From Bacteroides sp. (lineage in GTDB: Bacteria; Bacteroidota; Bacteroidia; Bacteroidales; Muribaculaceae): a stretch of 64,000 nucleotides of DNA. The stretch covers positions 1 to 64,000 of the forward strand of contig JAAVDF010000025.1 in assembly GCA_014801945.1 (NCBI GenBank), given 5' to 3'. A model generated the notes under the pieces. The model saw only the letters and a list, made by a program, of their open reading frames with translations. It searched no databases and was not told the origin of the DNA. Below, one piece after another: positions 1 to 64,000 of the stretch (position 1 is its first letter; every line of letters begins with the position of its first letter). A program made the translations under genes and the position numbers.

Positions 1-1032
1 AGCCAGCTGACCGGCTTGGAAGTTTCGAATGCATCGATGTATGACGGAACAACTGCCGTGGCCGAAGCTATGCTTATGGCAGTCAGCCATGCCCGTAATA
101 AGAACCGTGTGCTTGTATCAGCTACTCTCAACCCCATCTATCGTGAGGTTATCGATACCTACGCTCACTATCATAGTGTGACAGTCGATACAGTTCCTGA
201 AAAAGATGGTGTGACCGATATTGAAGCCATGCGCACGATGCTGGCTGACGGAGATGTGGCCGGAGTAATTGTCGCCACACCGAACTTCTACGGTATTCTT
301 GAAGATTATACCGGCGTAGCCGATATGGTTCATGCGGCGAAAGCCCTTCTCATAATGACTGCTCCCGCATCAGCTCTCGGAGTGATCCGTACGCCGGGAG
401 AGTGGGGGGCTGACATCGCAGCAGGTGAGGCGCAGTCGCTCGGTATGCCTCTCAATTTCGGAGGTCCATATCTCGGTTATATCTGCTCGACCAAAGCTCT
501 GATCCGTAAGTTGCCCGGACGTATTGTCGGTGCTACGACCGATGCTGACGGCCAACGTGTGTTCGTGCTTACACTTCAAGCTCGCGAACAGCATATCCGC
601 CGCGACAAAGCCACTTCCAACATCTGCTCGAATCAAGGATTGATGACTCTATATGCAGCCATATACCTCTCGCTTATGGGAGCGAAAGGTCTGCGTGAAG
701 TAAACGAACTTTCATCAGCAGGTGCCCATTATCTTGCCAAGCGACTTGTTGAAAGCGGAGCGTTCGAGCTTAAATATCCCGACCGCCCCTTCCTCAATGA
801 ATTTGTCGTGCGTTTCAAGGGTGAGGTCAAGCTCGCCGATTTTGTGGAGGTCTGCAACTCATGCGGATGTCTCCCCGGAGTAATGATTTCCGATGACGAA
901 CTTCTCGTCTGTGTTACCGAAACACGCACCAAAGAGGAGATTGACCGCTATGCTTGGCGTGCTGAAACTTTTTCAAAAGCCACTTTGCCTTCGATGAATG
1001 TGGGCGACTTGGCCGATAATATGTCCAACTGA
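1..1032 (+). CDS. gcvPA: Glycine dehydrogenase (decarboxylating) subunit 1, 5' truncated
   Basis: This is the N-terminal-half subunit of the two-gene P-protein, which decarboxylates glycine and passes the aminomethyl group to lipoyl-GcvH. The reading frame is open to base 1, so the start lies outside the window. About 343 residues are visible, and roughly 100 are missing compared with the usual ~440. The stretch NFGGPYLGYI and the motif RRDKATSNICSNQGL are characteristic of the family. The PLP lysine is not expected here but in subunit 2. gcvPB begins 18 bp downstream and lpdA follows, so the three form one operon, presumably with gcvT and gcvH to the left. The listed ORF start at 16 is an internal TTG and should not be used. 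Confidence 0.95.
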   Translation, partial: SQLTGLEVSNASMYDGTTAVAEAMLMAVSHARNKNRVLVSATLNPIYREVIDTYAHYHSVTVDTVPEKDGVTDIEAMRTMLADGDVAGVIVATPNFYGILEDYTGVADMVHAAKALLIMTAPASALGVIRTPGEWGADIAAGEAQSLGMPLNFGGPYLGYICSTKALIRKLPGRIVGATTDADGQRVFVLTLQAREQHIRRDKATSNICSNQGLMTLYAAIYLSLMGAKGLREVNELSSAGAHYLAKRLVESGAFELKYPDRPFLNEFVVRFKGEVKLADFVEVCNSCGCLPGVMISDDELLVCVTETRTKEEIDRYAWRAETFSKATLPSMNVGDLADNMSN

Positions 1033-1049
1033 TCAGATGTCCCGAAAAC

Positions 1050-2531
1050 ATGAATAAGAAATATTACGGAAAAGTAATTTTTGAGCTCTCGCGTCCGGGA
1101 CGTCAGGGCTACAGTCTTCCCGCCAACGGTTGTGAGGATGCGCTTTCATCACTTCCATCCAATCTGCTCCGCGAGACAGCACCCGAACTTCCCGAAGTTG
1201 ATGAGCTGACTACTGTCAGACACTACAATAACATGTCAACCAATAACTTCGGCGTCGATACTGGATTCTATCCCCTTGGATCATGTACGATGAAGTACAA
1301 CCCTAAGATAAATGAGGAAATAGCGTCTCTGCCTGCATTCACGAGTCTGCATCCTTTCCAGCCGTCAGCAACGGTACAGGGAGTACTCGAAGCCTATTAT
1401 ACCCTCCAGACCATGTTGAGCGAGATAGGAGGCATGGCGGAATTTACGCTTAATCCCTACGCCGGAGCACACGGTGAGCTGACAGGTCTGATGGTTATCC
1501 GTGCCTATCACGAGAGCCGTGGTGACGACAAACGTACGAAAGTGATTGTTCCTGATTCTGCGCATGGTACTAATCCGGCTTCTGCAGCCGTAGCAGGGCT
1601 TAAAGTTGTCGAGGTCAAGAGTCTCCCTGACGGCACAGTGGATGTCGAAGCTCTTCGTGCGCTTCTTGACGACACCGTGGCTGCTGTCATGATGACAAAC
1701 CCCAACACTGTCGGCATCTTCGAACATCATATTCCGGAAATTGCCGAGATGGTGCATGCATGTGGCGCACTCCTTTACTATGACGGAGCAAATCTTAATC
1801 CCCTGCTTGGCGTGGCTCGTCCCGGTGACATGGGATTTGATGTCATGCACATAAATCTCCATAAGACCTTCTCGACACCTCACGGTGGCGGTGGCCCCGG
1901 CTCAGGCCCGGTCGGTGTCCGTGCCGGCCTCGAACAATTCCTGCCGAATCCACGTGTGGTGAAGCACAAGCCTGACAGTGGTGATGCAATTTTCCATCTC
2001 GATTTCGGAACGGAAAAAGGCCCGCATGCACTCGGTCGTATTTCGGCATGGCTCGGAAACTTTGCGGTAGAGCTCCGTGCGCTTGCCTATATCCTTTCGC
2101 TCGGACGCGAAGGATTGAAGCTTGCTGGAACGTTGGCTACCCTCAACGCCAACTATATCAAAGAATCACTCCGTGATCTCTACGCTCTTCCGATTGATCG
2201 TGTGTGCAAGCACGAATTTGTCTTCGACGGACTGGCCGACAAGTCAACAGGCGTGACGACGCTCAATGTTGCAAAACGACTGCTTGATCACGGCTTCCAT
2301 GCACCGACTATCTATTTCCCACTGCTCTTCCATGAATCACTCATGATAGAGCCAACGGAAACAGAAAGCAAGGAGACTCTTGATGAATTTATCGAAGTCA
2401 TGCGCGACATTGCCCGTGAGGCAATCGAGACACCTGATGTGGTGAAAAATGCTCCGCTCGAAACACCGATCCGTAAGCCCGATGACACAGCCGCGGCTCT
2501 GAATCCGGTCGTTACTTTTTCAGCACTCTAA
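1050..2531 (+). CDS. gcvPB: Glycine dehydrogenase (decarboxylating) subunit 2
   Basis: PLP-bearing subunit of the split P-protein of the glycine cleavage system. At 493 residues it has the normal subunit length. The Schiff-base lysine is K272 in HINLHKTFSTPHGGGGPG, a nearly invariant motif with the glycine-rich loop just after it. The early motif FYPLGSCTMKYNPKIN is also typical. It lies 18 bp after gcvPA and 14 bp before lpdA on the same strand, so translation of the P and L components is probably coordinated. Nothing in the sequence suggests damage. Confidence 0.97.
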   Translation: MNKKYYGKVIFELSRPGRQGYSLPANGCEDALSSLPSNLLRETAPELPEVDELTTVRHYNNMSTNNFGVDTGFYPLGSCTMKYNPKINEEIASLPAFTSLHPFQPSATVQGVLEAYYTLQTMLSEIGGMAEFTLNPYAGAHGELTGLMVIRAYHESRGDDKRTKVIVPDSAHGTNPASAAVAGLKVVEVKSLPDGTVDVEALRALLDDTVAAVMMTNPNTVGIFEHHIPEIAEMVHACGALLYYDGANLNPLLGVARPGDMGFDVMHINLHKTFSTPHGGGGPGSGPVGVRAGLEQFLPNPRVVKHKPDSGDAIFHLDFGTEKGPHALGRISAWLGNFAVELRALAYILSLGREGLKLAGTLATLNANYIKESLRDLYALPIDRVCKHEFVFDGLADKSTGVTTLNVAKRLLDHGFHAPTIYFPLLFHESLMIEPTETESKETLDEFIEVMRDIAREAIETPDVVKNAPLETPIRKPDDTAAALNPVVTFSAL

Positions 2532-2545
2532 TTCCATCATATATA

Positions 2546-3877
2546 ATGGAAAGATCTGATTTACTTATTATCGGGGCTGGCCCCGGCGGCTATGAAACAG
2601 CCGTCGAGGCTGCTGCCCACGGTAAAACCGTTACGCTTATCGAAAGAGATCTTGCAGGCGGCACTTGTCTCAACCGCGGATGTATCCCGACCAAGGCTCT
2701 GTGTCGTTCAGCTGAAGCAGCAATGACGATTGCCGCTGCCGAAGAGTTCGGTCTGTCGTCGGTCACGGCAACTGTCGATTTCCCAGCTGTAATGGAACGG
2801 AAGAACCGCATAGTTTCAGAGCTTCGTGAGGGTGTCGGAACGCTGCTGAAAACTGTAAATGTCATCAAAGGAGAGGCGCGCTTCAAATCTCCATCAGTTG
2901 TTGAAGTTGACGGCATCGAATACACCGCTCCGGAAATCATTATCGCCACCGGCTCTGCACCGACTCTTCTACCTGTGGAGGGAAAAGAGCTTTGCATGAC
3001 AAGTGACGAAATCCTCTCGCTCGAAAAACTTCCCGCATCGCTATGCGTGATCGGGGGCGGTGTGATCGGTATGGAATTTGCCTCCATATTTGCAGCATTT
3101 GGTGTTGAAGTGACCGTCGTAGAATACTGTAAGGAAATCCTTCCTCCTTTCGACGCTGAGATTGCAAAGCGTCTCAGAATGTCGCTTAAACGTCGTGGCA
3201 TAAACGTCATCACCGGAGCGGAAGTGAAGTCAATAACTGAAGGTCCTGTTGTCCATTATTCGGTAAAAGGGAAGGAAAAGACGGTTGAGGCTGAGACTGT
3301 CCTGATGGCTGTTGGCCGTAAGCCTGTCATCCCTGAGGGGCTGGCTGATGCTGGGGTGGTCATTAACCGTGGAGCTGTCTGTGTCAACGACGATATGAGC
3401 GTCATTTTTGAAGAGGGTCGTGAGCCGTCGGATGTCAGGCTTTATGCCATCGGTGATGTCAACGGTAGATGTATGCTTGCACATGCTGCTGTGATGCATG
3501 GAAAGGTCGCATTAGGGTTGGCCCGCCTTACTGATGTTATTCCCTCCGCTGTCTTTACTTCTCCGGAATGCGCTATGGTAGGACTTACAGAAGAGAAATG
3601 TATTGAACTCGGACGTAATATCCGTATAGGTAAAGCTACTTTCCGTGCCAACGGTAAAGCTTTGGCAATGGGTGAGCCTGAAGGAGTGGCCAAAGTAATT
3701 GTCGATGCTGATACGGATGAGATTCTCGGTTGCCATATATGCGGGGCACATGCGGCTGATCTGGTTCAGGAAGTTGCTACTGCAATGCAGTCAGGGCTTA
3801 AATCATCGGCCATACGCTCTACAGTTCATGCTCACCCGACACTTGGAGAAGTCGTCCTCGCTGCAATGCCGGAATGA
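2546..3877 (+). CDS. lpdA: Dihydrolipoyl dehydrogenase (E3 / L-protein)
   Basis: FAD flavoenzyme that reoxidises dihydrolipoyl groups with NAD+. Visible features are the N-terminal dinucleotide fold GAGPGGYETA, the redox-active disulfide C41-LNRG-C46, a second Rossmann motif VIGGGVIGMEFAS, and the C-terminal catalytic pair H430/E435 in HAHPTLGE. At 443 residues it is slightly short but complete. Its place directly behind gcvPA-gcvPB marks it as the glycine-cleavage L-protein, although one E3 often also serves the 2-oxoacid dehydrogenases. A long inverted-repeat terminator follows 41 bp after the stop. Confidence 0.96.
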   Translation: MERSDLLIIGAGPGGYETAVEAAAHGKTVTLIERDLAGGTCLNRGCIPTKALCRSAEAAMTIAAAEEFGLSSVTATVDFPAVMERKNRIVSELREGVGTLLKTVNVIKGEARFKSPSVVEVDGIEYTAPEIIIATGSAPTLLPVEGKELCMTSDEILSLEKLPASLCVIGGGVIGMEFASIFAAFGVEVTVVEYCKEILPPFDAEIAKRLRMSLKRRGINVITGAEVKSITEGPVVHYSVKGKEKTVEAETVLMAVGRKPVIPEGLADAGVVINRGAVCVNDDMSVIFEEGREPSDVRLYAIGDVNGRCMLAHAAVMHGKVALGLARLTDVIPSAVFTSPECAMVGLTEEKCIELGRNIRIGKATFRANGKALAMGEPEGVAKVIVDADTDEILGCHICGAHAADLVQEVATAMQSGLKSSAIRSTVHAHPTLGEVVLAAMPE

Positions 3878-3918
3878 ACGTAAAACTTGAATTTGTAATA
3901 CGTTTAGATCATTTCAAC

Positions 3919-3975
3919 AGAACAGATGAACCGATTCATTAATTGATAAAATCAATGAATCGGTTCGTCTGTTCT
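3919..3975. terminator. Bidirectional terminator-like inverted repeat between lpdA and the DUF4924 gene
   Basis: Two 22-bp arms (3919-3940 and 3954-3975) are inverted copies with a single difference that still allows a G-U pair in RNA. The loop is 13 nt. It sits between two convergent genes and probably stops both transcripts. It lacks a clean U-run on either side, so its efficiency is uncertain. Confidence 0.65.
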
Positions 3976-3990
3976 TGCAGTGTTATTCTC

Positions 3991-4545
3991 TTACTCGTCG
4001 TCGTGGGGGAAGAGTTTATCCTCACGGTCAAGATGGAAATCTTTTGTCAACAAAGCAATGAATTTTGAGATTTGCGTGATGGCATTCTGTGTCTCAGGGG
4101 AAATCTCCTTGCTCTGCAGACGCAGCATAAGCATACCGTAAAGGGCGTTGAAACATGTTTCGATCTCCCCTGTAGGGTTCTCACCGGCTTTGGCGCGAAG
4201 TTCGACGATGTAGGGGAGGGTTTTGTAAAACTCAGCGGTATATTCAGGGAAACGCGGGTCTTTGAGCAGCGCGAGATGCAAGTCCGTCAATTGAATTATG
4301 ACATTCTTATTGAGCTGAAGGTGTCCGCTTTTCTGCACGTTTTCACGACGCATCATATCAATGAGCGATTCATACCATTCCAGCATCTCTTTTTCCTGAG
4401 CAGGCGCAAGATTGAACTTGTCAATGACGTTGGCCTTTATTTTGTCAAGATCCAAGTCATTGGCACGGATTATATCCTCGATCTGCCACATGTAAAGCAG
4501 ATACTCCGCAATATTTTCTTTATTTTTTTGTGATGCGATATACAT
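3991..4545 (-). CDS. DUF4924 family protein
   Basis: Cytoplasmic, largely helical protein of 184 residues with no signal peptide or membrane segment. It starts MYIASQKNKENIAEYLLYMWQ and carries conserved ITQISKFIALLTKDFHLD near the end, which I recognise as the Bacteroidota-specific DUF4924 family. The function is unknown. It is transcribed alone. A TATTTTTG box on the minus strand at 4582-4589 lies about 37 bp ahead of the ATG and faces away from the menD promoter. The family name rests on recall of the sequence pattern, not on a search. Confidence 0.8.
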   Translation of the reverse strand: MYIASQKNKENIAEYLLYMWQIEDIIRANDLDLDKIKANVIDKFNLAPAQEKEMLEWYESLIDMMRRENVQKSGHLQLNKNVIIQLTDLHLALLKDPRFPEYTAEFYKTLPYIVELRAKAGENPTGEIETCFNALYGMLMLRLQSKEISPETQNAITQISKFIALLTKDFHLDREDKLFPHDDE

Positions 4546-4581
4546 TGATGATTATAATTTTGTTCTGAATAAGTGACTATA

Positions 4582-4640
4582 CAAAAATAACACATTCCGG
4601 CGTAAATTAGTGCACGGTTGCGTCAATATTTGTATTTTTG
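4582..4640. promoter_or_regulatory. Divergent promoter region for the DUF4924 gene and menD
   Basis: Two Bacteroidota-type -7 boxes face outward: TATTTTTG on the minus strand (4582-4589) for the DUF4924 gene, and TATTTTTG on the plus strand (4633-4640) for menD. Neither has a clear TTTG at the -33 distance. The plus-strand box supports the menD start at 4671 rather than at 4638. Confidence 0.55.
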
Positions 4641-4670
4641 CATCAAAAATCAATCCAAATAAGTTTAATC

Positions 4671-6356
4671 ATGCTCACTACCGATAAGCTCTCCTGTAAT
4701 ATTCTTGCCGATCTGCTCGTGGCTCATGGAATAAATCGAGCCGTCCTTTCACCGGGAAGCCGTAACGCTCCTTTAGTGATCGCCCTCACGCGAAGGGAAA
4801 GCCTGCAGACTTCTGTGGTAATTGATGAGCGGTCGGCAGCTTTCATCGCGCTCGGAATGGCTATTCAGAGTGGTGAACCTGTCGCATTGGTGTGTACGAG
4901 CGGTACGGCATTGCTCAATTACGCGCCTGCTGTGGCCGAGGCTTTTTATCGTGGTGTGCCCCTGATTGTTATTTCGGCCGACAGGCCGGAAGAATGGATC
5001 GATCAGGATGATTCGCAGACAATCTGGCAGCAGAATGCACTTGCCCCATACGTTAAACGTAGCTGTGACATTCCGGCTCATACTGATTTCAGCAATGGAG
5101 AGTGGGTATGTAACCGACTCATCAACGACCTGTTGCTTGAGGCCGTCAACGGTAGGAAGGGGCCTGTCCATATTAACATTCGTCTGGATGCTCCGCTCAG
5201 CCGCGTCAACGAATTTCAGCCTGACTGCAGTCGTATTGTACGCATGGTATCACCTTCTGTCGAACTGCCTACTGCTGAAGCCAGAAGAATAGGAGCGACA
5301 ATAGCTTCTCCGCGAAAAGTCCTTATAATAGTTGGATTTCACGAACCCGACGAGAAGCTTAATCGTGCCCTTGCCAAACTTGCGGCTTTGCCTAATGTGG
5401 CGGTGATGACGGAGACCATAGCCAACCTTCACTCGCCCCTGTTTATCAGTCGTATTGATTCCACACTCTGCCGTCTTAAGGACGGTGAGCGTAGAGAGCT
5501 TGCCCCCGACGTTGTCATTACGGCGGGTGGGGCACTTGTCTCCCGTTTCGTAAAGGAGTGGATTCGTTCTCTCTCTGATGTTGAGCACTGGCATGTCGGT
5601 CTTTCGCATACGACCATTGATTGTTTCAAGCATCTCACGCTGCGCATCGAGATGCGTCCATCGGTATTCCTGCGCCAACTTGCTTCAGCACTTCAGATCT
5701 TCAAAGCTCAATCCGACTATGCTGCACGCTGGCGCAAGGTAATGGCTTATGCAGTGGAAGCGCATGATTCCTATATCACCGCCTCTCCGTGGTCAGACAT
5801 GAAAGCATTCTCCTTTATTATTCCTCACATTCCCCCTCGGTGGAATCTGCACCTTTCAAACGGTACACCCATACGCTATGCGCAACTTATGGATTGTTCA
5901 CGCATACACCGCTGTGACTGCAACCGGGGAGTCAGCGGTATTGACGGCTGTAGTTCTACCGCCTTGGGTGCATCCGTAGTCTATAAGGATACTACTTTGC
6001 TTATCACAGGCGACATGAGCTGTCAGTATGATCTCGCTGCTTTCTCGTCACAGCTTGTCAGCCCTAAGTTCAAGGTCATAGTCATCTGTAACGGTGGAGG
6101 AGGCATATTCCGTTTTATCTCATCGACATCATCACTTCCGGAACTGGAAGAATGCTTTGCTGTAGGCACACGTCTGCCTCTCCGACAGATAGCCGAGGGA
6201 TACGGCTTCGCCTATCATGAGGCTCATGATCTTGCCGGATTGCAACGTGAATTTAAGGACTTCGTCGCTGTGGATGATGCACCTGCCTTATTGGCCGTAT
6301 TTACTCCTGCAGAGGAATCGGCTGAAGTTTTGAAGCGATACTTTCAGCAGCAATAA
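4671..6356 (+). CDS. menD: 2-succinyl-5-enolpyruvyl-6-hydroxy-3-cyclohexene-1-carboxylate synthase
   Basis: Thiamine-diphosphate enzyme of menaquinone synthesis, joining isochorismate and 2-oxoglutarate. The N-terminal Pyr domain opens with LSPGSRNAPLVIALTRR. The C-terminal PP domain carries the ThDP/metal motif GDMSCQYDLAAF and a glycine-rich NGGGGIFRFI loop. I chose ATG 4671 (561 residues) because the ORF-track start at 4638 lies inside the -7 promoter box. No other men gene is nearby, so menD is isolated here. Its last 56 bp overlap, tail to tail, the 3' end of the opposite-strand nucleotidyltransferase gene. Confidence 0.93.
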   Translation: MLTTDKLSCNILADLLVAHGINRAVLSPGSRNAPLVIALTRRESLQTSVVIDERSAAFIALGMAIQSGEPVALVCTSGTALLNYAPAVAEAFYRGVPLIVISADRPEEWIDQDDSQTIWQQNALAPYVKRSCDIPAHTDFSNGEWVCNRLINDLLLEAVNGRKGPVHINIRLDAPLSRVNEFQPDCSRIVRMVSPSVELPTAEARRIGATIASPRKVLIIVGFHEPDEKLNRALAKLAALPNVAVMTETIANLHSPLFISRIDSTLCRLKDGERRELAPDVVITAGGALVSRFVKEWIRSLSDVEHWHVGLSHTTIDCFKHLTLRIEMRPSVFLRQLASALQIFKAQSDYAARWRKVMAYAVEAHDSYITASPWSDMKAFSFIIPHIPPRWNLHLSNGTPIRYAQLMDCSRIHRCDCNRGVSGIDGCSSTALGASVVYKDTTLLITGDMSCQYDLAAFSSQLVSPKFKVIVICNGGGGIFRFISSTSSLPELEECFAVGTRLPLRQIAEGYGFAYHEAHDLAGLQREFKDFVAVDDAPALLAVFTPAEESAEVLKRYFQQQ

Positions 6357-7065
6357 GCGAATCAGGTTTCCCTATATCGATCCAGTTATAAGATGTATGC
6401 GGTATGAATCCTTTTATATATAAGGTGGAACATGAATCGGTGTAGAACGGAGTTATTGAAAATTTCGCTTCATTCGTATATTCTTCAAGGACTGCAAAAA
6501 TCTCAGGATTTACTATATGGACTCCACCGAAAGCCAATCGTCGTACGGGCATTGAATTGATATCAGTAAAGGGCGATCGGATCTCACCGGTCCTGATATT
6601 CTCCCAACCGACCATCCTCATGTCAGGATTAAAAAGCAGATAGCGAGAAGTCGGACGCTCACCCACAAGCAGAGTGATCTGCGCATCCGATTCAATATGA
6701 CTACGCAGCATTTCACTGATATCAAAATCTGTCAGGATGTCGGCATTATGAACCAGTATCGGTTCATCGCCCTGTAAAAATTCCCGTGCTTTCAGAAGGC
6801 CACCTCCTGTGTCAAGGAGACAATCGCTTTCATCGCTGATGATTATATTTACTCCGAAGTTGCTGTTTTCAGCAAGATAATTTCTGATGGCGTCGGCATG
6901 ATGATGGATATTCACCACCATATCCCTGATACCGGCAGATTTGAGTTTTAGGATGACACGTTTCAGCATCGGTTCTCCACCGACTTCAACGAGTGCTTTA
7001 GGTTTCCTACGGGTAATATCGCCGAGACGCGTTCCAAGTCCGGCGGCAAAGATCATAGCTTTCAT
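6301..7065 (-). CDS. Sugar-1-phosphate nucleotidyltransferase, MurU-like
   Basis: Member of the NTP-transferase family, 254 residues. The signature AAGLGTRLGDITRRKPKALVE at the N-terminus binds the nucleotide, and VHNADILTDFD holds the metal-binding aspartate. It overlaps the upstream kinase gene by the 4-bp ATGA junction. The pairing of an AmgK-like kinase with a MurU-like uridylyltransferase is the known arrangement for converting N-acetylmuramate to UDP-MurNAc in Pseudomonas, so cell-wall sugar salvage is the best inference. Other sugar-1-phosphate substrates (mannose, glucose) cannot be excluded. The last 18 codons lie antisense to the end of menD. Confidence 0.85.
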   Translation of the reverse strand: MKAMIFAAGLGTRLGDITRRKPKALVEVGGEPMLKRVILKLKSAGIRDMVVNIHHHADAIRNYLAENSNFGVNIIISDESDCLLDTGGGLLKAREFLQGDEPILVHNADILTDFDISEMLRSHIESDAQITLLVGERPTSRYLLFNPDMRMVGWENIRTGEIRSPFTDINSMPVRRLAFGGVHIVNPEIFAVLEEYTNEAKFSITPFYTDSCSTLYIKGFIPHTSYNWIDIGKPDSLIAAESIASKLQPIPLQE

Positions 7066-8453
7066 AGTGACTGATCTATATTCTGTTCACGGTGGATGAG
7101 ATGAACTTTGACGTGGGGATATTTGGCTTTGATATGCTCAGCCATTTTTTGCGCACCATAGACGCTGCGGTGTTGTCCCCCTGTACATCCGAAATTGACT
7201 GAAAGAGAGGTAAAACCGCGACGGTCATAACATTCGACCGACGGATCTACCAATCCATAACAATTCTCAAGAAAACGGATGATCTCACCACGGCTTTCAA
7301 GGAAATCTATAACCGGTCTGTCAAGACCAGTTCTCGGCTTATATTCATCGTAACGTCCGGGGTTTTCCATGCCACGGCAGTCAAAGACAAAACCACCGCC
7401 ATTGCCCGACATATCCTGCGGTATCCCTTTCTTATACGAGAAACTCATGACGGTTACGGTTAGTGAACTTTCATTCCGTCGCGTAGCAGACAGCAAAAGT
7501 TCGCTGGTTACCTTATTTATCATGCGTTCAAGTACTTCTGTCAAGTAGGGATATTCCGCAAAAGGTTCAGCTATTAAGGTTGAGAGATTACCGATAGCAA
7601 GCGGAATGCTTTTCAGGAAGTGGGGCTTGCGCTCGAATTTTCCTCTGAATCCGTAGGCCCCAAGCACTTGGAGATTACGGAGCAGTGAAAATTCACGAAG
7701 ACGCAGACTGAATTTTTCAGGATCAATATCCACGTATCTTGATGCGCTGCAGATGTAGGTCTGAGTCAGCTCCTCACGCAATTCCACCGGAAAACCGGCA
7801 CGGGCCTGAGTGATGAACGACACAAGATCGTATTCGGCCGGTCCGCGACGTCCTCCCTGAAAATCTATGAAATATGGCTGCCCATCCTTGATCATTACAT
7901 TGCGTGACTGGAAATCACGATACATGAATGAACCGGAGGGATTTGCTGAAAGGCGTACAGCCATTTTGCGGAAATCCTCCTCCAATCGCGGTTCGCTATA
8001 TGAAATACCGGTGGTGTTGAGAAAGCAATATTTGAAATAATTGAGATCCCAAAGGATGGCTTGGCTGTCAAATTCACTTACGGGATAGCATTTTGAAAAA
8101 TCCAATCCCTCAGCTCCGGCATACTGAAAATCCGGCAGCAGTGAAATTGTCTTTTTCAGCAGCTCTATCGAAGAGCGTTCGTCAAATAGCAAACGGTCAC
8201 CGAGATCTTCCTGCAAATAAGCCAATGAATCCTCACTGACTGCGAAGATCTCCGGGACAGGAAGTCCCTTGCTCCGGAAATGACGGGCAAGATAGATGAA
8301 TGCATCGTTCTCCTCCTTGCTGCAGCCAATAACACCTACAACTGTAGGACAGCCTTTAAGACGGAAATACTGCCGGTTGCTTCCTGCGGGAGTAAGCCGT
8401 TCGACTTCGGAAGGGGAGACCCCAAACTTTTTTTCGTATAGATCCTTTAGCAT
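7062..8453 (-). CDS. Fusion of AmgK-like sugar kinase and RapZ C-terminal domain
   Basis: Two-domain protein of 463 residues. Residues 1 to about 320 form an aminoglycoside-phosphotransferase-type kinase resembling the MurNAc/GlcNAc anomeric kinase AmgK: N-terminal TPAGSNRQYFRL, catalytic loop Y-R-D180-F-QSR-N185, and metal-binding D197 in IDFQGG. Residues about 329-463 match the C-terminal domain of RapZ, with FDCRGMENPG, RTGLDRPV and GCTGGQHRSVY (C423). In E. coli that domain senses GlcN6P and controls glmS mRNA through small RNAs. The start is ATG 8453, because the listed start at 8474 is a TTG inside the TACTTTTG box at 8472-8479. It is translationally coupled to the MurU-like gene. Confidence 0.88.
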   Translation of the reverse strand: MLKDLYEKKFGVSPSEVERLTPAGSNRQYFRLKGCPTVVGVIGCSKEENDAFIYLARHFRSKGLPVPEIFAVSEDSLAYLQEDLGDRLLFDERSSIELLKKTISLLPDFQYAGAEGLDFSKCYPVSEFDSQAILWDLNYFKYCFLNTTGISYSEPRLEEDFRKMAVRLSANPSGSFMYRDFQSRNVMIKDGQPYFIDFQGGRRGPAEYDLVSFITQARAGFPVELREELTQTYICSASRYVDIDPEKFSLRLREFSLLRNLQVLGAYGFRGKFERKPHFLKSIPLAIGNLSTLIAEPFAEYPYLTEVLERMINKVTSELLLSATRRNESSLTVTVMSFSYKKGIPQDMSGNGGGFVFDCRGMENPGRYDEYKPRTGLDRPVIDFLESRGEIIRFLENCYGLVDPSVECYDRRGFTSLSVNFGCTGGQHRSVYGAQKMAEHIKAKYPHVKVHLIHREQNIDQSL

Positions 8454-8471
8454 TTTCAAATAACGTTTCGG

Positions 8472-8479
8472 CAAAAGTA
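8472..8479 (-). promoter_or_regulatory. -7 box upstream of the kinase-RapZ gene
   Basis: TACTTTTG on the minus strand fits TAnnTTTG and lies 18 bp ahead of the chosen ATG. It decides the start codon, because the longer ORF would begin inside the promoter. Confidence 0.55.
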
Positions 8480-8518
8480 GTCAAAATATCTAATTGAACC
8501 GTACAAGCGATGACAGCT

Positions 8519-8550
8519 TTTGCTTATTTTTATGAAAATATGTAACTTTG
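8519..8550 (+). promoter_or_regulatory. Promoter of the TrmH-family gene
   Basis: TTTG at 8519-8522, a 20-bp spacer, and TAACTTTG at 8543-8550 match the Bacteroidota consensus well. The ATG is 19 bp downstream. This probably also drives radA and trmN6. Confidence 0.65.
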
Positions 8551-8569
8551 ACACTCCTTTAGATAAGAC

Positions 8570-9337
8570 ATGGCTGAACTCACAAAAAACATATACCGTA
8601 CTGTCCGCTCTCTTGATGAGCGAAAGACGCGCCGGAAGGAATGTGCATTCAAGGCTGAAGGTACGAAATGTGTGCTCGACACACTCGGTCACTTCACTCT
8701 GCGTAATCTTTTTGCTACACACGAATGGCTTGAAATGCATCAGCAATCCGTCAGGAAGCACTGTCATGGAGATGAACCGGTCAAAGTTACGCGCAATGAC
8801 CTCTCAAGGATGTCAAGTCTTTCGACTCCTGCCGATGTCATCGCGGTCTATGATATCCCGGAACTGAAATTTGACCCCCAGTCGCTTTCAGGCCGTCTGA
8901 TCCTTGCACTCGATACCATTCAGGACCCCGGTAATCTCGGAACAATTATCCGTGTTGCCGACTGGTTCGGCGTTCATGATATCCTGTGCAGTCAGGAGAC
9001 GGCGGACTGCTTTTCACCGAAGGTCATACAATCGACGATGGGTTCAATTTCCCGTGTGAAACTTTACTATGGTTGTCTCCCTGAAATGATCCGTGCTGTC
9101 GGGGCGAAGAATGTCTATGGAACATTTCTCGATGGCGAGAATATCAGTAATGCAACCCTTGCTGACAAAGGTATAATTGTCATAGGCAATGAAGGCAAGG
9201 GCATATCTGCAGAAGTTGAGGCAACAGTCAGCGAACGCCTTCTCATACCTTCATATCCTGAAGGTCAGGAAACCGGTGAATCGCTCAACGCGGCCATTGC
9301 AACCGCAATCACTTTGGCTAAATTCAGAGGTGTCTGA
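8570..9337 (+). CDS. TrmH/SpoU-family RNA 2'-O-methyltransferase
   Basis: SAM-dependent RNA ribose methyltransferase of the SPOUT class, 255 residues. The three trefoil-knot motifs are visible: LDTIQDPGNLGTIIRVADW (motif 1), IVIGNEGKGIS (motif 2) and IPSYPEGQETGESLNAAIATAI (motif 3). An N-terminal RNA-binding extension of about 100 residues precedes them, as in 23S rRNA enzymes of the RlmB/TsnR type. The exact nucleotide target cannot be read from sequence. It starts the rightward run trmH-radA-trmN6-CPBP-rlmD, all close together and mostly acting on nucleic acid. Confidence 0.92.
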   Translation: MAELTKNIYRTVRSLDERKTRRKECAFKAEGTKCVLDTLGHFTLRNLFATHEWLEMHQQSVRKHCHGDEPVKVTRNDLSRMSSLSTPADVIAVYDIPELKFDPQSLSGRLILALDTIQDPGNLGTIIRVADWFGVHDILCSQETADCFSPKVIQSTMGSISRVKLYYGCLPEMIRAVGAKNVYGTFLDGENISNATLADKGIIVIGNEGKGISAEVEATVSERLLIPSYPEGQETGESLNAAIATAITLAKFRGV

Positions 9338-9381
9338 TCTATTTGGATCACTATCATTCATCCGAAACTCTATTTAAGAGA

Positions 9382-10752
9382 ATGAAAGCTACAAAAACAG
9401 CATGGTTCTGCACAAGCTGCGGCGCACAAGCTCCGAAATGGCAAGGGAGATGTCCCGCCTGCGGAGAATGGAACACTATGGTGGAGGAAAAGATCGTCTC
9501 TGAAAAAAAATCAAAGACTCTTGCACCGTCTTCTCATAGTGGGCGACGGGCACGTCCGCAACTCATCCATGAGATCGAGATTGATGAAGAGCCACGCATA
9601 AAGATGCCGAGTGCCGAGCTCAACCGGGTGCTTGGAGGAGGAATGGTCGCCGGTAGTCTTGTACTCATAGGCGGAGAGCCCGGAATCGGTAAATCCACCC
9701 TTGTGCTTCAAAATATTTTATCCATCCGTTCGCGTCGAATTCTTTATGTGAGCGGTGAAGAAAGTGCACGTCAGTTGAAAATGAGGGCTGACCGGATAGG
9801 CCGTCCAAACGACAACGTATATATAGTATGTGAGACATCACTGCAGAATATCAAGGATCATATTGAAGAGGTTGATCCCGGTCTCGTCGTGATCGACTCC
9901 ATTCAGACAATCGCGTCAGATGACATTGAGTCCGTTGCCGGAAGTGTCTCTCAGGTGCGCGAATGTGCGGCACAACTCCTGAAATATGCGAAGGAAACCG
10001 GAGTGCCGGTCATACTTATAGGACATATAACTAAAGAGGGTAGTATTGCAGGCCCGAAGGTACTCGAACATATTGTCGATGCAGTGCTTCAGTTTGAAGG
10101 TGACCGTCAAGGAATATACCGCATACTTCGTTCCATAAAGAACCGTTTCGGCTCTACGGCCGAACTCGGTATTTACGAAATGTGTCAGCGCGGCCTCCGT
10201 GAAGTGACCAATCCGTCTGAAATGTTTCTCTCGCAGAGCAGTGATGATCTTTCCGGAATCTCTATCGGAGTAACTATGGAAGGCATCAGGGCTTTTATGA
10301 TCGAAGTGCAGGCACTTGTCAGCACTGCTGCCTACGGAACGCCGCAGAGATCCGTGACCGGATTTGACTCAAAGCGCATGAACATGCTCCTTGCTGTTCT
10401 TGAGAAACGTGTAGGTTTCAAACTCGCTGCAAAGGATGTCTTCCTTAATATTGCAGGCGGACTCAAAGTCAATGACCCGGCTCTCGACCTTGCGGTAATC
10501 TGTGCCATCCTGTCGTCCAATGTCGATATTACCATACCTAAACGCGTCTGCATGGCCGGTGAAGTCGGACTTTCTGGCGAGGTGCGACCCGTGACACGAC
10601 TGGAGCAGCGCATGCGTGAGGCAGAAAAACTCGGCATGGAGACAATTATCATCCCACGCCATAACTTGAAAGGTGTGGATGTGTCTGGTCTTAATATCAA
10701 AATCATCGAAGTCGCCAAGGTTGAAGAGGCATTCCGCACGCTCTTTGCCTGA
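9382..10752 (+). CDS. radA: DNA repair protein RadA (Sms)
   Basis: RecA-like hexameric ATPase that promotes branch migration in recombinational repair. The N-terminal zinc finger has C10, C13, C24 and C27. The Walker A motif is GGEPGIGKSTL, and the RadA-specific KNRFG motif appears in SIKNRFGSTAELG. The C-terminal Lon-protease-like domain includes GGLKVNDPALDLAV. I start at ATG 9382 (456 residues), immediately before the zinc finger, because the ORF-track extension adds residues with no family similarity. It follows the TrmH-family gene by 44 bp with no promoter box between, so the two are probably co-transcribed. Confidence 0.96.
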   Translation: MKATKTAWFCTSCGAQAPKWQGRCPACGEWNTMVEEKIVSEKKSKTLAPSSHSGRRARPQLIHEIEIDEEPRIKMPSAELNRVLGGGMVAGSLVLIGGEPGIGKSTLVLQNILSIRSRRILYVSGEESARQLKMRADRIGRPNDNVYIVCETSLQNIKDHIEEVDPGLVVIDSIQTIASDDIESVAGSVSQVRECAAQLLKYAKETGVPVILIGHITKEGSIAGPKVLEHIVDAVLQFEGDRQGIYRILRSIKNRFGSTAELGIYEMCQRGLREVTNPSEMFLSQSSDDLSGISIGVTMEGIRAFMIEVQALVSTAAYGTPQRSVTGFDSKRMNMLLAVLEKRVGFKLAAKDVFLNIAGGLKVNDPALDLAVICAILSSNVDITIPKRVCMAGEVGLSGEVRPVTRLEQRMREAEKLGMETIIIPRHNLKGVDVSGLNIKIIEVAKVEEAFRTLFA

Positions 10753-10775
10753 ACGTTCAAGTATTATAGTTAGCG

Positions 10776-11492
10776 ATGGGAATATTTCATTTCAAGCAGT
10801 TCAGCGTCGATGACAGTCGATGCGGCATGAAAATCGGGACTGATGCCGTGCTCCTCGGAGCATGGACTGCTACCGAACATGCGCGCACGATAGTGGATGC
10901 CGGTTGCGGATCCGGTGTCATATCTCTGATGATGGCTCAGCGTAGCAGGGCCGAAAAAATAATCGCTGTTGACATCAGTCATGAAGCATGTCTTGATGCC
11001 ACGGATAATGCCTTCCGTTCACCGTGGAGCGAAAGGGTAGAGGTCGTGGAAAATGACGTGACGCAGTTTTTCCCGGTAGTATCACATCCGCTACTCATCA
11101 TATCCAATCCTCCGTTTTTCAACGAGCAGCTTCATTCACCTGATGCGGATAGGGCTCTTGCCCGTCATGGTAATGATTTTACCGTTACGGAACTCATAGC
11201 AATTGCTGATCGTAATATCAACCATCCTGATGACTCTCTTGCATTCATAGCTCCGACTGGACGCACGGATGAAATTGAATTTCAACTTTCACTCCACAGA
11301 TTGACCGTCGGGAGGATCTGTAAAGTCTTTTCGCGTGAAGGGAAGGAGTCGATACGCACATTGTGGCAGGTCTGGCGTGAATCCCCATCCGCGCCGTCAT
11401 TGTGTCGTGACAGTCTCTATATCCGCGACAGCGACAATCAATTCAGTGAAGCTTACCGGAAGTTGACAACAGATTTCTATCTTGATAAATAA
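10776..11492 (+). CDS. trmN6: tRNA1(Val) (adenine(37)-N6)-methyltransferase
   Basis: SAM-dependent methyltransferase that makes m6A37 in tRNA-Val. The family signature FHFKQFSVDDSRCGMKIGTDAVLLGAW opens the protein. It is followed by the SAM-binding DAGCGSGVISLMMA and the N6-adenine catalytic motif NPPFF. Its 238 residues match the YfiC family. It lies 23 bp after radA on the same strand, which suggests one transcript. Nothing unusual is seen. Confidence 0.92.
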   Translation: MGIFHFKQFSVDDSRCGMKIGTDAVLLGAWTATEHARTIVDAGCGSGVISLMMAQRSRAEKIIAVDISHEACLDATDNAFRSPWSERVEVVENDVTQFFPVVSHPLLIISNPPFFNEQLHSPDADRALARHGNDFTVTELIAIADRNINHPDDSLAFIAPTGRTDEIEFQLSLHRLTVGRICKVFSREGKESIRTLWQVWRESPSAPSLCRDSLYIRDSDNQFSEAYRKLTTDFYLDK

Positions 11493-11522
11493 AATTCGTT
11501 GTATCAATAAAAAACTATTTAC

Positions 11523-12407
11523 GTGGAAACTCATCCGCAAATATCTCCGTTTTCAGATCTTCGGTTCACTCCTGCGCAGCGCGTGGTAGTTCTCCTTGTG
11601 GCATTGTGTCTTTTCACTGTCATAGGCTCGGCTTTAGTCGGGATAGTGATGCGAAACGGTATCACAACACCGAGTCTCCGTATAGCTACCGTCTTGCAGG
11701 ACTGCATCATCTTCATTCTTCCCGCTGTGATAAGTGCACTTCTTATAAGTCCTATGGCTGCGCGTTTCCTCGGAATTGACAGTGGATTCCGCCTTTCGCA
11801 ACTCCTCCTCGCGGTGCTCGGGATGATAGCTTCAATACCGGCCATGAACGCACTCGTCAAATTCAACGAACAGCTCATCCTCCCGGAATCGCTTTCAGCT
11901 ATCGAATCATGGATGCGTGCGGCTGAAGGACAGGCTCAGGAATCGGTAGGCATACTCCTTGGCCAATCAACTGTCGGCTCGCTGATAGTAAGTCTGCTGA
12001 TAGTCGGTGTGCTGGCCGGTGTCAGTGAGGAACTGTTTTTTCGCGGGGCACTCCAGCGGATATTTATGAGCGGCAGGATGAACGTTCATGTGGCCATCTG
12101 GCTGACGGCTTTTGTGTTCAGCGCATTTCACCTTCAGTTTTTCGGTTTTCTCCCACGTCTGTTGCTCGGAGCATATTTCGGCTACCTGTTCTACTGGTCC
12201 AAATCTCTCTGGTTACCCATAGTCATGCACGTATTCAATAATTCTATGGTTGTCTGCGTGATGTGGCGAGAAAATTCGGTAGGGGAGATGGCTCGCCAAA
12301 CCGAATCGCTTAACAATTGGGGGGCAGATTCGGCAATGCTGATAATTGATTCCATAATCTTTACTTCGTTCATCATGGTATGGCTTTATAAAAAGCGTAC
12401 CGTCTGA
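11523..12407 (+). CDS. CPBP-family intramembrane glutamic endopeptidase
   Basis: Multi-pass membrane protein of 294 residues with about eight hydrophobic segments. The Abi/CAAX-like protease motifs are intact: E169-E170-xxx-R174 in SEELFFRGAL, H203 in FSAFHLQFF, and H236 with N240 in VMHVFNNS. Members cleave prenylated or other membrane substrates, and some bacterial ones confer bacteriocin self-immunity. No bacteriocin gene is near, so the substrate is unknown. The start is GTG at 11523. It lies 30 bp after trmN6. Confidence 0.88.
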   Translation: METHPQISPFSDLRFTPAQRVVVLLVALCLFTVIGSALVGIVMRNGITTPSLRIATVLQDCIIFILPAVISALLISPMAARFLGIDSGFRLSQLLLAVLGMIASIPAMNALVKFNEQLILPESLSAIESWMRAAEGQAQESVGILLGQSTVGSLIVSLLIVGVLAGVSEELFFRGALQRIFMSGRMNVHVAIWLTAFVFSAFHLQFFGFLPRLLLGAYFGYLFYWSKSLWLPIVMHVFNNSMVVCVMWRENSVGEMARQTESLNNWGADSAMLIIDSIIFTSFIMVWLYKKRTV

Positions 12408-12458
12408 GATGAATATTATACAATAGCATAAAATCAGATCAAATCACATATATTTCTT

Positions 12459-13868
12459 ATGGCAAGAAAAAAGAAAGAATTACCACTCCTCAATGACGTC
12501 GAGATACTCGATGTCGCTGCTGAGGGAAACTCGATAGCCCGTGTGGATGATATGGTGGTGTTTGTGCCATTCGGCGCACCCGGCGATGTGGCCGATGTAA
12601 AAATCGACCGCAAGAAACGTAATTATGCCGAAGGACATATCGAAAAACTGACCAAACCGTCGCCAATACGTGTTGAGCCCCGATGCGAACATTTCACACT
12701 ATGTGGTGGATGCCGATGGCAGCATCTCCCGTACGAATTTCAATTGAAATGTAAGCAGAAACAGGTTGAGGATGCTCTGCAGCGGATTGCCAAAATACCT
12801 TTTCCGGAACTTACGCCGATACTTGGCTCTGAAAACATCTGGGAATACCGTAATAAGATGGAATATACCTTCTCAAACAAGAAATGGCTGACATTTGACC
12901 AGCTTCGTTCCGGAGAAGAGTTCCCCGAACGCCGTGCGGCGGGATTCCATATTTCCGGTGCATTTGACAAGGTATTGGACATCAACCGTTGTCACCTTCA
13001 GGATGATCTCGGAAACCGCCTCCGTCTTTTCATCAAGCATTATGGCATGGAGCACGACTATAGCTTCTATGATCTCCGCGAGCAGCATGGACTGTTGCGT
13101 ACGCTGATGATACGAATCGCCTCTACAGGCGAGGTGATGGCCGTCATGGTCTTTGGTGAGGATGACAAGGAGAAGATCTCGGAACTCATGAACGCCATTG
13201 CAGAGAAATTTCCTGAAATCACATCTCTGCTCTATGTTGTAAACACCAAAGTGAATGATACTATCGCTGATCAGGAAATCATTCTCTTCAAGGGTCGTGA
13301 ATATATCGAAGAGGAGATGGAAGGACTGAAATTCAGAGTAGGGCCTAAGTCTTTCTATCAGACCAATTCCCGACAGGCTTACAGACTTTACAGCGTTGCC
13401 CGTGATTTTGCAAAGCTCAAGGGTGACGAACTCGTCTATGACCTCTACACCGGCACAGGCACTATCGCATGTTTCATCGCGCCTAAAGTCCGCCACGTAA
13501 TCGGTATCGAATATGTCCCTGAAGCCATTGAGGATGCTAAGATTAATGCGGAAGTCAATCATCTCGGCAACACTGAATTCTATGCCGGAGATATGAAAAA
13601 CGTGTTGACCGCAGATTTTATCGCTGCTCACGGTCGTCCCGATGTGATGATCGTCGATCCTCCGAGAGCCGGAATGCATGAGGATGTTGTAAAAGTAATC
13701 CTTGATGCAGCTCCTTCTCGCATTGTATATGTAAGCTGCAATCCGGCTACACAGGCACGGGATCTCGCGCTGTTACATGAAAAGTATGATATCGAAGCTG
13801 TACAGCCCGTTGACATGTTCCCTCATACGCAGCACGTTGAAAACGTTGTATCACTGACACTTAGATAA
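12459..13868 (+). CDS. rlmD: 23S rRNA (uracil-5-)-methyltransferase RlmD/RumA family
   Basis: SAM-dependent uracil-C5 methyltransferase of 469 residues. An N-terminal TRAM domain is followed by the [4Fe-4S] ligands C76, C82, C85 and C178 (CEHFTLCGGC and INRCHLQ). Next come the SAM motif DLYTGTGTIACF and the catalytic nucleophile C427 in YVSCNPATQARDL. The iron-sulfur cluster separates it from TrmA. Whether it modifies U1939, U747 or both is not decidable here, so the symbol is the closest homolog name. The stop codon is only 3 bp from the terminator tail of the opposite-strand 6S-like RNA. Confidence 0.88.
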   Translation: MARKKKELPLLNDVEILDVAAEGNSIARVDDMVVFVPFGAPGDVADVKIDRKKRNYAEGHIEKLTKPSPIRVEPRCEHFTLCGGCRWQHLPYEFQLKCKQKQVEDALQRIAKIPFPELTPILGSENIWEYRNKMEYTFSNKKWLTFDQLRSGEEFPERRAAGFHISGAFDKVLDINRCHLQDDLGNRLRLFIKHYGMEHDYSFYDLREQHGLLRTLMIRIASTGEVMAVMVFGEDDKEKISELMNAIAEKFPEITSLLYVVNTKVNDTIADQEIILFKGREYIEEEMEGLKFRVGPKSFYQTNSRQAYRLYSVARDFAKLKGDELVYDLYTGTGTIACFIAPKVRHVIGIEYVPEAIEDAKINAEVNHLGNTEFYAGDMKNVLTADFIAAHGRPDVMIVDPPRAGMHEDVVKVILDAAPSRIVYVSCNPATQARDLALLHEKYDIEAVQPVDMFPHTQHVENVVSLTLR

Positions 13869-13871
13869 AAT

Positions 13872-13906
13872 AAAAAAAGCGTCCGCTGCATCGCGCAGCA
13901 TGACGC
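13872..13906 (-). terminator. Intrinsic terminator of the 6S-like RNA
   Basis: On the minus strand, GCGTC (13906-13902) pairs with GACGC (13883-13879) and GCTGC (13899-13895) with GCAGC (13889-13885) around a 5-nt loop, followed by TTTTTTTATTTT. The U-run fixes the direction as leftward. No protein gene ends just upstream of it on that strand, since topB stops 1 kb away, which is what points to an RNA gene. Confidence 0.8.
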
Positions 13907-14045
13907 CCGAAATTATAATCATCAATTCTAATTATCGGTATTCGTTTTCTCAAACTCATTCTGTAAGAGACAAGGCGGTTGCACACAAACATAAGTGTGT
14001 GATCGCTTTATCTTTCAGATTGATAACAGCTTAAATTGATTTGGG
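13872..14045 (-). ncRNA. Candidate 6S-like regulatory RNA
   Basis: Read on the minus strand, a roughly 175-nt RNA folds as one long hairpin with an internal bubble. The closing stem pairs 14040-14031 with 13921-13931 (ATCAATTTAA against TTAgAATTGAT). It continues with TTATC/GATAA. After an asymmetric bubble, an inner stem pairs GATAAAGCG with CGCCTTGTC, and the apex is CACACA-loop-TGTGTG. A GC-rich hairpin followed by seven U residues ends it. This resembles the architecture of 6S RNA, which binds RNA polymerase in many bacteria including Bacteroidales. I identify it by shape only, not by sequence match. It could be a different structured RNA. Confidence 0.45.
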
Positions 14046-14343
14046 ATAGGAAAATTAGCGGTAATTTTTCATTTGATTCAGAAAAGGATAAGAATGATTA
14101 TTCAATAAGATTTTTTTAGATAATAATAGGTTTAATGTTGTCAGCGATTCTGAGAAATATACTCTCTGTGACGCTTAAATTGTGGAGAGAGGGATCAAGA
14201 TTTCAAATTAATCAGTTTTTGGTTTGAATCTTTTTAGGAACGGGGTTGATATTTGCAATTATGATCGGATTATCGTTAGTTTAGCTGAAGCTAAAAATAT
14301 GATTCCTTGTTATGAAGTTGTGTGTTATTTCATTTTCACAGTG

Positions 14344-14375
14344 CAAAATTATAAAGAATTCAATTCACTGCCAAA
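14344..14375 (-). promoter_or_regulatory. Consensus promoter upstream of the 6S-like RNA
   Basis: On the minus strand TTTG, exactly 20 bp, then TAATTTTG (14351-14344) gives a full match to the Bacteroidota housekeeping promoter. No ORF follows. Transcription would run about 300 nt before reaching the 6S-like hairpin and its terminator. Confidence 0.6.
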
Positions 14376-14912
14376 TGACTTAACTCTTATTGACCAAACT
14401 CCGGCATGATTTAACTATTCAGCACAAAATGCAATGAAATCCATGGAATTATTAACTTAAAATCTTAATAAATCTTCAAATGATTCAAAACATCATATCA
14501 GAGCACTTACAAACCGACCTAAGTCACCACCTATACTTGTCTCCTATAAATTGTCCCATAATCTCGATTATGTAAAATAATGTCTATCTTTTTTACATCG
14601 GCGGTAAATTTTTATCATTTCTCTCTTTCTCATATTTCCGTCTTGTGGATGCTGAGCCACCCTACTTCATTTTCACGGTCCGTATTATTTTCGGATATTA
14701 TTAATGAAAAAGGATTCATATTCATGTTTTAGATCTGCACGCAAAAGATGATTCGGTGTAAAAATCAACTCTATTGTAGTGATCTGTTCTTGTGCTTGCC
14801 GGATTCTACGCTGGTAATTGGCCGATTTTCATATTGCCTTAAATTTCGGTCAGCACAAGCGTAGATCCTACAACCCGAAATTTATCCAGTCTGACACAGC
14901 CACATCCCGTCA

Positions 14913-16979
14913 TTATGCTTTTTTCTTCTGAAGAAGCTTTTTGAGTTTGGCCGGAGTCAGATCTTCAGGATATTCTGAGAAATTAAGACGAAGTGTGCAG
15001 CCTTCACGATAACGGCTACATCCAAAAGCCGTCTTACCTTTTAATAGATGGCCTTGTCCACATACAGGACACTCGATTTGCTCAAATTTACGTGTGCGTG
15101 GCGCACGAGGTTTCGGTTTGTCAGGCTTAGCACTTACGCTACCATCTTTCTCACCCCCGTCATCAGATTTCTTCGGTGAATTATCCACAATAATTTTTGA
15201 ACGGGAATTATCACTCAACACATTGATTACAATCTGATTAATCAGAATTTTCAGCTCCTGAATAAATTCTGCCGCCGAGTATTCGCCACGTTCGATCCTA
15301 CGCAGTTTATTTTCCCAAAGTCCCGTCAGTTTAGCACTTTTAAGCAGCTCTTCATTTATGCTGTCAATCAGGTCGATACCGGCCTGAGAAGCCATGATTG
15401 ACTTACGGTTGCGATGGATATACTTTCTCTTGAAAAGGGTCTCGATTATTGCCGCACGAGTCGATGGACGACCTATGCCATTCTCTTTCATTGCCTCACG
15501 AAGTTCCTCATCCTCAACCGTTTTACCAGCTGATTCCATAGCACGTAACAGCGTACCCTCCGTATAATACTTAGGCGGTTGAGTGGTACGTTTCTGCAAG
15601 GAAGGCTCATGCGGGCCGCTCTCTCCTACCGTAAAATCAGGTAGAATACGGTCATCGCTATTGTCTTCATCATTCTTGGATTCATCCGGAGCGGCATTGT
15701 CATACAATTTTCTCCAGCCCGGATCTTCGATTACCTTACCTGTAGCTTTGAAACCTGTCTTATCTACCTCTCCCATCACTGTCGTACTCAGGAATTTACA
15801 ATCAGGATAAAAGGCAGCTATGAAACGGAGTGCTATAAGATGGTAAAGCTTACGTTCATGTCCTACAAGCACCGTCGGAGACTGTCCGGTAGGAATGATG
15901 GCATGGTGATCCGTTACCTTTGAATTGTCAAATACCTTCTTGCTTTTAGGTAGTTTCGATTCGAGCAAAGGTGATGTAAGCGACGCATACGGCGTCATGT
16001 TGCGCAATATGCCGGGCACCTTGCCATAGATATCATCAGAAAGATACGTCGTATCAACACGCGGATAAGTCGTCACCTTTTTCTCGTAAAGTGACTGTAT
16101 GAGACGGAGAGTTTCGTCAGCGGTCCAACCCCATTTCTTATTACACTCAACCTGTAAGGATGTCAGGTCAAAGAGTCGTGGCGGAGCTTCCCTACCCTTC
16201 TTTTTCTGCACATCTGTGATGACCATCGGGAAAGCCTTTATCGCTTCAAGAGTCGATTCGGCCTCCTCAGGCGACTTAAAACGTCCGGCCGTTGCATTGA
16301 ACACCGCACCTCTGTATAAAGTCTTGAGTTCCCAATAATCCTCCGGCTTGAAATTCTCGATCTCGAAGTGACGCTGCACTATAAGTGCCAGTGTCGGTGT
16401 CTGCACTCGTCCGATCGACAGTACATTGCCCGGAGATGAATATTTGAGCGAATAAAGACGTGTGGCATTCATTCCGAGAATCCAGTCTCCTATGGCACGC
16501 GAAAGCCCTGCATGATAGAGATTGTCAAAATCAGATTCGGGTTGCAGATGAGCAAAGCCCTCACGGATGGATTCATCCGTCAGCGATGAAATCCAAAGCC
16601 GTTTCACCGGACAATGGATCGATGCTTTCTGCATCACCCAACGCTGTATCAGTTCTCCTTCCTGGCCGGCATCACCGCAATTGATCACTTCATCAGCTTC
16701 AGCTATGAGATTCTCGATTACCTGAAACTGACGTTCAATTCCCTTATCCGGTATGACTTTTATACCGAAACGATGAGGAATCATGGGGAGCACACCGAGT
16801 GCCCACCGTTTCCAACGCTCTTCATAATCACCGGGTTCTTTAAGTGTACAAAGATGTCCGAAGGTCCAAGTGACTTTATAGTCCCCACCCTCGTAATAAC
16901 CGTCACGGCGCACATCCGCGCCAAGTATCTGTGCTATATCCTTTGCTACACTGGGTTTCTCGGTGATACAGAGCTTCAT
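14913..16979 (-). CDS. topB: DNA topoisomerase III (type IA)
   Basis: Type IA topoisomerase that decatenates and relaxes single-stranded regions. The protein begins with the TOPRIM signature MKLCITEKPSVAKDIAQILGA. The catalytic tyrosine is Y305 in VTTYPRVDT. At 688 residues it is the chromosomal-type length. A lysine-rich tail ends in a zinc-ribbon-like module with CPVCGQGHLL and FGCSRYREGC. The start overlaps the stop of the preceding secreted-protein gene by 4 bp (ATGA), so topB appears translationally coupled to an unrelated gene. Confidence 0.95.
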   Translation of the reverse strand: MKLCITEKPSVAKDIAQILGADVRRDGYYEGGDYKVTWTFGHLCTLKEPGDYEERWKRWALGVLPMIPHRFGIKVIPDKGIERQFQVIENLIAEADEVINCGDAGQEGELIQRWVMQKASIHCPVKRLWISSLTDESIREGFAHLQPESDFDNLYHAGLSRAIGDWILGMNATRLYSLKYSSPGNVLSIGRVQTPTLALIVQRHFEIENFKPEDYWELKTLYRGAVFNATAGRFKSPEEAESTLEAIKAFPMVITDVQKKKGREAPPRLFDLTSLQVECNKKWGWTADETLRLIQSLYEKKVTTYPRVDTTYLSDDIYGKVPGILRNMTPYASLTSPLLESKLPKSKKVFDNSKVTDHHAIIPTGQSPTVLVGHERKLYHLIALRFIAAFYPDCKFLSTTVMGEVDKTGFKATGKVIEDPGWRKLYDNAAPDESKNDEDNSDDRILPDFTVGESGPHEPSLQKRTTQPPKYYTEGTLLRAMESAGKTVEDEELREAMKENGIGRPSTRAAIIETLFKRKYIHRNRKSIMASQAGIDLIDSINEELLKSAKLTGLWENKLRRIERGEYSAAEFIQELKILINQIVINVLSDNSRSKIIVDNSPKKSDDGGEKDGSVSAKPDKPKPRAPRTRKFEQIECPVCGQGHLLKGKTAFGCSRYREGCTLRLNFSEYPEDLTPAKLKKLLQKKKA

Positions 16980-17389
16980 TTGCGTTTCTTAGTTGCGATC
17001 TTTTTAGCGGTAGTCGTTGACTGTCCGCGTGCTGTGGTGAAAAGAAGCTGCACTCCGGCATCAGGTTTCGTTGCGGGAAAGTCGATTTCCAAAGGTATTT
17101 CGCCCTCATCCTCCCACTGGAAGTAACGGCGGAAATCAACGCCATCAATATCTGTAGCCTTCCATGATGCGCTATTGCCTACATACTGCACTTCGTCTAT
17201 ACGCGCCGAAGTGTGCGGACGGCCTTGCACACGCCCATAGACCCTCGTCAGGTCAGGACGATAGTCGATGCTATCCACAGTAAAGGTCAGCACATTATCT
17301 GAAGTACTGGTAAAATTCTTTACGACTTTTGCCGAGAGCGTCGTGCAAACGAATGCGGCAGATGCTATGAGTGTGACGATTCTTTTCAT
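16976..17389 (-). CDS. Small secreted protein of unknown function
   Basis: 137 residues from ATG 17389. The N-terminus MKRIVTLIASAAFVCTTLSA is a clear Sec signal peptide with a likely cut after SA. The mature part looks beta-rich with no motif I recognise, and it ends in a basic tail (KKIATKKRK). The longer ORF start at 17434 is rejected because a TAAATTTG -7 box with TTTG 20 bp upstream sits at 17404-17411. The start of topB overlaps its stop by 4 bp. Similar small periplasmic proteins occur in Bacteroidales, but I cannot assign a role. Confidence 0.75.
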   Translation of the reverse strand: MKRIVTLIASAAFVCTTLSAKVVKNFTSTSDNVLTFTVDSIDYRPDLTRVYGRVQGRPHTSARIDEVQYVGNSASWKATDIDGVDFRRYFQWEDEGEIPLEIDFPATKPDAGVQLLFTTARGQSTTTAKKIATKKRK

Positions 17390-17403
17390 GATGAATGGTA
17401 ATG

Positions 17404-17435
17404 CAAATTTAGTGAGAATTATTAATTTGAGCAAA
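17404..17435 (-). promoter_or_regulatory. Promoter of the secreted protein-topB pair
   Basis: TTTG, 20 bp, TAAATTTG on the minus strand (-7 box at 17411-17404). The box is only 14 bp from the ATG, so the leader is very short. Confidence 0.6.
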
Positions 17436-17448
17436 CTTTCTCTTCAGC

Positions 17449-17946
17449 TCAATGCTTGGAGAGATACTTTTCAAGAGTGCTTACAGAGGGGTTCACTGCT
17501 ACGATCTTTCCCTGTGGATCAATGAGATAAGATGAAAAACCTGAATCAAGACGATAATTTGAGGAAAGATGGCGAGCCTTGGCATCAGAGATATGAAATT
17601 GTGTCGAGTTATCAAGATTATCCTTCTTCACGATTTCACGGAACAGATCGGGGTCAGCATCGGTGTTAACCGACAGAAGTGAGAAATCATGCTCCGGATT
17701 TGCATGGAGAAACCTGTCATACTCACCCGCAGCAATACGCGAGACCGCATTTGAGGAGTCCCAGAAATTGACCAGAACGTATTTTCCTCGGAGCTTATCG
17801 AGCGAAACATTTACAGAATCATTGGCAAGAAGCTCAATTTCCGGGGCCGTGTAGCCTTCATCGGCTTTGACGACACGATCTGAATAAGCCGCTATCAATG
17901 CAATCAGCGCGGCAAAAAATACTATATAAGTTAATGCTTTTTTCAT
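17449..17946 (-). CDS. Thioredoxin-fold (TlpA-like) exported protein lacking the CXXC motif
   Basis: 165 residues with an N-terminal hydrophobic anchor or signal (ALTYIVFFAALIALIAAY), then a TlpA/AhpC-like domain: APEIELLANDSVNVSLDKLRGKYVLVNFW and, near the end, a cis-proline-side strand GFSSYLIDPQGKIVAVNPS. Where active members have W-C-x-x-C, this protein has NFWDSSNAVSR, so both cysteines are absent. Disulfide exchange by the usual mechanism is excluded, and a binding or scaffold role is more likely. It follows tamL on the same strand after a 97-bp spacer that holds a very long inverted repeat. Confidence 0.82.
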   Translation of the reverse strand: MKKALTYIVFFAALIALIAAYSDRVVKADEGYTAPEIELLANDSVNVSLDKLRGKYVLVNFWDSSNAVSRIAAGEYDRFLHANPEHDFSLLSVNTDADPDLFREIVKKDNLDNSTQFHISDAKARHLSSNYRLDSGFSSYLIDPQGKIVAVNPSVSTLEKYLSKH

Positions 17947-17954
17947 GTCTATCT

Positions 17955-18030
17955 GCGTTGTAGAACTTTTATGGGCCTGAATTGCCCCATATTATTAAGA
18001 CAACTCAGACCCATAAAAGTTCTACAACGC
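17955..18030. terminator. Long inverted repeat between tamL and the thioredoxin-like gene
   Basis: Arms of 26 bp (17955-17980 and 18005-18030) match with one difference around a 24-nt loop. The repeat begins 9 bp before the start codon of the thioredoxin-like gene and ends 13 bp after the tamL stop. It has no U-run. It may terminate or attenuate tamL read-through, protect the upstream mRNA 3' end, or be a relic of a small mobile repeat. Confidence 0.55.
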
Positions 18031-18043
18031 TCCTCTCTGATCA

Positions 18044-20326
18044 TCAGAAAGGATAGCCTATGGCGAGATGGAATGCGAGTGATTTTTTGAATGATTCCAT
18101 GTTGTAATATCCTCTCTTACCTGTATTATATGGAGCATGGATACCAATTCCGAGGTCACCGCGCAGGACAAGCATCGAGATATCGAAACGCAGGCCGACT
18201 CCGGTGCCGAGCGCGAGATCCTTAAAGAAGTTATTGGCTCTCAACTGACCTCCGGGTCGTTCCGGTTCATTTTTAATAGTCCAGACATTACCGGCATCGA
18301 GAAATGCCGCTCCGTGCAGCGGACCAAGTATCGGGAAACGATATTCACTGTTAGCAATAAAGGTGAATGTACCTGTCTGATCGAAATAACCATTGACCTG
18401 ACTTGCCGGGGCGTGGTATGAACCGGGGCCTATCGACCGGACTGTAAATGCACGCACCGAGTTAGCACCACCACAATAGAACTGCTCGCTGTAAGGAACC
18501 TGTGACGAGTTCCCGTAGGCGTATGCTGCTCCGGTGCCTATACGGCTCACGAGCCAATGATCTCCGAAAAATTTCCGGCCATAGACAATCTGCGCGTAAC
18601 CCTTGACAAACTGAGAGAAGGGTGTGTGGAACAATGTCTTCTCCCCTTTCTTTCCGCAAAGTTCATAGATGGACCAGAAAATATTGCCGGCTTCCTGAAG
18701 AGTAAACTGGACGTTGATGGTATTACTCTTGTTCATCGCACGGTCATAAACGAAACCATAGGACATCTGCGGGACATACTGGCTCTGGAAGCTTAGTGCA
18801 ATGGCAGGATTAGCATTCATGATCGAATCAAAGACAGCCGTCGTGCGCTGAAGCTTATTGTAGGTCATCTTGAATAGTGTAAACGTATTCGAGATGTATC
18901 TCGACGATTGCCAATCGTAAGCTATACCGGCGTTGAACTGACTAAGTTTGAAATAATGGGGACGGTTTAGAAGATCAATGCCGAGCGATAGACGTGTCCA
19001 ATTGACATTACGCCTCATACGCGGTATGACATTCGGCGCAAGTAAACGTGGAAAAGCAAGCGTTCCGTTGAGACCTACTTCGTAGGAATTAAAGACAGAA
19101 TTATGTCGTCCGGAACCTGTCTGCCATTCGTATGAACCCGTAAGCGCAACAGTCAGCAACTCACCTCCACCGAAAAGATTGCGGTTGGTCAGGCCGAGAC
19201 TTAGACCCGGCCCAAGATATGAATTGGATTTTGACGAAACATTAGCTTCGATGGATGCCTCCAACGGTCGGTCATAGGTACACTCGATCGTCACGTCAAG
19301 CAGATTTTCAGAAGTGTTCGTACTGTCACGCTCAACGTTGATTGTTATATCATTGAAAATTCCGAGACGTGCAAGACGTGTTTGAGTAGCGTTCATCTGA
19401 CGGACAGAAAATGTCCGCCCCTCCTGAAATACTATACAAGACGGGATCAATCCTTTGCGCAGACGCGACGGCATATAGCGGATCAACGTGCCTCGTTGAG
19501 TCTCTGTCGTGTCAGGTACACCACCTGAACGGTTCTTATATATATAGGTAGTGATCTGTCCGGTCTTATACTTTGCAAGAGCCAAAGACGGAATATTATT
19601 GGCAATATCCAGCTTAATCGCAATACTACCGGGATTGATAGTACTGTCGGCGAGATACTGTATGTATTCCGGTCTGAAGAAATAATAACCGTGATTGCGG
19701 ACAGCATTAGCGATATTTACGCGTAATGCCGACAAGGAATCAGTTGAATAACGCGAACCGACCTTAAAATATTTCGAGCGGTTGACGACGGAGTCGATCA
19801 CATGAAAGAGAGGCACCGAATCCGGTAGCAATATCAGCGAGTCGATATTATAAGGATGTCCGGCGTTTATCTTATAAAGGATCGAGGCTTTTTTCTTGTT
19901 GCGTTTCTGCACAAGTTCATAACTGGCAGTACCCGAAAAATAGCCGTTATTGTCCAGCAGTTCTTCAAGCATGTGTGTACGCACCTCCGGGCGGACATCG
20001 CTCACGAGCACAGGAGTGGCAGCGAGTTTCTCATATATCCAGTGTTTCAGGCCCTTGGGAGGATTCGGCCAATTGTTATATACCCACAATCCGAGTGGAA
20101 ACGGCACGCGGACAGATGCCGAGCCGAGCAATGAATTGTTCGGCTTGACCGAAACCGCTTCCGTGAGGGTCGAACGTACACCTGTCGGGAATTTCTCTTT
20201 ATCAGGAGTTGTCACTTCTACCCCCTTGAGTCCTGTGTAAAGAATCTCGTCCTGTCCTATACGGCGTGTGGTGGAGCATCCTGCAAGCATAAGGCTTGCG
20301 ACAACGTATATAAAAAGTTTCCTCAT
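18044..20326 (-). CDS. tamL: TamL-type lipoprotein outer-membrane barrel (BamA/TamA family)
   Basis: 760-residue Omp85-superfamily protein. It starts with a lipoprotein signal whose lipobox LAGC puts the acylated cysteine at C17. This is the mark of TamL, the Bacteroidota lipidated relative of TamA. POTRA-like repeats occupy roughly residues 30-330. The C-terminal barrel has alternating aromatic strands (FRFPILGPLHGAAFLDAGNVW) and ends in phenylalanine. It is directly downstream of tamB (58-bp gap), so together they likely form the TAM system for outer-membrane protein or lipid traffic. Confidence 0.88.
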   Translation of the reverse strand: MRKLFIYVVASLMLAGCSTTRRIGQDEILYTGLKGVEVTTPDKEKFPTGVRSTLTEAVSVKPNNSLLGSASVRVPFPLGLWVYNNWPNPPKGLKHWIYEKLAATPVLVSDVRPEVRTHMLEELLDNNGYFSGTASYELVQKRNKKKASILYKINAGHPYNIDSLILLPDSVPLFHVIDSVVNRSKYFKVGSRYSTDSLSALRVNIANAVRNHGYYFFRPEYIQYLADSTINPGSIAIKLDIANNIPSLALAKYKTGQITTYIYKNRSGGVPDTTETQRGTLIRYMPSRLRKGLIPSCIVFQEGRTFSVRQMNATQTRLARLGIFNDITINVERDSTNTSENLLDVTIECTYDRPLEASIEANVSSKSNSYLGPGLSLGLTNRNLFGGGELLTVALTGSYEWQTGSGRHNSVFNSYEVGLNGTLAFPRLLAPNVIPRMRRNVNWTRLSLGIDLLNRPHYFKLSQFNAGIAYDWQSSRYISNTFTLFKMTYNKLQRTTAVFDSIMNANPAIALSFQSQYVPQMSYGFVYDRAMNKSNTINVQFTLQEAGNIFWSIYELCGKKGEKTLFHTPFSQFVKGYAQIVYGRKFFGDHWLVSRIGTGAAYAYGNSSQVPYSEQFYCGGANSVRAFTVRSIGPGSYHAPASQVNGYFDQTGTFTFIANSEYRFPILGPLHGAAFLDAGNVWTIKNEPERPGGQLRANNFFKDLALGTGVGLRFDISMLVLRGDLGIGIHAPYNTGKRGYYNMESFKKSLAFHLAIGYPF

Positions 20327-20384
20327 ATATTATCTCTGGAGACTTAATTTATATTTCTTAATACTATATGGATAGTCACTTCTG

Positions 20385-23300
20385 TCAGTCCCTGCGGATA
20401 CCAAAAAGTTCCCAAAGCGAATTGATTTTTCTCTTCAGCACAAAACCGACACCTGTCTGCGTGATCTCACCTTCAAGGATACTTTCATAGCCCGTGTGGC
20501 GGAAGATCCGGACATACATTGAGCCTGATTTGTTGAGCAGATATTCAAACGAGATATCGTTGATAAGATTCTGTGAGAAGTTTTCATCGGCATCTGAGTC
20601 TGTGTAATTACCTCCGACAATGATCTTGAAGCGATCATTGAAGAACGATTTGCTTACACGATAGCTGTAAGATGTCGTCGTAGAGGTATTACCACCGTAT
20701 GTCTGGTCATACTGGTCAATACCGAACGAGATATCCACGCCACGGATATTATTCGCAGCCCATGAGTTGAGTCTGGATGTAAGGAACGAGTAGAGCTGAT
20801 TGCCCGACAGATTTGCATTGCCCTTTGTGCCTGCTCCGGAATACACATTATAAAGGAGCATATTCATAGCCTGATTGGCTCGCTGCTCCGCAGACATTGA
20901 TGAGAGTTCGTTCTGAACCGTTATATCATCGTCGGTCGAGAGATCAAACGCTACGTTCATATTGGCGAGTGTGTTGGTTATAGCAAGACTGACATCGAAG
21001 TTCACGAGTCGTGAGTTCTGTCCCTCCTGAGTGACATTGGCTTTAATCACATCAATGGCATGAATATTCAATGTAGGATTCATCATGTCACCGTTAAATG
21101 AAATGTATGACCCCTCCTGAAATGCGAAGTTCTTTTCGGACATGAAGGGAGGCGTATAGCGTACGAAACCGCTGTTGATATTTATACGTCCTGTCATACG
21201 TTCGCCGTTGAGTTCCGACATGGAGAATGTCACATTGCCCTGCGGCATGATCTGAGCTTTATTTGAACCGTTGGCGGAAAGATCGACATTGAATATTGCC
21301 CCCTCCATCAGATGCAGGTGTGCCTCAAGATCGAGCGACATTGAAGGTGTGACGAGCGAATCAGCCTTCACAACAACCGATGTGTCGTTGAACTGAACGA
21401 AATGAACCATATCCTCATCAGTCTGTGAGCTGAGGTTCTGCACACTTTCAGTCACGACATAGGTAACATTTGTACCTGTAAGCACACTTAGGTCAGCATT
21501 GACATCAAGGCGCGTCATGTCACCTTTAGCACTTGCATCAATATCAAGGAATGCCTTACCATAAACCTCCGAACCATTCTTCGCGCGGTTGCTGTTGACG
21601 ATCTGTATATTATTTGCCTTGAGCGTAAGGTCAAGACCGAGATTCGCAAGATTGCGGGCATTGACTGTACCGTTCACATATAGAGGATTCTCATTGCAGC
21701 CCGTAACCGCGAAATCATTGAATGATACGATACCGCTGTCAACAGGGATCTTCTCATCCGAGAAGCGGAAAGGAGTGCCAAGCATCGTTACTTTGACTTC
21801 GGTTGTGTCAAAGTCAATGAACCCGTTGAAAACGGGGTGAGCCATATTGCCTGTAATTTCCATTTCACCGTTGAGCATACCTGACAGTTTGGCCATTCCC
21901 TGCGGAATGAATGGATTGACCACACGCAGCGGGAATTTGATCATTCGGAAATCAAGAAGGAAGGGATTTCCTGCAGTGCTGTCATTGAGCACACCATGAG
22001 CGGTTATGGTCTTTATGGAATCTACCATAAGGCTTACGTCGGCCATCAGCTTACCGCCGGGATTATTGGCCACATCGACAGCCAGATCAAAATCACCGAC
22101 GCGATCGCGGCCATAAAAGAGATCCTTCAATCCAACACTTCCCTTTCCGGTCAGGACACCTGCATCATAGCTGATACGCATATCAGCGTTGAGATCACCC
22201 TTGATCGGAGGTGCGAACGGGTTGATAGCAAGCCAATCCTGTAGATGCACGTCGGAGATCTGAACGATCAGGTCGTCATATTTCAGGATACTGTCATTTG
22301 TCATACCGACTGAATCCACACCGGCAGGATGCTCTGTGAATATTTTGATGAAACTGTTATCGCCATGCAAGGCAAGGGATGCTTCGAGATGACGAGTACC
22401 AAGATTATAACTTATGAAATTATCCTTGTTGATTGTCCACGGTTTGTAGGCAATGGTGGGTTTGGTAGGAACAATCTTCACTGTCACTACGCTATCGACC
22501 AGCAGTGCGGTAAGGCCGAGATTAAATCCGTTCTCTCCTTTTATATTCTGCTGTTTCATGTAGGCGGAGAACCGGTTCGTGCCCACGAAACCATTGAGAG
22601 CGACATGAGCAAAATCATCAAACGTTCCGGGTCTATTATTGATATCGGCCTTATAGACAAGATAGGGTCCGTGCTGTATAGCATTGAATGTAATGGTGTC
22701 AATACGCGTGGTTCCGGTAGCAAATCTATAGATCTGCGTGTTGAGCCACAGGAGCGAGTCATTATGGACACCACCGATAACCTTTTTCATGTCAATGGCG
22801 GAGGACTCGCTAAGGAACTTAGCCGCAAGGTTATTCTGTCCCATTTCAAACAGCATATCGAATGGCGGCAATGCCTGATGCAGTCTATCCACATCGATAC
22901 GCATACTGTCCATCTGGGTTACTGCCTCCTTCATTCCAGACGTAAGTCCGTTAATGAATGGGAAGAGTGTTAGCTGTGAATGGAGTTTTACATTCATATC
23001 GCCGTTGATGAGCGATCCGTCAAGCACGGAATCAGCCGAAACGAGTGTGAGGTTAACAGGCTGGGGAGACACTATGTCAAGTTCCGGAAGATTCCAAGTC
23101 AGATTGCTGACATCGGCTTTCGCATCTATGTCTGACGATACGACATTATAGTAGCCGGAAGTCGAGAGATCAAGACTTCCGCGGTTGACTGTCGGAGACA
23201 GGCCTAGAGCCTGCAGGTTGATATTTCTTACGTTAGTAGTCAGATTCCAGCACACGCTGTCACCGTCAATGCTTGCATCAAAACGTGCCGAAGCATCAGC

Positions 23301-25109
23301 GTCGTGATTATAACTGTCGAGAGACCCCTTTGCGTTACCGTCATGAAGAGTTGTGTTGAGCACAATATCGCGGTAAGTCTCCTTATTGTATCTGATACTG
23401 TCAAGCTTGACATTAGCATCAATTGTGGTATTCTTGCTGAGCGGATTGTAACCACGGCCATCGACGGTCAGAGATGCAGTCAGACGTTCCACTCCATACT
23501 CCGGCACAAATGCATCCACCGGGAAATTCCTTAAATTGAGTGTCGCATTGTATGATTCGGCTTTTGCCACCCATCGGCCTGCACCGGCAAGACGACCTCC
23601 CCCGGTTGTAAGAACGAGGTCACCTGCCACCTTACCGGGATAATAATCTACAGTGCCGTTGACAGCGAGAGCCGGAACTTTTTTGATCGGCAGGAAGGCA
23701 AATTGCTTGTCTGTAATAGTTGAGAGATTTCCGTCAAGGCTAAGCTGTCCACCGATCTTGTCAGGATCGAAAGCATCGCTGACCTCACCTTCAAGTGCGA
23801 CATGTGCCAAACCGGGCATCCTCACATCAAAAGTATAGACATTCAGGAGTTTTGGTGTTCCCTCGATGTCAGCCGATACGGAAATCGGAGTCAGGGGTTT
23901 CAACATGCTTTTCATGTCAGGGAAAGCCATTGCGACCTCAGCCGGGTCAATAAGACCGGAAGCCTTGAGCATGAGCGGAAGATTTGGATCAGACATAAGG
24001 TCGCCCATACCCATCGATGCATTGACAAGCAGGGAAGATCGGAGTGTCTCGATCGAAAAATCTTTTGCGGACATTGCGTTACTGTCCATCTCAAACAGGC
24101 CGTCGGCGTGAAGCTGCAAACCGCTCCGCTCTAAACCGGAAAGTTCCTTCAGGGGAACGCGGATTGAGGTTCCTTTATTATAGAATGAATCAACCTCGAT
24201 GCTGACATTGCTAACAGCTATGTATGACGGATCAAAGCCGGGAAGCGGTTTCACATCCTTCTGCGCATAAAGTCCTTCACGGGCAGTCAGGCGTAGGGTA
24301 TCGGCGGTTATCGTCCACATTTCGGATTCAGGTGTGACAACCGTATCAGCAGCTACGGGCACAGTCTCCGTAACAAGTGGATAGATATATGCAGCTGAAA
24401 CACTATCGACATGCAGACTCTGACCATAGATGCGTTTGGTAGCCATATCGAAATGCCCGTTGCGTAACTCCATCCGGTCAACGCTACAACCAAGACTGTC
24501 GATCATCGGCTGCATTGACATATCGTAAGTGAGATCAGTAATGGTTATCCGGTCAGCTTTCACATTCCAAGGTGTACCTTGTGCAGTGTCAACAGGAGTG
24601 GCTGTCGAGTCCTCAAGCATACGCAGTTTTACCCTTACACCATCGATATTGACAGTAGTAAGGTCAATATTACCCTCTTTAAGGATGATATCAGTAGCAT
24701 TGATATCAGCGCGGGCTATATTGGCTCTGAGCCACATTATGGAATCATTATTGCCGAGCTGATAAAAGACACTGTCAAGTTCAGCACCACCGATCTCGAT
24801 ATTGCCTTTGAAGAGAGGACTCAACTTGACATCAACTGCAAGATGCGCCGATGTCAACATGGTATCTCCGTTAGCCTGAATGACAGTGGCGTCATCTACT
24901 TTCAGTTTGAGGGGGAAACCAAGTCGCAGTCTGCCGACTTCGATTTTCATGCCGGTGGATTTGCTCACCTGTTCGGTTGCAATCCTTACAGCAAAATCCT
25001 GCACGAAAGGAACGTAGAGGAGCACCGGTATTGCAATCAATAACAAGACGAGGCCAAGAATAGCCCAAAGGAAAATCCTCAGCAACTTTTTAGCTATGTT
25101 ACGGCTCAA
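20385..25109 (-). CDS. tamB: Translocation and assembly module protein TamB (AsmA-like)
   Basis: Very large (1574-residue) inner-membrane-anchored protein. An N-terminal transmembrane helix (about residues 10-32, LWAILGLVLLLIAIPVLLYVPF) is followed by a long repetitive beta-rich body typical of the AsmA/TamB bridge-like proteins. The last 400 residues form the TamB (DUF490) domain, including YVRIFRHTGYESILEGEITQTGVGFVLK. TamB spans the periplasm and is implicated in barrel assembly and phospholipid movement. A -7 box TACATTTG on the minus strand at 25200-25207 precedes it, and tamL follows. Several ORFs of 100-214 codons on the other strand are shadows. Confidence 0.92.
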   Translation of the reverse strand: MSRNIAKKLLRIFLWAILGLVLLLIAIPVLLYVPFVQDFAVRIATEQVSKSTGMKIEVGRLRLGFPLKLKVDDATVIQANGDTMLTSAHLAVDVKLSPLFKGNIEIGGAELDSVFYQLGNNDSIMWLRANIARADINATDIILKEGNIDLTTVNIDGVRVKLRMLEDSTATPVDTAQGTPWNVKADRITITDLTYDMSMQPMIDSLGCSVDRMELRNGHFDMATKRIYGQSLHVDSVSAAYIYPLVTETVPVAADTVVTPESEMWTITADTLRLTAREGLYAQKDVKPLPGFDPSYIAVSNVSIEVDSFYNKGTSIRVPLKELSGLERSGLQLHADGLFEMDSNAMSAKDFSIETLRSSLLVNASMGMGDLMSDPNLPLMLKASGLIDPAEVAMAFPDMKSMLKPLTPISVSADIEGTPKLLNVYTFDVRMPGLAHVALEGEVSDAFDPDKIGGQLSLDGNLSTITDKQFAFLPIKKVPALAVNGTVDYYPGKVAGDLVLTTGGGRLAGAGRWVAKAESYNATLNLRNFPVDAFVPEYGVERLTASLTVDGRGYNPLSKNTTIDANVKLDSIRYNKETYRDIVLNTTLHDGNAKGSLDSYNHDADASARFDASIDGDSVCWNLTTNVRNINLQALGLSPTVNRGSLDLSTSGYYNVVSSDIDAKADVSNLTWNLPELDIVSPQPVNLTLVSADSVLDGSLINGDMNVKLHSQLTLFPFINGLTSGMKEAVTQMDSMRIDVDRLHQALPPFDMLFEMGQNNLAAKFLSESSAIDMKKVIGGVHNDSLLWLNTQIYRFATGTTRIDTITFNAIQHGPYLVYKADINNRPGTFDDFAHVALNGFVGTNRFSAYMKQQNIKGENGFNLGLTALLVDSVVTVKIVPTKPTIAYKPWTINKDNFISYNLGTRHLEASLALHGDNSFIKIFTEHPAGVDSVGMTNDSILKYDDLIVQISDVHLQDWLAINPFAPPIKGDLNADMRISYDAGVLTGKGSVGLKDLFYGRDRVGDFDLAVDVANNPGGKLMADVSLMVDSIKTITAHGVLNDSTAGNPFLLDFRMIKFPLRVVNPFIPQGMAKLSGMLNGEMEITGNMAHPVFNGFIDFDTTEVKVTMLGTPFRFSDEKIPVDSGIVSFNDFAVTGCNENPLYVNGTVNARNLANLGLDLTLKANNIQIVNSNRAKNGSEVYGKAFLDIDASAKGDMTRLDVNADLSVLTGTNVTYVVTESVQNLSSQTDEDMVHFVQFNDTSVVVKADSLVTPSMSLDLEAHLHLMEGAIFNVDLSANGSNKAQIMPQGNVTFSMSELNGERMTGRININSGFVRYTPPFMSEKNFAFQEGSYISFNGDMMNPTLNIHAIDVIKANVTQEGQNSRLVNFDVSLAITNTLANMNVAFDLSTDDDITVQNELSSMSAEQRANQAMNMLLYNVYSGAGTKGNANLSGNQLYSFLTSRLNSWAANNIRGVDISFGIDQYDQTYGGNTSTTTSYSYRVSKSFFNDRFKIIVGGNYTDSDADENFSQNLINDISFEYLLNKSGSMYVRIFRHTGYESILEGEITQTGVGFVLKRKINSLWELFGIRRD

Positions 25110-25199
25110 GGCACATCAATTTTTAAAGGTTAATATTTCAATTGCGATGAAAGGTAAGCCGAGATACAATTCCCTCCGGCCATACATATTTACTAACTG

Positions 25200-25207
25200 C
25201 AAATGTA
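25200..25207 (-). promoter_or_regulatory. -7 box of the tamB-tamL operon
   Basis: TACATTTG on the minus strand, about 90 bp before the tamB ATG. No convincing -33 element is seen. Confidence 0.45.
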
Positions 25208-25341
25208 CGACAATTGTTCTAAAATAGCTATAAAAAGTTAAATATTCATAGAAGATGTAACACGCACACCGAGTATAATAGACTGATCAATGAGGATGAG
25301 TAGTCCGATGGGTGGATTATGGCAACTATATAATTTTTCAT

Positions 25342-25349
25342 TACCTTTG
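25342..25349 (+). promoter_or_regulatory. -7 box of the membrane protein-dus pair
   Basis: TACCTTTG lies 25 bp before the ATG at 25375 and points away from tamB. It fits TAnnTTTG. Confidence 0.5.
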
Positions 25350-25374
25350 CATCAGAATCAGTTCACAGATATAA

Positions 25375-25953
25375 ATGGCTAAATCTAAATCAAGCGACCT
25401 ATTGCGAATAGTTTGTTGGATGGGACTCGGCATAGGTGTAGTCCTGTTTGTCGGAGGAAGTTGCGTACTCTATTCAGACACTCTGATCGACTGGTGGAAA
25501 CCGGTGACGGGCTGCGCGATTCTCGCCGTCATATCAGCCTTGATCTACGGTCACCGGTGGGAACGATTTACCTGTACAGATTTCTTCCTCATCAATTTCT
25601 GCATACAGGCTATCGTTGGCTTCTCGGTGCTTATCTTTGCATTTTTCAGTGTGAACTATTTCTTTTCAGATGACGACGCTGGGCATACGGAGAATGTGAC
25701 CGTCGAACGCCGCTACCGTGAGACGCGTTACCGGACTAAGAGAATCGGGCGTCGTGTGGTGGGGCGTGGTACTCCATATTATGTTTATTTCATTGAAATC
25801 CGTTTTTCTGACGGCAGACTCAAATCTCATCAGGTCCCCAAAGGGAGATATGACCGTATCCATCAGGGAGACACTATATCACTGGAAGTAAGTAACGGGT
25901 TTCTGGATATTCCTGTCATCAAAACCCGACTTTCATCAAAGCCAAAGCAATGA
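25375..25953 (+). CDS. Membrane protein of unknown function
   Basis: 192 residues with three hydrophobic segments (about 10-32, 42-60 and 68-98). After these comes a highly basic stretch RRYRETRYRTKRIGRR and a short soluble C-terminal domain that may be SH3- or OB-like (YYVYFIEIRFSDG, GDTISLEVSNGF). The layout resembles DUF3592-type proteins, but I cannot confirm the family. Its stop overlaps the dus start by ATGA, so the two are translationally coupled. No catalytic motif is visible. Confidence 0.75.
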   Translation: MAKSKSSDLLRIVCWMGLGIGVVLFVGGSCVLYSDTLIDWWKPVTGCAILAVISALIYGHRWERFTCTDFFLINFCIQAIVGFSVLIFAFFSVNYFFSDDDAGHTENVTVERRYRETRYRTKRIGRRVVGRGTPYYVYFIEIRFSDGRLKSHQVPKGRYDRIHQGDTISLEVSNGFLDIPVIKTRLSSKPKQ

Positions 25954-26897
25954 CTATCGACAAAGACTTCAGACTTTTGTGCGCACCGCTTCAGGGATTT
26001 ACTGAAGCGGCATTCCGACATTTTCATGCCCAACTCTATCCGGCAATAGAGTCTGTAACATATTACACACCCTTCATCAGAATTGAAAAGGGCGAGATCC
26101 GCTCACGTGACATGCGCGAAGTCTGTTCCACACTCAATACCAATCATCATCTCATCCCTCAGATAATTTTCAAGGATACGACCGAATTTTCAAAGCTGAC
26201 GGAGGAGCTGTATGGAAACGGTTATCGGGAGATTGATCTGAACATGGGTTGCCCCTTCGTCCCCCAAGTTCGCAAAGGTCGTGGTGCCGGTATAATTGGA
26301 AATCCTGCAGTATTCAAAGATATTTGCGGGATCATACGGTCAATGCCTGAGATCCGGTTTTCCATCAAGATGCGTGTCGGGATCTCTGCTCCCGACGAAT
26401 GGCGTGCCCTCATTGCAGATATTAATTCTACGCCTTTGTGTCATGTCACCATTCATCCGCGCACTGCTTCCCAGCAATACGGTGGGGAGTTACATTACGA
26501 TCAGTTTGAGGAAATGCTCCATACATTTGAGCATCCCGTGGTCTTTAATGGTGATATCGAGAATCCGGATCAAATCGGACAGCTTCGTGAGCGTTATCCT
26601 GAATTAAGCGGGGTGATGATTGGCCGCGGTCTGCTGAAAAGACCATCAATAATAGCAGAATGGATTGAAAACCGCGAGTGGTCCCGCTCCGAACATATCG
26701 CAAAAATTCTGACACTTCACTCAATGATTGCAGATAATTACCGCAGCACTCTGACCGGAGGTGATACACAGATCCTATCTAAAATCAAACCCTTGTGGGA
26801 ATATTTCGGAGAAGAATTTGACCGCAGGACAGTGAAGAAAATCATGAAAGCATCCACTCTCTCAAAATATGATGAAGCCGTAAGAAATCTAAGGTGA
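25950..26897 (+). CDS. tRNA-dihydrouridine synthase family protein
   Basis: FMN-dependent enzyme that reduces uridine in the tRNA D-loop. The fold opens with LLCAPLQGFTEAAFRHFHAQ. The family signature EIDLNMGCPFVPQVRKGRGAG contains the catalytic cysteine C101, and the FMN phosphate site is VMIGRGLLKRPSI near the end. At 315 residues it is normal. Sequence features lean toward the DusC-like branch (MGCPFPQ-type motif), but the position modified is not certain. It starts in a 4-bp overlap with the upstream membrane protein gene. Confidence 0.9.
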   Translation: MTIDKDFRLLCAPLQGFTEAAFRHFHAQLYPAIESVTYYTPFIRIEKGEIRSRDMREVCSTLNTNHHLIPQIIFKDTTEFSKLTEELYGNGYREIDLNMGCPFVPQVRKGRGAGIIGNPAVFKDICGIIRSMPEIRFSIKMRVGISAPDEWRALIADINSTPLCHVTIHPRTASQQYGGELHYDQFEEMLHTFEHPVVFNGDIENPDQIGQLRERYPELSGVMIGRGLLKRPSIIAEWIENREWSRSEHIAKILTLHSMIADNYRSTLTGGDTQILSKIKPLWEYFGEEFDRRTVKKIMKASTLSKYDEAVRNLR

Positions 26898-26954
26898 GAA
26901 AGACAACCGTTTAAATAAATAGTCTAAACAAATGGTTAATTACTAAATTTTGAC

Positions 26955-26962
26955 TACTTTTG
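26955..26962 (+). promoter_or_regulatory. -7 box of cdsA
   Basis: TACTTTTG, 20 bp before the cdsA ATG. The expected TTTG position reads AATG, so the upstream element is weak. Confidence 0.5.
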
Positions 26963-26982
26963 CACAAAAGTAACACTTAGCA

Positions 26983-27843
26983 ATGAAAAACCTCATATTA
27001 AGAAGCATAACAGGCATAATCTACGTCGGTCTCATCTGTGCTGTCGTCCTTACAGGCGGTTGGTCCTACATCGTATTCTTCGGTCTGATAGCCATCCTCG
27101 CGCTTGAAGAATTTTACAATCTCACCAATGCCTCCACCGGTGGTGAAAATATGACCACACTGATCATAGATGTCGCAGGAGGGTTGATTATGTGCATAGG
27201 TCTCGGAATTGTAAATACCGGAGTGCTGACACCCTTCACCATGGCCGTGCTCGGCGGTACATTCTTCACAATCTATCTTCTGTATCTGATTGTTCGCCTC
27301 GTGATGCAACTCTACAATCAGGAAGCCTCTCCCCTCACCAACCTCGCTTATTCCTATATGGGACAGATGTACATAGCACTTCCGCTGGGTCTCATGTCCA
27401 TGTTCTATACCCTTCCCAACGGCACTCATCTTCTCCTCGCCATGTTCATCATGATCTGGCTCAACGATACCGGCGCGTTCTGTGTCGGCTCGCTTCTCGG
27501 CAAGCACAAATTGTTTCCGAGAATATCACCCAACAAATCGTGGGAAGGATTCTTCGGAGGTGTATTTTTCGCCATCGCCTCAGCATTTGTATTCAAATAC
27601 GGATTCCCCGATTACTTCAACAATATCTCACTTGTCGGACTCTGCGGCCTCGGTGCTGTTGTTGCGGGCTTCGCCACATGGGGTGATCTTGTGGAATCTC
27701 TGATCAAACGCACACTTGGCGTGAAGGATTCCGGAAAACTCCTCCCCGGTCATGGCGGCATTCTTGACCGTATTGATTCGCTACTGCTTGTCGTTCCTGC
27801 CTCTCTTCTCTATCTTACCGCCCTCCGTCTCTATTTCCAATAA
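26983..27843 (+). CDS. cdsA: Phosphatidate cytidylyltransferase
   Basis: Integral membrane enzyme making CDP-diacylglycerol, the precursor of phosphatidylethanolamine and phosphatidylglycerol. It has 286 residues with about eight hydrophobic segments. The family signature is complete near the C-terminus: GDLVESLIKRTLGVKDSGKLLPGHGGILDRIDS. An earlier conserved motif, WLNDTGAFCVGSLLGKHK, is followed by SPNKSWEGFFGG. It has its own promoter and no obvious operon partner. The following gene, a secreted GH13 enzyme, is 98 bp away. Confidence 0.95.
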   Translation: MKNLILRSITGIIYVGLICAVVLTGGWSYIVFFGLIAILALEEFYNLTNASTGGENMTTLIIDVAGGLIMCIGLGIVNTGVLTPFTMAVLGGTFFTIYLLYLIVRLVMQLYNQEASPLTNLAYSYMGQMYIALPLGLMSMFYTLPNGTHLLLAMFIMIWLNDTGAFCVGSLLGKHKLFPRISPNKSWEGFFGGVFFAIASAFVFKYGFPDYFNNISLVGLCGLGAVVAGFATWGDLVESLIKRTLGVKDSGKLLPGHGGILDRIDSLLLVVPASLLYLTALRLYFQ

Positions 27844-27941
27844 CAAGGAAATATTTGACCGGGCAATAGTCCTCTCTTCCGATCTATAGAGTATAAATTT
27901 AGTTTTCTATCATACTTACATTTTTAAGCTTTTAAACAGAC

Positions 27942-29378
27942 ATGAATAAACTTCTTTGCTTCGCATTTGCAGGAGCCGGATTGTTTGTAGCCTGTTCGAC
28001 TGACAAGGCTCTGCAATCAACTGCAGATACAAATGATGATGTGATCCTCCACGCTTGGTCTTGGTCATTCGACACCATAGCAGCAAATATGAAAGACATA
28101 GCCGAAGCCGGCTATGCATACGTGCAGACCTCACCTGCCAACACTTGTTTTGTAGGCGAGGATGGAGGCATGGCTCTATTTTCGCAGCCGGGTGATACCG
28201 TAAAAGGAAAATGGTATTATTACTATCAGCCAACCGATTGGAAAATAGGAAACTATCTGCTCGGATCACGCGATCAGTTCAAATCGATGATGGACAGTGC
28301 GGCTAAGTATAATGTAAAGGTGATTGTAGATGTGCTCCCCAATCATACTGCTGTGGATCACACGGCTGTCCTTCCATCTCTTGACGAAGCTGTCGGCGGT
28401 CACGACAAGCTATTTCATGCTAACGGTTTCACACCGATTAGAGACTATAATGACCGTTATGAATGCACCACTGGCGAGATGGGCGGACTTCCGGACGTCA
28501 ACACAGAGAATCCCGATTTCCAGCACTACTACATGACGTATGTCAACGATCTTCTGAGTCTCGGTGTCAAGGGTTTCCGCTACGATACAGCAAAACACAT
28601 CGGTCTCCCGTCCGATCCGCTTGACAGTCTTGCAACGAGAAACAACTTCTGGGATGTGGCTACAGGCCGTGAAGATGTCAAGGGGCTTCGACTCGCTGTT
28701 CCGGCCGATTCACTTTTCATATACGGTGAAGTCCTTCAGGACAGAAATGTAAAGGAAACCGAATATGCCGAATACATGGATCTAACGGCAAGTGCCTACG
28801 GACACGCACTCCGCAACGTGCTCGGAAATTCGGATTTCAAAGCGGATTCTCTGCTAAACTGGCATCATCCCGTGGATGGAAAACACCTCGTGACATGGGT
28901 GGAATCACATGACACCTATGCCAACGAACATGAGTCAGCCGGCCTCACGGACGAACAGATCAGAATGGGATGGGTGTTCCTCACCGCACGCCAGAACGGT
29001 ACTCCCCTCTTCTTCAGCCGCCCTGCCGGAAGCACTCGTGAGAATTACTGGGGAAATAACCGTGTCGGCGCACGCGGTAATGACGAATTCAAACATCCGG
29101 AAGTTGTGGCTGTAAATAAATTCCGACGCGACATGAAAGGACAGCCTGAAACCATCTCTGCTACGGACAATGGAGCTGTCATAGAGGTGTCTCGCGGAAC
29201 TGCCGGAGCAGCCATTATCAATATCACCGGTGAAAATCAGACAGTCGAGAATCTTGCTACCTCCCTCCCTGACGGTGAGTTCACCGATGTTGTCAATGGA
29301 AACACATTCACTGTGACTGACGGACAGCTGAGCGGACAACTTGCTCCCTATACATCATATATTCTCTACGGAAAATAA
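27942..29378 (+). CDS. GH13 alpha-amylase family lipoprotein
   Basis: 478-residue glycoside hydrolase with a lipoprotein signal (GLFVACSTD), so probably anchored to the outer membrane. The four GH13 regions are visible: VIVDVLPNH (I), GFRYDTAKH with nucleophile D215 (II), IYGEVL with acid/base E263 (III), and VESHD with D324 (IV). The catalytic triad is therefore complete. A C-terminal beta domain follows from about residue 390. No susC/susD genes flank it, so this is a stand-alone amylase-like enzyme acting on starch or related alpha-glucans. A hairpin terminator follows the stop. Confidence 0.9.
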   Translation: MNKLLCFAFAGAGLFVACSTDKALQSTADTNDDVILHAWSWSFDTIAANMKDIAEAGYAYVQTSPANTCFVGEDGGMALFSQPGDTVKGKWYYYYQPTDWKIGNYLLGSRDQFKSMMDSAAKYNVKVIVDVLPNHTAVDHTAVLPSLDEAVGGHDKLFHANGFTPIRDYNDRYECTTGEMGGLPDVNTENPDFQHYYMTYVNDLLSLGVKGFRYDTAKHIGLPSDPLDSLATRNNFWDVATGREDVKGLRLAVPADSLFIYGEVLQDRNVKETEYAEYMDLTASAYGHALRNVLGNSDFKADSLLNWHHPVDGKHLVTWVESHDTYANEHESAGLTDEQIRMGWVFLTARQNGTPLFFSRPAGSTRENYWGNNRVGARGNDEFKHPEVVAVNKFRRDMKGQPETISATDNGAVIEVSRGTAGAAIINITGENQTVENLATSLPDGEFTDVVNGNTFTVTDGQLSGQLAPYTSYILYGK

Positions 29379-29399
29379 AAAACACACATAAAACAAGAG

Positions 29400-29436
29400 C
29401 ACAAGGCACTGATGGTAAACCCATTGGTGCCTTGTG
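29400..29436 (+). terminator. Terminator after the GH13 gene
   Basis: A 16-bp stem (arms about 29400-29415 and 29421-29436), including two G-U pairs, closes a short loop of about 5 nt. It is followed by AACTTTTAG. It starts 21 bp after the stop codon. Confidence 0.7.
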
Positions 29437-29492
29437 AACTTTTAGACATATAAAATTGTTAGCAAAATAGTAATAAATTTATAAAAAAATAG

Positions 29493-29500
29493 TATATTTG
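29493..29500 (+). promoter_or_regulatory. -7 box of the winged-helix gene
   Basis: TATATTTG on the plus strand in a very A/T-rich stretch. The leader to the ATG is about 85 nt. Confidence 0.5.
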
Positions 29501-29590
29501 CGCCATAACGCTAAGATATCAGGCATTCAATCAATAAAATCTACTTTTTGATAGCACTAAATACTATTAATACATTAATTCACAAAACAA

Positions 29591-29806
29591 ATGAACACTG
29601 ACATTATCGGTCTTAACGCAGGTCGCGTTTGGGCCGCCCTTAACGAAGCGGAAGCAGTCGGAACAAAGCAGCTTAAAAAGATTGCCAAACTCAAGAATGA
29701 CAAGGAACTTTTCGCTGCTCTCGGCTGGCTCGCCCGTGAAGGAAAAATCAAGTTTGAAGAGAGTGAGGATAGCAAGGAACTGATCGTCTCTCTCGTACAG
29801 GAATAA
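29591..29806 (+). CDS. Small winged helix-turn-helix protein (PF10771/DUF2582-like)
   Basis: 71-residue acidic protein with the pattern IGLNAGRVWAALNEAEAVGTKQLKKIAKLKNDKELFAALGWLAREGKIKFEE. I recognise this as the small winged-helix family common in Bacteroidetes. It has one DNA-binding-like domain and no sensor. It is isolated, with its own promoter about 85 nt upstream and a terminator downstream, which suggests an abundant, independently expressed protein. Whether it is a specific regulator or a nucleoid-type protein cannot be told. Confidence 0.85.
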   Translation: MNTDIIGLNAGRVWAALNEAEAVGTKQLKKIAKLKNDKELFAALGWLAREGKIKFEESEDSKELIVSLVQE

Positions 29807-29915
29807 AAGTACCCTCAAGGTTCATGAGGCGGATGTCAGATAAAAAAGAGTTACTCTTGATTATAACCTACATACACTCTCCTCAGATCCTCTCCCGTAT
29901 CACTCCTGCCGATCC

Positions 29916-29938
29916 AATTTCCCGGCGGGAGATTTTTT
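29916..29938 (+). terminator. Terminator after the winged-helix gene
   Basis: Stem AATTTCCC / GGGAGATT around a GGC loop, running into TTTTTT (29933-29938), about 110 bp after the stop. The short loop and U-run make it a standard intrinsic terminator. Confidence 0.65.
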
Positions 29939-29998
29939 GGTCAAAGCCAATCAAACACAAATCATTCTAACAAGTACAATAGCTCGAATATAATATAC

Positions 29999-30745
29999 AT
30001 GAATCCACTGTTCTCAATAATTACCGTTACCTACAACGCCGCCTCAACACTGCCGGCCACGTTGCGCAGTGTCGGCGAACAGACTTGTAAATTATATGAA
30101 TATCTTGTCATTGACGGAGATTCTAAAGACGGGACAGCCGACCTTGCCAATGCTTCAGGTATAGATAATCTGACTGTGGTCTGTGAACCTGACCGTGGTC
30201 TCTATGATGCCATGAACAAGGGATTGGGACTGGCTAAGGGTGACTATGTAATTTTCCTGAATGCGGGTGACAGTTTCCACAGTCCCAATGTGCTCCAGCT
30301 CATTGCCGATGCTATTATGGAGAATGATTATCCCGGAATTGTCTATGGTCAGACCCAGATAGTCAATGCTGACCGCAAACGCATCGGAGACCGTCATCTG
30401 ACTGCCCCGGCCATTCTTACGCTTGACAGTTTCAAGGAAGGAATGGTGGTCTGCCATCAGGCATTCATCGTGCTAAGGAAACTCGTTGACAATTACGACA
30501 CACGCTATAAGTTTTCAGCTGATTTCGAGTGGTGTATCCGCTGCCTCCAACGCTCTCACCGTAATTGTTATATTGACCGAATACTGATAGACTATCTTTC
30601 GGAGGGAATCACCACTTCAAACCGTTGGAGCTCATTGTGGGAACGATTCAAGATCATGAGCTTCTATTTCGGCTTCTTCCCCACTCTCTATCGTCATGTC
30701 GGATTCTATTTCCGCAATATGCGTCGTAATAAAAACAATAAGTGA
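29999..30745 (+). CDS. Glycosyltransferase family 2
   Basis: 248-residue cytoplasmic GT-A glycosyltransferase, probably active on a lipid-linked glycan. It starts MNPLFSIITVTYNAASTLPATL, with nucleotide-binding DGDSKDGT. The stretch EPDRGLYDAMNKGLGLAKGDYVIFLNAGD holds the acceptor and metal-site region and resembles WcaA-type colanic-acid and O-antigen enzymes. There is no transmembrane helix, only hydrophobic C-terminal segments. It lies directly ahead of a hexapeptide acetyltransferase, so the two may decorate the same surface glycan. The substrate is unknown. Confidence 0.9.
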   Translation: MNPLFSIITVTYNAASTLPATLRSVGEQTCKLYEYLVIDGDSKDGTADLANASGIDNLTVVCEPDRGLYDAMNKGLGLAKGDYVIFLNAGDSFHSPNVLQLIADAIMENDYPGIVYGQTQIVNADRKRIGDRHLTAPAILTLDSFKEGMVVCHQAFIVLRKLVDNYDTRYKFSADFEWCIRCLQRSHRNCYIDRILIDYLSEGITTSNRWSSLWERFKIMSFYFGFFPTLYRHVGFYFRNMRRNKNNK

Positions 30746-30758
30746 TTGTCAATCCAAT

Positions 30759-31346
30759 ATGGATATATCGAATGACATGAAGCTACTTGCTTCCGGTGAA
30801 TGGATGAACGGTTTTAGCGATGAGCTTTCTGTTAGGCTTACGGAATGTGAGGAGCTTTGTTTCACCTTAAATTCACTCCCGCCATCACGCAGCAATGACC
30901 GACGTGAAATCATCAGGAATCTCTTGGGAAATATCGGGGAGAATTTTGTACTCCACAGTCCATTCCATTGTGATTTCGGATGCAACATTCACATTGGAGA
31001 GCACTTCGTCGGTAACTTCAACCTTACCATTCTTGATGAAGCCGAGGTCAGAATCGGCAATAATGTGTTTATCGGTCCGAATACAACCCTCTGTACCATT
31101 ATCCATGCCCTTGACTGGGAAAAACGGAACGAGGGAATAATGCGTGCGCTCCCCATCACTATCGGTGACAATGCATGGATCGCGGCCGATGTGACGATCC
31201 TGCCGGGAGTAACTGTTGGTGAGGGTGCTGTCATAGGTGCAGGCAGTGTTGTGACAAAGGATGTCGAAGCATCGACAGTCGTGGCCGGAAATCCCGCAAG
31301 GATGATAAAAAAGATTGAAGGACATCAGACGGAATCACATACATGA
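30759..31346 (+). CDS. Hexapeptide-repeat sugar O-acetyltransferase (maltose O-acetyltransferase type)
   Basis: 195 residues from ATG 30759, 13 bp after the glycosyltransferase stop. The longer ORF start at 30696 would overlap the glycosyltransferase and adds no family sequence. It is a left-handed beta-helix acetyl-CoA transferase. An N-terminal MAC-type region MKLLASGEWMN...LSVRLTECEEL is followed by hexapeptides IHIGEHFVGNFNLTILDEAEVRIGNNVFIGPN and the C-terminal VGEGAVIGAGSVVTKDV and VVAGNPARMIKK. It probably acetylates a sugar residue made or transferred by its neighbour. Confidence 0.9.
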   Translation: MDISNDMKLLASGEWMNGFSDELSVRLTECEELCFTLNSLPPSRSNDRREIIRNLLGNIGENFVLHSPFHCDFGCNIHIGEHFVGNFNLTILDEAEVRIGNNVFIGPNTTLCTIIHALDWEKRNEGIMRALPITIGDNAWIAADVTILPGVTVGEGAVIGAGSVVTKDVEASTVVAGNPARMIKKIEGHQTESHT

Positions 31347-31370
31347 TACGGGAGTCCAAGTCCTTCAATC
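31313..31370 (+). terminator. Long-loop inverted repeat straddling the acetyltransferase stop
   Basis: GATTGAAGGAC (31313-31323, inside the gene) is repeated inverted as GTCCTTCAATC (31360-31370), followed by AGTTAATTTTATT. The 36-nt loop is long for a terminator but the tail is U-rich. Confidence 0.45.
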
Positions 31371-31560
31371 AGTTAATTTTATTGTCAAATTTCATTATCG
31401 CACCTTTTCCATTGACTTCAGGATGTAAATTTGCAGTGTAAATCTCATTCTTACCTCTCCACATCCCACAGCTCAATGACTCTAAGACTCTCAATCCATT
31501 ACCACAACCTTATCCATCCGACATCGGCTGATATTCCGGTCAGCATGGTGCTGATCGATT

Positions 31561-32115
31561 CTACTTCACACGATCAGGATTCTTCGCCACAAAGTCCTTC
31601 CATGATTTCGGACCTCCGGACGGGATTGGGCGCGATGACTCGTAATGATGGCATAATGCAGCGGCAAGAGCATCTGTCGCATCAAGTTCTATGTCAAGTT
31701 TATCGGCCGAGATGTTCAGGATTCGTCTGAGCATTTCGCGGACTTGTTCCTTACTTGCAGCACCGTTGCCGGTAATCGCCATCTTTATTTTTCGTGGTTC
31801 ATATTCCGTGATAGGTACGTCGCGCGACAAGGCTGCGGCCATCGCCACACCCTGTGCACGTCCGAGTTTCAGCATTGACTGAACGTTTTTGCCAAAGAAC
31901 GGAGCTTCAATGGCCATTTCGTCCGGCAGGAACTGTTCGACCAGTCCGAGCACCCGCTCATGGATACGCAACAGACGCAGATAGTGGCTGTCAAATTTAT
32001 TCAATTTGACAACGCCGAGGGCTATCAGCTCCGGTTTCTTACCCTTGATGCCAAGGATACCGTAGCCCATCACGTTAGTGCCCGGGTCGATTCCGATTAT
32101 AATCTTGTCGTGCAT
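31561..32115 (-). CDS. ruvC: Crossover junction endodeoxyribonuclease RuvC
   Basis: Holliday-junction resolvase of 184 residues. The four acidic catalytic residues are visible: D10 in IIGIDPGT, E70 in [10 protein letters not shown], and D145 with D148 in [16 protein letters not shown]. The start is ATG 32115, just before the DPGT motif. The ORF-track version beginning at 32250 would run 45 residues into the DUF4286 gene and is rejected. No ruvA or ruvB is nearby. It is 16 bp downstream of DUF4286, a frequent partner of ruvC in this order. Confidence 0.95.
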
Positions 32116-32131
32116 ACAGTATCCCTTCCGG

Positions 32132-32446
32132 TCAGCAGTCAAGAGGGAGTTCCTCCATATAGGTCGTAAAGAACACCACTCCTTCACCAAAACGCTTGTG
32201 AAGCTCCGCGCGAAGTTCAGCTCCTTCGTTGTCGTGCCATTCGACAGCATTTTCTGCTGTCTCTGCTTCGAAACTTACCGCATAGCTCACACATTCCTCC
32301 TGCACCTCGATAAGCAAGGCTGCAAAGCGCGGAGATGTGAGCAGCCCTGATCTAACGGCTGACGGTATATAGGTCCTGCGCACCCACTCCTTAAATTCGG
32401 AATCAAAATTCAGGTGCACGTGAAAACTTGTATTCAGTATAAGCAT
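32132..32446 (-). CDS. DUF4286 family protein
   Basis: 104-residue soluble protein. The pattern [28 protein letters not shown]...[12 protein letters not shown] resembles DUF4286, a small family with a likely ferredoxin-like alpha/beta fold and no known function. It is immediately upstream of ruvC on the same strand (16 bp), so the two are presumably one transcript. No catalytic residues can be proposed. Confidence 0.82.
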
Positions 32447-32472
32447 GGATTATCGTTGGAATAAATTAATGA

Positions 32473-33915
32473 TCAGGCCAGACCACCCTCCTCCGGGATT
32501 ATGACCTTAGGGTTTACACGGGTATTGGCGAGGAAGCCGAAGCCGATCGTCGTGATTCCGGCAAGGATAAATGCAAGAACACGATTTTCAATACCGAAGA
32601 ATTGTGGTGAGACAAAAACAAAACATGTAACCACGAATGTCATTGCAACCGCCGGTACAAGAGCGACCCAGTAGTTTGAATTACGGCGTGCGAGCCATAC
32701 ATAGATTGTCCAGAGAACCACAGCGGCAAGTGTCTGATTCGCCCATGCGAAATAACGCCACACGATGTCGAAATTGATCAGTGTAATAGCATAGCCCACA
32801 ACAAAGAGCGGAATGCAGACCGCAAAACGCTTGAGGATGGGACGCTGATCGATATTGAAGATATCGGCCACGATAAGACGCGCACCACGGAAAGCAGTAT
32901 CACCTGAAGTGATGGGAGCGACGACAACACCCAAGAGTGCGAGGACAGCACCAACCTTGCCGAGTGTGGTATTCGAAATCACATCCACAGCCCACGCGGC
33001 ATTTCCGCCATTGGCCGCAAGTTGCTCACCAAGCTCTGTCGGCCCGTGGAAGAAGGCCATCGCTATGGCAGCCCAGACAAGCGCGATGATACTTTCTGAG
33101 ATCATCGAACCATAGAACACCGAACGGCATTTTTTCTCACTTGTGATACAGCGTGCCATGAGTGGTGACTGCGTGGCATGGAAACCGGAAATAGCACCGC
33201 AAGCAATCGTGATAAAGAGCGTAGGCACGATGGGCAAAGCCTCCGGATCAAGCTGATAGTTATGAAGATTCGTAAGTTCGGGAATGGGATATTGACCGGT
33301 CAGAAGCACACCCAAAAGACCGGCGGCCATCGCCACGAGAGCGACACCAAACACAGGATAGACCTTGCCAATGACCTTATCGACAGGAAGCATAGTGGCA
33401 AGGATATAATATGCGAGAATAATCCACACCCATATATCTTTGCTGATGACCGGAACCATATTGGAAAGCAGCGCAGCCGGACTGAGAATGAACACTGCAC
33501 CAACGAGAACCATAAGCACAATGGAAAATATCCTGACAACTGTGCGTGCAGGTATTCCGAGATAGATACCGATAATTTCCGGGAGGCTGCGGCCGTCATG
33601 ACGCATGATCATCATTCCGGAAAGAAAATCGTGCATCGCTCCGAAGAAAATACCGCCAAGCGTAATCCAAAGGAAAGCTATAGGGCCGAAACATGCACCG
33701 AGGATAGCACCGAAGATCGGACCTGTACCGGCGATGTTGAGCAGCTGTATAAGGAAAACGCGCCAACGGGGCAGTCGGATGTAATCCACGCCGTCCTCCA
33801 TGCGTTCCACAGGTGTCTTACGATCGGGATTGACATCGGCCAGATGTTCGAGATAACGGCCGTAAGTAAAGTATGTCGTGACAAGTAATGCCAGACAGAT
33901 AAGAAAAGTTACCAT
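32473..33915 (-). CDS. cstA: CstA family carbon starvation / peptide transporter protein
   Basis: 480-residue polytopic membrane protein with about 13 hydrophobic segments. The CstA signature is seen as NIAGTGPIFGAILGACFGPIAFLWITLGGIFFGAMHDF near residues 60-100, and GAISGFHATQSPLMARCI lies in the middle. Relatives import peptides or pyruvate during carbon limitation. The short 480-residue form is usual in Bacteroidota, compared with about 700 in E. coli. The DUF4286 gene follows after 26 bp. The 236-codon ORF on the plus strand inside it is a shadow. Confidence 0.9.
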   Translation of the reverse strand: MVTFLICLALLVTTYFTYGRYLEHLADVNPDRKTPVERMEDGVDYIRLPRWRVFLIQLLNIAGTGPIFGAILGACFGPIAFLWITLGGIFFGAMHDFLSGMMIMRHDGRSLPEIIGIYLGIPARTVVRIFSIVLMVLVGAVFILSPAALLSNMVPVISKDIWVWIILAYYILATMLPVDKVIGKVYPVFGVALVAMAAGLLGVLLTGQYPIPELTNLHNYQLDPEALPIVPTLFITIACGAISGFHATQSPLMARCITSEKKCRSVFYGSMISESIIALVWAAIAMAFFHGPTELGEQLAANGGNAAWAVDVISNTTLGKVGAVLALLGVVVAPITSGDTAFRGARLIVADIFNIDQRPILKRFAVCIPLFVVGYAITLINFDIVWRYFAWANQTLAAVVLWTIYVWLARRNSNYWVALVPAVAMTFVVTCFVFVSPQFFGIENRVLAFILAGITTIGFGFLANTRVNPKVIIPEEGGLA

Positions 33916-33952
33916 ATTGTTTCTTTTATATTTTCAGGTATGAATATTTCAA

Positions 33953-34924
33953 TTATTGTGATTGGTCAGCCTTGTTGAAGTACCACGGATGATTTATCAT
34001 TTTCACTATTCCGGGAGTCCCCTCATTACCTGCGATACGCGATGCACCGCGATAAAACCGTTTGGAATAATCCGGATCGTTCTCGCGCATATAATTGGTC
34101 TTGACCAAACCTGATGAGTGGATATAACGTCCATCTTCGTCATAGACGGCAACATGTGAGATTCGTCCGTCAGAAGTGTTGGAGAAAAACAAAAGATCGC
34201 CCCTCTCCAGATCACTGAGGTCGGAAGACTCTATTCGTGTTCCGATCTCGATCTGCTGGCGGGCATCACGCAGTGTGAGCACTCCTTGATCAAAATAGAT
34301 AACCCGGACAAGTCCGGAACAATCGACACCTTTAGTGGAACATGCACCCCAAAGATAGGGTGTCCCAAGCAACCAGTATGCGCTGTCGATGGCTTTGTCC
34401 ATGTCAAAAGGAGTCGTCGCCCATTCTTCTGCTTTTACAAATGAGCTTGCATCTGCATAACCTGTACGGCCATCAGGGAGTCTGATTTCTGCTATTGAAT
34501 CGTTTAAAGCCTGTCCTTCCACGATTGATGAAAGCACAAGTTCGGTGACTATATCACGCGGGCCACGGCCTTCCATCGAAGCATAGACTTTTACTTCCGG
34601 CTTGGAGATAGAGACAAGTCTTTCGGCATTCCTCCATGACTGCATCTCTTCATCGGTCTTATTAGCGACACTGGACACATTCATATATCCCTCGTAACCT
34701 TCGGGACTCTGAATATGAAGCCATTCGCCATCCGAATCCAACAGGCGCAGGGGTGTCCCCATGATAGCTTGTGAAGTCATTTCAGTCGAATGTCCTTTGC
34801 CGTCACGGATACAAGCAACCGGGATACGCACTTGCACCCATGCCGAATCCTGAGCCGAAAGCTCAGGAAGGAATGACAACGAAAGCAATGTTATTAAAGT
34901 CCTTATGGTAGATCTGATAGCCAT
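33953..34924 (-). CDS. NlpC/P60 cysteine endopeptidase with SH3-like domains (secreted)
   Basis: 323 residues from ATG 34924, beginning with a signal peptide (TIRTLITLLSLSFLPELSAQ). Two SH3-like modules cover about residues 30-165 (VRIPVACIRDGKG..., and the segment around VKVYASMEGRG). The C-terminal NlpC/P60 domain has catalytic C202 in VDCSGLVRV, histidine in ISHVAVY and the third residue in YIHSSG. Such enzymes cut D-Glu-diaminopimelate bonds in peptidoglycan or muropeptides. The extension to 34945 is unlikely. A TAATTTTG box lies at 34963-34970. Confidence 0.92.
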   Translation of the reverse strand: MAIRSTIRTLITLLSLSFLPELSAQDSAWVQVRIPVACIRDGKGHSTEMTSQAIMGTPLRLLDSDGEWLHIQSPEGYEGYMNVSSVANKTDEEMQSWRNAERLVSISKPEVKVYASMEGRGPRDIVTELVLSSIVEGQALNDSIAEIRLPDGRTGYADASSFVKAEEWATTPFDMDKAIDSAYWLLGTPYLWGACSTKGVDCSGLVRVIYFDQGVLTLRDARQQIEIGTRIESSDLSDLERGDLLFFSNTSDGRISHVAVYDEDGRYIHSSGLVKTNYMRENDPDYSKRFYRGASRIAGNEGTPGIVKMINHPWYFNKADQSQ

Positions 34925-34962
34925 TTGCAATTTCGGATTTCTCAATTTATAGTTTAGAATAA

Positions 34963-34970
34963 CAAAATTA
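34963..34970 (-). promoter_or_regulatory. -7 box of the NlpC/P60 gene
   Basis: TAATTTTG on the minus strand, 38 bp before the ATG. It directly follows the U-run of the tatD terminator, so termination and re-initiation are back to back. Confidence 0.5.
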
Positions 34971-34995
34971 CAAAAAATAGGCCGGATTACCGGCC
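34971..34995 (-). terminator. Terminator after tatD
   Basis: On the minus strand GGCCGG (34995-34990), a 4-nt loop and CCGGCC (34985-34980) are followed by TATTTTTTG. It lies 75 bp past the tatD stop. Confidence 0.75.
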
Positions 34996-35069
34996 TCTAA
35001 AATGATAAAATATCACAAATTAACTGTTAAAACACGTATTTCGTCAGTAAGCACTAACTAAAACTACCC

Positions 35070-35846
35070 TTATTTAATCCTGTCAAACAAAGCAAGGGCG
35101 TTAGCAGTCGTTATTTCCTCCACTTTCTCAGTTGGCATCCCGAATATGTCAGCAACACGAGCTGCTGTGTTTGCAATGTAGGCACTCTCATTACGTTTCC
35201 CCCTATGAGGGACAGGAGCGAGATATGGAGCGTCAGTTTCAAGGACTATTCTGTCAATACCGATTTCAGGTAAAACCTCGTGAAGGCGGGAATTTTTAAA
35301 AGTGACGATACCGTTTATCCCGAAATAGAAATCACCTACTCCACGTATAGCCCTGACGTCATCGACAGATCCACCGAAGCTATGAAACACGGCCTTTGGC
35401 TTGACTTCCTTGGAGCTAAGAACATCAAGTACTTCAGGCAGTCCTTCACGGCAGTGGATTATCACGGGTAAATCTTTCTCGATAGCCCAATCGACCTGTC
35501 GGGAGAATGCTTCGATCTGCTCTTCGCGGTAAGTCTTGTCCCAGTAGAGATCAATACCGATCTCCCCTACCGCTATATAATCGTCAGGACAACTGTCAAG
35601 TTCTTTCCGGATCTTAGTAAGATCCTCCTGCCAAGTCTCGCGGATCTCGGTCGGATGCAGCCCCATAGCCATGAATGTCTGTGAAGGGAAAGCAGCGTGC
35701 AACTCCTTCATCGGGACGATCGTGGTGAGATCCACATTCGGAAAGATCATTCTGCTCACACCGGCATCGAGGGCGCGTTTAACTGTCTCGATATTTTCGG
35801 GCGCAAAGTCGTCAAGATAGAGATGCGTATGAGTGTCAGTCAGCAT
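35070..35846 (-). CDS. TatD family metal-dependent hydrolase
   Basis: 258-residue TIM-barrel hydrolase, related to 3'-5' exonucleases and D-aminoacyl-tRNA deacylases of the TatD family. The metal site includes D-T-H-T-H near residues 4-8, E in AVGEIGIDLYW, H in VIIHCREG, H in FHSFGG, and D in VLETDAPYL. All are intact. It is 27 bp downstream of the polyprenyl synthetase gene and probably shares its transcript. A good terminator follows it. Confidence 0.93.
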   Translation of the reverse strand: MLTDTHTHLYLDDFAPENIETVKRALDAGVSRMIFPNVDLTTIVPMKELHAAFPSQTFMAMGLHPTEIRETWQEDLTKIRKELDSCPDDYIAVGEIGIDLYWDKTYREEQIEAFSRQVDWAIEKDLPVIIHCREGLPEVLDVLSSKEVKPKAVFHSFGGSVDDVRAIRGVGDFYFGINGIVTFKNSRLHEVLPEIGIDRIVLETDAPYLAPVPHRGKRNESAYIANTAARVADIFGMPTEKVEEITTANALALFDRIK

Positions 35847-35873
35847 TATTCTGATTAGGGAAATTCTACGTGA

Positions 35874-36836
35874 TTACTTATTTCTCGTGGCCGATTTCAG
35901 GGCAAGTTCAATGAAGAATGCACGTGCGTCCGGCATGATGGGGAGTTGATCGAGACAACTGATGGCAGTATCGATATATGCACGGATAAGCTCATGGATT
36001 CTGTCGGGAAGTCCAAGCCGGTCATAGACCTCACGTACACGGCGGATTTTCTCTTCCGGATTTTCGTTGCTTCCGATAAGTGATCTGACTGTACCTGTCT
36101 CGTCCTCTTTCAGTGCCATGATCAGCAACCAAGTCTTTTTATCGTTGAGAATGTCGCCACCGATAGCCTTTCCGAATGTTTCGGGATTTCCGTAAGTATC
36201 CAAGAAATCATCCTGAAGCTGGAATGCGAGACCTAGATTCACACCGTAGTTGAAAAACTGGAGCTGAGCGTCGAACTCTGCATCCGCCATGAGCGCACCC
36301 ATTCCGCATGCACATCCGAGAAGCACGGAGGTCTTGAGACGGATCATCTCCATGTACTCCTCAACGGTTACATCAAGACGTTTCTCAAAATCCATATCGT
36401 ACTGCTGACCTTCATATATGTTCATCGCAGTACCGTTGAAGAGCTCAAGAGCCGAACCAAGGCGTTCGCCGGCTTTTATAGCGAGAAGCATGGTTGAAGT
36501 GGTGAGCATCGCGTCACCTGAGAGTATTGCTGTCTCCATGTTCCAACGCTTATGGACAGTAGGCCGTCCGCGGCGGACATCAGCATTATCCATGACATCA
36601 TCATGGAGAAGCGTGAAATTATGGAACATCTCTATTGCAATCGCCTGATGGATCGCGGTCATAGGTTCTTTGCCCATCGCCTGACATGCTGCAAGTGTCA
36701 GGACGGGACGCAGACGCTTACCGCCGCAATCGAGCGTGTAACGTATCGGATCATAGAGCCCGGCGGGCTGTGCGGGAAGTTTCAGATTGGCTATCGCCTG
36801 ATTGACCATTGCGATATACTCATCAAATTCCTTCAT
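35874..36836 (-). CDS. Polyprenyl (trans-isoprenyl) diphosphate synthase
   Basis: 320-residue all-helical prenyltransferase. The first aspartate-rich motif is LLHDDVMDNADVRRGRPT (about residues 81-98) and the second is QDDFLDTYG. It chains isopentenyl diphosphate onto an allylic primer, and product length (C15-C20 or longer for the menaquinone tail) is not readable by eye. The residue pattern just before the first motif (FHNFTLL) suggests a short- to medium-chain enzyme. tatD follows closely. Confidence 0.9.
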   Translation of the reverse strand: MKEFDEYIAMVNQAIANLKLPAQPAGLYDPIRYTLDCGGKRLRPVLTLAACQAMGKEPMTAIHQAIAIEMFHNFTLLHDDVMDNADVRRGRPTVHKRWNMETAILSGDAMLTTSTMLLAIKAGERLGSALELFNGTAMNIYEGQQYDMDFEKRLDVTVEEYMEMIRLKTSVLLGCACGMGALMADAEFDAQLQFFNYGVNLGLAFQLQDDFLDTYGNPETFGKAIGGDILNDKKTWLLIMALKEDETGTVRSLIGSNENPEEKIRRVREVYDRLGLPDRIHELIRAYIDTAISCLDQLPIMPDARAFFIELALKSATRNK

Positions 36837-36975
36837 GGTGTTGTCTGTTATGGTTAAAGTTGTGTATTTGTGTTTGCAGCGGCCGGCGGATTAGACGCAG
36901 GTCGCTGCAATTCTTATTTGTTAATATAGTCTCTGTCAGGTTCTATAACGGTCAGAAGCCTGTTATGATCGGTTA

Positions 36976-39225
36976 TTACCTGCGACGACGCTTTTTCTTC
37001 CCGTGGTTATTGGAAAGGGCTTCGGCGACAGTAACCTTTTTGCCTAACTCGTCTTCGCCGCTTTTACGCAGTGGTTGTCCCTTGTCATCAAGAAGGAAGA
37101 AGTCAAGCTGTTTCTTTTCAAGATCAGCACGTGCGACCTTGATGTCAACATTATCGCCAAGACGGTAACGATGATTGTGACGACGACCTACGAGACAGTG
37201 GTTCTTTTCATCGAAATCATAGAAATCGTCCGCAAGATCACGCATAGGGACAAGACCTTCACAAAGATTGTCGTTAAGCTCGACATACAGTCCCCACTCG
37301 GTAACACCGGAAATGATACCTGAGTAAGTCTCGCCGATATGTTCCTGCATGTACTCGACCTGCTTATATTTGATCGACGAGCGTTCAGCGGTGGAAGCAA
37401 GAATCTCCATCTCACTCGAATGCCTGCACTGATCCTCAAGCTTCTGGACATTCACGCTGCGTCCACCTGCAAGATAGCGTTCGAGCAGACGGTGAACCAT
37501 CATGTCGGGATAACGGCGGATAGGTGAAGTGAAGTGGGTGTAGTATTCAAAGCCAAGTCCGTAGTGACCGATGTTGTCAGTCGTATATACTGCCTTTGCC
37601 ATCGAACGTATAGCGAGGGTTGCAAGGTAATTCTCCTCACCCCTGCCCTTCACCTCGTCGAGCATACGGTTGATCGAACGGTTGATCTCACGTGGCGTAC
37701 CTGATGCCTTTATCTTGTAGCCGAATGCGCGTGCGATGGAGGCAAGATCGGCAAGACGTGTGGGATCGGGCACATCATGGACACGATAGACAAATGCCTT
37801 TGGCTTCTTCTTGTCCTTTGGCTTGCCGACAAAGGTTGCAACCGTACGGTTGGCGAGCAGCATGAATTCCTCGATGAGCTTATTGGCATCCTTCATCACT
37901 TTGAAGAACACGCCTAAGGGTTTGCCATCTTCATTAATATGGAATTTTACTTCCGGGCGGTCAAACTCAACCGAACCGTTCTCGTAACGCTGACGGCGGA
38001 GGATCTTTGCGAGACCGTTGAGGGTCTGAATAGCTTCCACACAGTCACCGAGACCGGTCTCGATTACTTCCTGAGCCTCCTCGTATGCAAAACGACGGTC
38101 AGACTTTATAACGGTACGCGCGATCTTAGAGCTGAGCACCTTCGCCTCACTATCCATGTGGAAAATAACTGAAAACGCCAACTTTTCCTCATTGGGACGA
38201 AGAGAACAGATGCCGTTACACAGATGCTCCGGGAGCATCGGGACAACGCGATCGACAAGATAGACGGATGTGGCTCGCTTCTGGGCCTCACGGTCAATGA
38301 TAGTGTCAGGCTGCACATAGTGCGTCACATCGGCAATATGCACGCCGACCTCATAATTACCGCTGGGGAGAACGCGGAATGACAAGGCATCGTCAAAGTC
38401 CTTGGCATCCGCAGGGTCAATGGTAAATGTGAGGACATCACGCATGTCTATACGTTGCGCGATCACTTCCTCCGTTATACCGGCGTCAATCTTGTCGGCA
38501 GCTTTCTCTACTGCGGCAGGATATTTGTATGGCAGACCGAACTCTGCGAGAATAGCATGTATCTCAGCATTGTTCTCACCGGCACGGCCGAGAATATCGA
38601 CCACCTCACCACTCGGATTCTTGCTGTCTTCTTTCCACTCGACAATCCTTACCACTGCCTTATCACCGGTCTTGCCACCTTTGAGTTTGGCTTTGGGAAT
38701 GAATATGTCGGTCGAAAGATATTTGGAATCCGTAAGAAGGTATGCGAAATGGCGATCGACCTTGAGCGTTCCGATGAACGTCTGATCCTTCTTTTCAATT
38801 ATCTCTATCACCTCGGCCTCCGGCTCGGCACCACGACGGTGAGCAGCGATGTTGACACGTACTTTATCGCCGTTAAGCGCACGCATTGAATTGCGTTCGG
38901 CCACCATGATGGCCTCGCCATCGGCATCGGTGATCACAGAATTCTTACCGTTGCTGCGGCGTACAAACACTCCGGTGGCCTCATTGCCACGCTGGGGTGA
39001 TTTGTACTTACCGGGAGCCACTTCTATGATCTGTCCGTTGAAGGCCATTTCGACAAGTTGAAGCGCGATGTTCCGCTGCTGGGTTGCAGTGGTGGCCCCG
39101 ATAGCATGGGCCACCTGCTTATAGTTATATGTGTTGTTTTTTTGCTGCGCGACAAATTCCTCCACCTTCTTCTCGAGGATGGCGGCACTTCGTGAACCGG
39201 CAGTTGCTTTCTTTGATTGAGCCAT
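36976..39225 (-). CDS. rnr: Ribonuclease R
   Basis: 749-residue 3'-5' exoribonuclease. N-terminal helix-turn-helix and cold-shock domains (about residues 25-230) lead to the RNB catalytic domain with DPADAKDFDDALSF, which holds the metal-binding aspartates. A C-terminal S1 domain (ETYSGIISGVTEWGLYVEL) and a basic tail (KKKRRRR) follow. It degrades structured RNA and helps in rRNA quality control. It lies 67 bp after gyrB. A small palindrome overlaps the gyrB stop between them. Confidence 0.95.
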   Translation of the reverse strand: MAQSKKATAGSRSAAILEKKVEEFVAQQKNNTYNYKQVAHAIGATTATQQRNIALQLVEMAFNGQIIEVAPGKYKSPQRGNEATGVFVRRSNGKNSVITDADGEAIMVAERNSMRALNGDKVRVNIAAHRRGAEPEAEVIEIIEKKDQTFIGTLKVDRHFAYLLTDSKYLSTDIFIPKAKLKGGKTGDKAVVRIVEWKEDSKNPSGEVVDILGRAGENNAEIHAILAEFGLPYKYPAAVEKAADKIDAGITEEVIAQRIDMRDVLTFTIDPADAKDFDDALSFRVLPSGNYEVGVHIADVTHYVQPDTIIDREAQKRATSVYLVDRVVPMLPEHLCNGICSLRPNEEKLAFSVIFHMDSEAKVLSSKIARTVIKSDRRFAYEEAQEVIETGLGDCVEAIQTLNGLAKILRRQRYENGSVEFDRPEVKFHINEDGKPLGVFFKVMKDANKLIEEFMLLANRTVATFVGKPKDKKKPKAFVYRVHDVPDPTRLADLASIARAFGYKIKASGTPREINRSINRMLDEVKGRGEENYLATLAIRSMAKAVYTTDNIGHYGLGFEYYTHFTSPIRRYPDMMVHRLLERYLAGGRSVNVQKLEDQCRHSSEMEILASTAERSSIKYKQVEYMQEHIGETYSGIISGVTEWGLYVELNDNLCEGLVPMRDLADDFYDFDEKNHCLVGRRHNHRYRLGDNVDIKVARADLEKKQLDFFLLDDKGQPLRKSGEDELGKKVTVAEALSNNHGKKKRRRR

Positions 39226-39279
39226 AGTATAAACGAGGTGTGTATGAATTGATGATTATTTTATGAATAAACGCTTGTA

Positions 39280-39300
39280 ACGCATAAATCGTTTATGCGT
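39280..39300 (-). repeat. Hairpin overlapping the gyrB stop codon
   Basis: ACGCATAAA (39280-39288) and TTTATGCGT (39292-39300) form a 9-bp stem with a 3-nt loop. The gyrB stop codon is inside the stem. It has no U-run, so it looks more like an mRNA-end or processing element between gyrB and rnr. Confidence 0.5.
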
Positions 39301-41236
39301 CAATATTCGCGTAGTTGGCATTTGCCTCGATAAAGTCACGTCTGGGAGCAACATCCTCGCCCATAAGCATCGAGAAAATACGGTCGGCTTCAACAGCATC
39401 ACTGATCGTAACCTGTTTAAGGAGACGCTGTTCGGGATCCATGGTAGTGTCACGGAGCTCTTCTGCACTCATCTCACCGAGACCTTTGTAACGCTGCACC
39501 TTGGTTTTCTCTCCATTTATGGCAATAAACTGCTGCACCTGCGCGTCAGTCCAGCAATATTCTTCTTTCTTTCCGCGGATAGAGCACTTATAGAGCGGCG
39601 GAGTTGCGAGATAGAGATAGCCCTGTTCGATTATTGGACGCATACGGCGGAAGAAGAATGTCATGAGAAGTGTGGCGATATGGCTACCATCCACATCGGC
39701 ATCTGTCATGATGATGATCTTGTGGTAGGCAAGGCGCGAAAGGTTGATCGCCATGGGATCTTCCTCCGTACCGATGGTCACACGCATCGCACGGTAGAGA
39801 CTCGTGATTTCCTGATTATCGAGGATTTTGTGATCCATAGCCTTCTCCACGTTTAGAATTTTACCACGGAGAGGAAGGATTGCCTGAAATGTGCGGTCAC
39901 GACCCTGCTTTGCCGTACCGCCTGCGGAGTCACCCTCGACGAGGAAGAGCTCACAGTCCTCAGCGTGACGCGAAGAGCAGTCGGCCAGTTTGCCGGGAAG
40001 TCCGCCACCTGCAAGAGGTGATTTGCGCTGGATTTTCTGACGGGCGTTCATGGCCGCGTGGCGGGCCTGAGCAGCAAGGACGATCTTATCGACAATTGTA
40101 CGGGCCTGTCGGGGGTGCTCCTCAAGATAGTAGCGGAGAGCTTCGCTGACAGCAGCCGACACAGCACCCTGAACCTCGCCGTTACCGAGTTTAGTCTTGG
40201 TCTGACCCTCGAACTGCGGTTCGAGCACCTTTACGGAGATGACCGCTGTAAGGCCCTCGCGGAAGTCATCGCCCGAAACCTCGACCTTGCACTTTTCAAG
40301 GAGCTTGTTGTCCTCGGCATATTTCTTGAGCGTGGTGGTGAGTCCGCGACGGAAACCGGTCAGGTGTGTACCACCCTCGATGGTGTGGATGTTGTTGACG
40401 TAGGAATAGACATTCTCATTGTAAGTGTTGTTGTAAGTCAACGCCACTTCCACGGGAATACCCTGACGCTCGGTGTTGAGATGGATCACATCGTTGATAA
40501 GTGATTCCTTGTTGGAGTCGAGATACTGGACAAATTCGCGCAGACCGTCGCGTGAATAGAAGGTTTCAGTCTTGGGATTACCCTCGGCATCGAGCTTACG
40601 AAGATCCGTAAGGATGAGTGTGATGCCGGCATTAAGGAATGCAAGGTCACGGAGACGGTTGGCAAGTGTGTCATAATCGTACTCTGTCACAGTGAAGATC
40701 GAGTCGTCCGGGAGGAAGGTGATTGTCGTACCGGTAGTGTCGCTCTCACCTATCACCTGAAGCTCCGTGGTGGGTTTGCCGCATGAGTATTCCTGCATGA
40801 ATATCTTGCCCTCACGACGCACCTCGGCACGAAGATAGGTTGAAAGCGCGTTTACACATGACACACCGACGCCGTGGAGACCGCCTGACACTTTGTAGGA
40901 ACCCTTGTCGAACTTACCACCTGCATGGAGCACTGTAAGCACCACCTCAAGCGCGCTCTTGTGTTCCTTTTCGTGCATATCGACAGGGATACCGCGGCCA
41001 TTATCGACCACAGTGATGGAATTGTCCTTATTGATGGTCACTTCAATATGCGTGGCATAGCCTGCAAGAGCTTCATCAATAGAGTTATCGACAACCTCAT
41101 AAACAAGATGATGGAGTCCCTTGAAGCTGATGTCGCCGATATACATGGCCGGACGTTTTCTTACGGCTTCAAGTCCTTCAAGCACCTGAATATTACTTGC
41201 GCTATACGCCTCTTCGCGTTCTTTGTCTTGTGACAT
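39293..41236 (-). CDS. gyrB: DNA gyrase subunit B
   Basis: ATPase subunit of DNA gyrase, 647 residues. GHKL ATPase features are ASNIQVLEGLEAVRKRPAMYIGD, DNSIDEALAGYATH, NGRGIPV and GGLHGVGVSCVNALS. The TOPRIM domain shows LFLVEGDSAGGTAKQGRDR and MTDADVDGSHI. The C-terminus has YKGLGEM and the usual tail. gyrA is not in the window. A consensus promoter sits about 105 bp upstream, with a hairpin in the leader. Confidence 0.97.
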   Translation of the reverse strand: MSQDKEREEAYSASNIQVLEGLEAVRKRPAMYIGDISFKGLHHLVYEVVDNSIDEALAGYATHIEVTINKDNSITVVDNGRGIPVDMHEKEHKSALEVVLTVLHAGGKFDKGSYKVSGGLHGVGVSCVNALSTYLRAEVRREGKIFMQEYSCGKPTTELQVIGESDTTGTTITFLPDDSIFTVTEYDYDTLANRLRDLAFLNAGITLILTDLRKLDAEGNPKTETFYSRDGLREFVQYLDSNKESLINDVIHLNTERQGIPVEVALTYNNTYNENVYSYVNNIHTIEGGTHLTGFRRGLTTTLKKYAEDNKLLEKCKVEVSGDDFREGLTAVISVKVLEPQFEGQTKTKLGNGEVQGAVSAAVSEALRYYLEEHPRQARTIVDKIVLAAQARHAAMNARQKIQRKSPLAGGGLPGKLADCSSRHAEDCELFLVEGDSAGGTAKQGRDRTFQAILPLRGKILNVEKAMDHKILDNQEITSLYRAMRVTIGTEEDPMAINLSRLAYHKIIIMTDADVDGSHIATLLMTFFFRRMRPIIEQGYLYLATPPLYKCSIRGKKEEYCWTDAQVQQFIAINGEKTKVQRYKGLGEMSAEELRDTTMDPEQRLLKQVTISDAVEADRIFSMLMGEDVAPRRDFIEANANYANIDA

Positions 41237-41340
41237 AGTCTGATAAAATGATTTTCTCGAAATAGTTATATGTTTTCATGTCATCGCTCCTAATCCCTGA
41301 CATCGGGGATAGCGGGCGTCCGACAGCTCTTTTGAGCAAA

Positions 41341-41372
41341 CAAAATTACAAATTTTTTCGCACTCCGGCAAA
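41341..41372 (-). promoter_or_regulatory. Promoter of gyrB
   Basis: TTTG, a 20-bp spacer and TAATTTTG (41348-41341) on the minus strand fully match the Bacteroidota consensus. The ~100-nt leader contains a small hairpin (ATCCC/GGGAT, 41293-41310). Confidence 0.65.
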
Positions 41373-41429
41373 TGGAAAAAGCCAATAAATCCACTGTCTT
41401 GACCAGAAAAGTCTCCACGTAGGGGACTA

Positions 41430-42206
41430 TCAATCGTTAGCCATGGCCAACGAGAGGCGATGCTCAAGCTCCGTGGAGCTCAGACGGGTGGTCAGGGTCC
41501 CGCGATGAGCGACAGAAATGTTGCCCGTCTCCTCCGACACCACAATTGCAAAAGCATCCGTCGCCTGCGAGATGCCGAGAGCCGAGCGGTGGCGCAATCC
41601 GAGCGCACGGGGCACATTACGGTCATGACTCACCGGCAGGATGCATCCTGCGCTCCTTATGCGGTCATGGTCTATGATCATTGCACCGTCGTGAAGCGGA
41701 GAATTTTTGAAAAATATATTCTCGATAAGCCGGGAATTAATATCCGCATCAATGATGTCGCCACTCTTCTCGTATGATTCAAGCGGCATCTCCTGACGAA
41801 TCACGATCAGCGCGCCGGTCTTTGTCTTGGACATGTTAAGACAGGCATAGACAATGGGGAGTACATATTTGCGTGTATCCGATGCGCGGTCACGCTTGTC
41901 ATGAATAAACAGATTCCTTAAAAAACGCCATCGCTTATGGTCGCCAAGCTCAACGAGAAACCGTTTGATCTGCTCCTGAAAAAGAATTACAAGGACGAGA
42001 AGACCAATTCCCATGAACTGATCGAGGATTGATCCGAGCAATTTCAGTTCAAGAATCTGCGACGTAAGCACCCACACAACGATAAATGCAAGCACGCCGA
42101 AGAAGATATTCAACGTGCCGCTCTCCTTCATTATCTTGTAAAGGTAATAAAGCAGAAGTCCGACAATCGCAATATCAAGAGCGTCTTTTATCCCGAAATG
42201 ATCCAT
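41430..42206 (-). CDS. cdaA: Diadenylate cyclase (CdaA/DacA type)
   Basis: Membrane-bound enzyme that makes the second messenger c-di-AMP from ATP. Three transmembrane helices occupy roughly residues 8-85. The DAC domain follows with both catalytic motifs, LHDGAMIIDHD (DGA) and LGLRHRSALG (RHR). At 258 residues it is the standard CdaA length. It lies 15 bp after folP, a pairing I associate with Bacteroidota genomes. No CdaR, GlmM or phosphodiesterase gene is close by. Confidence 0.95.
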   Translation of the reverse strand: MDHFGIKDALDIAIVGLLLYYLYKIMKESGTLNIFFGVLAFIVVWVLTSQILELKLLGSILDQFMGIGLLVLVILFQEQIKRFLVELGDHKRWRFLRNLFIHDKRDRASDTRKYVLPIVYACLNMSKTKTGALIVIRQEMPLESYEKSGDIIDADINSRLIENIFFKNSPLHDGAMIIDHDRIRSAGCILPVSHDRNVPRALGLRHRSALGISQATDAFAIVVSEETGNISVAHRGTLTTRLSSTELEHRLSLAMAND

Positions 42207-42221
42207 GAGGAAAGATAAATT

Positions 42222-43058
42222 TTAAAATGTTTTCATAAACAGTTTTACCGTCTGGACAGCTTCAAGCACATCGTGGACACGAAGGAAAGCCGCCCCTTGT
42301 GTAAGAGCAAATGCGTCCAACGCCACCGTACCGGCAAGAGCATCCGCCGGGTCAATATCAAGAGTGCGGGTTATCATTGATTTGCGCGAGATCCCGACCA
42401 GCAATGGACAGCCAAGTACTTCGAACTGCTGCAAGTTGCGCATCATCTCGAAATTCTGCTCCGTTGTTTTACTGAAACCAAATCCGGGATCGACAACCAC
42501 ATCAGCAACTCCAAGCAGATGAAGCTCACGCAATTTCACCGAAAGATCAGCAATGACATCAGCAGTCACATCGGAATAATCTGTCAGGGACTGCATAGTA
42601 GCCGGAGTGCCGCGCATGTGCATCAATATATACGGGACTTTAAGCCGTGCGACAGTTCTGAACATATCTTGATCAAGCGAACCTCCGGAAATATCATTGA
42701 CTATATTCGCTCCAAGTTCTTCTATTGCGACCCGCGCGACTTCCGAACGGAAAGTATCTATCGAGACCGGGATTTGCGGATCAATAGATCTCAGCACTTT
42801 CATCCCTACACGGAGACGGGCTATTTCTTCCGCAGGATCTACATCGGCCGCTCCGGGACGTGACGAATAAGCCCCCATGTCTATGAAGTCTGCACCGTCA
42901 GCTATAAATTTTTCTATCCTCGATGACAATGCATCTTCATCCATCGTGCGTGAATTCTTGAAAAAAGAATCGGGCGTGACATTGATAATTCCCATCACCT
43001 GCGGACGGGAATACTCGCGGAGTTCACCTCCTATATTTAAGCTGAAGGGCTGAAACAT
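42222..43058 (-). CDS. folP: Dihydropteroate synthase
   Basis: Condenses p-aminobenzoate with dihydropterin diphosphate in folate synthesis and is the sulfonamide target. It has 278 residues in a TIM barrel. Signatures are MGIINVTPDSFF, FIDMGAYSSRPGA, PVSIDTFRSEVA, NDISGG, DPGFGFSKTTEQN and VGISRKSMI. All pterin-binding motifs are intact. A 545-bp non-coding leader region lies upstream. cdaA is downstream by 15 bp. Confidence 0.95.
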   Translation of the reverse strand: MFQPFSLNIGGELREYSRPQVMGIINVTPDSFFKNSRTMDEDALSSRIEKFIADGADFIDMGAYSSRPGAADVDPAEEIARLRVGMKVLRSIDPQIPVSIDTFRSEVARVAIEELGANIVNDISGGSLDQDMFRTVARLKVPYILMHMRGTPATMQSLTDYSDVTADVIADLSVKLRELHLLGVADVVVDPGFGFSKTTEQNFEMMRNLQQFEVLGCPLLVGISRKSMITRTLDIDPADALAGTVALDAFALTQGAAFLRVHDVLEAVQTVKLFMKTF

Positions 43059-43159
43059 GGTCTTGACTGGATATTAAAACAGCTTCGGTTAGACAGCGCG
43101 AAATTAGCAAAAATCCACGTCATATCCAAACTTATTTACCCCGGTCAAATTCCGACTGG

Positions 43160-43220
43160 CTAAAACGACAATACGACCTCTCCTCACGGAGAAGTCGTAT
43201 CGTTGTCTTAGCAATAAGAC
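43160..43220 (-). terminator. Terminator-like hairpin with an overlapping alternative stem
   Basis: Arms 43211-43194 and 43177-43160 pair over 18 positions on the minus strand, with two G-U pairs and one mismatch, and with an extra CTCC/GGAG inside. The outermost bases TAAGAC can instead pair with GTCTTA at 43220-43215. The two hairpins exclude each other, as in an attenuator. The tail after the stem is only weakly U-rich. Confidence 0.5.
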
Positions 43221-43407
43221 TCTACAAACCTAACATAAAAACACATTTACTATTATGCAATTCTTCTCATATAACTAATGAATTACGCTAAGATACTAAC
43301 AATCTATACTAACCCTAAAACTAAAAATATGCAATTCTGTCTGATTCGTAGTGATTACTTCGAGTTCCGGGCAGCCTAAAAACACTGCCTTTTTCCTCTC
43401 TGCATTG

Positions 43408-43439
43408 CAAAATTATATCGAAATCACAGCTCATGCAAT
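43408..43439 (-). promoter_or_regulatory. Promoter of the folP leader or a small RNA
   Basis: ATTG, 20 bp, TAATTTTG (43415-43408) on the minus strand, 350 bp before folP. Confidence 0.55.
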
Positions 43440-43603
43440 ATCCATGAAGCCGAATTGAGGGTATATAAATGTTGCATCACACATAACACTATAAAAATCA
43501 ATAATATATACCATATAAAATTTAGCAAAAATACAAATATGTTTAGGAAATATCAGGCATTCATGTGGGTTATAGATCGCCTATTGTTAACAAAACCGAC
43601 CCA

Positions 43604-45193
43604 TCATGAAACCGATTTAATGTTCATGATCATATCTTCAAAAGTATCCCTGTTGATGGCCCGATTCTTCAGTTTATTGCGATAAGTATAGATAGTATAG
43701 ACCGAATAATTTAGCATCTGTGCTATCCGCGTGCTCTCCTCGATCCCAAGGCGCATGAAAGCAACTATGCGAAGATCTGTGTTGAGTTTTTCGCCTTCGC
43801 GGAGCACAATCTGCTCGTCAGGGCGCAGAAGCTTGTTGACCTCAGATACGAACTGAGGATAGATATGGAGGAAGGCATCGTCAAACACATCATAGAATTC
43901 CTTGGATTGCTCCTCTATGAAGCGGCCCTGCTTTGTGAGTTTCAGCAGATCGTCAACCTTACCGGTAGTAATTTTGCGGTTCACCATCTTATTGAACTGG
44001 TTGAGCTTGTCCATATAGATCGAACAGAGATTCAGAAACTGCGAAATATAGACATCCTTAGTGTTATTGGCCTCCTCAAGTTTCAAGGCCATACGATCCA
44101 TCAGCTGCTTCTTCCGGTTAAGGATATAGAGCGTGACGGCAAGTCCGACCAGCAACATCGCCATTATAAGAATGACAATAAAAGTACGACGGTCAGACTT
44201 TTTAAGTTCTGCTTTATAAGCACTCTCGATAATGGGGAAAATGCTTGATGACTGCAACACACGCAGAGGAGCGTCACATTCCACGGCTTCGGACAAGGCA
44301 GTGGAGAGGTAATCATAGGCATGATGAACGTCACCGTTCAAGTACATTATACGGCCGAGCTCCTGCAGGGATGAATTTTCAAGCGTAGCTCCGCGCGTAT
44401 CAGCTATCGCTGAAAGCGCAAGATAATAGACGTAGGAATTATGCTCACCGTTCGCTTTTGAGATATCCGCGAGGAAGTGGCAGGCTCTGGCATATAGGTT
44501 GTCTTCTTCCGACACGCGTTCGAGGAGCGCGAAGAGTATGGCCTTGGCCTTGGCATATTGCTGATGAGAAAGCAGATATTCACCCTGATTCAACATGAAT
44601 TTAGGCGAGCCTTCCTCTAACAGAGTCAGCAGGACGGCTTGCGAAGCCTGCGACTGCTTGATATACTTATCATATACCTCAGGGTGATTGATATAATATG
44701 AAGCAATGTAGAAGTACATCTGACGTGCCGCATCATAATATTCCTCGCGTAAGCCCGCCGGTAGAGTCCCCGGATCAATCGATTCAAAACGGCGTGAGGC
44801 TTCATGCATGAAAGCGAGCAGAGGCAGATAAGTTGCTATCCTGAGTTCAAAACGCGTCCGTATGGAATCCTCCCCTATCGATGTGGCCAGCTCATACCCT
44901 TTGTTGTAAAATGTCAATGCAGAGTCTGTATTGAGCGCATTATAGCTGTCACCGAGTTCCAAGAATGATTCCAGACGATCTTCAGTTGAAATATCACCCG
45001 AAACCACCACGCGCTTCAAGGAATCGATGAATGCGTGACGGGCGTTAAGGTAGGTGCCTCGTTTTTCAAGTTCGGTATCAAGACGTTTAAGTATCGCATC
45101 GACATCCTTTGCCCCGATTTCATTACCGGCATAAGCGGCAACGGATGAACAAAGGAGAAACAAACAAGCTAAAAATGAAATGAAAATATGCAT
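43604..45193 (-). CDS. DUF6377-type membrane protein with TPR-like N-terminus and C-terminal DNA-binding-like domain
   Basis: 529 residues. A signal peptide (MHIFISFLACLFLLCSSVAAYA) leads to a helical, TPR-like periplasmic region. A transmembrane helix (about 335-357, IVILIMAMLLVGLAVTLYIL) then separates it from a coiled coil (KLEEANNTKDVYISQFL) and a cytoplasmic C-terminus. The last part, LRIVAFMRLGIEESTRIAQMLNYSVYTIYTYRNKLKNRA, reads as a LuxR/SpoIIE-like helix-turn-helix. I recognise it as the Bacteroidota DUF6377 family. The layout suggests a one-protein transmembrane sensor-regulator with unknown signal and targets. Confidence 0.82.
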   Translation of the reverse strand: MHIFISFLACLFLLCSSVAAYAGNEIGAKDVDAILKRLDTELEKRGTYLNARHAFIDSLKRVVVSGDISTEDRLESFLELGDSYNALNTDSALTFYNKGYELATSIGEDSIRTRFELRIATYLPLLAFMHEASRRFESIDPGTLPAGLREEYYDAARQMYFYIASYYINHPEVYDKYIKQSQASQAVLLTLLEEGSPKFMLNQGEYLLSHQQYAKAKAILFALLERVSEEDNLYARACHFLADISKANGEHNSYVYYLALSAIADTRGATLENSSLQELGRIMYLNGDVHHAYDYLSTALSEAVECDAPLRVLQSSSIFPIIESAYKAELKKSDRRTFIVILIMAMLLVGLAVTLYILNRKKQLMDRMALKLEEANNTKDVYISQFLNLCSIYMDKLNQFNKMVNRKITTGKVDDLLKLTKQGRFIEEQSKEFYDVFDDAFLHIYPQFVSEVNKLLRPDEQIVLREGEKLNTDLRIVAFMRLGIEESTRIAQMLNYSVYTIYTYRNKLKNRAINRDTFEDMIMNIKSVS

Positions 45194-45387
45194 CTTGGGA
45201 TCAAAAAAATGGAATATAGCAAGAAGGAGTATGGACGACCTTATCAGGTATTAGGAGATCAGGATTTTATATCCTGTGATGCACGGATACAATATAATTT
45301 TTCAGTTCCCGCGGCAGTTTTTTTAGATTAAGGCCGGGAAACAGCGTTAGATCTAAGGGGGAGGAAAGTCGGTTGACAGGAGGGAGG

Positions 45388-45415
45388 AGTGGAAGTGCAT
45401 TAAAGCACTTCCACT
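45388..45415 (-). repeat. Perfect hairpin overlapping the purT stop codon
   Basis: AGTGGAAGTGC and GCACTTCCACT (45388-45398 and 45405-45415) form an 11-bp perfect stem with a 6-nt loop that contains the end of purT. It is followed on the minus strand by CCTCCCTCC, not by U residues. Confidence 0.55.
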
Positions 45416-46584
45416 GTAAGTTTTTCATAAGCGCGATCAGCCTTGGCTCTCGCCTCCTCCACTGTGTCGGCGGTAGCAAGGATGACGGCCATACGGCGGT
45501 GTCCCTTCACTTCGGGCTTGCCGAATATGCGCATCTGCACTCCGGGCTCTTCAAGAACCTTTTCAAGTCCGCCCATCACGACTTCCTTACTGTCGCCTTC
45601 TACGACAACAGCACGTGAAGCCGACGGAGCGAGGAAACGGATTTCAGGGACAGGGAGGCCTGTCAGGGCGCGTGCATGGAGAGCAAATTCACTAAGCTCC
45701 TGCGAGATCATAGTGACCATACCGGTGTCATGGGGGCGTGGCGAAACCTCACTGAAGATCACTTCATCACCCTTGATAAAAAGCTCCACACCGAAAATTC
45801 CGTAACCACCGAGAGCATCGGTCACCTTCCGAGCTATCTCCTGCGCCTTGGCCTTCGCAGCCGGCGTCATGGCCTGTGGCTGCCAAGAATAACGGTAGTC
45901 ACCATCAACCTGAATATGGCCGATAGGCTCGCAGAACGATGTGCCGGCCACTGAACGCACAGTGAGAAGGGTGATTTCATAATCGAAATTCACGAAGCCC
46001 TCGACAATGACACGACCAGCACCTGCGCGTCCGCCTTCCTGTGCGATTTTCCATGACTTCTCTATATCATCGGCTGACTTTATCACACTCTGACCGTGAC
46101 CGCTCGACGACATGATAGGTTTCACGACACAAGGAATACCCACGGCCTCCACAGCGGCCTTGAATTCTTCAAAATCCGAAGCAAAACGGTAGGGTGAAGT
46201 CGTGACGCCAAGCTCCTCGGCTGCAAGACGACGGATACCCTCACGGTTCATTGTCAGCCATGCGGCCTTGGCTGTCGGGGTCACATTCTGACCTTTCTCT
46301 TCAAGTTCCACGAGCACGGGGGTGGCTATGGCTTCCACTTCCGGGATGATATGGTCAGGTTTTTCCTCTGCAATAGCAGTTTTCAGAGCTTCAGGATCAA
46401 GCATGTTGAACACGCGGCAGCTATCTGCCACCTGCATTGCAGGAGCGTTGGCATACTTGTCGCAGGCAACAACCTCGACGCCCATACGCTGCAGTTCAAT
46501 CGCTACTTCCTTGCCTAATTCTCCACTTCCGAGAAGCATGGCCTTGCGGCCGCTTCCGGTCCATTTACTTCCTATTTTTGCCAT
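45400..46584 (-). CDS. purT: Formate-dependent phosphoribosylglycinamide formyltransferase
   Basis: ATP-grasp enzyme that formylates GAR in purine synthesis using formate instead of formyl-tetrahydrofolate. It has 394 residues. The N-terminal motif [27 protein letters not shown] is typical of PurT/PurK. ATP-grasp motifs include [14 protein letters not shown] and [29 protein letters not shown] -7 box TAAATTTG at 46670-46663 lies 78 bp ahead. The stop is embedded in a perfect 11-bp hairpin. Confidence 0.96.
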
Positions 46585-46662
46585 CAGTGATTAATGAAAT
46601 GATTGGTTATTGATGATTACTGCCTGACTTTCCGGTCCGGAATCATCTTTGATTGACTGCTG

Positions 46663-46670
46663 CAAATTTA
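46663..46670 (-). promoter_or_regulatory. -7 box of purT
   Basis: TAAATTTG on the minus strand, 78 bp before the start codon. Confidence 0.5.
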
Positions 46671-46762
46671 AGTATTTTTTTTCAAGTAACCGCTCAGGAC
46701 ACAAAAAATGGAGCAAATTCAAAGGAAATACGTGCGGCGAGCCAATATTGAAGCCCAAGAGG

Positions 46763-46793
46763 TTGAATAATTCAACAGAAATCGTTAATTTTG
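46763..46793 (+). promoter_or_regulatory. Promoter of tpiA
   Basis: GTTG around 46763, a 20-bp spacer and TAATTTTG at 46786-46793. The ATG at 46833 is 39 bp downstream. The box also excludes the ORF-track start at 46791. Confidence 0.6.
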
Positions 46794-46832
46794 TCCTCGA
46801 ATTTTCAAAAAACCACATTAATTAAGGTAAAA

Positions 46833-47588
46833 ATGAGAAAAAACATCGTAGCAGGCAACTGGAAGATGAACACCACCCTGCCCGAAGGCATCAAGCTTGC
46901 TGAGGAAGTAAACGCAGCCCTCAAAGGCGAGACTCCCAAATGTGACGTAGTCATCTGTGTTCCTTTCACTCACCTTGCTTCAATCAACAACGTTATTGAT
47001 AAGAACAAACTCGGCCTTGGTGCAGAAAACTGCGCTGATCACCGTTCAGGTGCCTACACAGGCGAGGTTTCCGCTCCCATGGTAGCATCCACCGGTGCGA
47101 CATACGTGATCCTCGGTCACTCAGAGCGTCGTCAGTACTACAACGAGACTTCCGAGACTCTCCGCGAGAAGGTGCGTCTCGCCCTCGACAATGGCCTTAC
47201 TCCTATCTTCTGTATCGGCGAAGTCCTCGAACAGCGTGAGGACGGCAGCTACTTCGAAGTCGTAAAGGCTCAGCTCGAAGAAGGTCTCTTCAACCTCGAC
47301 GCAGAGGAATTCGGCAAGATCGTCATTGCCTACGAACCCGTATGGGCAATCGGAACAGGCAAGACAGCTACTGACGATCAGGCTCAGGAAATCCACGCCT
47401 TCATCCGCAAGACTATCGCTGATAAGTATGGTGCAGAGGTGGCTGACAATACTTCTATCCTCTACGGTGGAAGCTGCAAGCCCTCTAACGCCGCACAGCT
47501 TTTTGCAAAGCCCGACGTCGATGGCGGTCTCATCGGTGGCGCCGCGCTCGAAGCTGCTTCATTCATGGGTATCGTGAACGCATTCTGA
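46833..47588 (+). CDS. tpiA: Triose-phosphate isomerase
   Basis: Glycolytic TIM-barrel enzyme interconverting glyceraldehyde-3-phosphate and dihydroxyacetone phosphate. It has 251 residues from ATG 46833 ([13 protein letters not shown] with the catalytic lysine). The electrophilic histidine lies in ILGHSERR, the catalytic glutamate in [12 protein letters not shown], and the phosphate-binding loop is YGGSCKPSN and GGLIGGAAL. Codon use is strongly biased to C-ending forms, as expected for high expression. A SPOR-domain gene and folE follow. Confidence 0.98.
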
Positions 47589-47634
47589 TCATAGATCACA
47601 CGATAACAACCCCGAAAATATAATCACATTCTCA

Positions 47635-47693
47635 AAACCGCGCGGCCTATTACCGGTCCGCTATGACAGTGGACAGTCAAGTCCGCGCGGTTT
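47635..47693 (+). terminator. Long-loop inverted repeat after tpiA
   Basis: AAACCGCGCGG (47635-47645) and CCGCGCGGTTT (47683-47693) pair perfectly over 11 bp around a 37-nt loop, and CTTTG follows. It may partly terminate tpiA transcripts before the SPOR gene. Confidence 0.5.
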
Positions 47694-47725
47694 CTTTGAC
47701 ACATCAACCGCACCTCAAAATCCTT

Positions 47726-48205
47726 ATGAAAGCAATCGTATTACCACTGATGATGCTCATGGCTGCTCCGGCCGTTAACGCCGATGTAGAAGTCGTGACC
47801 ATCGTTGACCATATCACAAGGGGCAATTCGAACGTGATCAATCAACCGGACAAAATGCTGCTGCGTCTCGTCCCCGTGGAGGTTGCGCCAGAGGATGACA
47901 GGGAGAAAGAGGAGGTCAACCGCCCGGTCAACGGCCGCATGGCCGGTTACCGCGTGCAGGTGTTCAGTGACACAAATGTGCGTACAGCTAAGAACGAGGC
48001 CCGCTCGAAACAGCGCGTCATATCCTCCCGCTTTCCAGCTTATCAGACATACGTCATGTACAATTCGCCTTACTGGCGATTACGAGTGGGCGATTTTAGA
48101 ACGCAGAGGGATGCCAACGCTGCGGCCGAAGAGCTGCGCAAGGCGTTTCCGGCCTATAGCAAAGAGATACGTGTGGTCCGCGATCGCGTAAACGTACAGG
48201 ACTAA
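47726..48205 (+). CDS. SPOR domain-containing exported protein
   Basis: 159 residues from ATG 47726. The signal peptide is MKAIVLPLMMLMAAPAVNA. The C-terminal SPOR domain (about residues 80-155) has the typical YRVQVFSDTNVRTAKNEA, WRLRVGDFRTQRDANAAAEELRKAFP and a final basic strand. SPOR domains bind peptidoglycan lacking stem peptides at division sites. The longer ORF start at 47663 falls inside the inverted repeat after tpiA and is rejected. The placement between tpiA and folE is an arrangement I have seen in related genomes, but the functional link is unclear. Confidence 0.9.
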   Translation: MKAIVLPLMMLMAAPAVNADVEVVTIVDHITRGNSNVINQPDKMLLRLVPVEVAPEDDREKEEVNRPVNGRMAGYRVQVFSDTNVRTAKNEARSKQRVISSRFPAYQTYVMYNSPYWRLRVGDFRTQRDANAAAEELRKAFPAYSKEIRVVRDRVNVQD

Positions 48206-48235
48206 TCTGCACTGAACATACGCACACGGATCAAA

Positions 48236-48835
48236 TTGTCCCAAACAAAATCAAGCACAGTGAAAGAACTAAGCGAAGATACCATCAAGGAAATAGCGTC
48301 ACATTACGAGGCAATCATACGTCTTCTTGGAGAAGATGTCGAACGCGAGGGTCTCATCAAGACCCCGATGCGTGCGGCCAAAGCAATGGCCTACGTGACA
48401 CGCGGCTACCGTCAGGATGCCGACGAACTGATCAACGGTGCGATTTTCTCATACGAAGGCTCACGCATGGTTGTCGTCAAGGATATAGAATTCCATTCTC
48501 TGTGTGAGCATCATATCCTCCCCTTCTTCGGGAAAGTTTCAATCGGCTATATTCCGGATGGCAAAACTATCGGACTGAGCAAACTCGCTCGTCTCGTGGA
48601 TTTTTACGCACGACGTCTTCAGGTTCAGGAACGCATGACCGCGCAGATCTGCAAGATCGTGATGGAAAAACTCGGTGCTAAAGGCGTGATCGTAATCTGT
48701 ACGGGCGAGCATCTGTGCATGAAAATGCGCGGTGTGGAAAAACAGAATTCTTCAACAACGACTATTGAAACCGCCGGTGTGTTTGAGGAATCGGCCGAAC
48801 TCCGCGAGGAGTTTTTCAATACACTGCGTCATTAA
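48236..48835 (+). CDS. folE: GTP cyclohydrolase I
   Basis: Converts GTP to 7,8-dihydroneopterin triphosphate, the first step of folate synthesis. The zinc ligands are the cysteine and histidine in [12 protein letters not shown] and the cysteine in [33 protein letters not shown] is also diagnostic. No ATG is available at a sensible place. The start is either TTG 48236 (199 residues) or GTG 48260 (191 residues), and the latter gives the more usual N-terminus [16 protein letters not shown]. It lies 30 bp after the SPOR gene. Confidence 0.95.
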
Positions 48836-48943
48836 AACTATGGCCATAGATTAACAGACCTCTTCATAGAACAGAAAGGTCCGTTGCCGATACCAACAAA
48901 AAATAGTATTAAAGCATTGCTATATCCCACCCATCAGGAATGC

Positions 48944-49552
48944 TCATAGCTTATCCATATCGGATTTTATGTCCTCAAGCTTGACAAGATTCGACACGAT
49001 TGCAAATATCGTCAGACCGGCCGGGGTATGGATGTGAAGCTTTGCAGCTATGTTGCGTCTGTGGGTCATTACAGTATTGACCGAAACATTCATTTCCAAT
49101 GCGATCTCCTTGTTGGAGAGCCCCTTAACGATACCGACAATAACCTCTTTTTCACGTGGGCTTAGATCCTTTCCCTTGTCGATGTCTTCATCAGCTTTGA
49201 CATTCCGTCGGATCACGTCGATAATTGCAGTCGCATTATCGTAAATTGAAAAACTATCATCAAACCATCTTAAAGCCGTCTTTGGCATCTGCTGCGTAAG
49301 AACCGCTATGATCTTCATGGGTGACGACGATGAGCTTTTCAGAACATCCCACTCAACGCCGTTTATGACCGGATCGACTATAAGTATGGCCGGGTGCATA
49401 CGTGCGATAGCCTCCATATAGCCATCGGGCTGCAATTCCGTGACTGTGCATGGAAGATCGGGGAGCGAACGAAGAAGTGTCCCTATCCCCGCGACCATGA
49501 GCGGAGAAGGAAGCATAAGGGCGATAGAGATATGATGACGCATGGCTGACAA
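48944..49552 (-). CDS. LuxR-family response-regulator-like transcription factor
   Basis: 202 residues. The N-terminal half (about 8-115) resembles a receiver domain but lacks a clear set of acidic phosphorylation residues apart from LIVDPVINGVEWD, so it may be phosphorylation-independent. The C-terminal half is a LuxR/FixJ helix-turn-helix: LSPREKEVIVGIVKGLSNKEIALEMNVSVNTVMTHRRNI. It sits 13 bp downstream of a hemerythrin gene on the same strand and probably regulates a response to what that protein senses or repairs. Confidence 0.9.
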   Translation of the reverse strand: MSAMRHHISIALMLPSPLMVAGIGTLLRSLPDLPCTVTELQPDGYMEAIARMHPAILIVDPVINGVEWDVLKSSSSSPMKIIAVLTQQMPKTALRWFDDSFSIYDNATAIIDVIRRNVKADEDIDKGKDLSPREKEVIVGIVKGLSNKEIALEMNVSVNTVMTHRRNIAAKLHIHTPAGLTIFAIVSNLVKLEDIKSDMDKL

Positions 49553-49565
49553 ACTCCTCCTTTCC

Positions 49566-50249
49566 TTACCGGCAATGTTCGATCCGCGAGATCATGGGAA
49601 CGAGAATATCGTTTTCGATCTGCGCATGTGACTTGAGATCCTGCTCGCAGTTATAGATGTCCACCAAGGCATCATACATTTTAAACGGCATAGAGGTGGA
49701 ATAATAGCGCAGGATTATATTTTTAAGTTCCGAGAGTTTTTCCTCAATCTCATCGTCATGCTGACGGCGGAACACATCGATACTGTAGTCCGTAGGAGTG
49801 CCGGACGCAAGCGCACGGACGTAAGGGAAGACCACCCCTTCCTCGTAACTGAAATGTTGTTTTACGAGCGAGGTATAGTCATCGAAAAATTTGATTATTA
49901 TCGGATTGATGTCACTGTGACCCTCATCGAGCGCGGTAAGCAGATTGGCCCTTATATGGGGAAGTTTGTAGGAGAGATAGTACTCATGGGAATTGTGAAG
50001 GAAATAGGCCACATCGGCCGGGCTCACGTAAGGTAGCGCAAGCTGATCTATCTCCCCGCTTAGGAGGAAATTGACCACCAGCAGGAAAGCCTCGGTATTT
50101 ATGCCGGAATCCTCGCAAAGTTCGGCAATGGTCTTATGGCCGAATCCCAACGGGAGAGAAAAACGGCTGAGGACAGTGAGGACGTTATAATCATATTCGA
50201 TCAAATCGACCACACTGTCCTCGGCGGTAAACAGACGGTTTATTTTCAC
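49566..50249 (-). CDS. Hemerythrin-domain protein (RIC/YtfE-like)
   Basis: 227-residue protein with an N-terminal helical region (LCEDSGINTEAFLLVVNFLL, like the N-terminal module of YtfE/ScdA) and a hemerythrin four-helix bundle. Candidate di-iron ligands are the histidine in NSHEYYLSYKLPHIR, H and E in KQHFSYEEGVVFP, H in RRQHDDEIEEKL and H with E in KSHAQIENDIL. Relatives repair iron-sulfur clusters damaged by NO or oxygen. Its start overlaps the DUF5606 stop by 4 bp, and the LuxR gene follows. Confidence 0.88.
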   Translation of the reverse strand: MKINRLFTAEDSVVDLIEYDYNVLTVLSRFSLPLGFGHKTIAELCEDSGINTEAFLLVVNFLLSGEIDQLALPYVSPADVAYFLHNSHEYYLSYKLPHIRANLLTALDEGHSDINPIIIKFFDDYTSLVKQHFSYEEGVVFPYVRALASGTPTDYSIDVFRRQHDDEIEEKLSELKNIILRYYSTSMPFKMYDALVDIYNCEQDLKSHAQIENDILVPMISRIEHCR

Positions 50250-50680
50250 TTCTCTTCGCTTTCAAGTGCAGATTTCGGAGCAGCCACCTCTTTTTCAGCA
50301 AATTCAGTGATGCCACCTTCAAGAAGTTGGTTGTACCATGTGAGAAGTTTTTTGATGTCGGAGGTATAGACGCGATCGCGGTCGAAATCAGGAAGGATCT
50401 CGGCGAAATACTCGCGTACAGCCTCGTCATTACCTATGGCCTTGATATCTACAGGCTGACCGTTGCTCTTAGCTTTGACGCTTTCAAGAACTGTCGGTAA
50501 GGGTATATCATCCTCGACTGTGTAGATGGAAATATCGCCGAGAGAGATCACCTTGTCATGAGCGTAGGCGGGAGTACGCTTCTTTGTCGTGATGGATTCA
50601 ACTATGAGCATATTTTTGCCACGGTTGACAAGACGGTATAGACCGGGACGGCCTGCTATTGCAAGTATGGTTTTAAGCAT
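50246..50680 (-). CDS. DUF5606 family protein
   Basis: 144 residues, soluble. The N-terminal domain MLKTILAIAGRPGLYRLVNRGKNMLIVESI has an SH3-like look, and the C-terminal half is helical with DIKKLLTWYNQLLE. I recognise the pattern as DUF5606, conserved in Bacteroidota with unknown function. It heads a three-gene unit with the hemerythrin and LuxR genes (4-bp overlap, then a 13-bp gap). A consensus promoter (TTTG-N20-TATCTTTG) lies about 43 bp upstream. Confidence 0.82.
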   Translation of the reverse strand: MLKTILAIAGRPGLYRLVNRGKNMLIVESITTKKRTPAYAHDKVISLGDISIYTVEDDIPLPTVLESVKAKSNGQPVDIKAIGNDEAVREYFAEILPDFDRDRVYTSDIKKLLTWYNQLLEGGITEFAEKEVAAPKSALESEEK

Positions 50681-50722
50681 GGTTTTCGATAAATAAATTT
50701 AATTTTATTATTTAAGCGGGGG

Positions 50723-50754
50723 CAAAGATACAAATTTTATAACTGGCTTCCAAA
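50723..50754 (-). promoter_or_regulatory. Promoter of the DUF5606-hemerythrin-LuxR unit
   Basis: TTTG, exactly 20 bp, TATCTTTG (50730-50723) on the minus strand, one of the best consensus matches in the window. Confidence 0.65.
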
Positions 50755-50793
50755 AATTTTCATACCGACTGTTATGTCTGGCAGTAATCGGAA

Positions 50794-52176
50794 TTATGCC
50801 AAGGCATACTGCTCGGATTTCTTGAAACGGGCGAGCTGCCATCCTACCATGACAGCTGTAACGACGGTCGCAATTATGTCAGACATAGGGAATGCCGCCC
50901 ATACTCCATCGAGTCCGTACTCCGAAGGCAAAATCAGAAGAAGGGGAATAAGGAAAAGCACCTGACGGGTAAGCGAAAGGAAAATCGAAGCTGAAGCCTT
51001 GCCGATGGACTGGAAAAGCGTTGTCGCCACAATCTGGAAACCAACCACCGTAAAAGCAAGCAACGAAATGTGGAGACAGCGTGATGTCTCTGCAATAAGC
51101 CCTGCATCGGTCGTGAATGCACGGCCGATATAAGCCGGCATCGTAAGTCCGATTATCTGACCCGTCGTCACAATAAGCGTTGACACCCCTACAGCCAACC
51201 AGAACGTCCGGCGGAGACGATGGATGAGTCCTGCTCCGTAATTATATCCTATGATCGGCTGCATTCCCTGACAGATACCAACCACAACCATGGTCATAAG
51301 CGAGGTATAGGTCGTGAAAATGCCGGCAGCAGCCACCGCCGTATCACCACCGTGGGCGTAAAGCGTCTTGTTAATGATAACGTTTATGAAGCAGGCAGCT
51401 GCATTGACAAGCGATGGAGCTGCACCGATCGACAGCATCGGCACAAACACACGCATTCGTAAACTATACATAGTCTTATCCGGGAGGAAATGCAGTGTGC
51501 TCGACTTTTTGAAAAAGTGAGACAGCACGAAGAATGCCGAAATCCCCATGGATATATCTGTTGCAATAGCTGCCCCCTTGATCCCCATCTCCAGATAATA
51601 TATGAAAATTGGAGCGAGCAGTAAATTCGAGAGCGCACCTATGAACATCGTGACCATGGCCCGCACAGGGTAGCCTGACGCTCTCATGAAATTATTGAAC
51701 GTGAAAGCGAAATTGGTCATGAACATACCCGGCAGTATATAGAGCATGAAATCCCTCGCATACGGGAGTGTCACCTGACTGGCACCGAAAGCAAGAAGAA
51801 TGTCATCAATGAACACAGCAAAAACCGTGAGATAGCAGCATATTATCAACGAAAGGAGAACAAGCGCATTGCCGAGGACAGCCTGTGCCCCCTTATGGTC
51901 TTTAGCACCGAGAAGTATGGATATTCTTGCCGCGCCACCTGCACCGATGAGCACACCGAGAGCGGCCGACAGATTCATCACCGGAAATGTGATCGCAAGT
52001 CCGGCTATCGCTTCCGGCCCTACCCACTGCCCGATAAAAATACGGTCAATAATATTGTACAATGACATCACGAGCATACCCACGACTGCAGGCAGACTGT
52101 ATTTCCACAGAAGCCTTCCGACAGGGGCTTCACTCAGCTCTTTGAGGTTTTTGGATTGTTTTGTAGCAGATTCCAT
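50794..52176 (-). CDS. MATE family efflux transporter
   Basis: Twelve-helix cation-coupled multidrug exporter of 460 residues from ATG 52176. Family features are GRLLWKYSLPAVVGMLVMSLYNIIDRIFIGQWVG in the N-lobe and GICQGMQPIIGYNYGAG in the C-lobe. The ORF-track start at 52608 adds 144 residues that run antisense through the neighbouring gene and is wrong. A -7 box TAATTTTG (52189-52182) ends only 5 bp before the ATG, so the mRNA may be leaderless. The substrate is unknown. Confidence 0.93.
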   Translation of the reverse strand: MESATKQSKNLKELSEAPVGRLLWKYSLPAVVGMLVMSLYNIIDRIFIGQWVGPEAIAGLAITFPVMNLSAALGVLIGAGGAARISILLGAKDHKGAQAVLGNALVLLSLIICCYLTVFAVFIDDILLAFGASQVTLPYARDFMLYILPGMFMTNFAFTFNNFMRASGYPVRAMVTMFIGALSNLLLAPIFIYYLEMGIKGAAIATDISMGISAFFVLSHFFKKSSTLHFLPDKTMYSLRMRVFVPMLSIGAAPSLVNAAACFINVIINKTLYAHGGDTAVAAAGIFTTYTSLMTMVVVGICQGMQPIIGYNYGAGLIHRLRRTFWLAVGVSTLIVTTGQIIGLTMPAYIGRAFTTDAGLIAETSRCLHISLLAFTVVGFQIVATTLFQSIGKASASIFLSLTRQVLFLIPLLLILPSEYGLDGVWAAFPMSDIIATVVTAVMVGWQLARFKKSEQYALA

Positions 52177-52181
52177 CAATA

Positions 52182-52260
52182 CAAAATTACTAAAATTAGA
52201 GATGCAGGGGCTTTTTTTAGCAAACTTTAGCGTTTGTTTAAGATATAAATAGTAATTTTG
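52182..52260. promoter_or_regulatory. Divergent promoters of the MATE gene and the small secreted protein gene
   Basis: TAATTTTG on the minus strand (52189-52182) faces the MATE gene, and TAATTTTG on the plus strand (52253-52260) faces the gene at 52286. Both fit TAnnTTTG. Confidence 0.5.
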
Positions 52261-52285
52261 TGAAATAGACATCAGTTGGACAGTT

Positions 52286-52834
52286 ATGAAAGCAATTATA
52301 CTTCTGTTTGCCTCTCTTTTCGCCCTTTCAGCCCACGGCGCGGTCAACGATCTTGACATGTTCGGGCTCAAAGGGGCAGTGGATTCCATCTGTATAATCA
52401 TGGATGACGCAGGTCTCGAATGGCAAACCGAATTTACATTCGATGAGGATGGAATGCTCATTGAGATCGACGGTTCGGAGGTGGAGTGTACCCGTGATAA
52501 ACAAGGCCGCATATCAAGCATCACCGTTGAAGATGCCGTGGAGGATAATGAGGATGAGTTTACGACTATCGAAATGAAACTCACGTATGACAGTGCCGGA
52601 CGCGTCATAAAGGTAACCGCTACATCCCAAGGCGAAAGCTGGGTGCAGAATTACCGTTATGACTCCAGAGGGCTCCTCAAGGAGCATGACTATGACGGTG
52701 CGGATCAGGATGAGGCGCAGAAATATGAATATCTCGAATTTGATGCTCATGGAAACTGGACTCTCCGTCATGAGAAACTCGAATCAATGGATCAGACCAT
52801 AGTACAAAAACGTAATATCACTTATCGTAATTAA
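52286..52834 (+). CDS. Secreted protein with RHS/YD-like strands, unknown function
   Basis: 182 residues with signal peptide MKAIILLFASLFALSAHGA. The mature part is strongly acidic and built from repeated beta strands of the type EFTFDEDGMLIEID, LTYDSAGRVIKVT, NYRYDSRGLLKEHDYD and YLEFDAHGNWTLR, which resemble single YD/RHS repeats. Small Bacteroidales exported proteins of this kind are common but unnamed. It has its own promoter and sits just ahead of the NfnA-like gene (22 bp), although a functional link is doubtful. Confidence 0.75.
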   Translation: MKAIILLFASLFALSAHGAVNDLDMFGLKGAVDSICIIMDDAGLEWQTEFTFDEDGMLIEIDGSEVECTRDKQGRISSITVEDAVEDNEDEFTTIEMKLTYDSAGRVIKVTATSQGESWVQNYRYDSRGLLKEHDYDGADQDEAQKYEYLEFDAHGNWTLRHEKLESMDQTIVQKRNITYRN

Positions 52835-52856
52835 AATCAATCGCAGACACTAAGTT

Positions 52857-53645
52857 ATGTCAATGTTTAAAATCGTAGAGAAAGAACATTTCTCGGAAAA
52901 TGTGGTAAAGCTTGTAGTGGAAGCCCCGATGATAGCGCAGTCGCGCAGGCCGGGCCATTTTGTCATTGTCCGCACAGGCGAAGGTGGCGAGCGTATCCCC
53001 CTCACTATCGCTGATGCAGATCTGCAACGCGGGACTATCACACTTGTCATTCAGGCTATAGGTGACAGCACACGTAAGATATGCGCGCTCGAACCGGGTG
53101 ATTGTTTCACAGATGTCGTCGGACCACTCGGACAGGCTACGCATATCGAGAAAGTAGGCACAGTGGTGTGTTGCGGAGGCGGCGTAGGTGTAGCCCCCCT
53201 ACTCCCGATCATCAAGGCAATGAAACAGGCTGGAAATCGCGTGATCTCCATCCTTGCCGCCCGTACATCCGAGCTTATCATACTTGAAAACGAGGTGGCG
53301 GAATTCAGCGACGAAGTGATTTTCATGACCGATGACGGCTCAAGGGGACAGAAAGGTCTTGTCACTGCAGGTGTGGAAGCCGTTATCGAACGTGAAAAAG
53401 TTGATCTCGTAGTGGCTATCGGCCCTGCGGTGATGATGAAGTTTGTCGCGCTTACCACAAAGAAACATGACGTCCCGACAATGGTATCGCTCAACACTAT
53501 CATGGTCGATGGAACAGGTATGTGTGGAGCTTGCCGCGTGACTGTCGATGGCAAGACTAAATTCGTATGTATCGACGGCCCGGAATTCGACGCACACAAA
53601 GTGGATTTCGACGAAATGATCATGCGCCTTAAAGCTTATAATTAA
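52857..53645 (+). CDS. Ferredoxin-NADP+ reductase-like subunit (NfnA / SudB family)
   Basis: 262-residue FAD- and NAD-binding protein with a [2Fe-2S]-type cysteine cluster near the C-terminus (GMCGACRVTV, then FVCIDGPEFDAHKVDFDEM). The FAD domain shows RRPGHFVIVRTGEGGERIPLTIAD and the NAD domain VGTVVCCGGGVGVAPLLPI. With the next gene it forms the pair annotated as NADH-dependent ferredoxin:NADP+ oxidoreductase (electron bifurcating) or sulfide dehydrogenase. Start is ATG 52857 or the second ATG two codons later. The PyrK family is related, but the partner gene argues for NfnA. Confidence 0.85.
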   Translation: MSMFKIVEKEHFSENVVKLVVEAPMIAQSRRPGHFVIVRTGEGGERIPLTIADADLQRGTITLVIQAIGDSTRKICALEPGDCFTDVVGPLGQATHIEKVGTVVCCGGGVGVAPLLPIIKAMKQAGNRVISILAARTSELIILENEVAEFSDEVIFMTDDGSRGQKGLVTAGVEAVIEREKVDLVVAIGPAVMMKFVALTTKKHDVPTMVSLNTIMVDGTGMCGACRVTVDGKTKFVCIDGPEFDAHKVDFDEMIMRLKAYN

Positions 53646-53713
53646 AACATCACCTTTCTTTTGGAGAAAGCTTTTTTCATACCTCAGTTTTTTCACAGCA
53701 TACAATTTCAGAA

Positions 53714-55189
53714 ATGAATATAGATACAAACCGCAACGCCAAATGGCGTGAGGAACTCCGCTCCGCTCTTGGCGCAAAAGAGCGCACATCGATTCCAAGA
53801 GCCGTAATCCCTCAACTTGATCCTAAATATCGCGTTCACTCCAACCATGAAGTGAATCAGGGTCTGTCACAGGCGCAGGCCGTGCTCGAAGCTACCCGCT
53901 GTCTCGATTGTCCCGATCCCCAGTGTATCAACGGTTGCCCTGTGTCAATCGAGATTCCTGCATTTATCAAAAATATCGAGCGGGGTGAAATCCTTACGGC
54001 TGCAAAGGTGCTTAAACGCACAAGTGCGCTTCCGGCTGTCTGTGGCCGCGTCTGTCCGCAGGAAAAGCAGTGCGAGTCACGCTGCATCTACAATAAAATG
54101 AAGAAAGCACCTGTGGCCATCGGCTATCTCGAACGCTTTGCTGCTGACTTCGAACGAGAGAACAACCGTGCAAACAACATCCGTCCGCAAGCTCCTGATG
54201 TGGAGAAAAACGGCATGAGTATCGCAGTCGTAGGCTCAGGGCCTGCCGGTCTGTCATTTGCCGGCGATATGATCAAGAAAGGATATAACGTGACCGTTTA
54301 TGAAGCACTTCATGAGATAGGTGGCGTGTTGAAATACGGTATCCCCGAATTCCGCCTCCCGAATGTCGTTGTCGAAGCAGAAATCGATGGTCTGCGTGCA
54401 GAAGGCGTAAACTTTGTCAAGGACTGCGTGATCGGCAAGACTATTTCATACGATGAACTTCACAGACTGGGCTATGACGGCATATTCGTAGCTTCCGGTG
54501 CGGGCCTGCCAAGATTCATGGGTATCCCCGGTGAGAACTTCATCGGCATAATGTCGGCCAACGAATATCTTACACGAATAAATCTTATGGGAGCAGGTCG
54601 CCCCGGTGAGGATACACCTGTACTCAAAGGTAACCGCGTAGCTGTGATCGGCGGCGGCAACACTGCGATGGATTCAGTGCGCACGGCTCTGCGTCAGGGC
54701 GCAAAGACTGCCATGATCGTGTATCGCCGTAGTCTTGAAGAGATGCCTGCCCGCGTAGAGGAGGTGCATCACGCGCAGGAGGAAGGCGTAGAGTTCATGA
54801 CCCTCTGTAATCCCGTGGAGTATCTTGCCGATGAGAAAGGCCGCGTGAGGGCAATGCGGGTTCAGCGTATGGAGCTTGGCGAGCCTGATGCTTCCGGCCG
54901 ACGCACCCCCGTGGCCATCGAAGGTGCGATCGACGAGATTGAAGTGGATCTGGTGATCGTCAGTGTAGGTGTCTCCCCCAACCCCCTTATCCCCAATGCC
55001 ATTCCTGAACTTGAAGTCTCACGCCGCGGCACAATCGTTGTCAATGAAGAGAGTATGCAATCGTCGATCTACGACATATATGCCGGAGGCGACATTGTCC
55101 GCGGTGGCGCAACCGTAATCCTTGCTATGGGCGACGGCCGCAGAGCCGCAGACGCTATGCACAAGGAGCTTATGAAACAGGAAAAGTAA
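53714..55189 (+). CDS. NADPH-dependent glutamate synthase-like oxidoreductase (NfnB / GltD family)
   Basis: 491 residues. An N-terminal double [4Fe-4S] domain (ATRCLDCPDPQCINGCPVSIEIP and CGRVCPQEKQCESRC) is followed by an FAD fold VVGSGPAGLSFAGDMIKKGYNVTVYEA and an NADP fold VIGGGNTAMDSVRTALRQG. Alone it could be read as the small subunit of glutamate synthase, but no GltB large subunit is nearby. The adjacent NfnA-like gene makes an NfnAB complex the better call. The two genes are 68 bp apart. Confidence 0.88.
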   Translation: MNIDTNRNAKWREELRSALGAKERTSIPRAVIPQLDPKYRVHSNHEVNQGLSQAQAVLEATRCLDCPDPQCINGCPVSIEIPAFIKNIERGEILTAAKVLKRTSALPAVCGRVCPQEKQCESRCIYNKMKKAPVAIGYLERFAADFERENNRANNIRPQAPDVEKNGMSIAVVGSGPAGLSFAGDMIKKGYNVTVYEALHEIGGVLKYGIPEFRLPNVVVEAEIDGLRAEGVNFVKDCVIGKTISYDELHRLGYDGIFVASGAGLPRFMGIPGENFIGIMSANEYLTRINLMGAGRPGEDTPVLKGNRVAVIGGGNTAMDSVRTALRQGAKTAMIVYRRSLEEMPARVEEVHHAQEEGVEFMTLCNPVEYLADEKGRVRAMRVQRMELGEPDASGRRTPVAIEGAIDEIEVDLVIVSVGVSPNPLIPNAIPELEVSRRGTIVVNEESMQSSIYDIYAGGDIVRGGATVILAMGDGRRAADAMHKELMKQEK

Positions 55190-55207
55190 TTTTTTCAACG
55201 TCTGAAT

Positions 55208-56641
55208 ATGAACATACCATTCCGACACATACTGTTGGCCTCAATGATTTCCTCCGTGATGGTTGCATCGGCAATCACCCCGGAAGAGGTCACAAAGGCC
55301 GTGAACCTCGCTCGTGAGGCACCCAAGAACAAAGTGCTGAACCGCAAGGCCGGTGAAGCTCTGCAGGAAGCAGGTCGCTATAAAGAAGCGGTGAGCTTTT
55401 ATCTTAAAGGTGACAACGCGGCAAATCTTGGCGCGGCAGAGTGTTACTTCTACCTTTATGATTTTGACAAAGCTGAGGAGCATCTTGACAAATATCTTGC
55501 GAAAAGGACAAAGGCAGAGGAAGCCAAGGACCGTAATTTCTCTTACGGTGACGGAAGTGAAATGATCGACTGGACTGAAAATCTGAGCAACCGTATCGAA
55601 CTCGGCCGCTCAATGCTTGACCGTGTCGAACAGATCGAGATCGTAGATAGCATCAATGTCCCGGCCGAACAGTTTTTCAAATTTATCAAGCTCGCAAAAA
55701 GTGCGGGCACACTCGCGGATGATAGCGCGCTCGACAAAGCGGTCAACGCTACCGCTATGGAGCAGCTTGGCGTCAACGGTCTGTGCTCACCGGTGTATGT
55801 CAGCGAATCAGGTGACGATATTATATGGTATGGTTCTACAGGGACAGGAAACTCAAAAGTATTCGAGTCAATACGTCTTGCCGATGGAAGTTGGGACAAT
55901 CCGACGGAACTCTTCGACTATACATCCATCTTCGGTGATTCTAACGGCTCGTGGGTATCCTACCCGTTTCTCATGTCGGATGGTATCACACTTTATTTCG
56001 CTGCAGACGGTGAAAACTCACTTGGTGAACTCGACATCTTCATCTCGCGCAGGGAGTCGGACGGTTTCCTCCAACCTTCCAATATAGGTATGCCATACAA
56101 TTCTCCTTACAATGACTACTTATATGCAATTGATGAGGAGAATGGTATCGGATGGTGGGTTTCAGACAGAAATCAACTGCAGGATTCTGTGACAATCTAT
56201 ACTTTTCTCCCTAAGGATCTGCGCGTCAATTATCCGGTAGAAACTCCGGATCTCGCCGACTATGCACGTGTAAGTTCCATAGCCATGACACAGAAAGGCG
56301 AAACTGATTATGCACAGATCCGAAAGCAGATAGCTGCTATCTCAAGCAGTACCGGGAAGAAAAATGAGGATGAAATCCGCTTTGCTTTACCGGGAGGACG
56401 CATAATTACCTCTACTTCACAGTTGAGAAGTCCGCGGGCCGCTACGGCTTTGCGCGAATACTTTGCAGCAGAAGCAAAGGTCGAAAAGATGCGTCAGGAC
56501 TTGGCCGCTATGCGTACAACCTACGCCAAACGTGATAAGTCAATCGGTCCCCGGATTCTGGCTGCGGAAAAAGAGCTTGAACAGAAGGAAGCTGAACTTA
56601 AACAGCTGAAGAACCGTGTGATCTCTCTTGAAAAGAACTAA
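55208..56641 (+). CDS. Exported protein with TPR-like region, PD40-type beta-propeller strands and coiled coil
   Basis: 477 residues. The signal peptide is followed by TPR-like helices (about 25-110, AGRYKEAVSFYLKGDNAANLGAAECYFYLYDFDKAEEHL). A central region (about 195-330) has PD40-type repeats such as SYPFLMSDGITLYFAADGENSLGELDIFISRRES. A C-terminal coiled coil (AAEKELEQKEAELKQLKNRVISLEK) completes it. The TPR-plus-PD40 plan recalls OmpA/Pal-associated and gliding-related proteins of Bacteroidota, but the OmpA domain is missing. It lies 18 bp after the NfnB-like gene and 37 bp before floA. Function unknown. Confidence 0.78.
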   Translation: MNIPFRHILLASMISSVMVASAITPEEVTKAVNLAREAPKNKVLNRKAGEALQEAGRYKEAVSFYLKGDNAANLGAAECYFYLYDFDKAEEHLDKYLAKRTKAEEAKDRNFSYGDGSEMIDWTENLSNRIELGRSMLDRVEQIEIVDSINVPAEQFFKFIKLAKSAGTLADDSALDKAVNATAMEQLGVNGLCSPVYVSESGDDIIWYGSTGTGNSKVFESIRLADGSWDNPTELFDYTSIFGDSNGSWVSYPFLMSDGITLYFAADGENSLGELDIFISRRESDGFLQPSNIGMPYNSPYNDYLYAIDEENGIGWWVSDRNQLQDSVTIYTFLPKDLRVNYPVETPDLADYARVSSIAMTQKGETDYAQIRKQIAAISSSTGKKNEDEIRFALPGGRIITSTSQLRSPRAATALREYFAAEAKVEKMRQDLAAMRTTYAKRDKSIGPRILAAEKELEQKEAELKQLKNRVISLEKN

Positions 56642-56678
56642 CCCTATAGTCTAATCCATTAATCCCCTAATTTTGCCT

Positions 56679-57647
56679 ATGGAGATAACATTAATCCTGA
56701 TTCTGATTGCAGTAGTAATCATTATCTGTATCTTCTTCTACTACGTCCCCTTCTTCCTGTGGATCTCGGCACGAGTAAGCGGAGTGAAGATCTCGCTCAT
56801 GCAGTTATTCCTCATGCGCATACGAAATGTACCCGCCTCACTGATCGTGCGTGCCCTCATCGAGGCTCATAAAGCAGGTCTCAACGATGTCACACGCGAT
56901 GATCTTGAAGCACACTACCTTGCCGGTGGTAATGTCGAGAAAGTGGTTCATGCACTCGTGTCGGCTTCAAAAGCCAACATTGACCTTGGTTTCAAGATGG
57001 CTACCGCTATCGATCTCGCAGGTCGTGACGTGTTTCAGGCCGTACAGATGTCAGTGAATCCCAAAGTGATTGAAACGCCTCATGTCACAGCCGTTGCTAA
57101 GGATGGTATTCAGCTTATCGCAATAGCCCGTGTGACAGTCCGTGCGAATATCCGTCAACTCGTCGGCGGCGCCGGTGAGGATACTGTGCTCGCCCGTGTC
57201 GGAGAAGGCATTGTATCATCTATCGGATCGTCTGAAAGCCACAAGCAGGTTCTTGAAAACCCCGACAACATCTCGAAACTCGTACTCCGCAAAGGTCTTG
57301 ATTCGGGAACTGCGTTTGAGATCCTTTCGATCGACATCGCCGACATTGACATAGGTAAGAATATCGGTGCGGCCCTTCAGATCGATCAGGCTCAGGCAGA
57401 CAAGAGTATCGCACAGGCCAAGGCGGAGGAACGCCGCGCTATGGCGATAGCTCTCGAACAGGAAATGCGTGCAAAGGCTCAGGAAGCACGTGCAAAAGTG
57501 ATCGAGGCCGAAGCAGAGCTACCGCGTGCTATGGCTCAAGCCTTCCTTTCAGGAAATCTCGGTATCATGGACTATTACCGCATGAAGAATATCGAATCCG
57601 ATACCACCATGCGTCAGAACATAGCCAATCCTCCAACAACTAAATAA
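56679..57647 (+). CDS. floA: Flotillin-like protein FloA
   Basis: 322-residue SPFH-family protein that scaffolds membrane microdomains. One N-terminal transmembrane segment ([27 protein letters not shown]) precedes the SPFH domain with [23 protein letters not shown] and [21 protein letters not shown] helical C-terminus with [45 protein letters not shown] follows. I use ATG 56679. The ORF-track start at 56673 is a TTG within a TAATTTTG sequence at 56668-56675 that looks like a -7 box. The PHP gene begins 6 bp after its stop. Confidence 0.93.
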
Positions 57648-57653
57648 AGAACA

Positions 57654-58499
57654 GTGAACATAAGAGAAATTATAAGCTCGACAAGAGCGTATAACCTTCA
57701 TTCTCATACTCAATTCTGTGACGGGCGCGCCGATATGGCGCGCTTTGTTGAAGCAGCCATCGAAGCCGGGATACAACATCTCGGCTTCACTCCTCATTCC
57801 CCGATTCCTATTGCATCGCCCTGCAATATGAGTGCTGATGCGGTTGATGAATATATCCGGACATTCAATAATCTCAAGGATGAACATGCAGGAGAAATCA
57901 ATCTCTATCTGTCAATGGAAATTGATTATCTTGGCAAGAACTGGGGTGCATCACACGAGTATTTCAGAAACCTTCCGCTTGACTACCGACTCAGCTCGAT
58001 TCATTTCATTCCGACTCAGGAAGGCGAACTGATCGACATCGACGGTAGTCCTAAGAGATTTATCGAAAAGATGCATACCAATTTCCATGATGACATCCGT
58101 TATGTGGTCGATACTTTTTACCGTCATACTCTTGACATGATCGAGGCAGGAGATTTCGACATAATCGGGCACTTTGATAAAGTGGGGTTCAATGCCTCAC
58201 ATTTCCGTCCCGGAATCGAGGATGAGGATTGGTACAGAAAACACCTCGACAATGTGATCGATGCCCTCATTGCAAAAGATATCATTATTGAGGTCAATAC
58301 CAAAGCATGGGAAGCTCCGGTCGGAAGCACGGAAGAAGAAGTGAAGAAATATGTCCCGCGAATGTTCCCGTCGCCCCACACTGTAAGACGTCTAAGGGAT
58401 GCCGGTGCTGTTCTCGCAGTCAACAGCGACGTCCATTACCCTGAACGCATAACTTTCGGCCGTCAGGCCGCTTTCGATATAATTGACGGGAAGGTGTGA
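57654..58499 (+). CDS. PHP-domain histidinol-phosphatase-like phosphoesterase
   Basis: 281 residues from GTG 57654. The PHP fold is marked by NLHSHTQFCDGRADMARFVEAAIEAGIQHLGFTPHSP at the N-terminus, metal ligands in EIDYLGK and FDIIGHFDKV, and VNSDVHYPERITFGR at the end. HisK-type histidinol phosphatases have this form. No other his genes are nearby, so another phosphoester substrate is possible. It starts 6 bp after floA and shares its transcript. A very strong inverted repeat follows the stop. Confidence 0.87.
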   Translation: MNIREIISSTRAYNLHSHTQFCDGRADMARFVEAAIEAGIQHLGFTPHSPIPIASPCNMSADAVDEYIRTFNNLKDEHAGEINLYLSMEIDYLGKNWGASHEYFRNLPLDYRLSSIHFIPTQEGELIDIDGSPKRFIEKMHTNFHDDIRYVVDTFYRHTLDMIEAGDFDIIGHFDKVGFNASHFRPGIEDEDWYRKHLDNVIDALIAKDIIIEVNTKAWEAPVGSTEEEVKKYVPRMFPSPHTVRRLRDAGAVLAVNSDVHYPERITFGRQAAFDIIDGKV

Positions 58500-58521
58500 C
58501 GAAAACGTACTGCATTAAACC

Positions 58522-58579
58522 TTATAAGACCATCCGCGGACTGAATTTCTGATAATTCAGTCCGCGGATGGTCTTATAA
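58522..58579. terminator. Perfect 26-bp inverted-repeat terminator between convergent genes
   Basis: Arms 58522-58547 and 58554-58579 are perfect inverted copies with a 6-nt loop, GC-rich in the middle and A/T-rich at the outer ends. They lie between the PHP gene and the opposite-strand 5'-nucleotidase gene, and the A/T outer ends supply short U tracts in both directions. It is the longest perfect hairpin in the window. Confidence 0.75.
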
Positions 58580-58591
58580 TAAATCACGCTA

Positions 58592-60337
58592 TCAATCGCC
58601 GAACAGAACCTTACGATCCCTCCGGGCTGCCGGTGCAACAATATCTTCCGGTATGAATCGCCAGTTTGTATCGACCTTTGGTGAAATAGAGCCACGCTTC
58701 TCTATCTCCTTGATGAGATAGTAGCGCAGATCTTTGTCAGTAGATGAGAGTATGCGGGATTTCAATTGGTCATGGGGAATACCTGCACCTTTCGTCAACA
58801 GATCTCCACCGCCATTGCCACGATAAGAATTGACAGCAACCTTATAGACCTTCCGAGTATCAAAGGGAGTGCCGTCACTCATGGAGATGATATTTATTTT
58901 CTCACCCTGAGGTTTAGTGACATCCACAGTATAATCTATACCTGACGCAGAGTCGAAATTATATGACGGATTGAGAAGCTTGGCATAATCTCCCTTAGCA
59001 GCTGTCTTTTCACCTGAGAAAAGCAAAAGATTATCATCAGCCGATTTCATCACATCAGTCCAAAGCGAATAGCTCATCTCAAGATAGTCCTTGATCTCCT
59101 GTCCGGTCATAGAAATTGTGTAGAGCATATTCTCATACTTATACAAAGTAAACATATCGCTCATGCGAAGGTCACCTTTCTTGATCAGTGCGTCGAATGA
59201 TAGCGGTGCAGCGAGTGAAATATCAGCTCCGGAGATAGCCAGTTGTAAATCATGCAGAAGCGTCATGAAAGCCGAGGGACCGAAATAGGCATCACGGACG
59301 GAGAAATCACCTTCGGAAGAACCAAGTCGGCGGCTGACGAACTCTTTGATTTCCTGCTGTTCGGGATGAAATGCCTGCATAAAGGCAGAGTCTGGTTTGA
59401 GATTATTAAGGGGTGTAAGCAATCCGCTCACCTTTTTATCCACAATCTTTCCATCGGCATTTCTCGTAAAGGTTACCTCACCCTCGGCAAGATAGCCGGC
59501 ACTATTGGCCGGATTCAGTATGACAGCCTTGGATTCAGGGTACTTGCCGTCAGTGGAATTATAAAGCGTGTGATCATGACCCATGAATATCATATCGAAT
59601 CCCGGCACTTGATCAGCCACAAGAAGCGAGGCATTTTCACGCCATTCACCCGTCATCTTCCCGGAATCATGACCTGAATGGAACAGTCCGACAAGAAGAT
59701 CAGGTTTTTCATTTTCGAGAATATAGGGAACCCACTTGCGCGCGCTTTCCACCATATCCTCAAATTCCAGTCCCGACCAAAGATTTTCAGGAAGCCACGC
59801 AGGGATGGCGGGAGTGAGAAGTCCGAGCACTACAACCTTGACTCCATCACGTTCGATCACGGCATAAGGCTGGAGATAGGGCTTGCCTGTCGAACGGTCA
59901 ACGACATTCGCTCCGAGGAGAGGAAGATTTCCAAGATCAGCACGGTAACGGTCATAAACGGCATGACCTGTCTCCACATCATGATTACCTATCGTCTGCG
60001 CGTCATACGAAAGGTAGTTCAGCATCCGTGCTGTCGGATGTGGGACATCTGTCTTGATAAAATTATAGTAATAAGCTGTCGGTTGTCCCTGAAGGATATC
60101 GCCGTTGTCAAGGAGAATTACACGGTCATTCCCCAAGGAGTCGCGCAACTGACGCACACGTGTGGCCACTCTTGCAAGTGATCCGTTTCCGGGTGTCATT
60201 TTTATAAAGTCATACGGAAAGAAATTTCCGTGAACGTCAGAAGTAGCTGCGATTTTAAACGTCAGCTCCTCGGCCGCAGTATTAGCCGCGCCGAGGAGTG
60301 ATGATGCAATGGTCATTGCCAAAATGTATTTTTTCAA
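58592..60337 (-). CDS. Secreted bifunctional 5'-nucleotidase / 2',3'-cyclic phosphodiesterase family protein
   Basis: 581 residues with signal peptide MKKYILAMTIASSLLGAANTAAE. The metallophosphatase domain shows all metal motifs: SDVHGNFFPYDF, LDNGDILQG, TIGNHDVETG, GLFHSGHDSG and FMGHDHTLY. The C-terminal 5'-nucleotidase domain (about 330-560) binds the base, with VNSYRGNGGGDLLTKGAG conserved. It likely hydrolyses nucleotides in the periplasm for salvage, which suits the thymidine kinase two genes away. The DUF3108 gene lies upstream on the same strand after a 74-bp gap. Confidence 0.92.
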   Translation of the reverse strand: MKKYILAMTIASSLLGAANTAAEELTFKIAATSDVHGNFFPYDFIKMTPGNGSLARVATRVRQLRDSLGNDRVILLDNGDILQGQPTAYYYNFIKTDVPHPTARMLNYLSYDAQTIGNHDVETGHAVYDRYRADLGNLPLLGANVVDRSTGKPYLQPYAVIERDGVKVVVLGLLTPAIPAWLPENLWSGLEFEDMVESARKWVPYILENEKPDLLVGLFHSGHDSGKMTGEWRENASLLVADQVPGFDMIFMGHDHTLYNSTDGKYPESKAVILNPANSAGYLAEGEVTFTRNADGKIVDKKVSGLLTPLNNLKPDSAFMQAFHPEQQEIKEFVSRRLGSSEGDFSVRDAYFGPSAFMTLLHDLQLAISGADISLAAPLSFDALIKKGDLRMSDMFTLYKYENMLYTISMTGQEIKDYLEMSYSLWTDVMKSADDNLLLFSGEKTAAKGDYAKLLNPSYNFDSASGIDYTVDVTKPQGEKINIISMSDGTPFDTRKVYKVAVNSYRGNGGGDLLTKGAGIPHDQLKSRILSSTDKDLRYYLIKEIEKRGSISPKVDTNWRFIPEDIVAPAARRDRKVLFGD

Positions 60338-60411
60338 AATATATATGATTATTGATTTTACAGTAGTCGAAATGCTGATTAAGTCTATAATGACTTACGT
60401 TCCAACCCCCG

Positions 60412-61185
60412 TCAGGGATTCGGTCCGGTGTAGAGTGCGCGGACCTTACCAACCGGCAATGAGCCTTCCACTTTCAAAGGTATTCTCTGTCCATCAGTAG
60501 AGATCCAGCCGGAAATAGGCTCAGAACTTTCAACACCTCTGCGGGTAAAAGTGAAATTTATATAGTATGCCGGATAGGACTGGCCATTTAAGCTCACATT
60601 CTGACGGCCCATATAAGTGATCCTCAGTTTTTCTTTCTTTGAACCAGAAAAGATATTGACTGTCACACCCTGTCCTTTTGACATATTATCGAAATCCAGA
60701 GTTCGGAGATAGAAGAACGAGCTGAGCATATCGACAGTCATACCCTGCGCCTCAAGATCGAGCGTTGAAGATGTAATCGGTTCACCGGGTGCTGAACGCT
60801 TATAGCGTACAGCCTCTGCGGTAAATGTATTACCGTCGCGCTGAAAATTAAGCACGTCCTTCTTGTACTTTCCATTCTCGTGGGCAATATAGACGTAGTT
60901 GATAGGAAAGAAACCGTCTTTCGTCATTGTGGAGTAAAGAGTGTCGCGCAACATATAGATACTGTTGGCCCACGGTGCGTTTTCAGCATAAAGGGCTGCC
61001 TTGTAACAATCGCCCTCATTTTGGAGCGACATGGTTGCGTAGCCTGCCACTTTATTAATGAAACCCCATTTATACATCACATCATAGGTCAGAGTTTCAT
61101 CCTCAAGTGCCACAGGGGTTGCCGCGTTTGCGGCTGAAGCAATGATGAACAAGCCGAAAAAGGCTCTAAAAAATTTATGTTTCAT
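60412..61185 (-). CDS. DUF3108 domain-containing exported protein
   Basis: 257 residues from ATG 61185, with signal peptide MKHKFFRAFFGLFIIASAANA. The rest matches the DUF3108 pattern: LTYDVMYKWGFINKVAGYATMSL near the start, DMLSSFFYLRTLDF in the middle, and ISGWISTDGQRIPLKVEG at the end. It is probably a beta-barrel-like periplasmic lipid- or envelope-binding fold, with unknown function. The ORF-track start at 61317 lies inside tdk and is rejected. It begins 25 bp after the tdk stop. Confidence 0.85.
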   Translation of the reverse strand: MKHKFFRAFFGLFIIASAANAATPVALEDETLTYDVMYKWGFINKVAGYATMSLQNEGDCYKAALYAENAPWANSIYMLRDTLYSTMTKDGFFPINYVYIAHENGKYKKDVLNFQRDGNTFTAEAVRYKRSAPGEPITSSTLDLEAQGMTVDMLSSFFYLRTLDFDNMSKGQGVTVNIFSGSKKEKLRITYMGRQNVSLNGQSYPAYYINFTFTRRGVESSEPISGWISTDGQRIPLKVEGSLPVGKVRALYTGPNP

Positions 61186-61210
61186 ACAAAACCGTATTTG
61201 ATACGTTTTA

Positions 61211-61849
61211 TCAATCTGCCTTGAGTTCGCGGAATGGCAGAACCGAACGGTAGGACTGCTCGATGCGCTTATTGCGCCAGCACTTGCGGCATACGGCAAT
61301 ATAGCGGTCGTCGCCACCGATCTCTACCTGCTCTCCCTCCTCCACGAAATCTCCGTTACGGTCTATTCTTGCATTGATGATTGTCTTTCGGCCACATGTA
61401 CATGTCGATTTTATCTCATCAATAGTATCTGCAATTTCAAACAGACGGCGCGAACCTTCAAAAAGGTTACTCTTGAAGTCGGTACGCAGTCCATAGCAGA
61501 TGACATTGCTGCCGAAATCATCCACGACACGTGCAAGCTGATCTACCTGTTCCACTGTAAGAAACTGCGCTTCATCTACCAGAAACCAGTCGATGACAGC
61601 CTCCGATTCCTCCGACAACTGTCTTGCCATCTCATAAAGGTTTGTGTCATGATAGACCCATCTGCACTCACGCTGGATGCCGATACGCGACTTGATCACA
61701 TTGGTCAGGTCACGAGTATCGACCACCGGTTTCAGGCAGACATATTTCATGTGCCGTTCCTCAAAATTGTAGGCCGTTGTCAGAAGGATAGCGGTCTTTG
61801 CCGACCCCATCGTGCCGTAACGGAAATAAAGTTTACCTTTCCTGTTCAT
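61211..61849 (-). CDS. tdk: Thymidine kinase
   Basis: Type II thymidine kinase of 212 residues for pyrimidine salvage. The P-loop is YFRYGTMGSAKTA, Walker B is VDEAQFL, and the zinc-binding cysteines lie in STCTCGRKT and VCRKC. The lasso-region motif and C-terminal basic tail are present. It is preceded by TACCTTTG at 61881-61874, 24 bp ahead of the ATG, and followed by DUF3108. Confidence 0.95.
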   Translation of the reverse strand: MNRKGKLYFRYGTMGSAKTAILLTTAYNFEERHMKYVCLKPVVDTRDLTNVIKSRIGIQRECRWVYHDTNLYEMARQLSEESEAVIDWFLVDEAQFLTVEQVDQLARVVDDFGSNVICYGLRTDFKSNLFEGSRRLFEIADTIDEIKSTCTCGRKTIINARIDRNGDFVEEGEQVEIGGDDRYIAVCRKCWRNKRIEQSYRSVLPFRELKAD

Positions 61850-61873
61850 CTTTCCATGTATAAGATTTCACAG

Positions 61874-61881
61874 CAAAGGTA
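61874..61881 (-). promoter_or_regulatory. -7 box of tdk
   Basis: TACCTTTG on the minus strand, 24 bp before the tdk ATG. No clear -33 TTTG. Confidence 0.5.
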
Positions 61882-61894
61882 AGGATTTTTTTTC

Positions 61895-62500
61895 TTATTG
61901 CGGTGTGCCCTGACGGGTAAACACGCAATCCATATTACCGATCTCGAATTTCAGTAACGTGCCTTTGACCTTTACATCGTCGAGATGACGGATCGAGGAA
62001 TAGCGCACTTCCAAAGCCCGCTTCATATTTGAAGTTACAGCCTGCGCTACAGACGAACGCATTGTCTCTATCTCCGGGGTCTGCGTGCCTATCATGTTTC
62101 CCTCGGCCACAATCTGATCGGGATCGACCATGACATTTAGTGTGGCAGGATCAAGAGCGACAGTTATCTCATCGTCATCAATAGCGGTCCATGTGCCACT
62201 GATGGTCGAACGCGCGGAAGCTGTAAGCGTGAGAGGCTGCTCGATGCCTGTATCAGCCAATACCTGCGTTGAGATAGTCAGCATTCCGGCTATGGTTATG
62301 CTTCCGGTCTTACCACCATTTTCAGGTGCAGCGAAATCATAAGTCTCAAGAATAGTTGTTGAGGCAACTGAATTGTCCATAAAATTCTCAGGCGTACCGC
62401 TCCAAGAACCTTGGATATCTTTGGCCAGACGGCTGCTGCCGTCACATGACACAAGAGAAAGCGCTGCAAAAATGCAGGCTGAAGTGATCAAACCTTTCAT
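61895..62500 (-). CDS. Lipoprotein of unknown function
   Basis: 201 residues with a lipoprotein signal ending LSLVSCDGSS, acylated at the cysteine. The mature part is beta-rich with regularly spaced strands (GSWSGTPENF, TISGTWTAIDDDEITVALD, KGTLLKFEIGNMDCVFTR). This recalls the lipocalin-like DUF4923/DUF5004 group of Bacteroidales lipoproteins, but I cannot name the family. It ends 13 bp before the tdk -7 box. No partner gene is evident. Confidence 0.72.
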   Translation of the reverse strand: MKGLITSACIFAALSLVSCDGSSRLAKDIQGSWSGTPENFMDNSVASTTILETYDFAAPENGGKTGSITIAGMLTISTQVLADTGIEQPLTLTASARSTISGTWTAIDDDEITVALDPATLNVMVDPDQIVAEGNMIGTQTPEIETMRSSVAQAVTSNMKRALEVRYSSIRHLDDVKVKGTLLKFEIGNMDCVFTRQGTPQ

Positions 62501-62585
62501 TGTCTTTAATTGTAGTTATTAACTATTTTTACCAAATAAACACTCATGTATTAAGATTAGTTTCGTGGCTATCGGAAAAAATGAT

Positions 62586-62593
62586 TAATTTTG
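62586..62593 (+). promoter_or_regulatory. -7 box of ssb
   Basis: TAATTTTG, which rules out the ORF-track start at 62591 and leaves a leader of about 80 nt to the GTG at 62681. Confidence 0.5.
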
Positions 62594-62680
62594 TGTGGCG
62601 GATATGGTCGTATGACCCTGTCAACAGGAGATTCCATATCCTTTTATCCCATTATCCAACAATTAAAAATCCAAGTCAAG

Positions 62681-63016
62681 GTGAGCGTCAACAAAGTCAT
62701 ACTTATAGGTAACGTGGGTGGCAATCCCGAAATCCGCTATATAGAATCGCGGCCTATAGCTACTATACGGCTTGCGACAAACGAGCGCGAACGCACACGC
62801 CCCGACGGAACAAAGATCCCTGAAAGAACGGAATGGCACACTATAATAATGTGGGATGCCGCGGCCGAGTTTGCCGAAAAATATATCCGCACAGGCACAC
62901 GCCTCTATGTGGAAGGGAAGATACGCTATCGGATATGGGAGGACCGTAATGCCATCAAGCGCACGGTAACAGAAATATATGTGGATAACTTCGAGTTGCT
63001 TGGAGCAGGGAAGTGA
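62681..63016 (+). CDS. ssb: Single-stranded DNA-binding protein
   Basis: 111-residue OB-fold protein. The start is GTG 62681, giving VSVNKVILIGNVGGNPEIRY, the near-universal SSB opening. Later motifs are ERTEWHTIIMWDAAAEFAEKYIRTGTRLYVEGKIRYR and TEIYVDNFELL. It stops right after the OB fold and lacks the acidic DDDIPF-type tail that recruits partner proteins in most chromosomal SSBs. It may therefore be a second, accessory SSB. No other replication genes are adjacent. Confidence 0.93.
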   Translation: MSVNKVILIGNVGGNPEIRYIESRPIATIRLATNERERTRPDGTKIPERTEWHTIIMWDAAAEFAEKYIRTGTRLYVEGKIRYRIWEDRNAIKRTVTEIYVDNFELLGAGK

Positions 63017-63062
63017 CGCTTCTCATCTACGGTTTTCTACCTGCCTTTCCCGCCTTGAGTTT

Positions 63063-63359
63063 TCAATCAAATAATGAAGGATAGGATTTACGCTGTCCCC
63101 GCCCGGTTGATGCATAGAAGCCGGCTGACATGTTAGGTTTAGCCTGCGTGTTGAGAACGACATTGTGTTGCTGTACCCACCCTTGGGTGCTGTTGCGTAT
63201 TCTTAATGTAACCACTCCTTTTGTCATTTCTGCCTGACTTTTGACATGACGGAGCACATCGCCCATTGACTCTGCACCACGCAGACTGGTCGAAAGAAGA
63301 GTCACACCGCTGCTGAGAGCGGTAACATAGAGGGTGTCTGTTCTATTGATAGCTGTCAT
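63063..63359 (-). CDS. Small protein of unknown function
   Basis: 98 residues from ATG 63359, with no signal peptide. The N-terminal part alternates short strands and a helix (LYVTALSSGVTLLSTSLRGAESMGDVLRHVKSQAEMTKGVVTLRIRNSTQGW). The C-terminal third is glycine- and serine-rich and looks unstructured. I do not recognise the family. A TAAATTTG -7 box at 63424-63417 and a palindrome in the leader support expression. The ORF-track extension to 63452 runs through the promoter and is rejected. Confidence 0.6.
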   Translation of the reverse strand: MTAINRTDTLYVTALSSGVTLLSTSLRGAESMGDVLRHVKSQAEMTKGVVTLRIRNSTQGWVQQHNVVLNTQAKPNMSAGFYASTGRGQRKSYPSLFD

Positions 63360-63392
63360 AATCAGAATATTTATGGTTAAAATTACTCCGGA

Positions 63393-63424
63393 GAGATTAA
63401 TCTCCTGATTATAATGCAAATTTA
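63393..63424 (-). promoter_or_regulatory. Promoter with adjacent palindromic operator-like site
   Basis: TAAATTTG at 63424-63417 on the minus strand. The perfect 12-bp palindrome GAGATTAATCTC (63393-63404) lies just downstream of the expected transcription start, where a repressor would block initiation. Confidence 0.45.
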
Positions 63425-63561
63425 CCGTGATAGATGTGCCAACATTAAGCACACCAATTAAAATGAAGGTTAAAAAATCGTTATATACATGATTTTTTAT
63501 ATGTGATATGATGAACAGAGAATTTAATTGGGATGTTTGAATAAAAGCAACCCAACCTGTT

Positions 63562-64000
63562 ATGAGAAAAATAATTCACGTTTTGACTATTGCATGCGGA
63601 ATAATCTTCTGCTCAACTCAGATCTCATCCGCACAAAGCACCAATAGGGATCTTTTGAAACGAAATGTCCCTGACCGATGGATGTATGCCTCCGAAATGG
63701 AGCAGACTCTCCCTAGTGATGACCAGTGGTGGAAACGATTCAACGATCCGCTTCTTGACTCACTGATTTCCGTCGGTATGGACAATAATTTCAATGTACT
63801 GACAGCCCTCCACCGCATGGATATGGCAAAAGCCCAGATAAAAAGTGCGGAGGCGAGCTATTATCCTACCTTCGGACTCAGCGGAGGCTACACGAAAAGC
63901 CGCAGTGCAGGTGCAATGAGCGGCAGTAAAGTCACGTCAAGCAATTCGAGCTATTTCAATCTCGGAGCAAACATGCAGTGGGAAATCGACGTATTCGGAA
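63562..64000 (+). CDS. TolC-like outer-membrane efflux protein (NodT/OprM family), 3' truncated
   Basis: First 146 codons of a gene cut by the right edge and therefore missing from the ORF track. It begins MRKIIHVLTIACGIIFCST, a signal peptide with a cysteine close to a possible lipobox. The motif DDQWWKRFNDPLLDSLISVGMDNNFNVLTALHRMDMAKAQIKSAEASYYPTFGLSGGY is typical of RND-pump outer-membrane factors. The visible part ends in the first coiled-coil/strand repeat (NMQWEIDVFG). Pump genes would be expected just outside the window. Confidence 0.88.
   Translation, partial: MRKIIHVLTIACGIIFCSTQISSAQSTNRDLLKRNVPDRWMYASEMEQTLPSDDQWWKRFNDPLLDSLISVGMDNNFNVLTALHRMDMAKAQIKSAEASYYPTFGLSGGYTKSRSAGAMSGSKVTSSNSSYFNLGANMQWEIDVFG

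Follow-up and report, generated by a model that had tools for sequence, protein, structure and literature searches.

What does the intergenic segment between rlmD and topB encode? The window analysed here, a stretch of 64,000 nt, is contig C25 of a Duncaniella metagenome-assembled genome (G000; 2.6 Mb, 79% complete), and the rlmD–topB segment in it contains no ORF. Duncaniella is a common genus of the mouse gut. Few small RNAs (sRNAs) are known from Bacteroidota, and none from Duncaniella was found in the literature searched. The first-pass annotation had proposed a 6S-like RNA gene of 174 nt in this gene-free kilobase. An RNA gene was borne out by a promoter, a covarying terminator and genus-wide conservation, and the locus is almost certainly a genuine one. 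It is a previously undescribed sRNA gene. The 174 nt are not the whole of it, as the promoter is located about 300 bp further upstream and the 174 nt form the 3' part of the predicted transcript (Table 1).

Table 1. Features of the sRNA locus, its neighbors and its predicted target sites in the window
Feature	Position	Strand	Basis or remark
rlmD	12459-13868	+	left-hand neighbor of the RNA locus
Intrinsic terminator: GC hairpin, conserved CUGCGYGAUGCAG top, T-run	13872..13908	-	covariation across copies
Predicted sRNA transcript, ~465 nt	13872..14338	-	ends placed by promoter (5', to within a few nt) and terminator (3')
Ultraconserved 31-nt core ATACCGATAATTAGAATTGATGATTATAATT, proposed targeting region	13911..13941	-	comparison of 23 genomes
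Variable hairpin including GATAAAGCG/CGCCTTGTC	13959..14018	-	sequence and length vary by species
ATCAATTTAAGCTGTTATCAATCTG, 5' arm of the first-pass annotation, able to pair with the core	14016..14040	-	alignment and fold; close relatives only
Leader block TTCTTATCC..TTACCGCTAATTTTCCTATC	14046..14094	-	alignment; kept in 8 close relatives
sRNA promoter: TTG 14374-14372, 20-nt spacer, -7 box TAATTTTG 14351-14344	14344..14374	-	sigma-ABfr type
Canonical chromosome dimer resolution site (dif) TTGTCCCATAATCTCGATTATGTAAAAT	14551-14578	+	dif consensus score 19.2
topB	14913-16979	-	right-hand neighbor; RNA locus lies between rlmD and topB
Predicted target site, 16 nt complementary, at start codon of DUF4924 gene (3991-4545)	4544..4559	-	inference
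Predicted target: 14 nt, lying 34 nt before the RNase R gene (36976-39225)	39246..39259	-	inference
Predicted target: 11 nt, lying 35 nt before purT (45400-46584)	46609..46619	-	inference

Promoter and terminator

The TTG/TAnnTTTG pattern is the sigma-ABfr consensus reported for Bacteroides (PMC7366714). With boxes at 14374 and 14351-14344, the transcript is predicted to start near 14338 and to stop at 13872. An exact TTG-N20-TAnnTTTG was found upstream of 22 of the 23 copies of the gene and the TAnnTTTG -7 box upstream of all 23, against a background of 0.13 motifs per kb per strand; 4 of the 23 regions had one on the antisense strand. The distance from promoter to core ranges from about 150 to 480 nt among the copies, and the predicted transcript length differs about twofold or more.

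A leftward terminator 3 bp past the rlmD stop that serves no protein gene had been noticed in the first pass. We confirmed it: its stem occupies 13908-13877 of the minus strand with a T-run reaching 13872, no annotated ORF precedes it, and it is the sole terminator-like site in the gap. The sequence of the stem changes among copies while its pairing is kept (88% of cells paired, versus 35-66% in slid controls), and 7 of its 13 pairs are altered on both sides. Terminator hairpins with CUGCGUGAUGCAG or a near-identical top were also seen in other Muribaculaceae genera (L286, L288, L289, L291), where the core is absent; one CUGCGUGAUGCAG-type terminator from these genera sits directly after a protein gene.

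A near-invariant core found in Duncaniella

In the 31-nt core, 27 columns are invariant across 23 genomes and 20 of the 23 copies are identical, although the flanks cannot be aligned between copies. Of the 27 genus genomes, 23 each have one copy of a 29-nt part of the core, among them all 14 good ones; the four genomes without it are 71-84% complete. Matches to the minus-strand sequence were confined to Duncaniella. An exact 26-mer of the core retrieved 17 records only from the GTDB set, all of them Duncaniella-type. Among the exact-core relatives are Duncaniella MAGs and Duncaniella muris DSM 103720, whose copy is on NZ_PUEC01000004.1 and has a predicted transcript of about 320 nt. A covariance-model search of 397 genomes of the family gave no convincing homologue outside the genus; the hits in other genera (E 0.003-0.04) mostly have the terminator hairpin in common. 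The exact core is absent from IMG/VR, and thus a viral origin is unsupported.

The gene neighborhood shifts: rlmD is downstream in 11 genomes and different genes are found elsewhere, while at least 300 bases upstream of the RNA copies are nearly always free of ORFs. In one genome, three core-like copies are arrayed in tandem at a spacing of about 37 bp between mscL and a pullulanase-like gene (L032 1501-1591; G025:C11, ~1,640,000). On the strand of the pullulanase mRNA these copies read antisense to the core, and they might possibly act as an RNA sponge.

Folding of the transcript

The first-pass annotation described, from pairing by hand, one long rod with an internal arm. The minimum-energy form of 13914-14045 (132 nt, minus strand, folded alone) reproduces this plan exactly, with AUCAAUUU/AAUUGAU and GUUAUC/GAUAAU as rod pairs and GAUAAAGCG/CGCCUUGUC as the inner arm. 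Its energy is -28 kcal/mol (z -3.1), and 0 of 200 shuffles were as good. Adding the terminator gave z -3.8, but the outer rod pairs then give way to others. The closed rod is not a property of the gene: its 5' arm can be aligned in 8 of the 23 copies, all close relatives, and the remaining 15 lack it. RNAalifold places the core, whose sequence never varies, in a predicted AU hairpin with the loop GAAUUGA, and in predicted folds of the whole transcript the core is partly paired. ATCAATTTAAGCTGTTATCAATCTG, which can pair with the core, is a possible self-sequestering strand of the close relatives.

Complementarity to mRNA start regions

We compared the core with the -45..+3 regions of a sample of 1834 genes, using 150 order-3 Markov probes as controls. 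Contiguous complementarity of 10+, 11+, 12+ and 13+ bases was found in 31, 17, 10 and 5 regions, respectively. The probes gave means of 4.5, 1.25, 0.37 and 0.08 and maxima of 21, 14, 7 and 2, and the antisense strand gave 2, 1, 0 and 0. The word AATCATCAAT occurred in these regions 14 times in sense, 0 times in antisense and 0 times reversed, and is the top 10-mer of the upstream regions behind promoter boxes only. Since the words are strand-specific, a transcription-factor site is unlikely.

With up to three mismatches, 16 sites complementary over 22 nt were found outside the gene, versus 1 for the reversed control, and most are in sense orientation 1-33 nt upstream of start codons. Eight of them are four orthologous pairs, at obgE (G000, G026), a CoA-transferase gene (G033, G008), an HdeD-like gene (G011, G007) and a site downstream of a lipoprotein gene. 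Others precede era (G005), an asparaginase-like gene (G027) and a universal-stress gene (G000), and a related site is found before a purine nucleoside phosphorylase-like gene in G030. Sites of 16 nt with up to two mismatches, the genome's own copy counted, number 8.1 per Duncaniella genome versus 2.3 in other genera (controls, 1.1 and 1.2). The pairing is centered on AUUGAUGAUU and leaves the 5' part of the core, ACCGAUA, unused; at obgE, 21 nt are complementary to the core. The predicted targets include obgE, der, infB, nusB, rnr, purT, pyrF, pgk, trxB and gdhA, some of these names being our own reading of the sequences.

Not every measure pointed to targeting. Sites of 8-10 nt were shared between orthologues no more often than those of shuffled probes. 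By summed duplex energy the core was only weakly better than shuffled cores, and the antisense strand was lower still in energy; because G-U pairs and composition dominate this score, contiguous complementarity was taken instead. Moreover, a Duncaniella genome has on average 16 occurrences of AATCATCAAT near ATG, compared with 9 in other Muribaculaceae genera and 28 in one such genus; the genera rich in the word are g14, g43 and g51. Its enrichment is therefore partly independent of the sRNA, or relatives of the sRNA have been missed.

Alternative explanations

The first-pass annotation read the locus as 6S RNA, which would bind RNA polymerase, and a second, divergent 6S RNA is a variant of this reading. 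Its basis is the locally rod-like fold of the 132-nt segment in the window's species; the rod is not conserved, and the transcript length varies about twofold or more among copies. Rfam covariance models matched nothing at the gathering threshold in the whole window, and no 6S-family match was found in 13700-15000 up to E 10. RF00013 had no match anywhere in the G000 genome, whereas RF01693 (Bacteroidales-1) matched with 138 bits on a different contig from the RNA locus (G000:C6:234-418) and in one place in 12 of the 13 Duncaniella genomes searched. For B. thetaiotaomicron, a 6S RNA that has pRNAs is on record (PMC7366714); in our reading it would correspond to the Bacteroidales-1 family. A better 6S candidate thus exists in the same genome, and we consider a 6S identity of the locus extremely improbable. 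A rod-like fold in a single genome says little about whether an RNA is 6S. Even less credible is an ordinary terminator with an untranslated spacer that folds by chance. It would suit the intergenic position, the lack of an ORF and the presence of the CUGCGUGAUGCAG top after protein genes in other genera, but not 27 invariant core columns of 31 across 23 genomes or the exact promoter spacing. The core could also be read as DNA and not as RNA, namely as a dif or Xer site at the replication terminus. Like such a site it is single copy, about 30 bp, extremely conserved and in a fluid context, and in G008 it is near the GC-skew switch. However, the same gap already holds a canonical dif (Table 1), the best score of the core against the 28-bp dif consensus is -7.1 versus 19.2 for that site, and the promoter and covarying terminator call for an RNA. 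As the canonical dif stands 600 bp away and most core copies have no dif within 10 kb, we dropped this reading, which is very unlikely to be right.

A more serious alternative is that the sRNA is real and independently transcribed while its core binds a protein or another RNA, the 5'UTR word being a separate, family-wide property of start regions. AATCATCAAT is frequent before ATG in genera without a detectable homologue, the core 5' part ACCGATA is invariant yet has almost no 5'UTR match, and the short sites are not conserved between orthologues. On the other hand, exact complementarity of 14-21 nt occurs in single 5'UTRs and is strand-specific, the excess of long sites is greatest in Duncaniella, and a binding protein leaves the reverse-complement words in mRNAs unexplained. 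We regard this alternative as possible but somewhat unlikely. Our preferred reading, to which we give a probability of roughly 60% from sequence comparison, is a stand-alone gene for a trans-acting antisense sRNA that would work at translation start sites.

The dif site and the chromosome terminus

Near-identical dif sites were located about 450-640 bp from the core in G002, G005, G008 and G026; the distance is about 2 kb in G012 and 7 kb in G033. The dif of G008 coincides with the GC-skew switch. In this genome the 16S strands and GC skew imply an origin far from dnaA (G008:C1 3,187,724), which is on the terminus side of the chromosome, about 0.2 Mb from dif. The dnaA gene of G000 (G000:C6 11,306) and the Bacteroidales-1 match are 11 kb apart on C6. 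In G033, an insertion of about 6.1 kb separates a partial dif-like site from the intact dif (L096 10721-16850; G033:C1). It contains genes for a replication initiator, a pilot protein, a major capsid protein and an endolysin and is, judged by its sequence, a Microviridae provirus at dif, resembling those described previously (PMC3091885).

A proposed regulator of translation starts

The locus has the features of a trans-acting sRNA gene: its own promoter, an intrinsic terminator, a conserved candidate targeting region and complementarity to mRNA starts above chance. From sequence and comparison, RNA polymerase would start near 14340 at a housekeeping sigma-ABfr promoter, run leftward through the variable leader and stop at the hairpin adjoining rlmD. 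In many mRNAs, the core, chiefly GAAUUGAUGAUUAU, would then pair with AAUCAUCAAUUCUAA-like sequences shortly before the start codon, GAAUUGAUGA being the sRNA stretch proposed to pair with the target. Covering the start region would most likely block ribosome binding. The predicted targets lean to growth functions (obgE, der, era, infB, nusB, rnr, purT, pyrF, pgk), and the sRNA may tune growth to conditions. In the window's species and seven close relatives, the leader strand that can pair with the core could hold it inactive.

GcvB is a multi-target enterobacterial sRNA with a strongly conserved region that pairs with many translation start regions. The Duncaniella core is likewise predicted to pair with many start regions, a likeness in plan, its targets being predictions only. 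GibS and MasB are intergenic sRNAs of Bacteroides thetaiotaomicron; GibS has a Rho-independent terminator at its end and a highly conserved, mainly single-stranded stretch, and repression by MasB probably works through binding to the 5' region of its target mRNA (PMC7366714, PMC10994844). Compared by description only, the Duncaniella sRNA is also an intergenic, terminator-ended RNA of Bacteroidales. However, it belongs to another genus, its conserved stretch is beside the terminator and not at the 5' end, its leader is long and variable, and its exact core is confined to Duncaniella-type genomes.

A broader proposal, which we consider doubtful, is that the sRNA is a genus-wide global translation regulator that reads AAUCAUCAAUUCUAA as an address word before many growth-gene starts, and that other Muribaculaceae genera rich in the word carry unrecognised relatives. 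Bacteroidota is a phylum largely without Shine-Dalgarno pairing. If the pairing is real, an unusually rigid core, with GTPases of ribosome assembly and genes of RNA decay among its predicted targets, would offer a simple handle on how translation starts are controlled in a phylum that largely does without Shine-Dalgarno sites.
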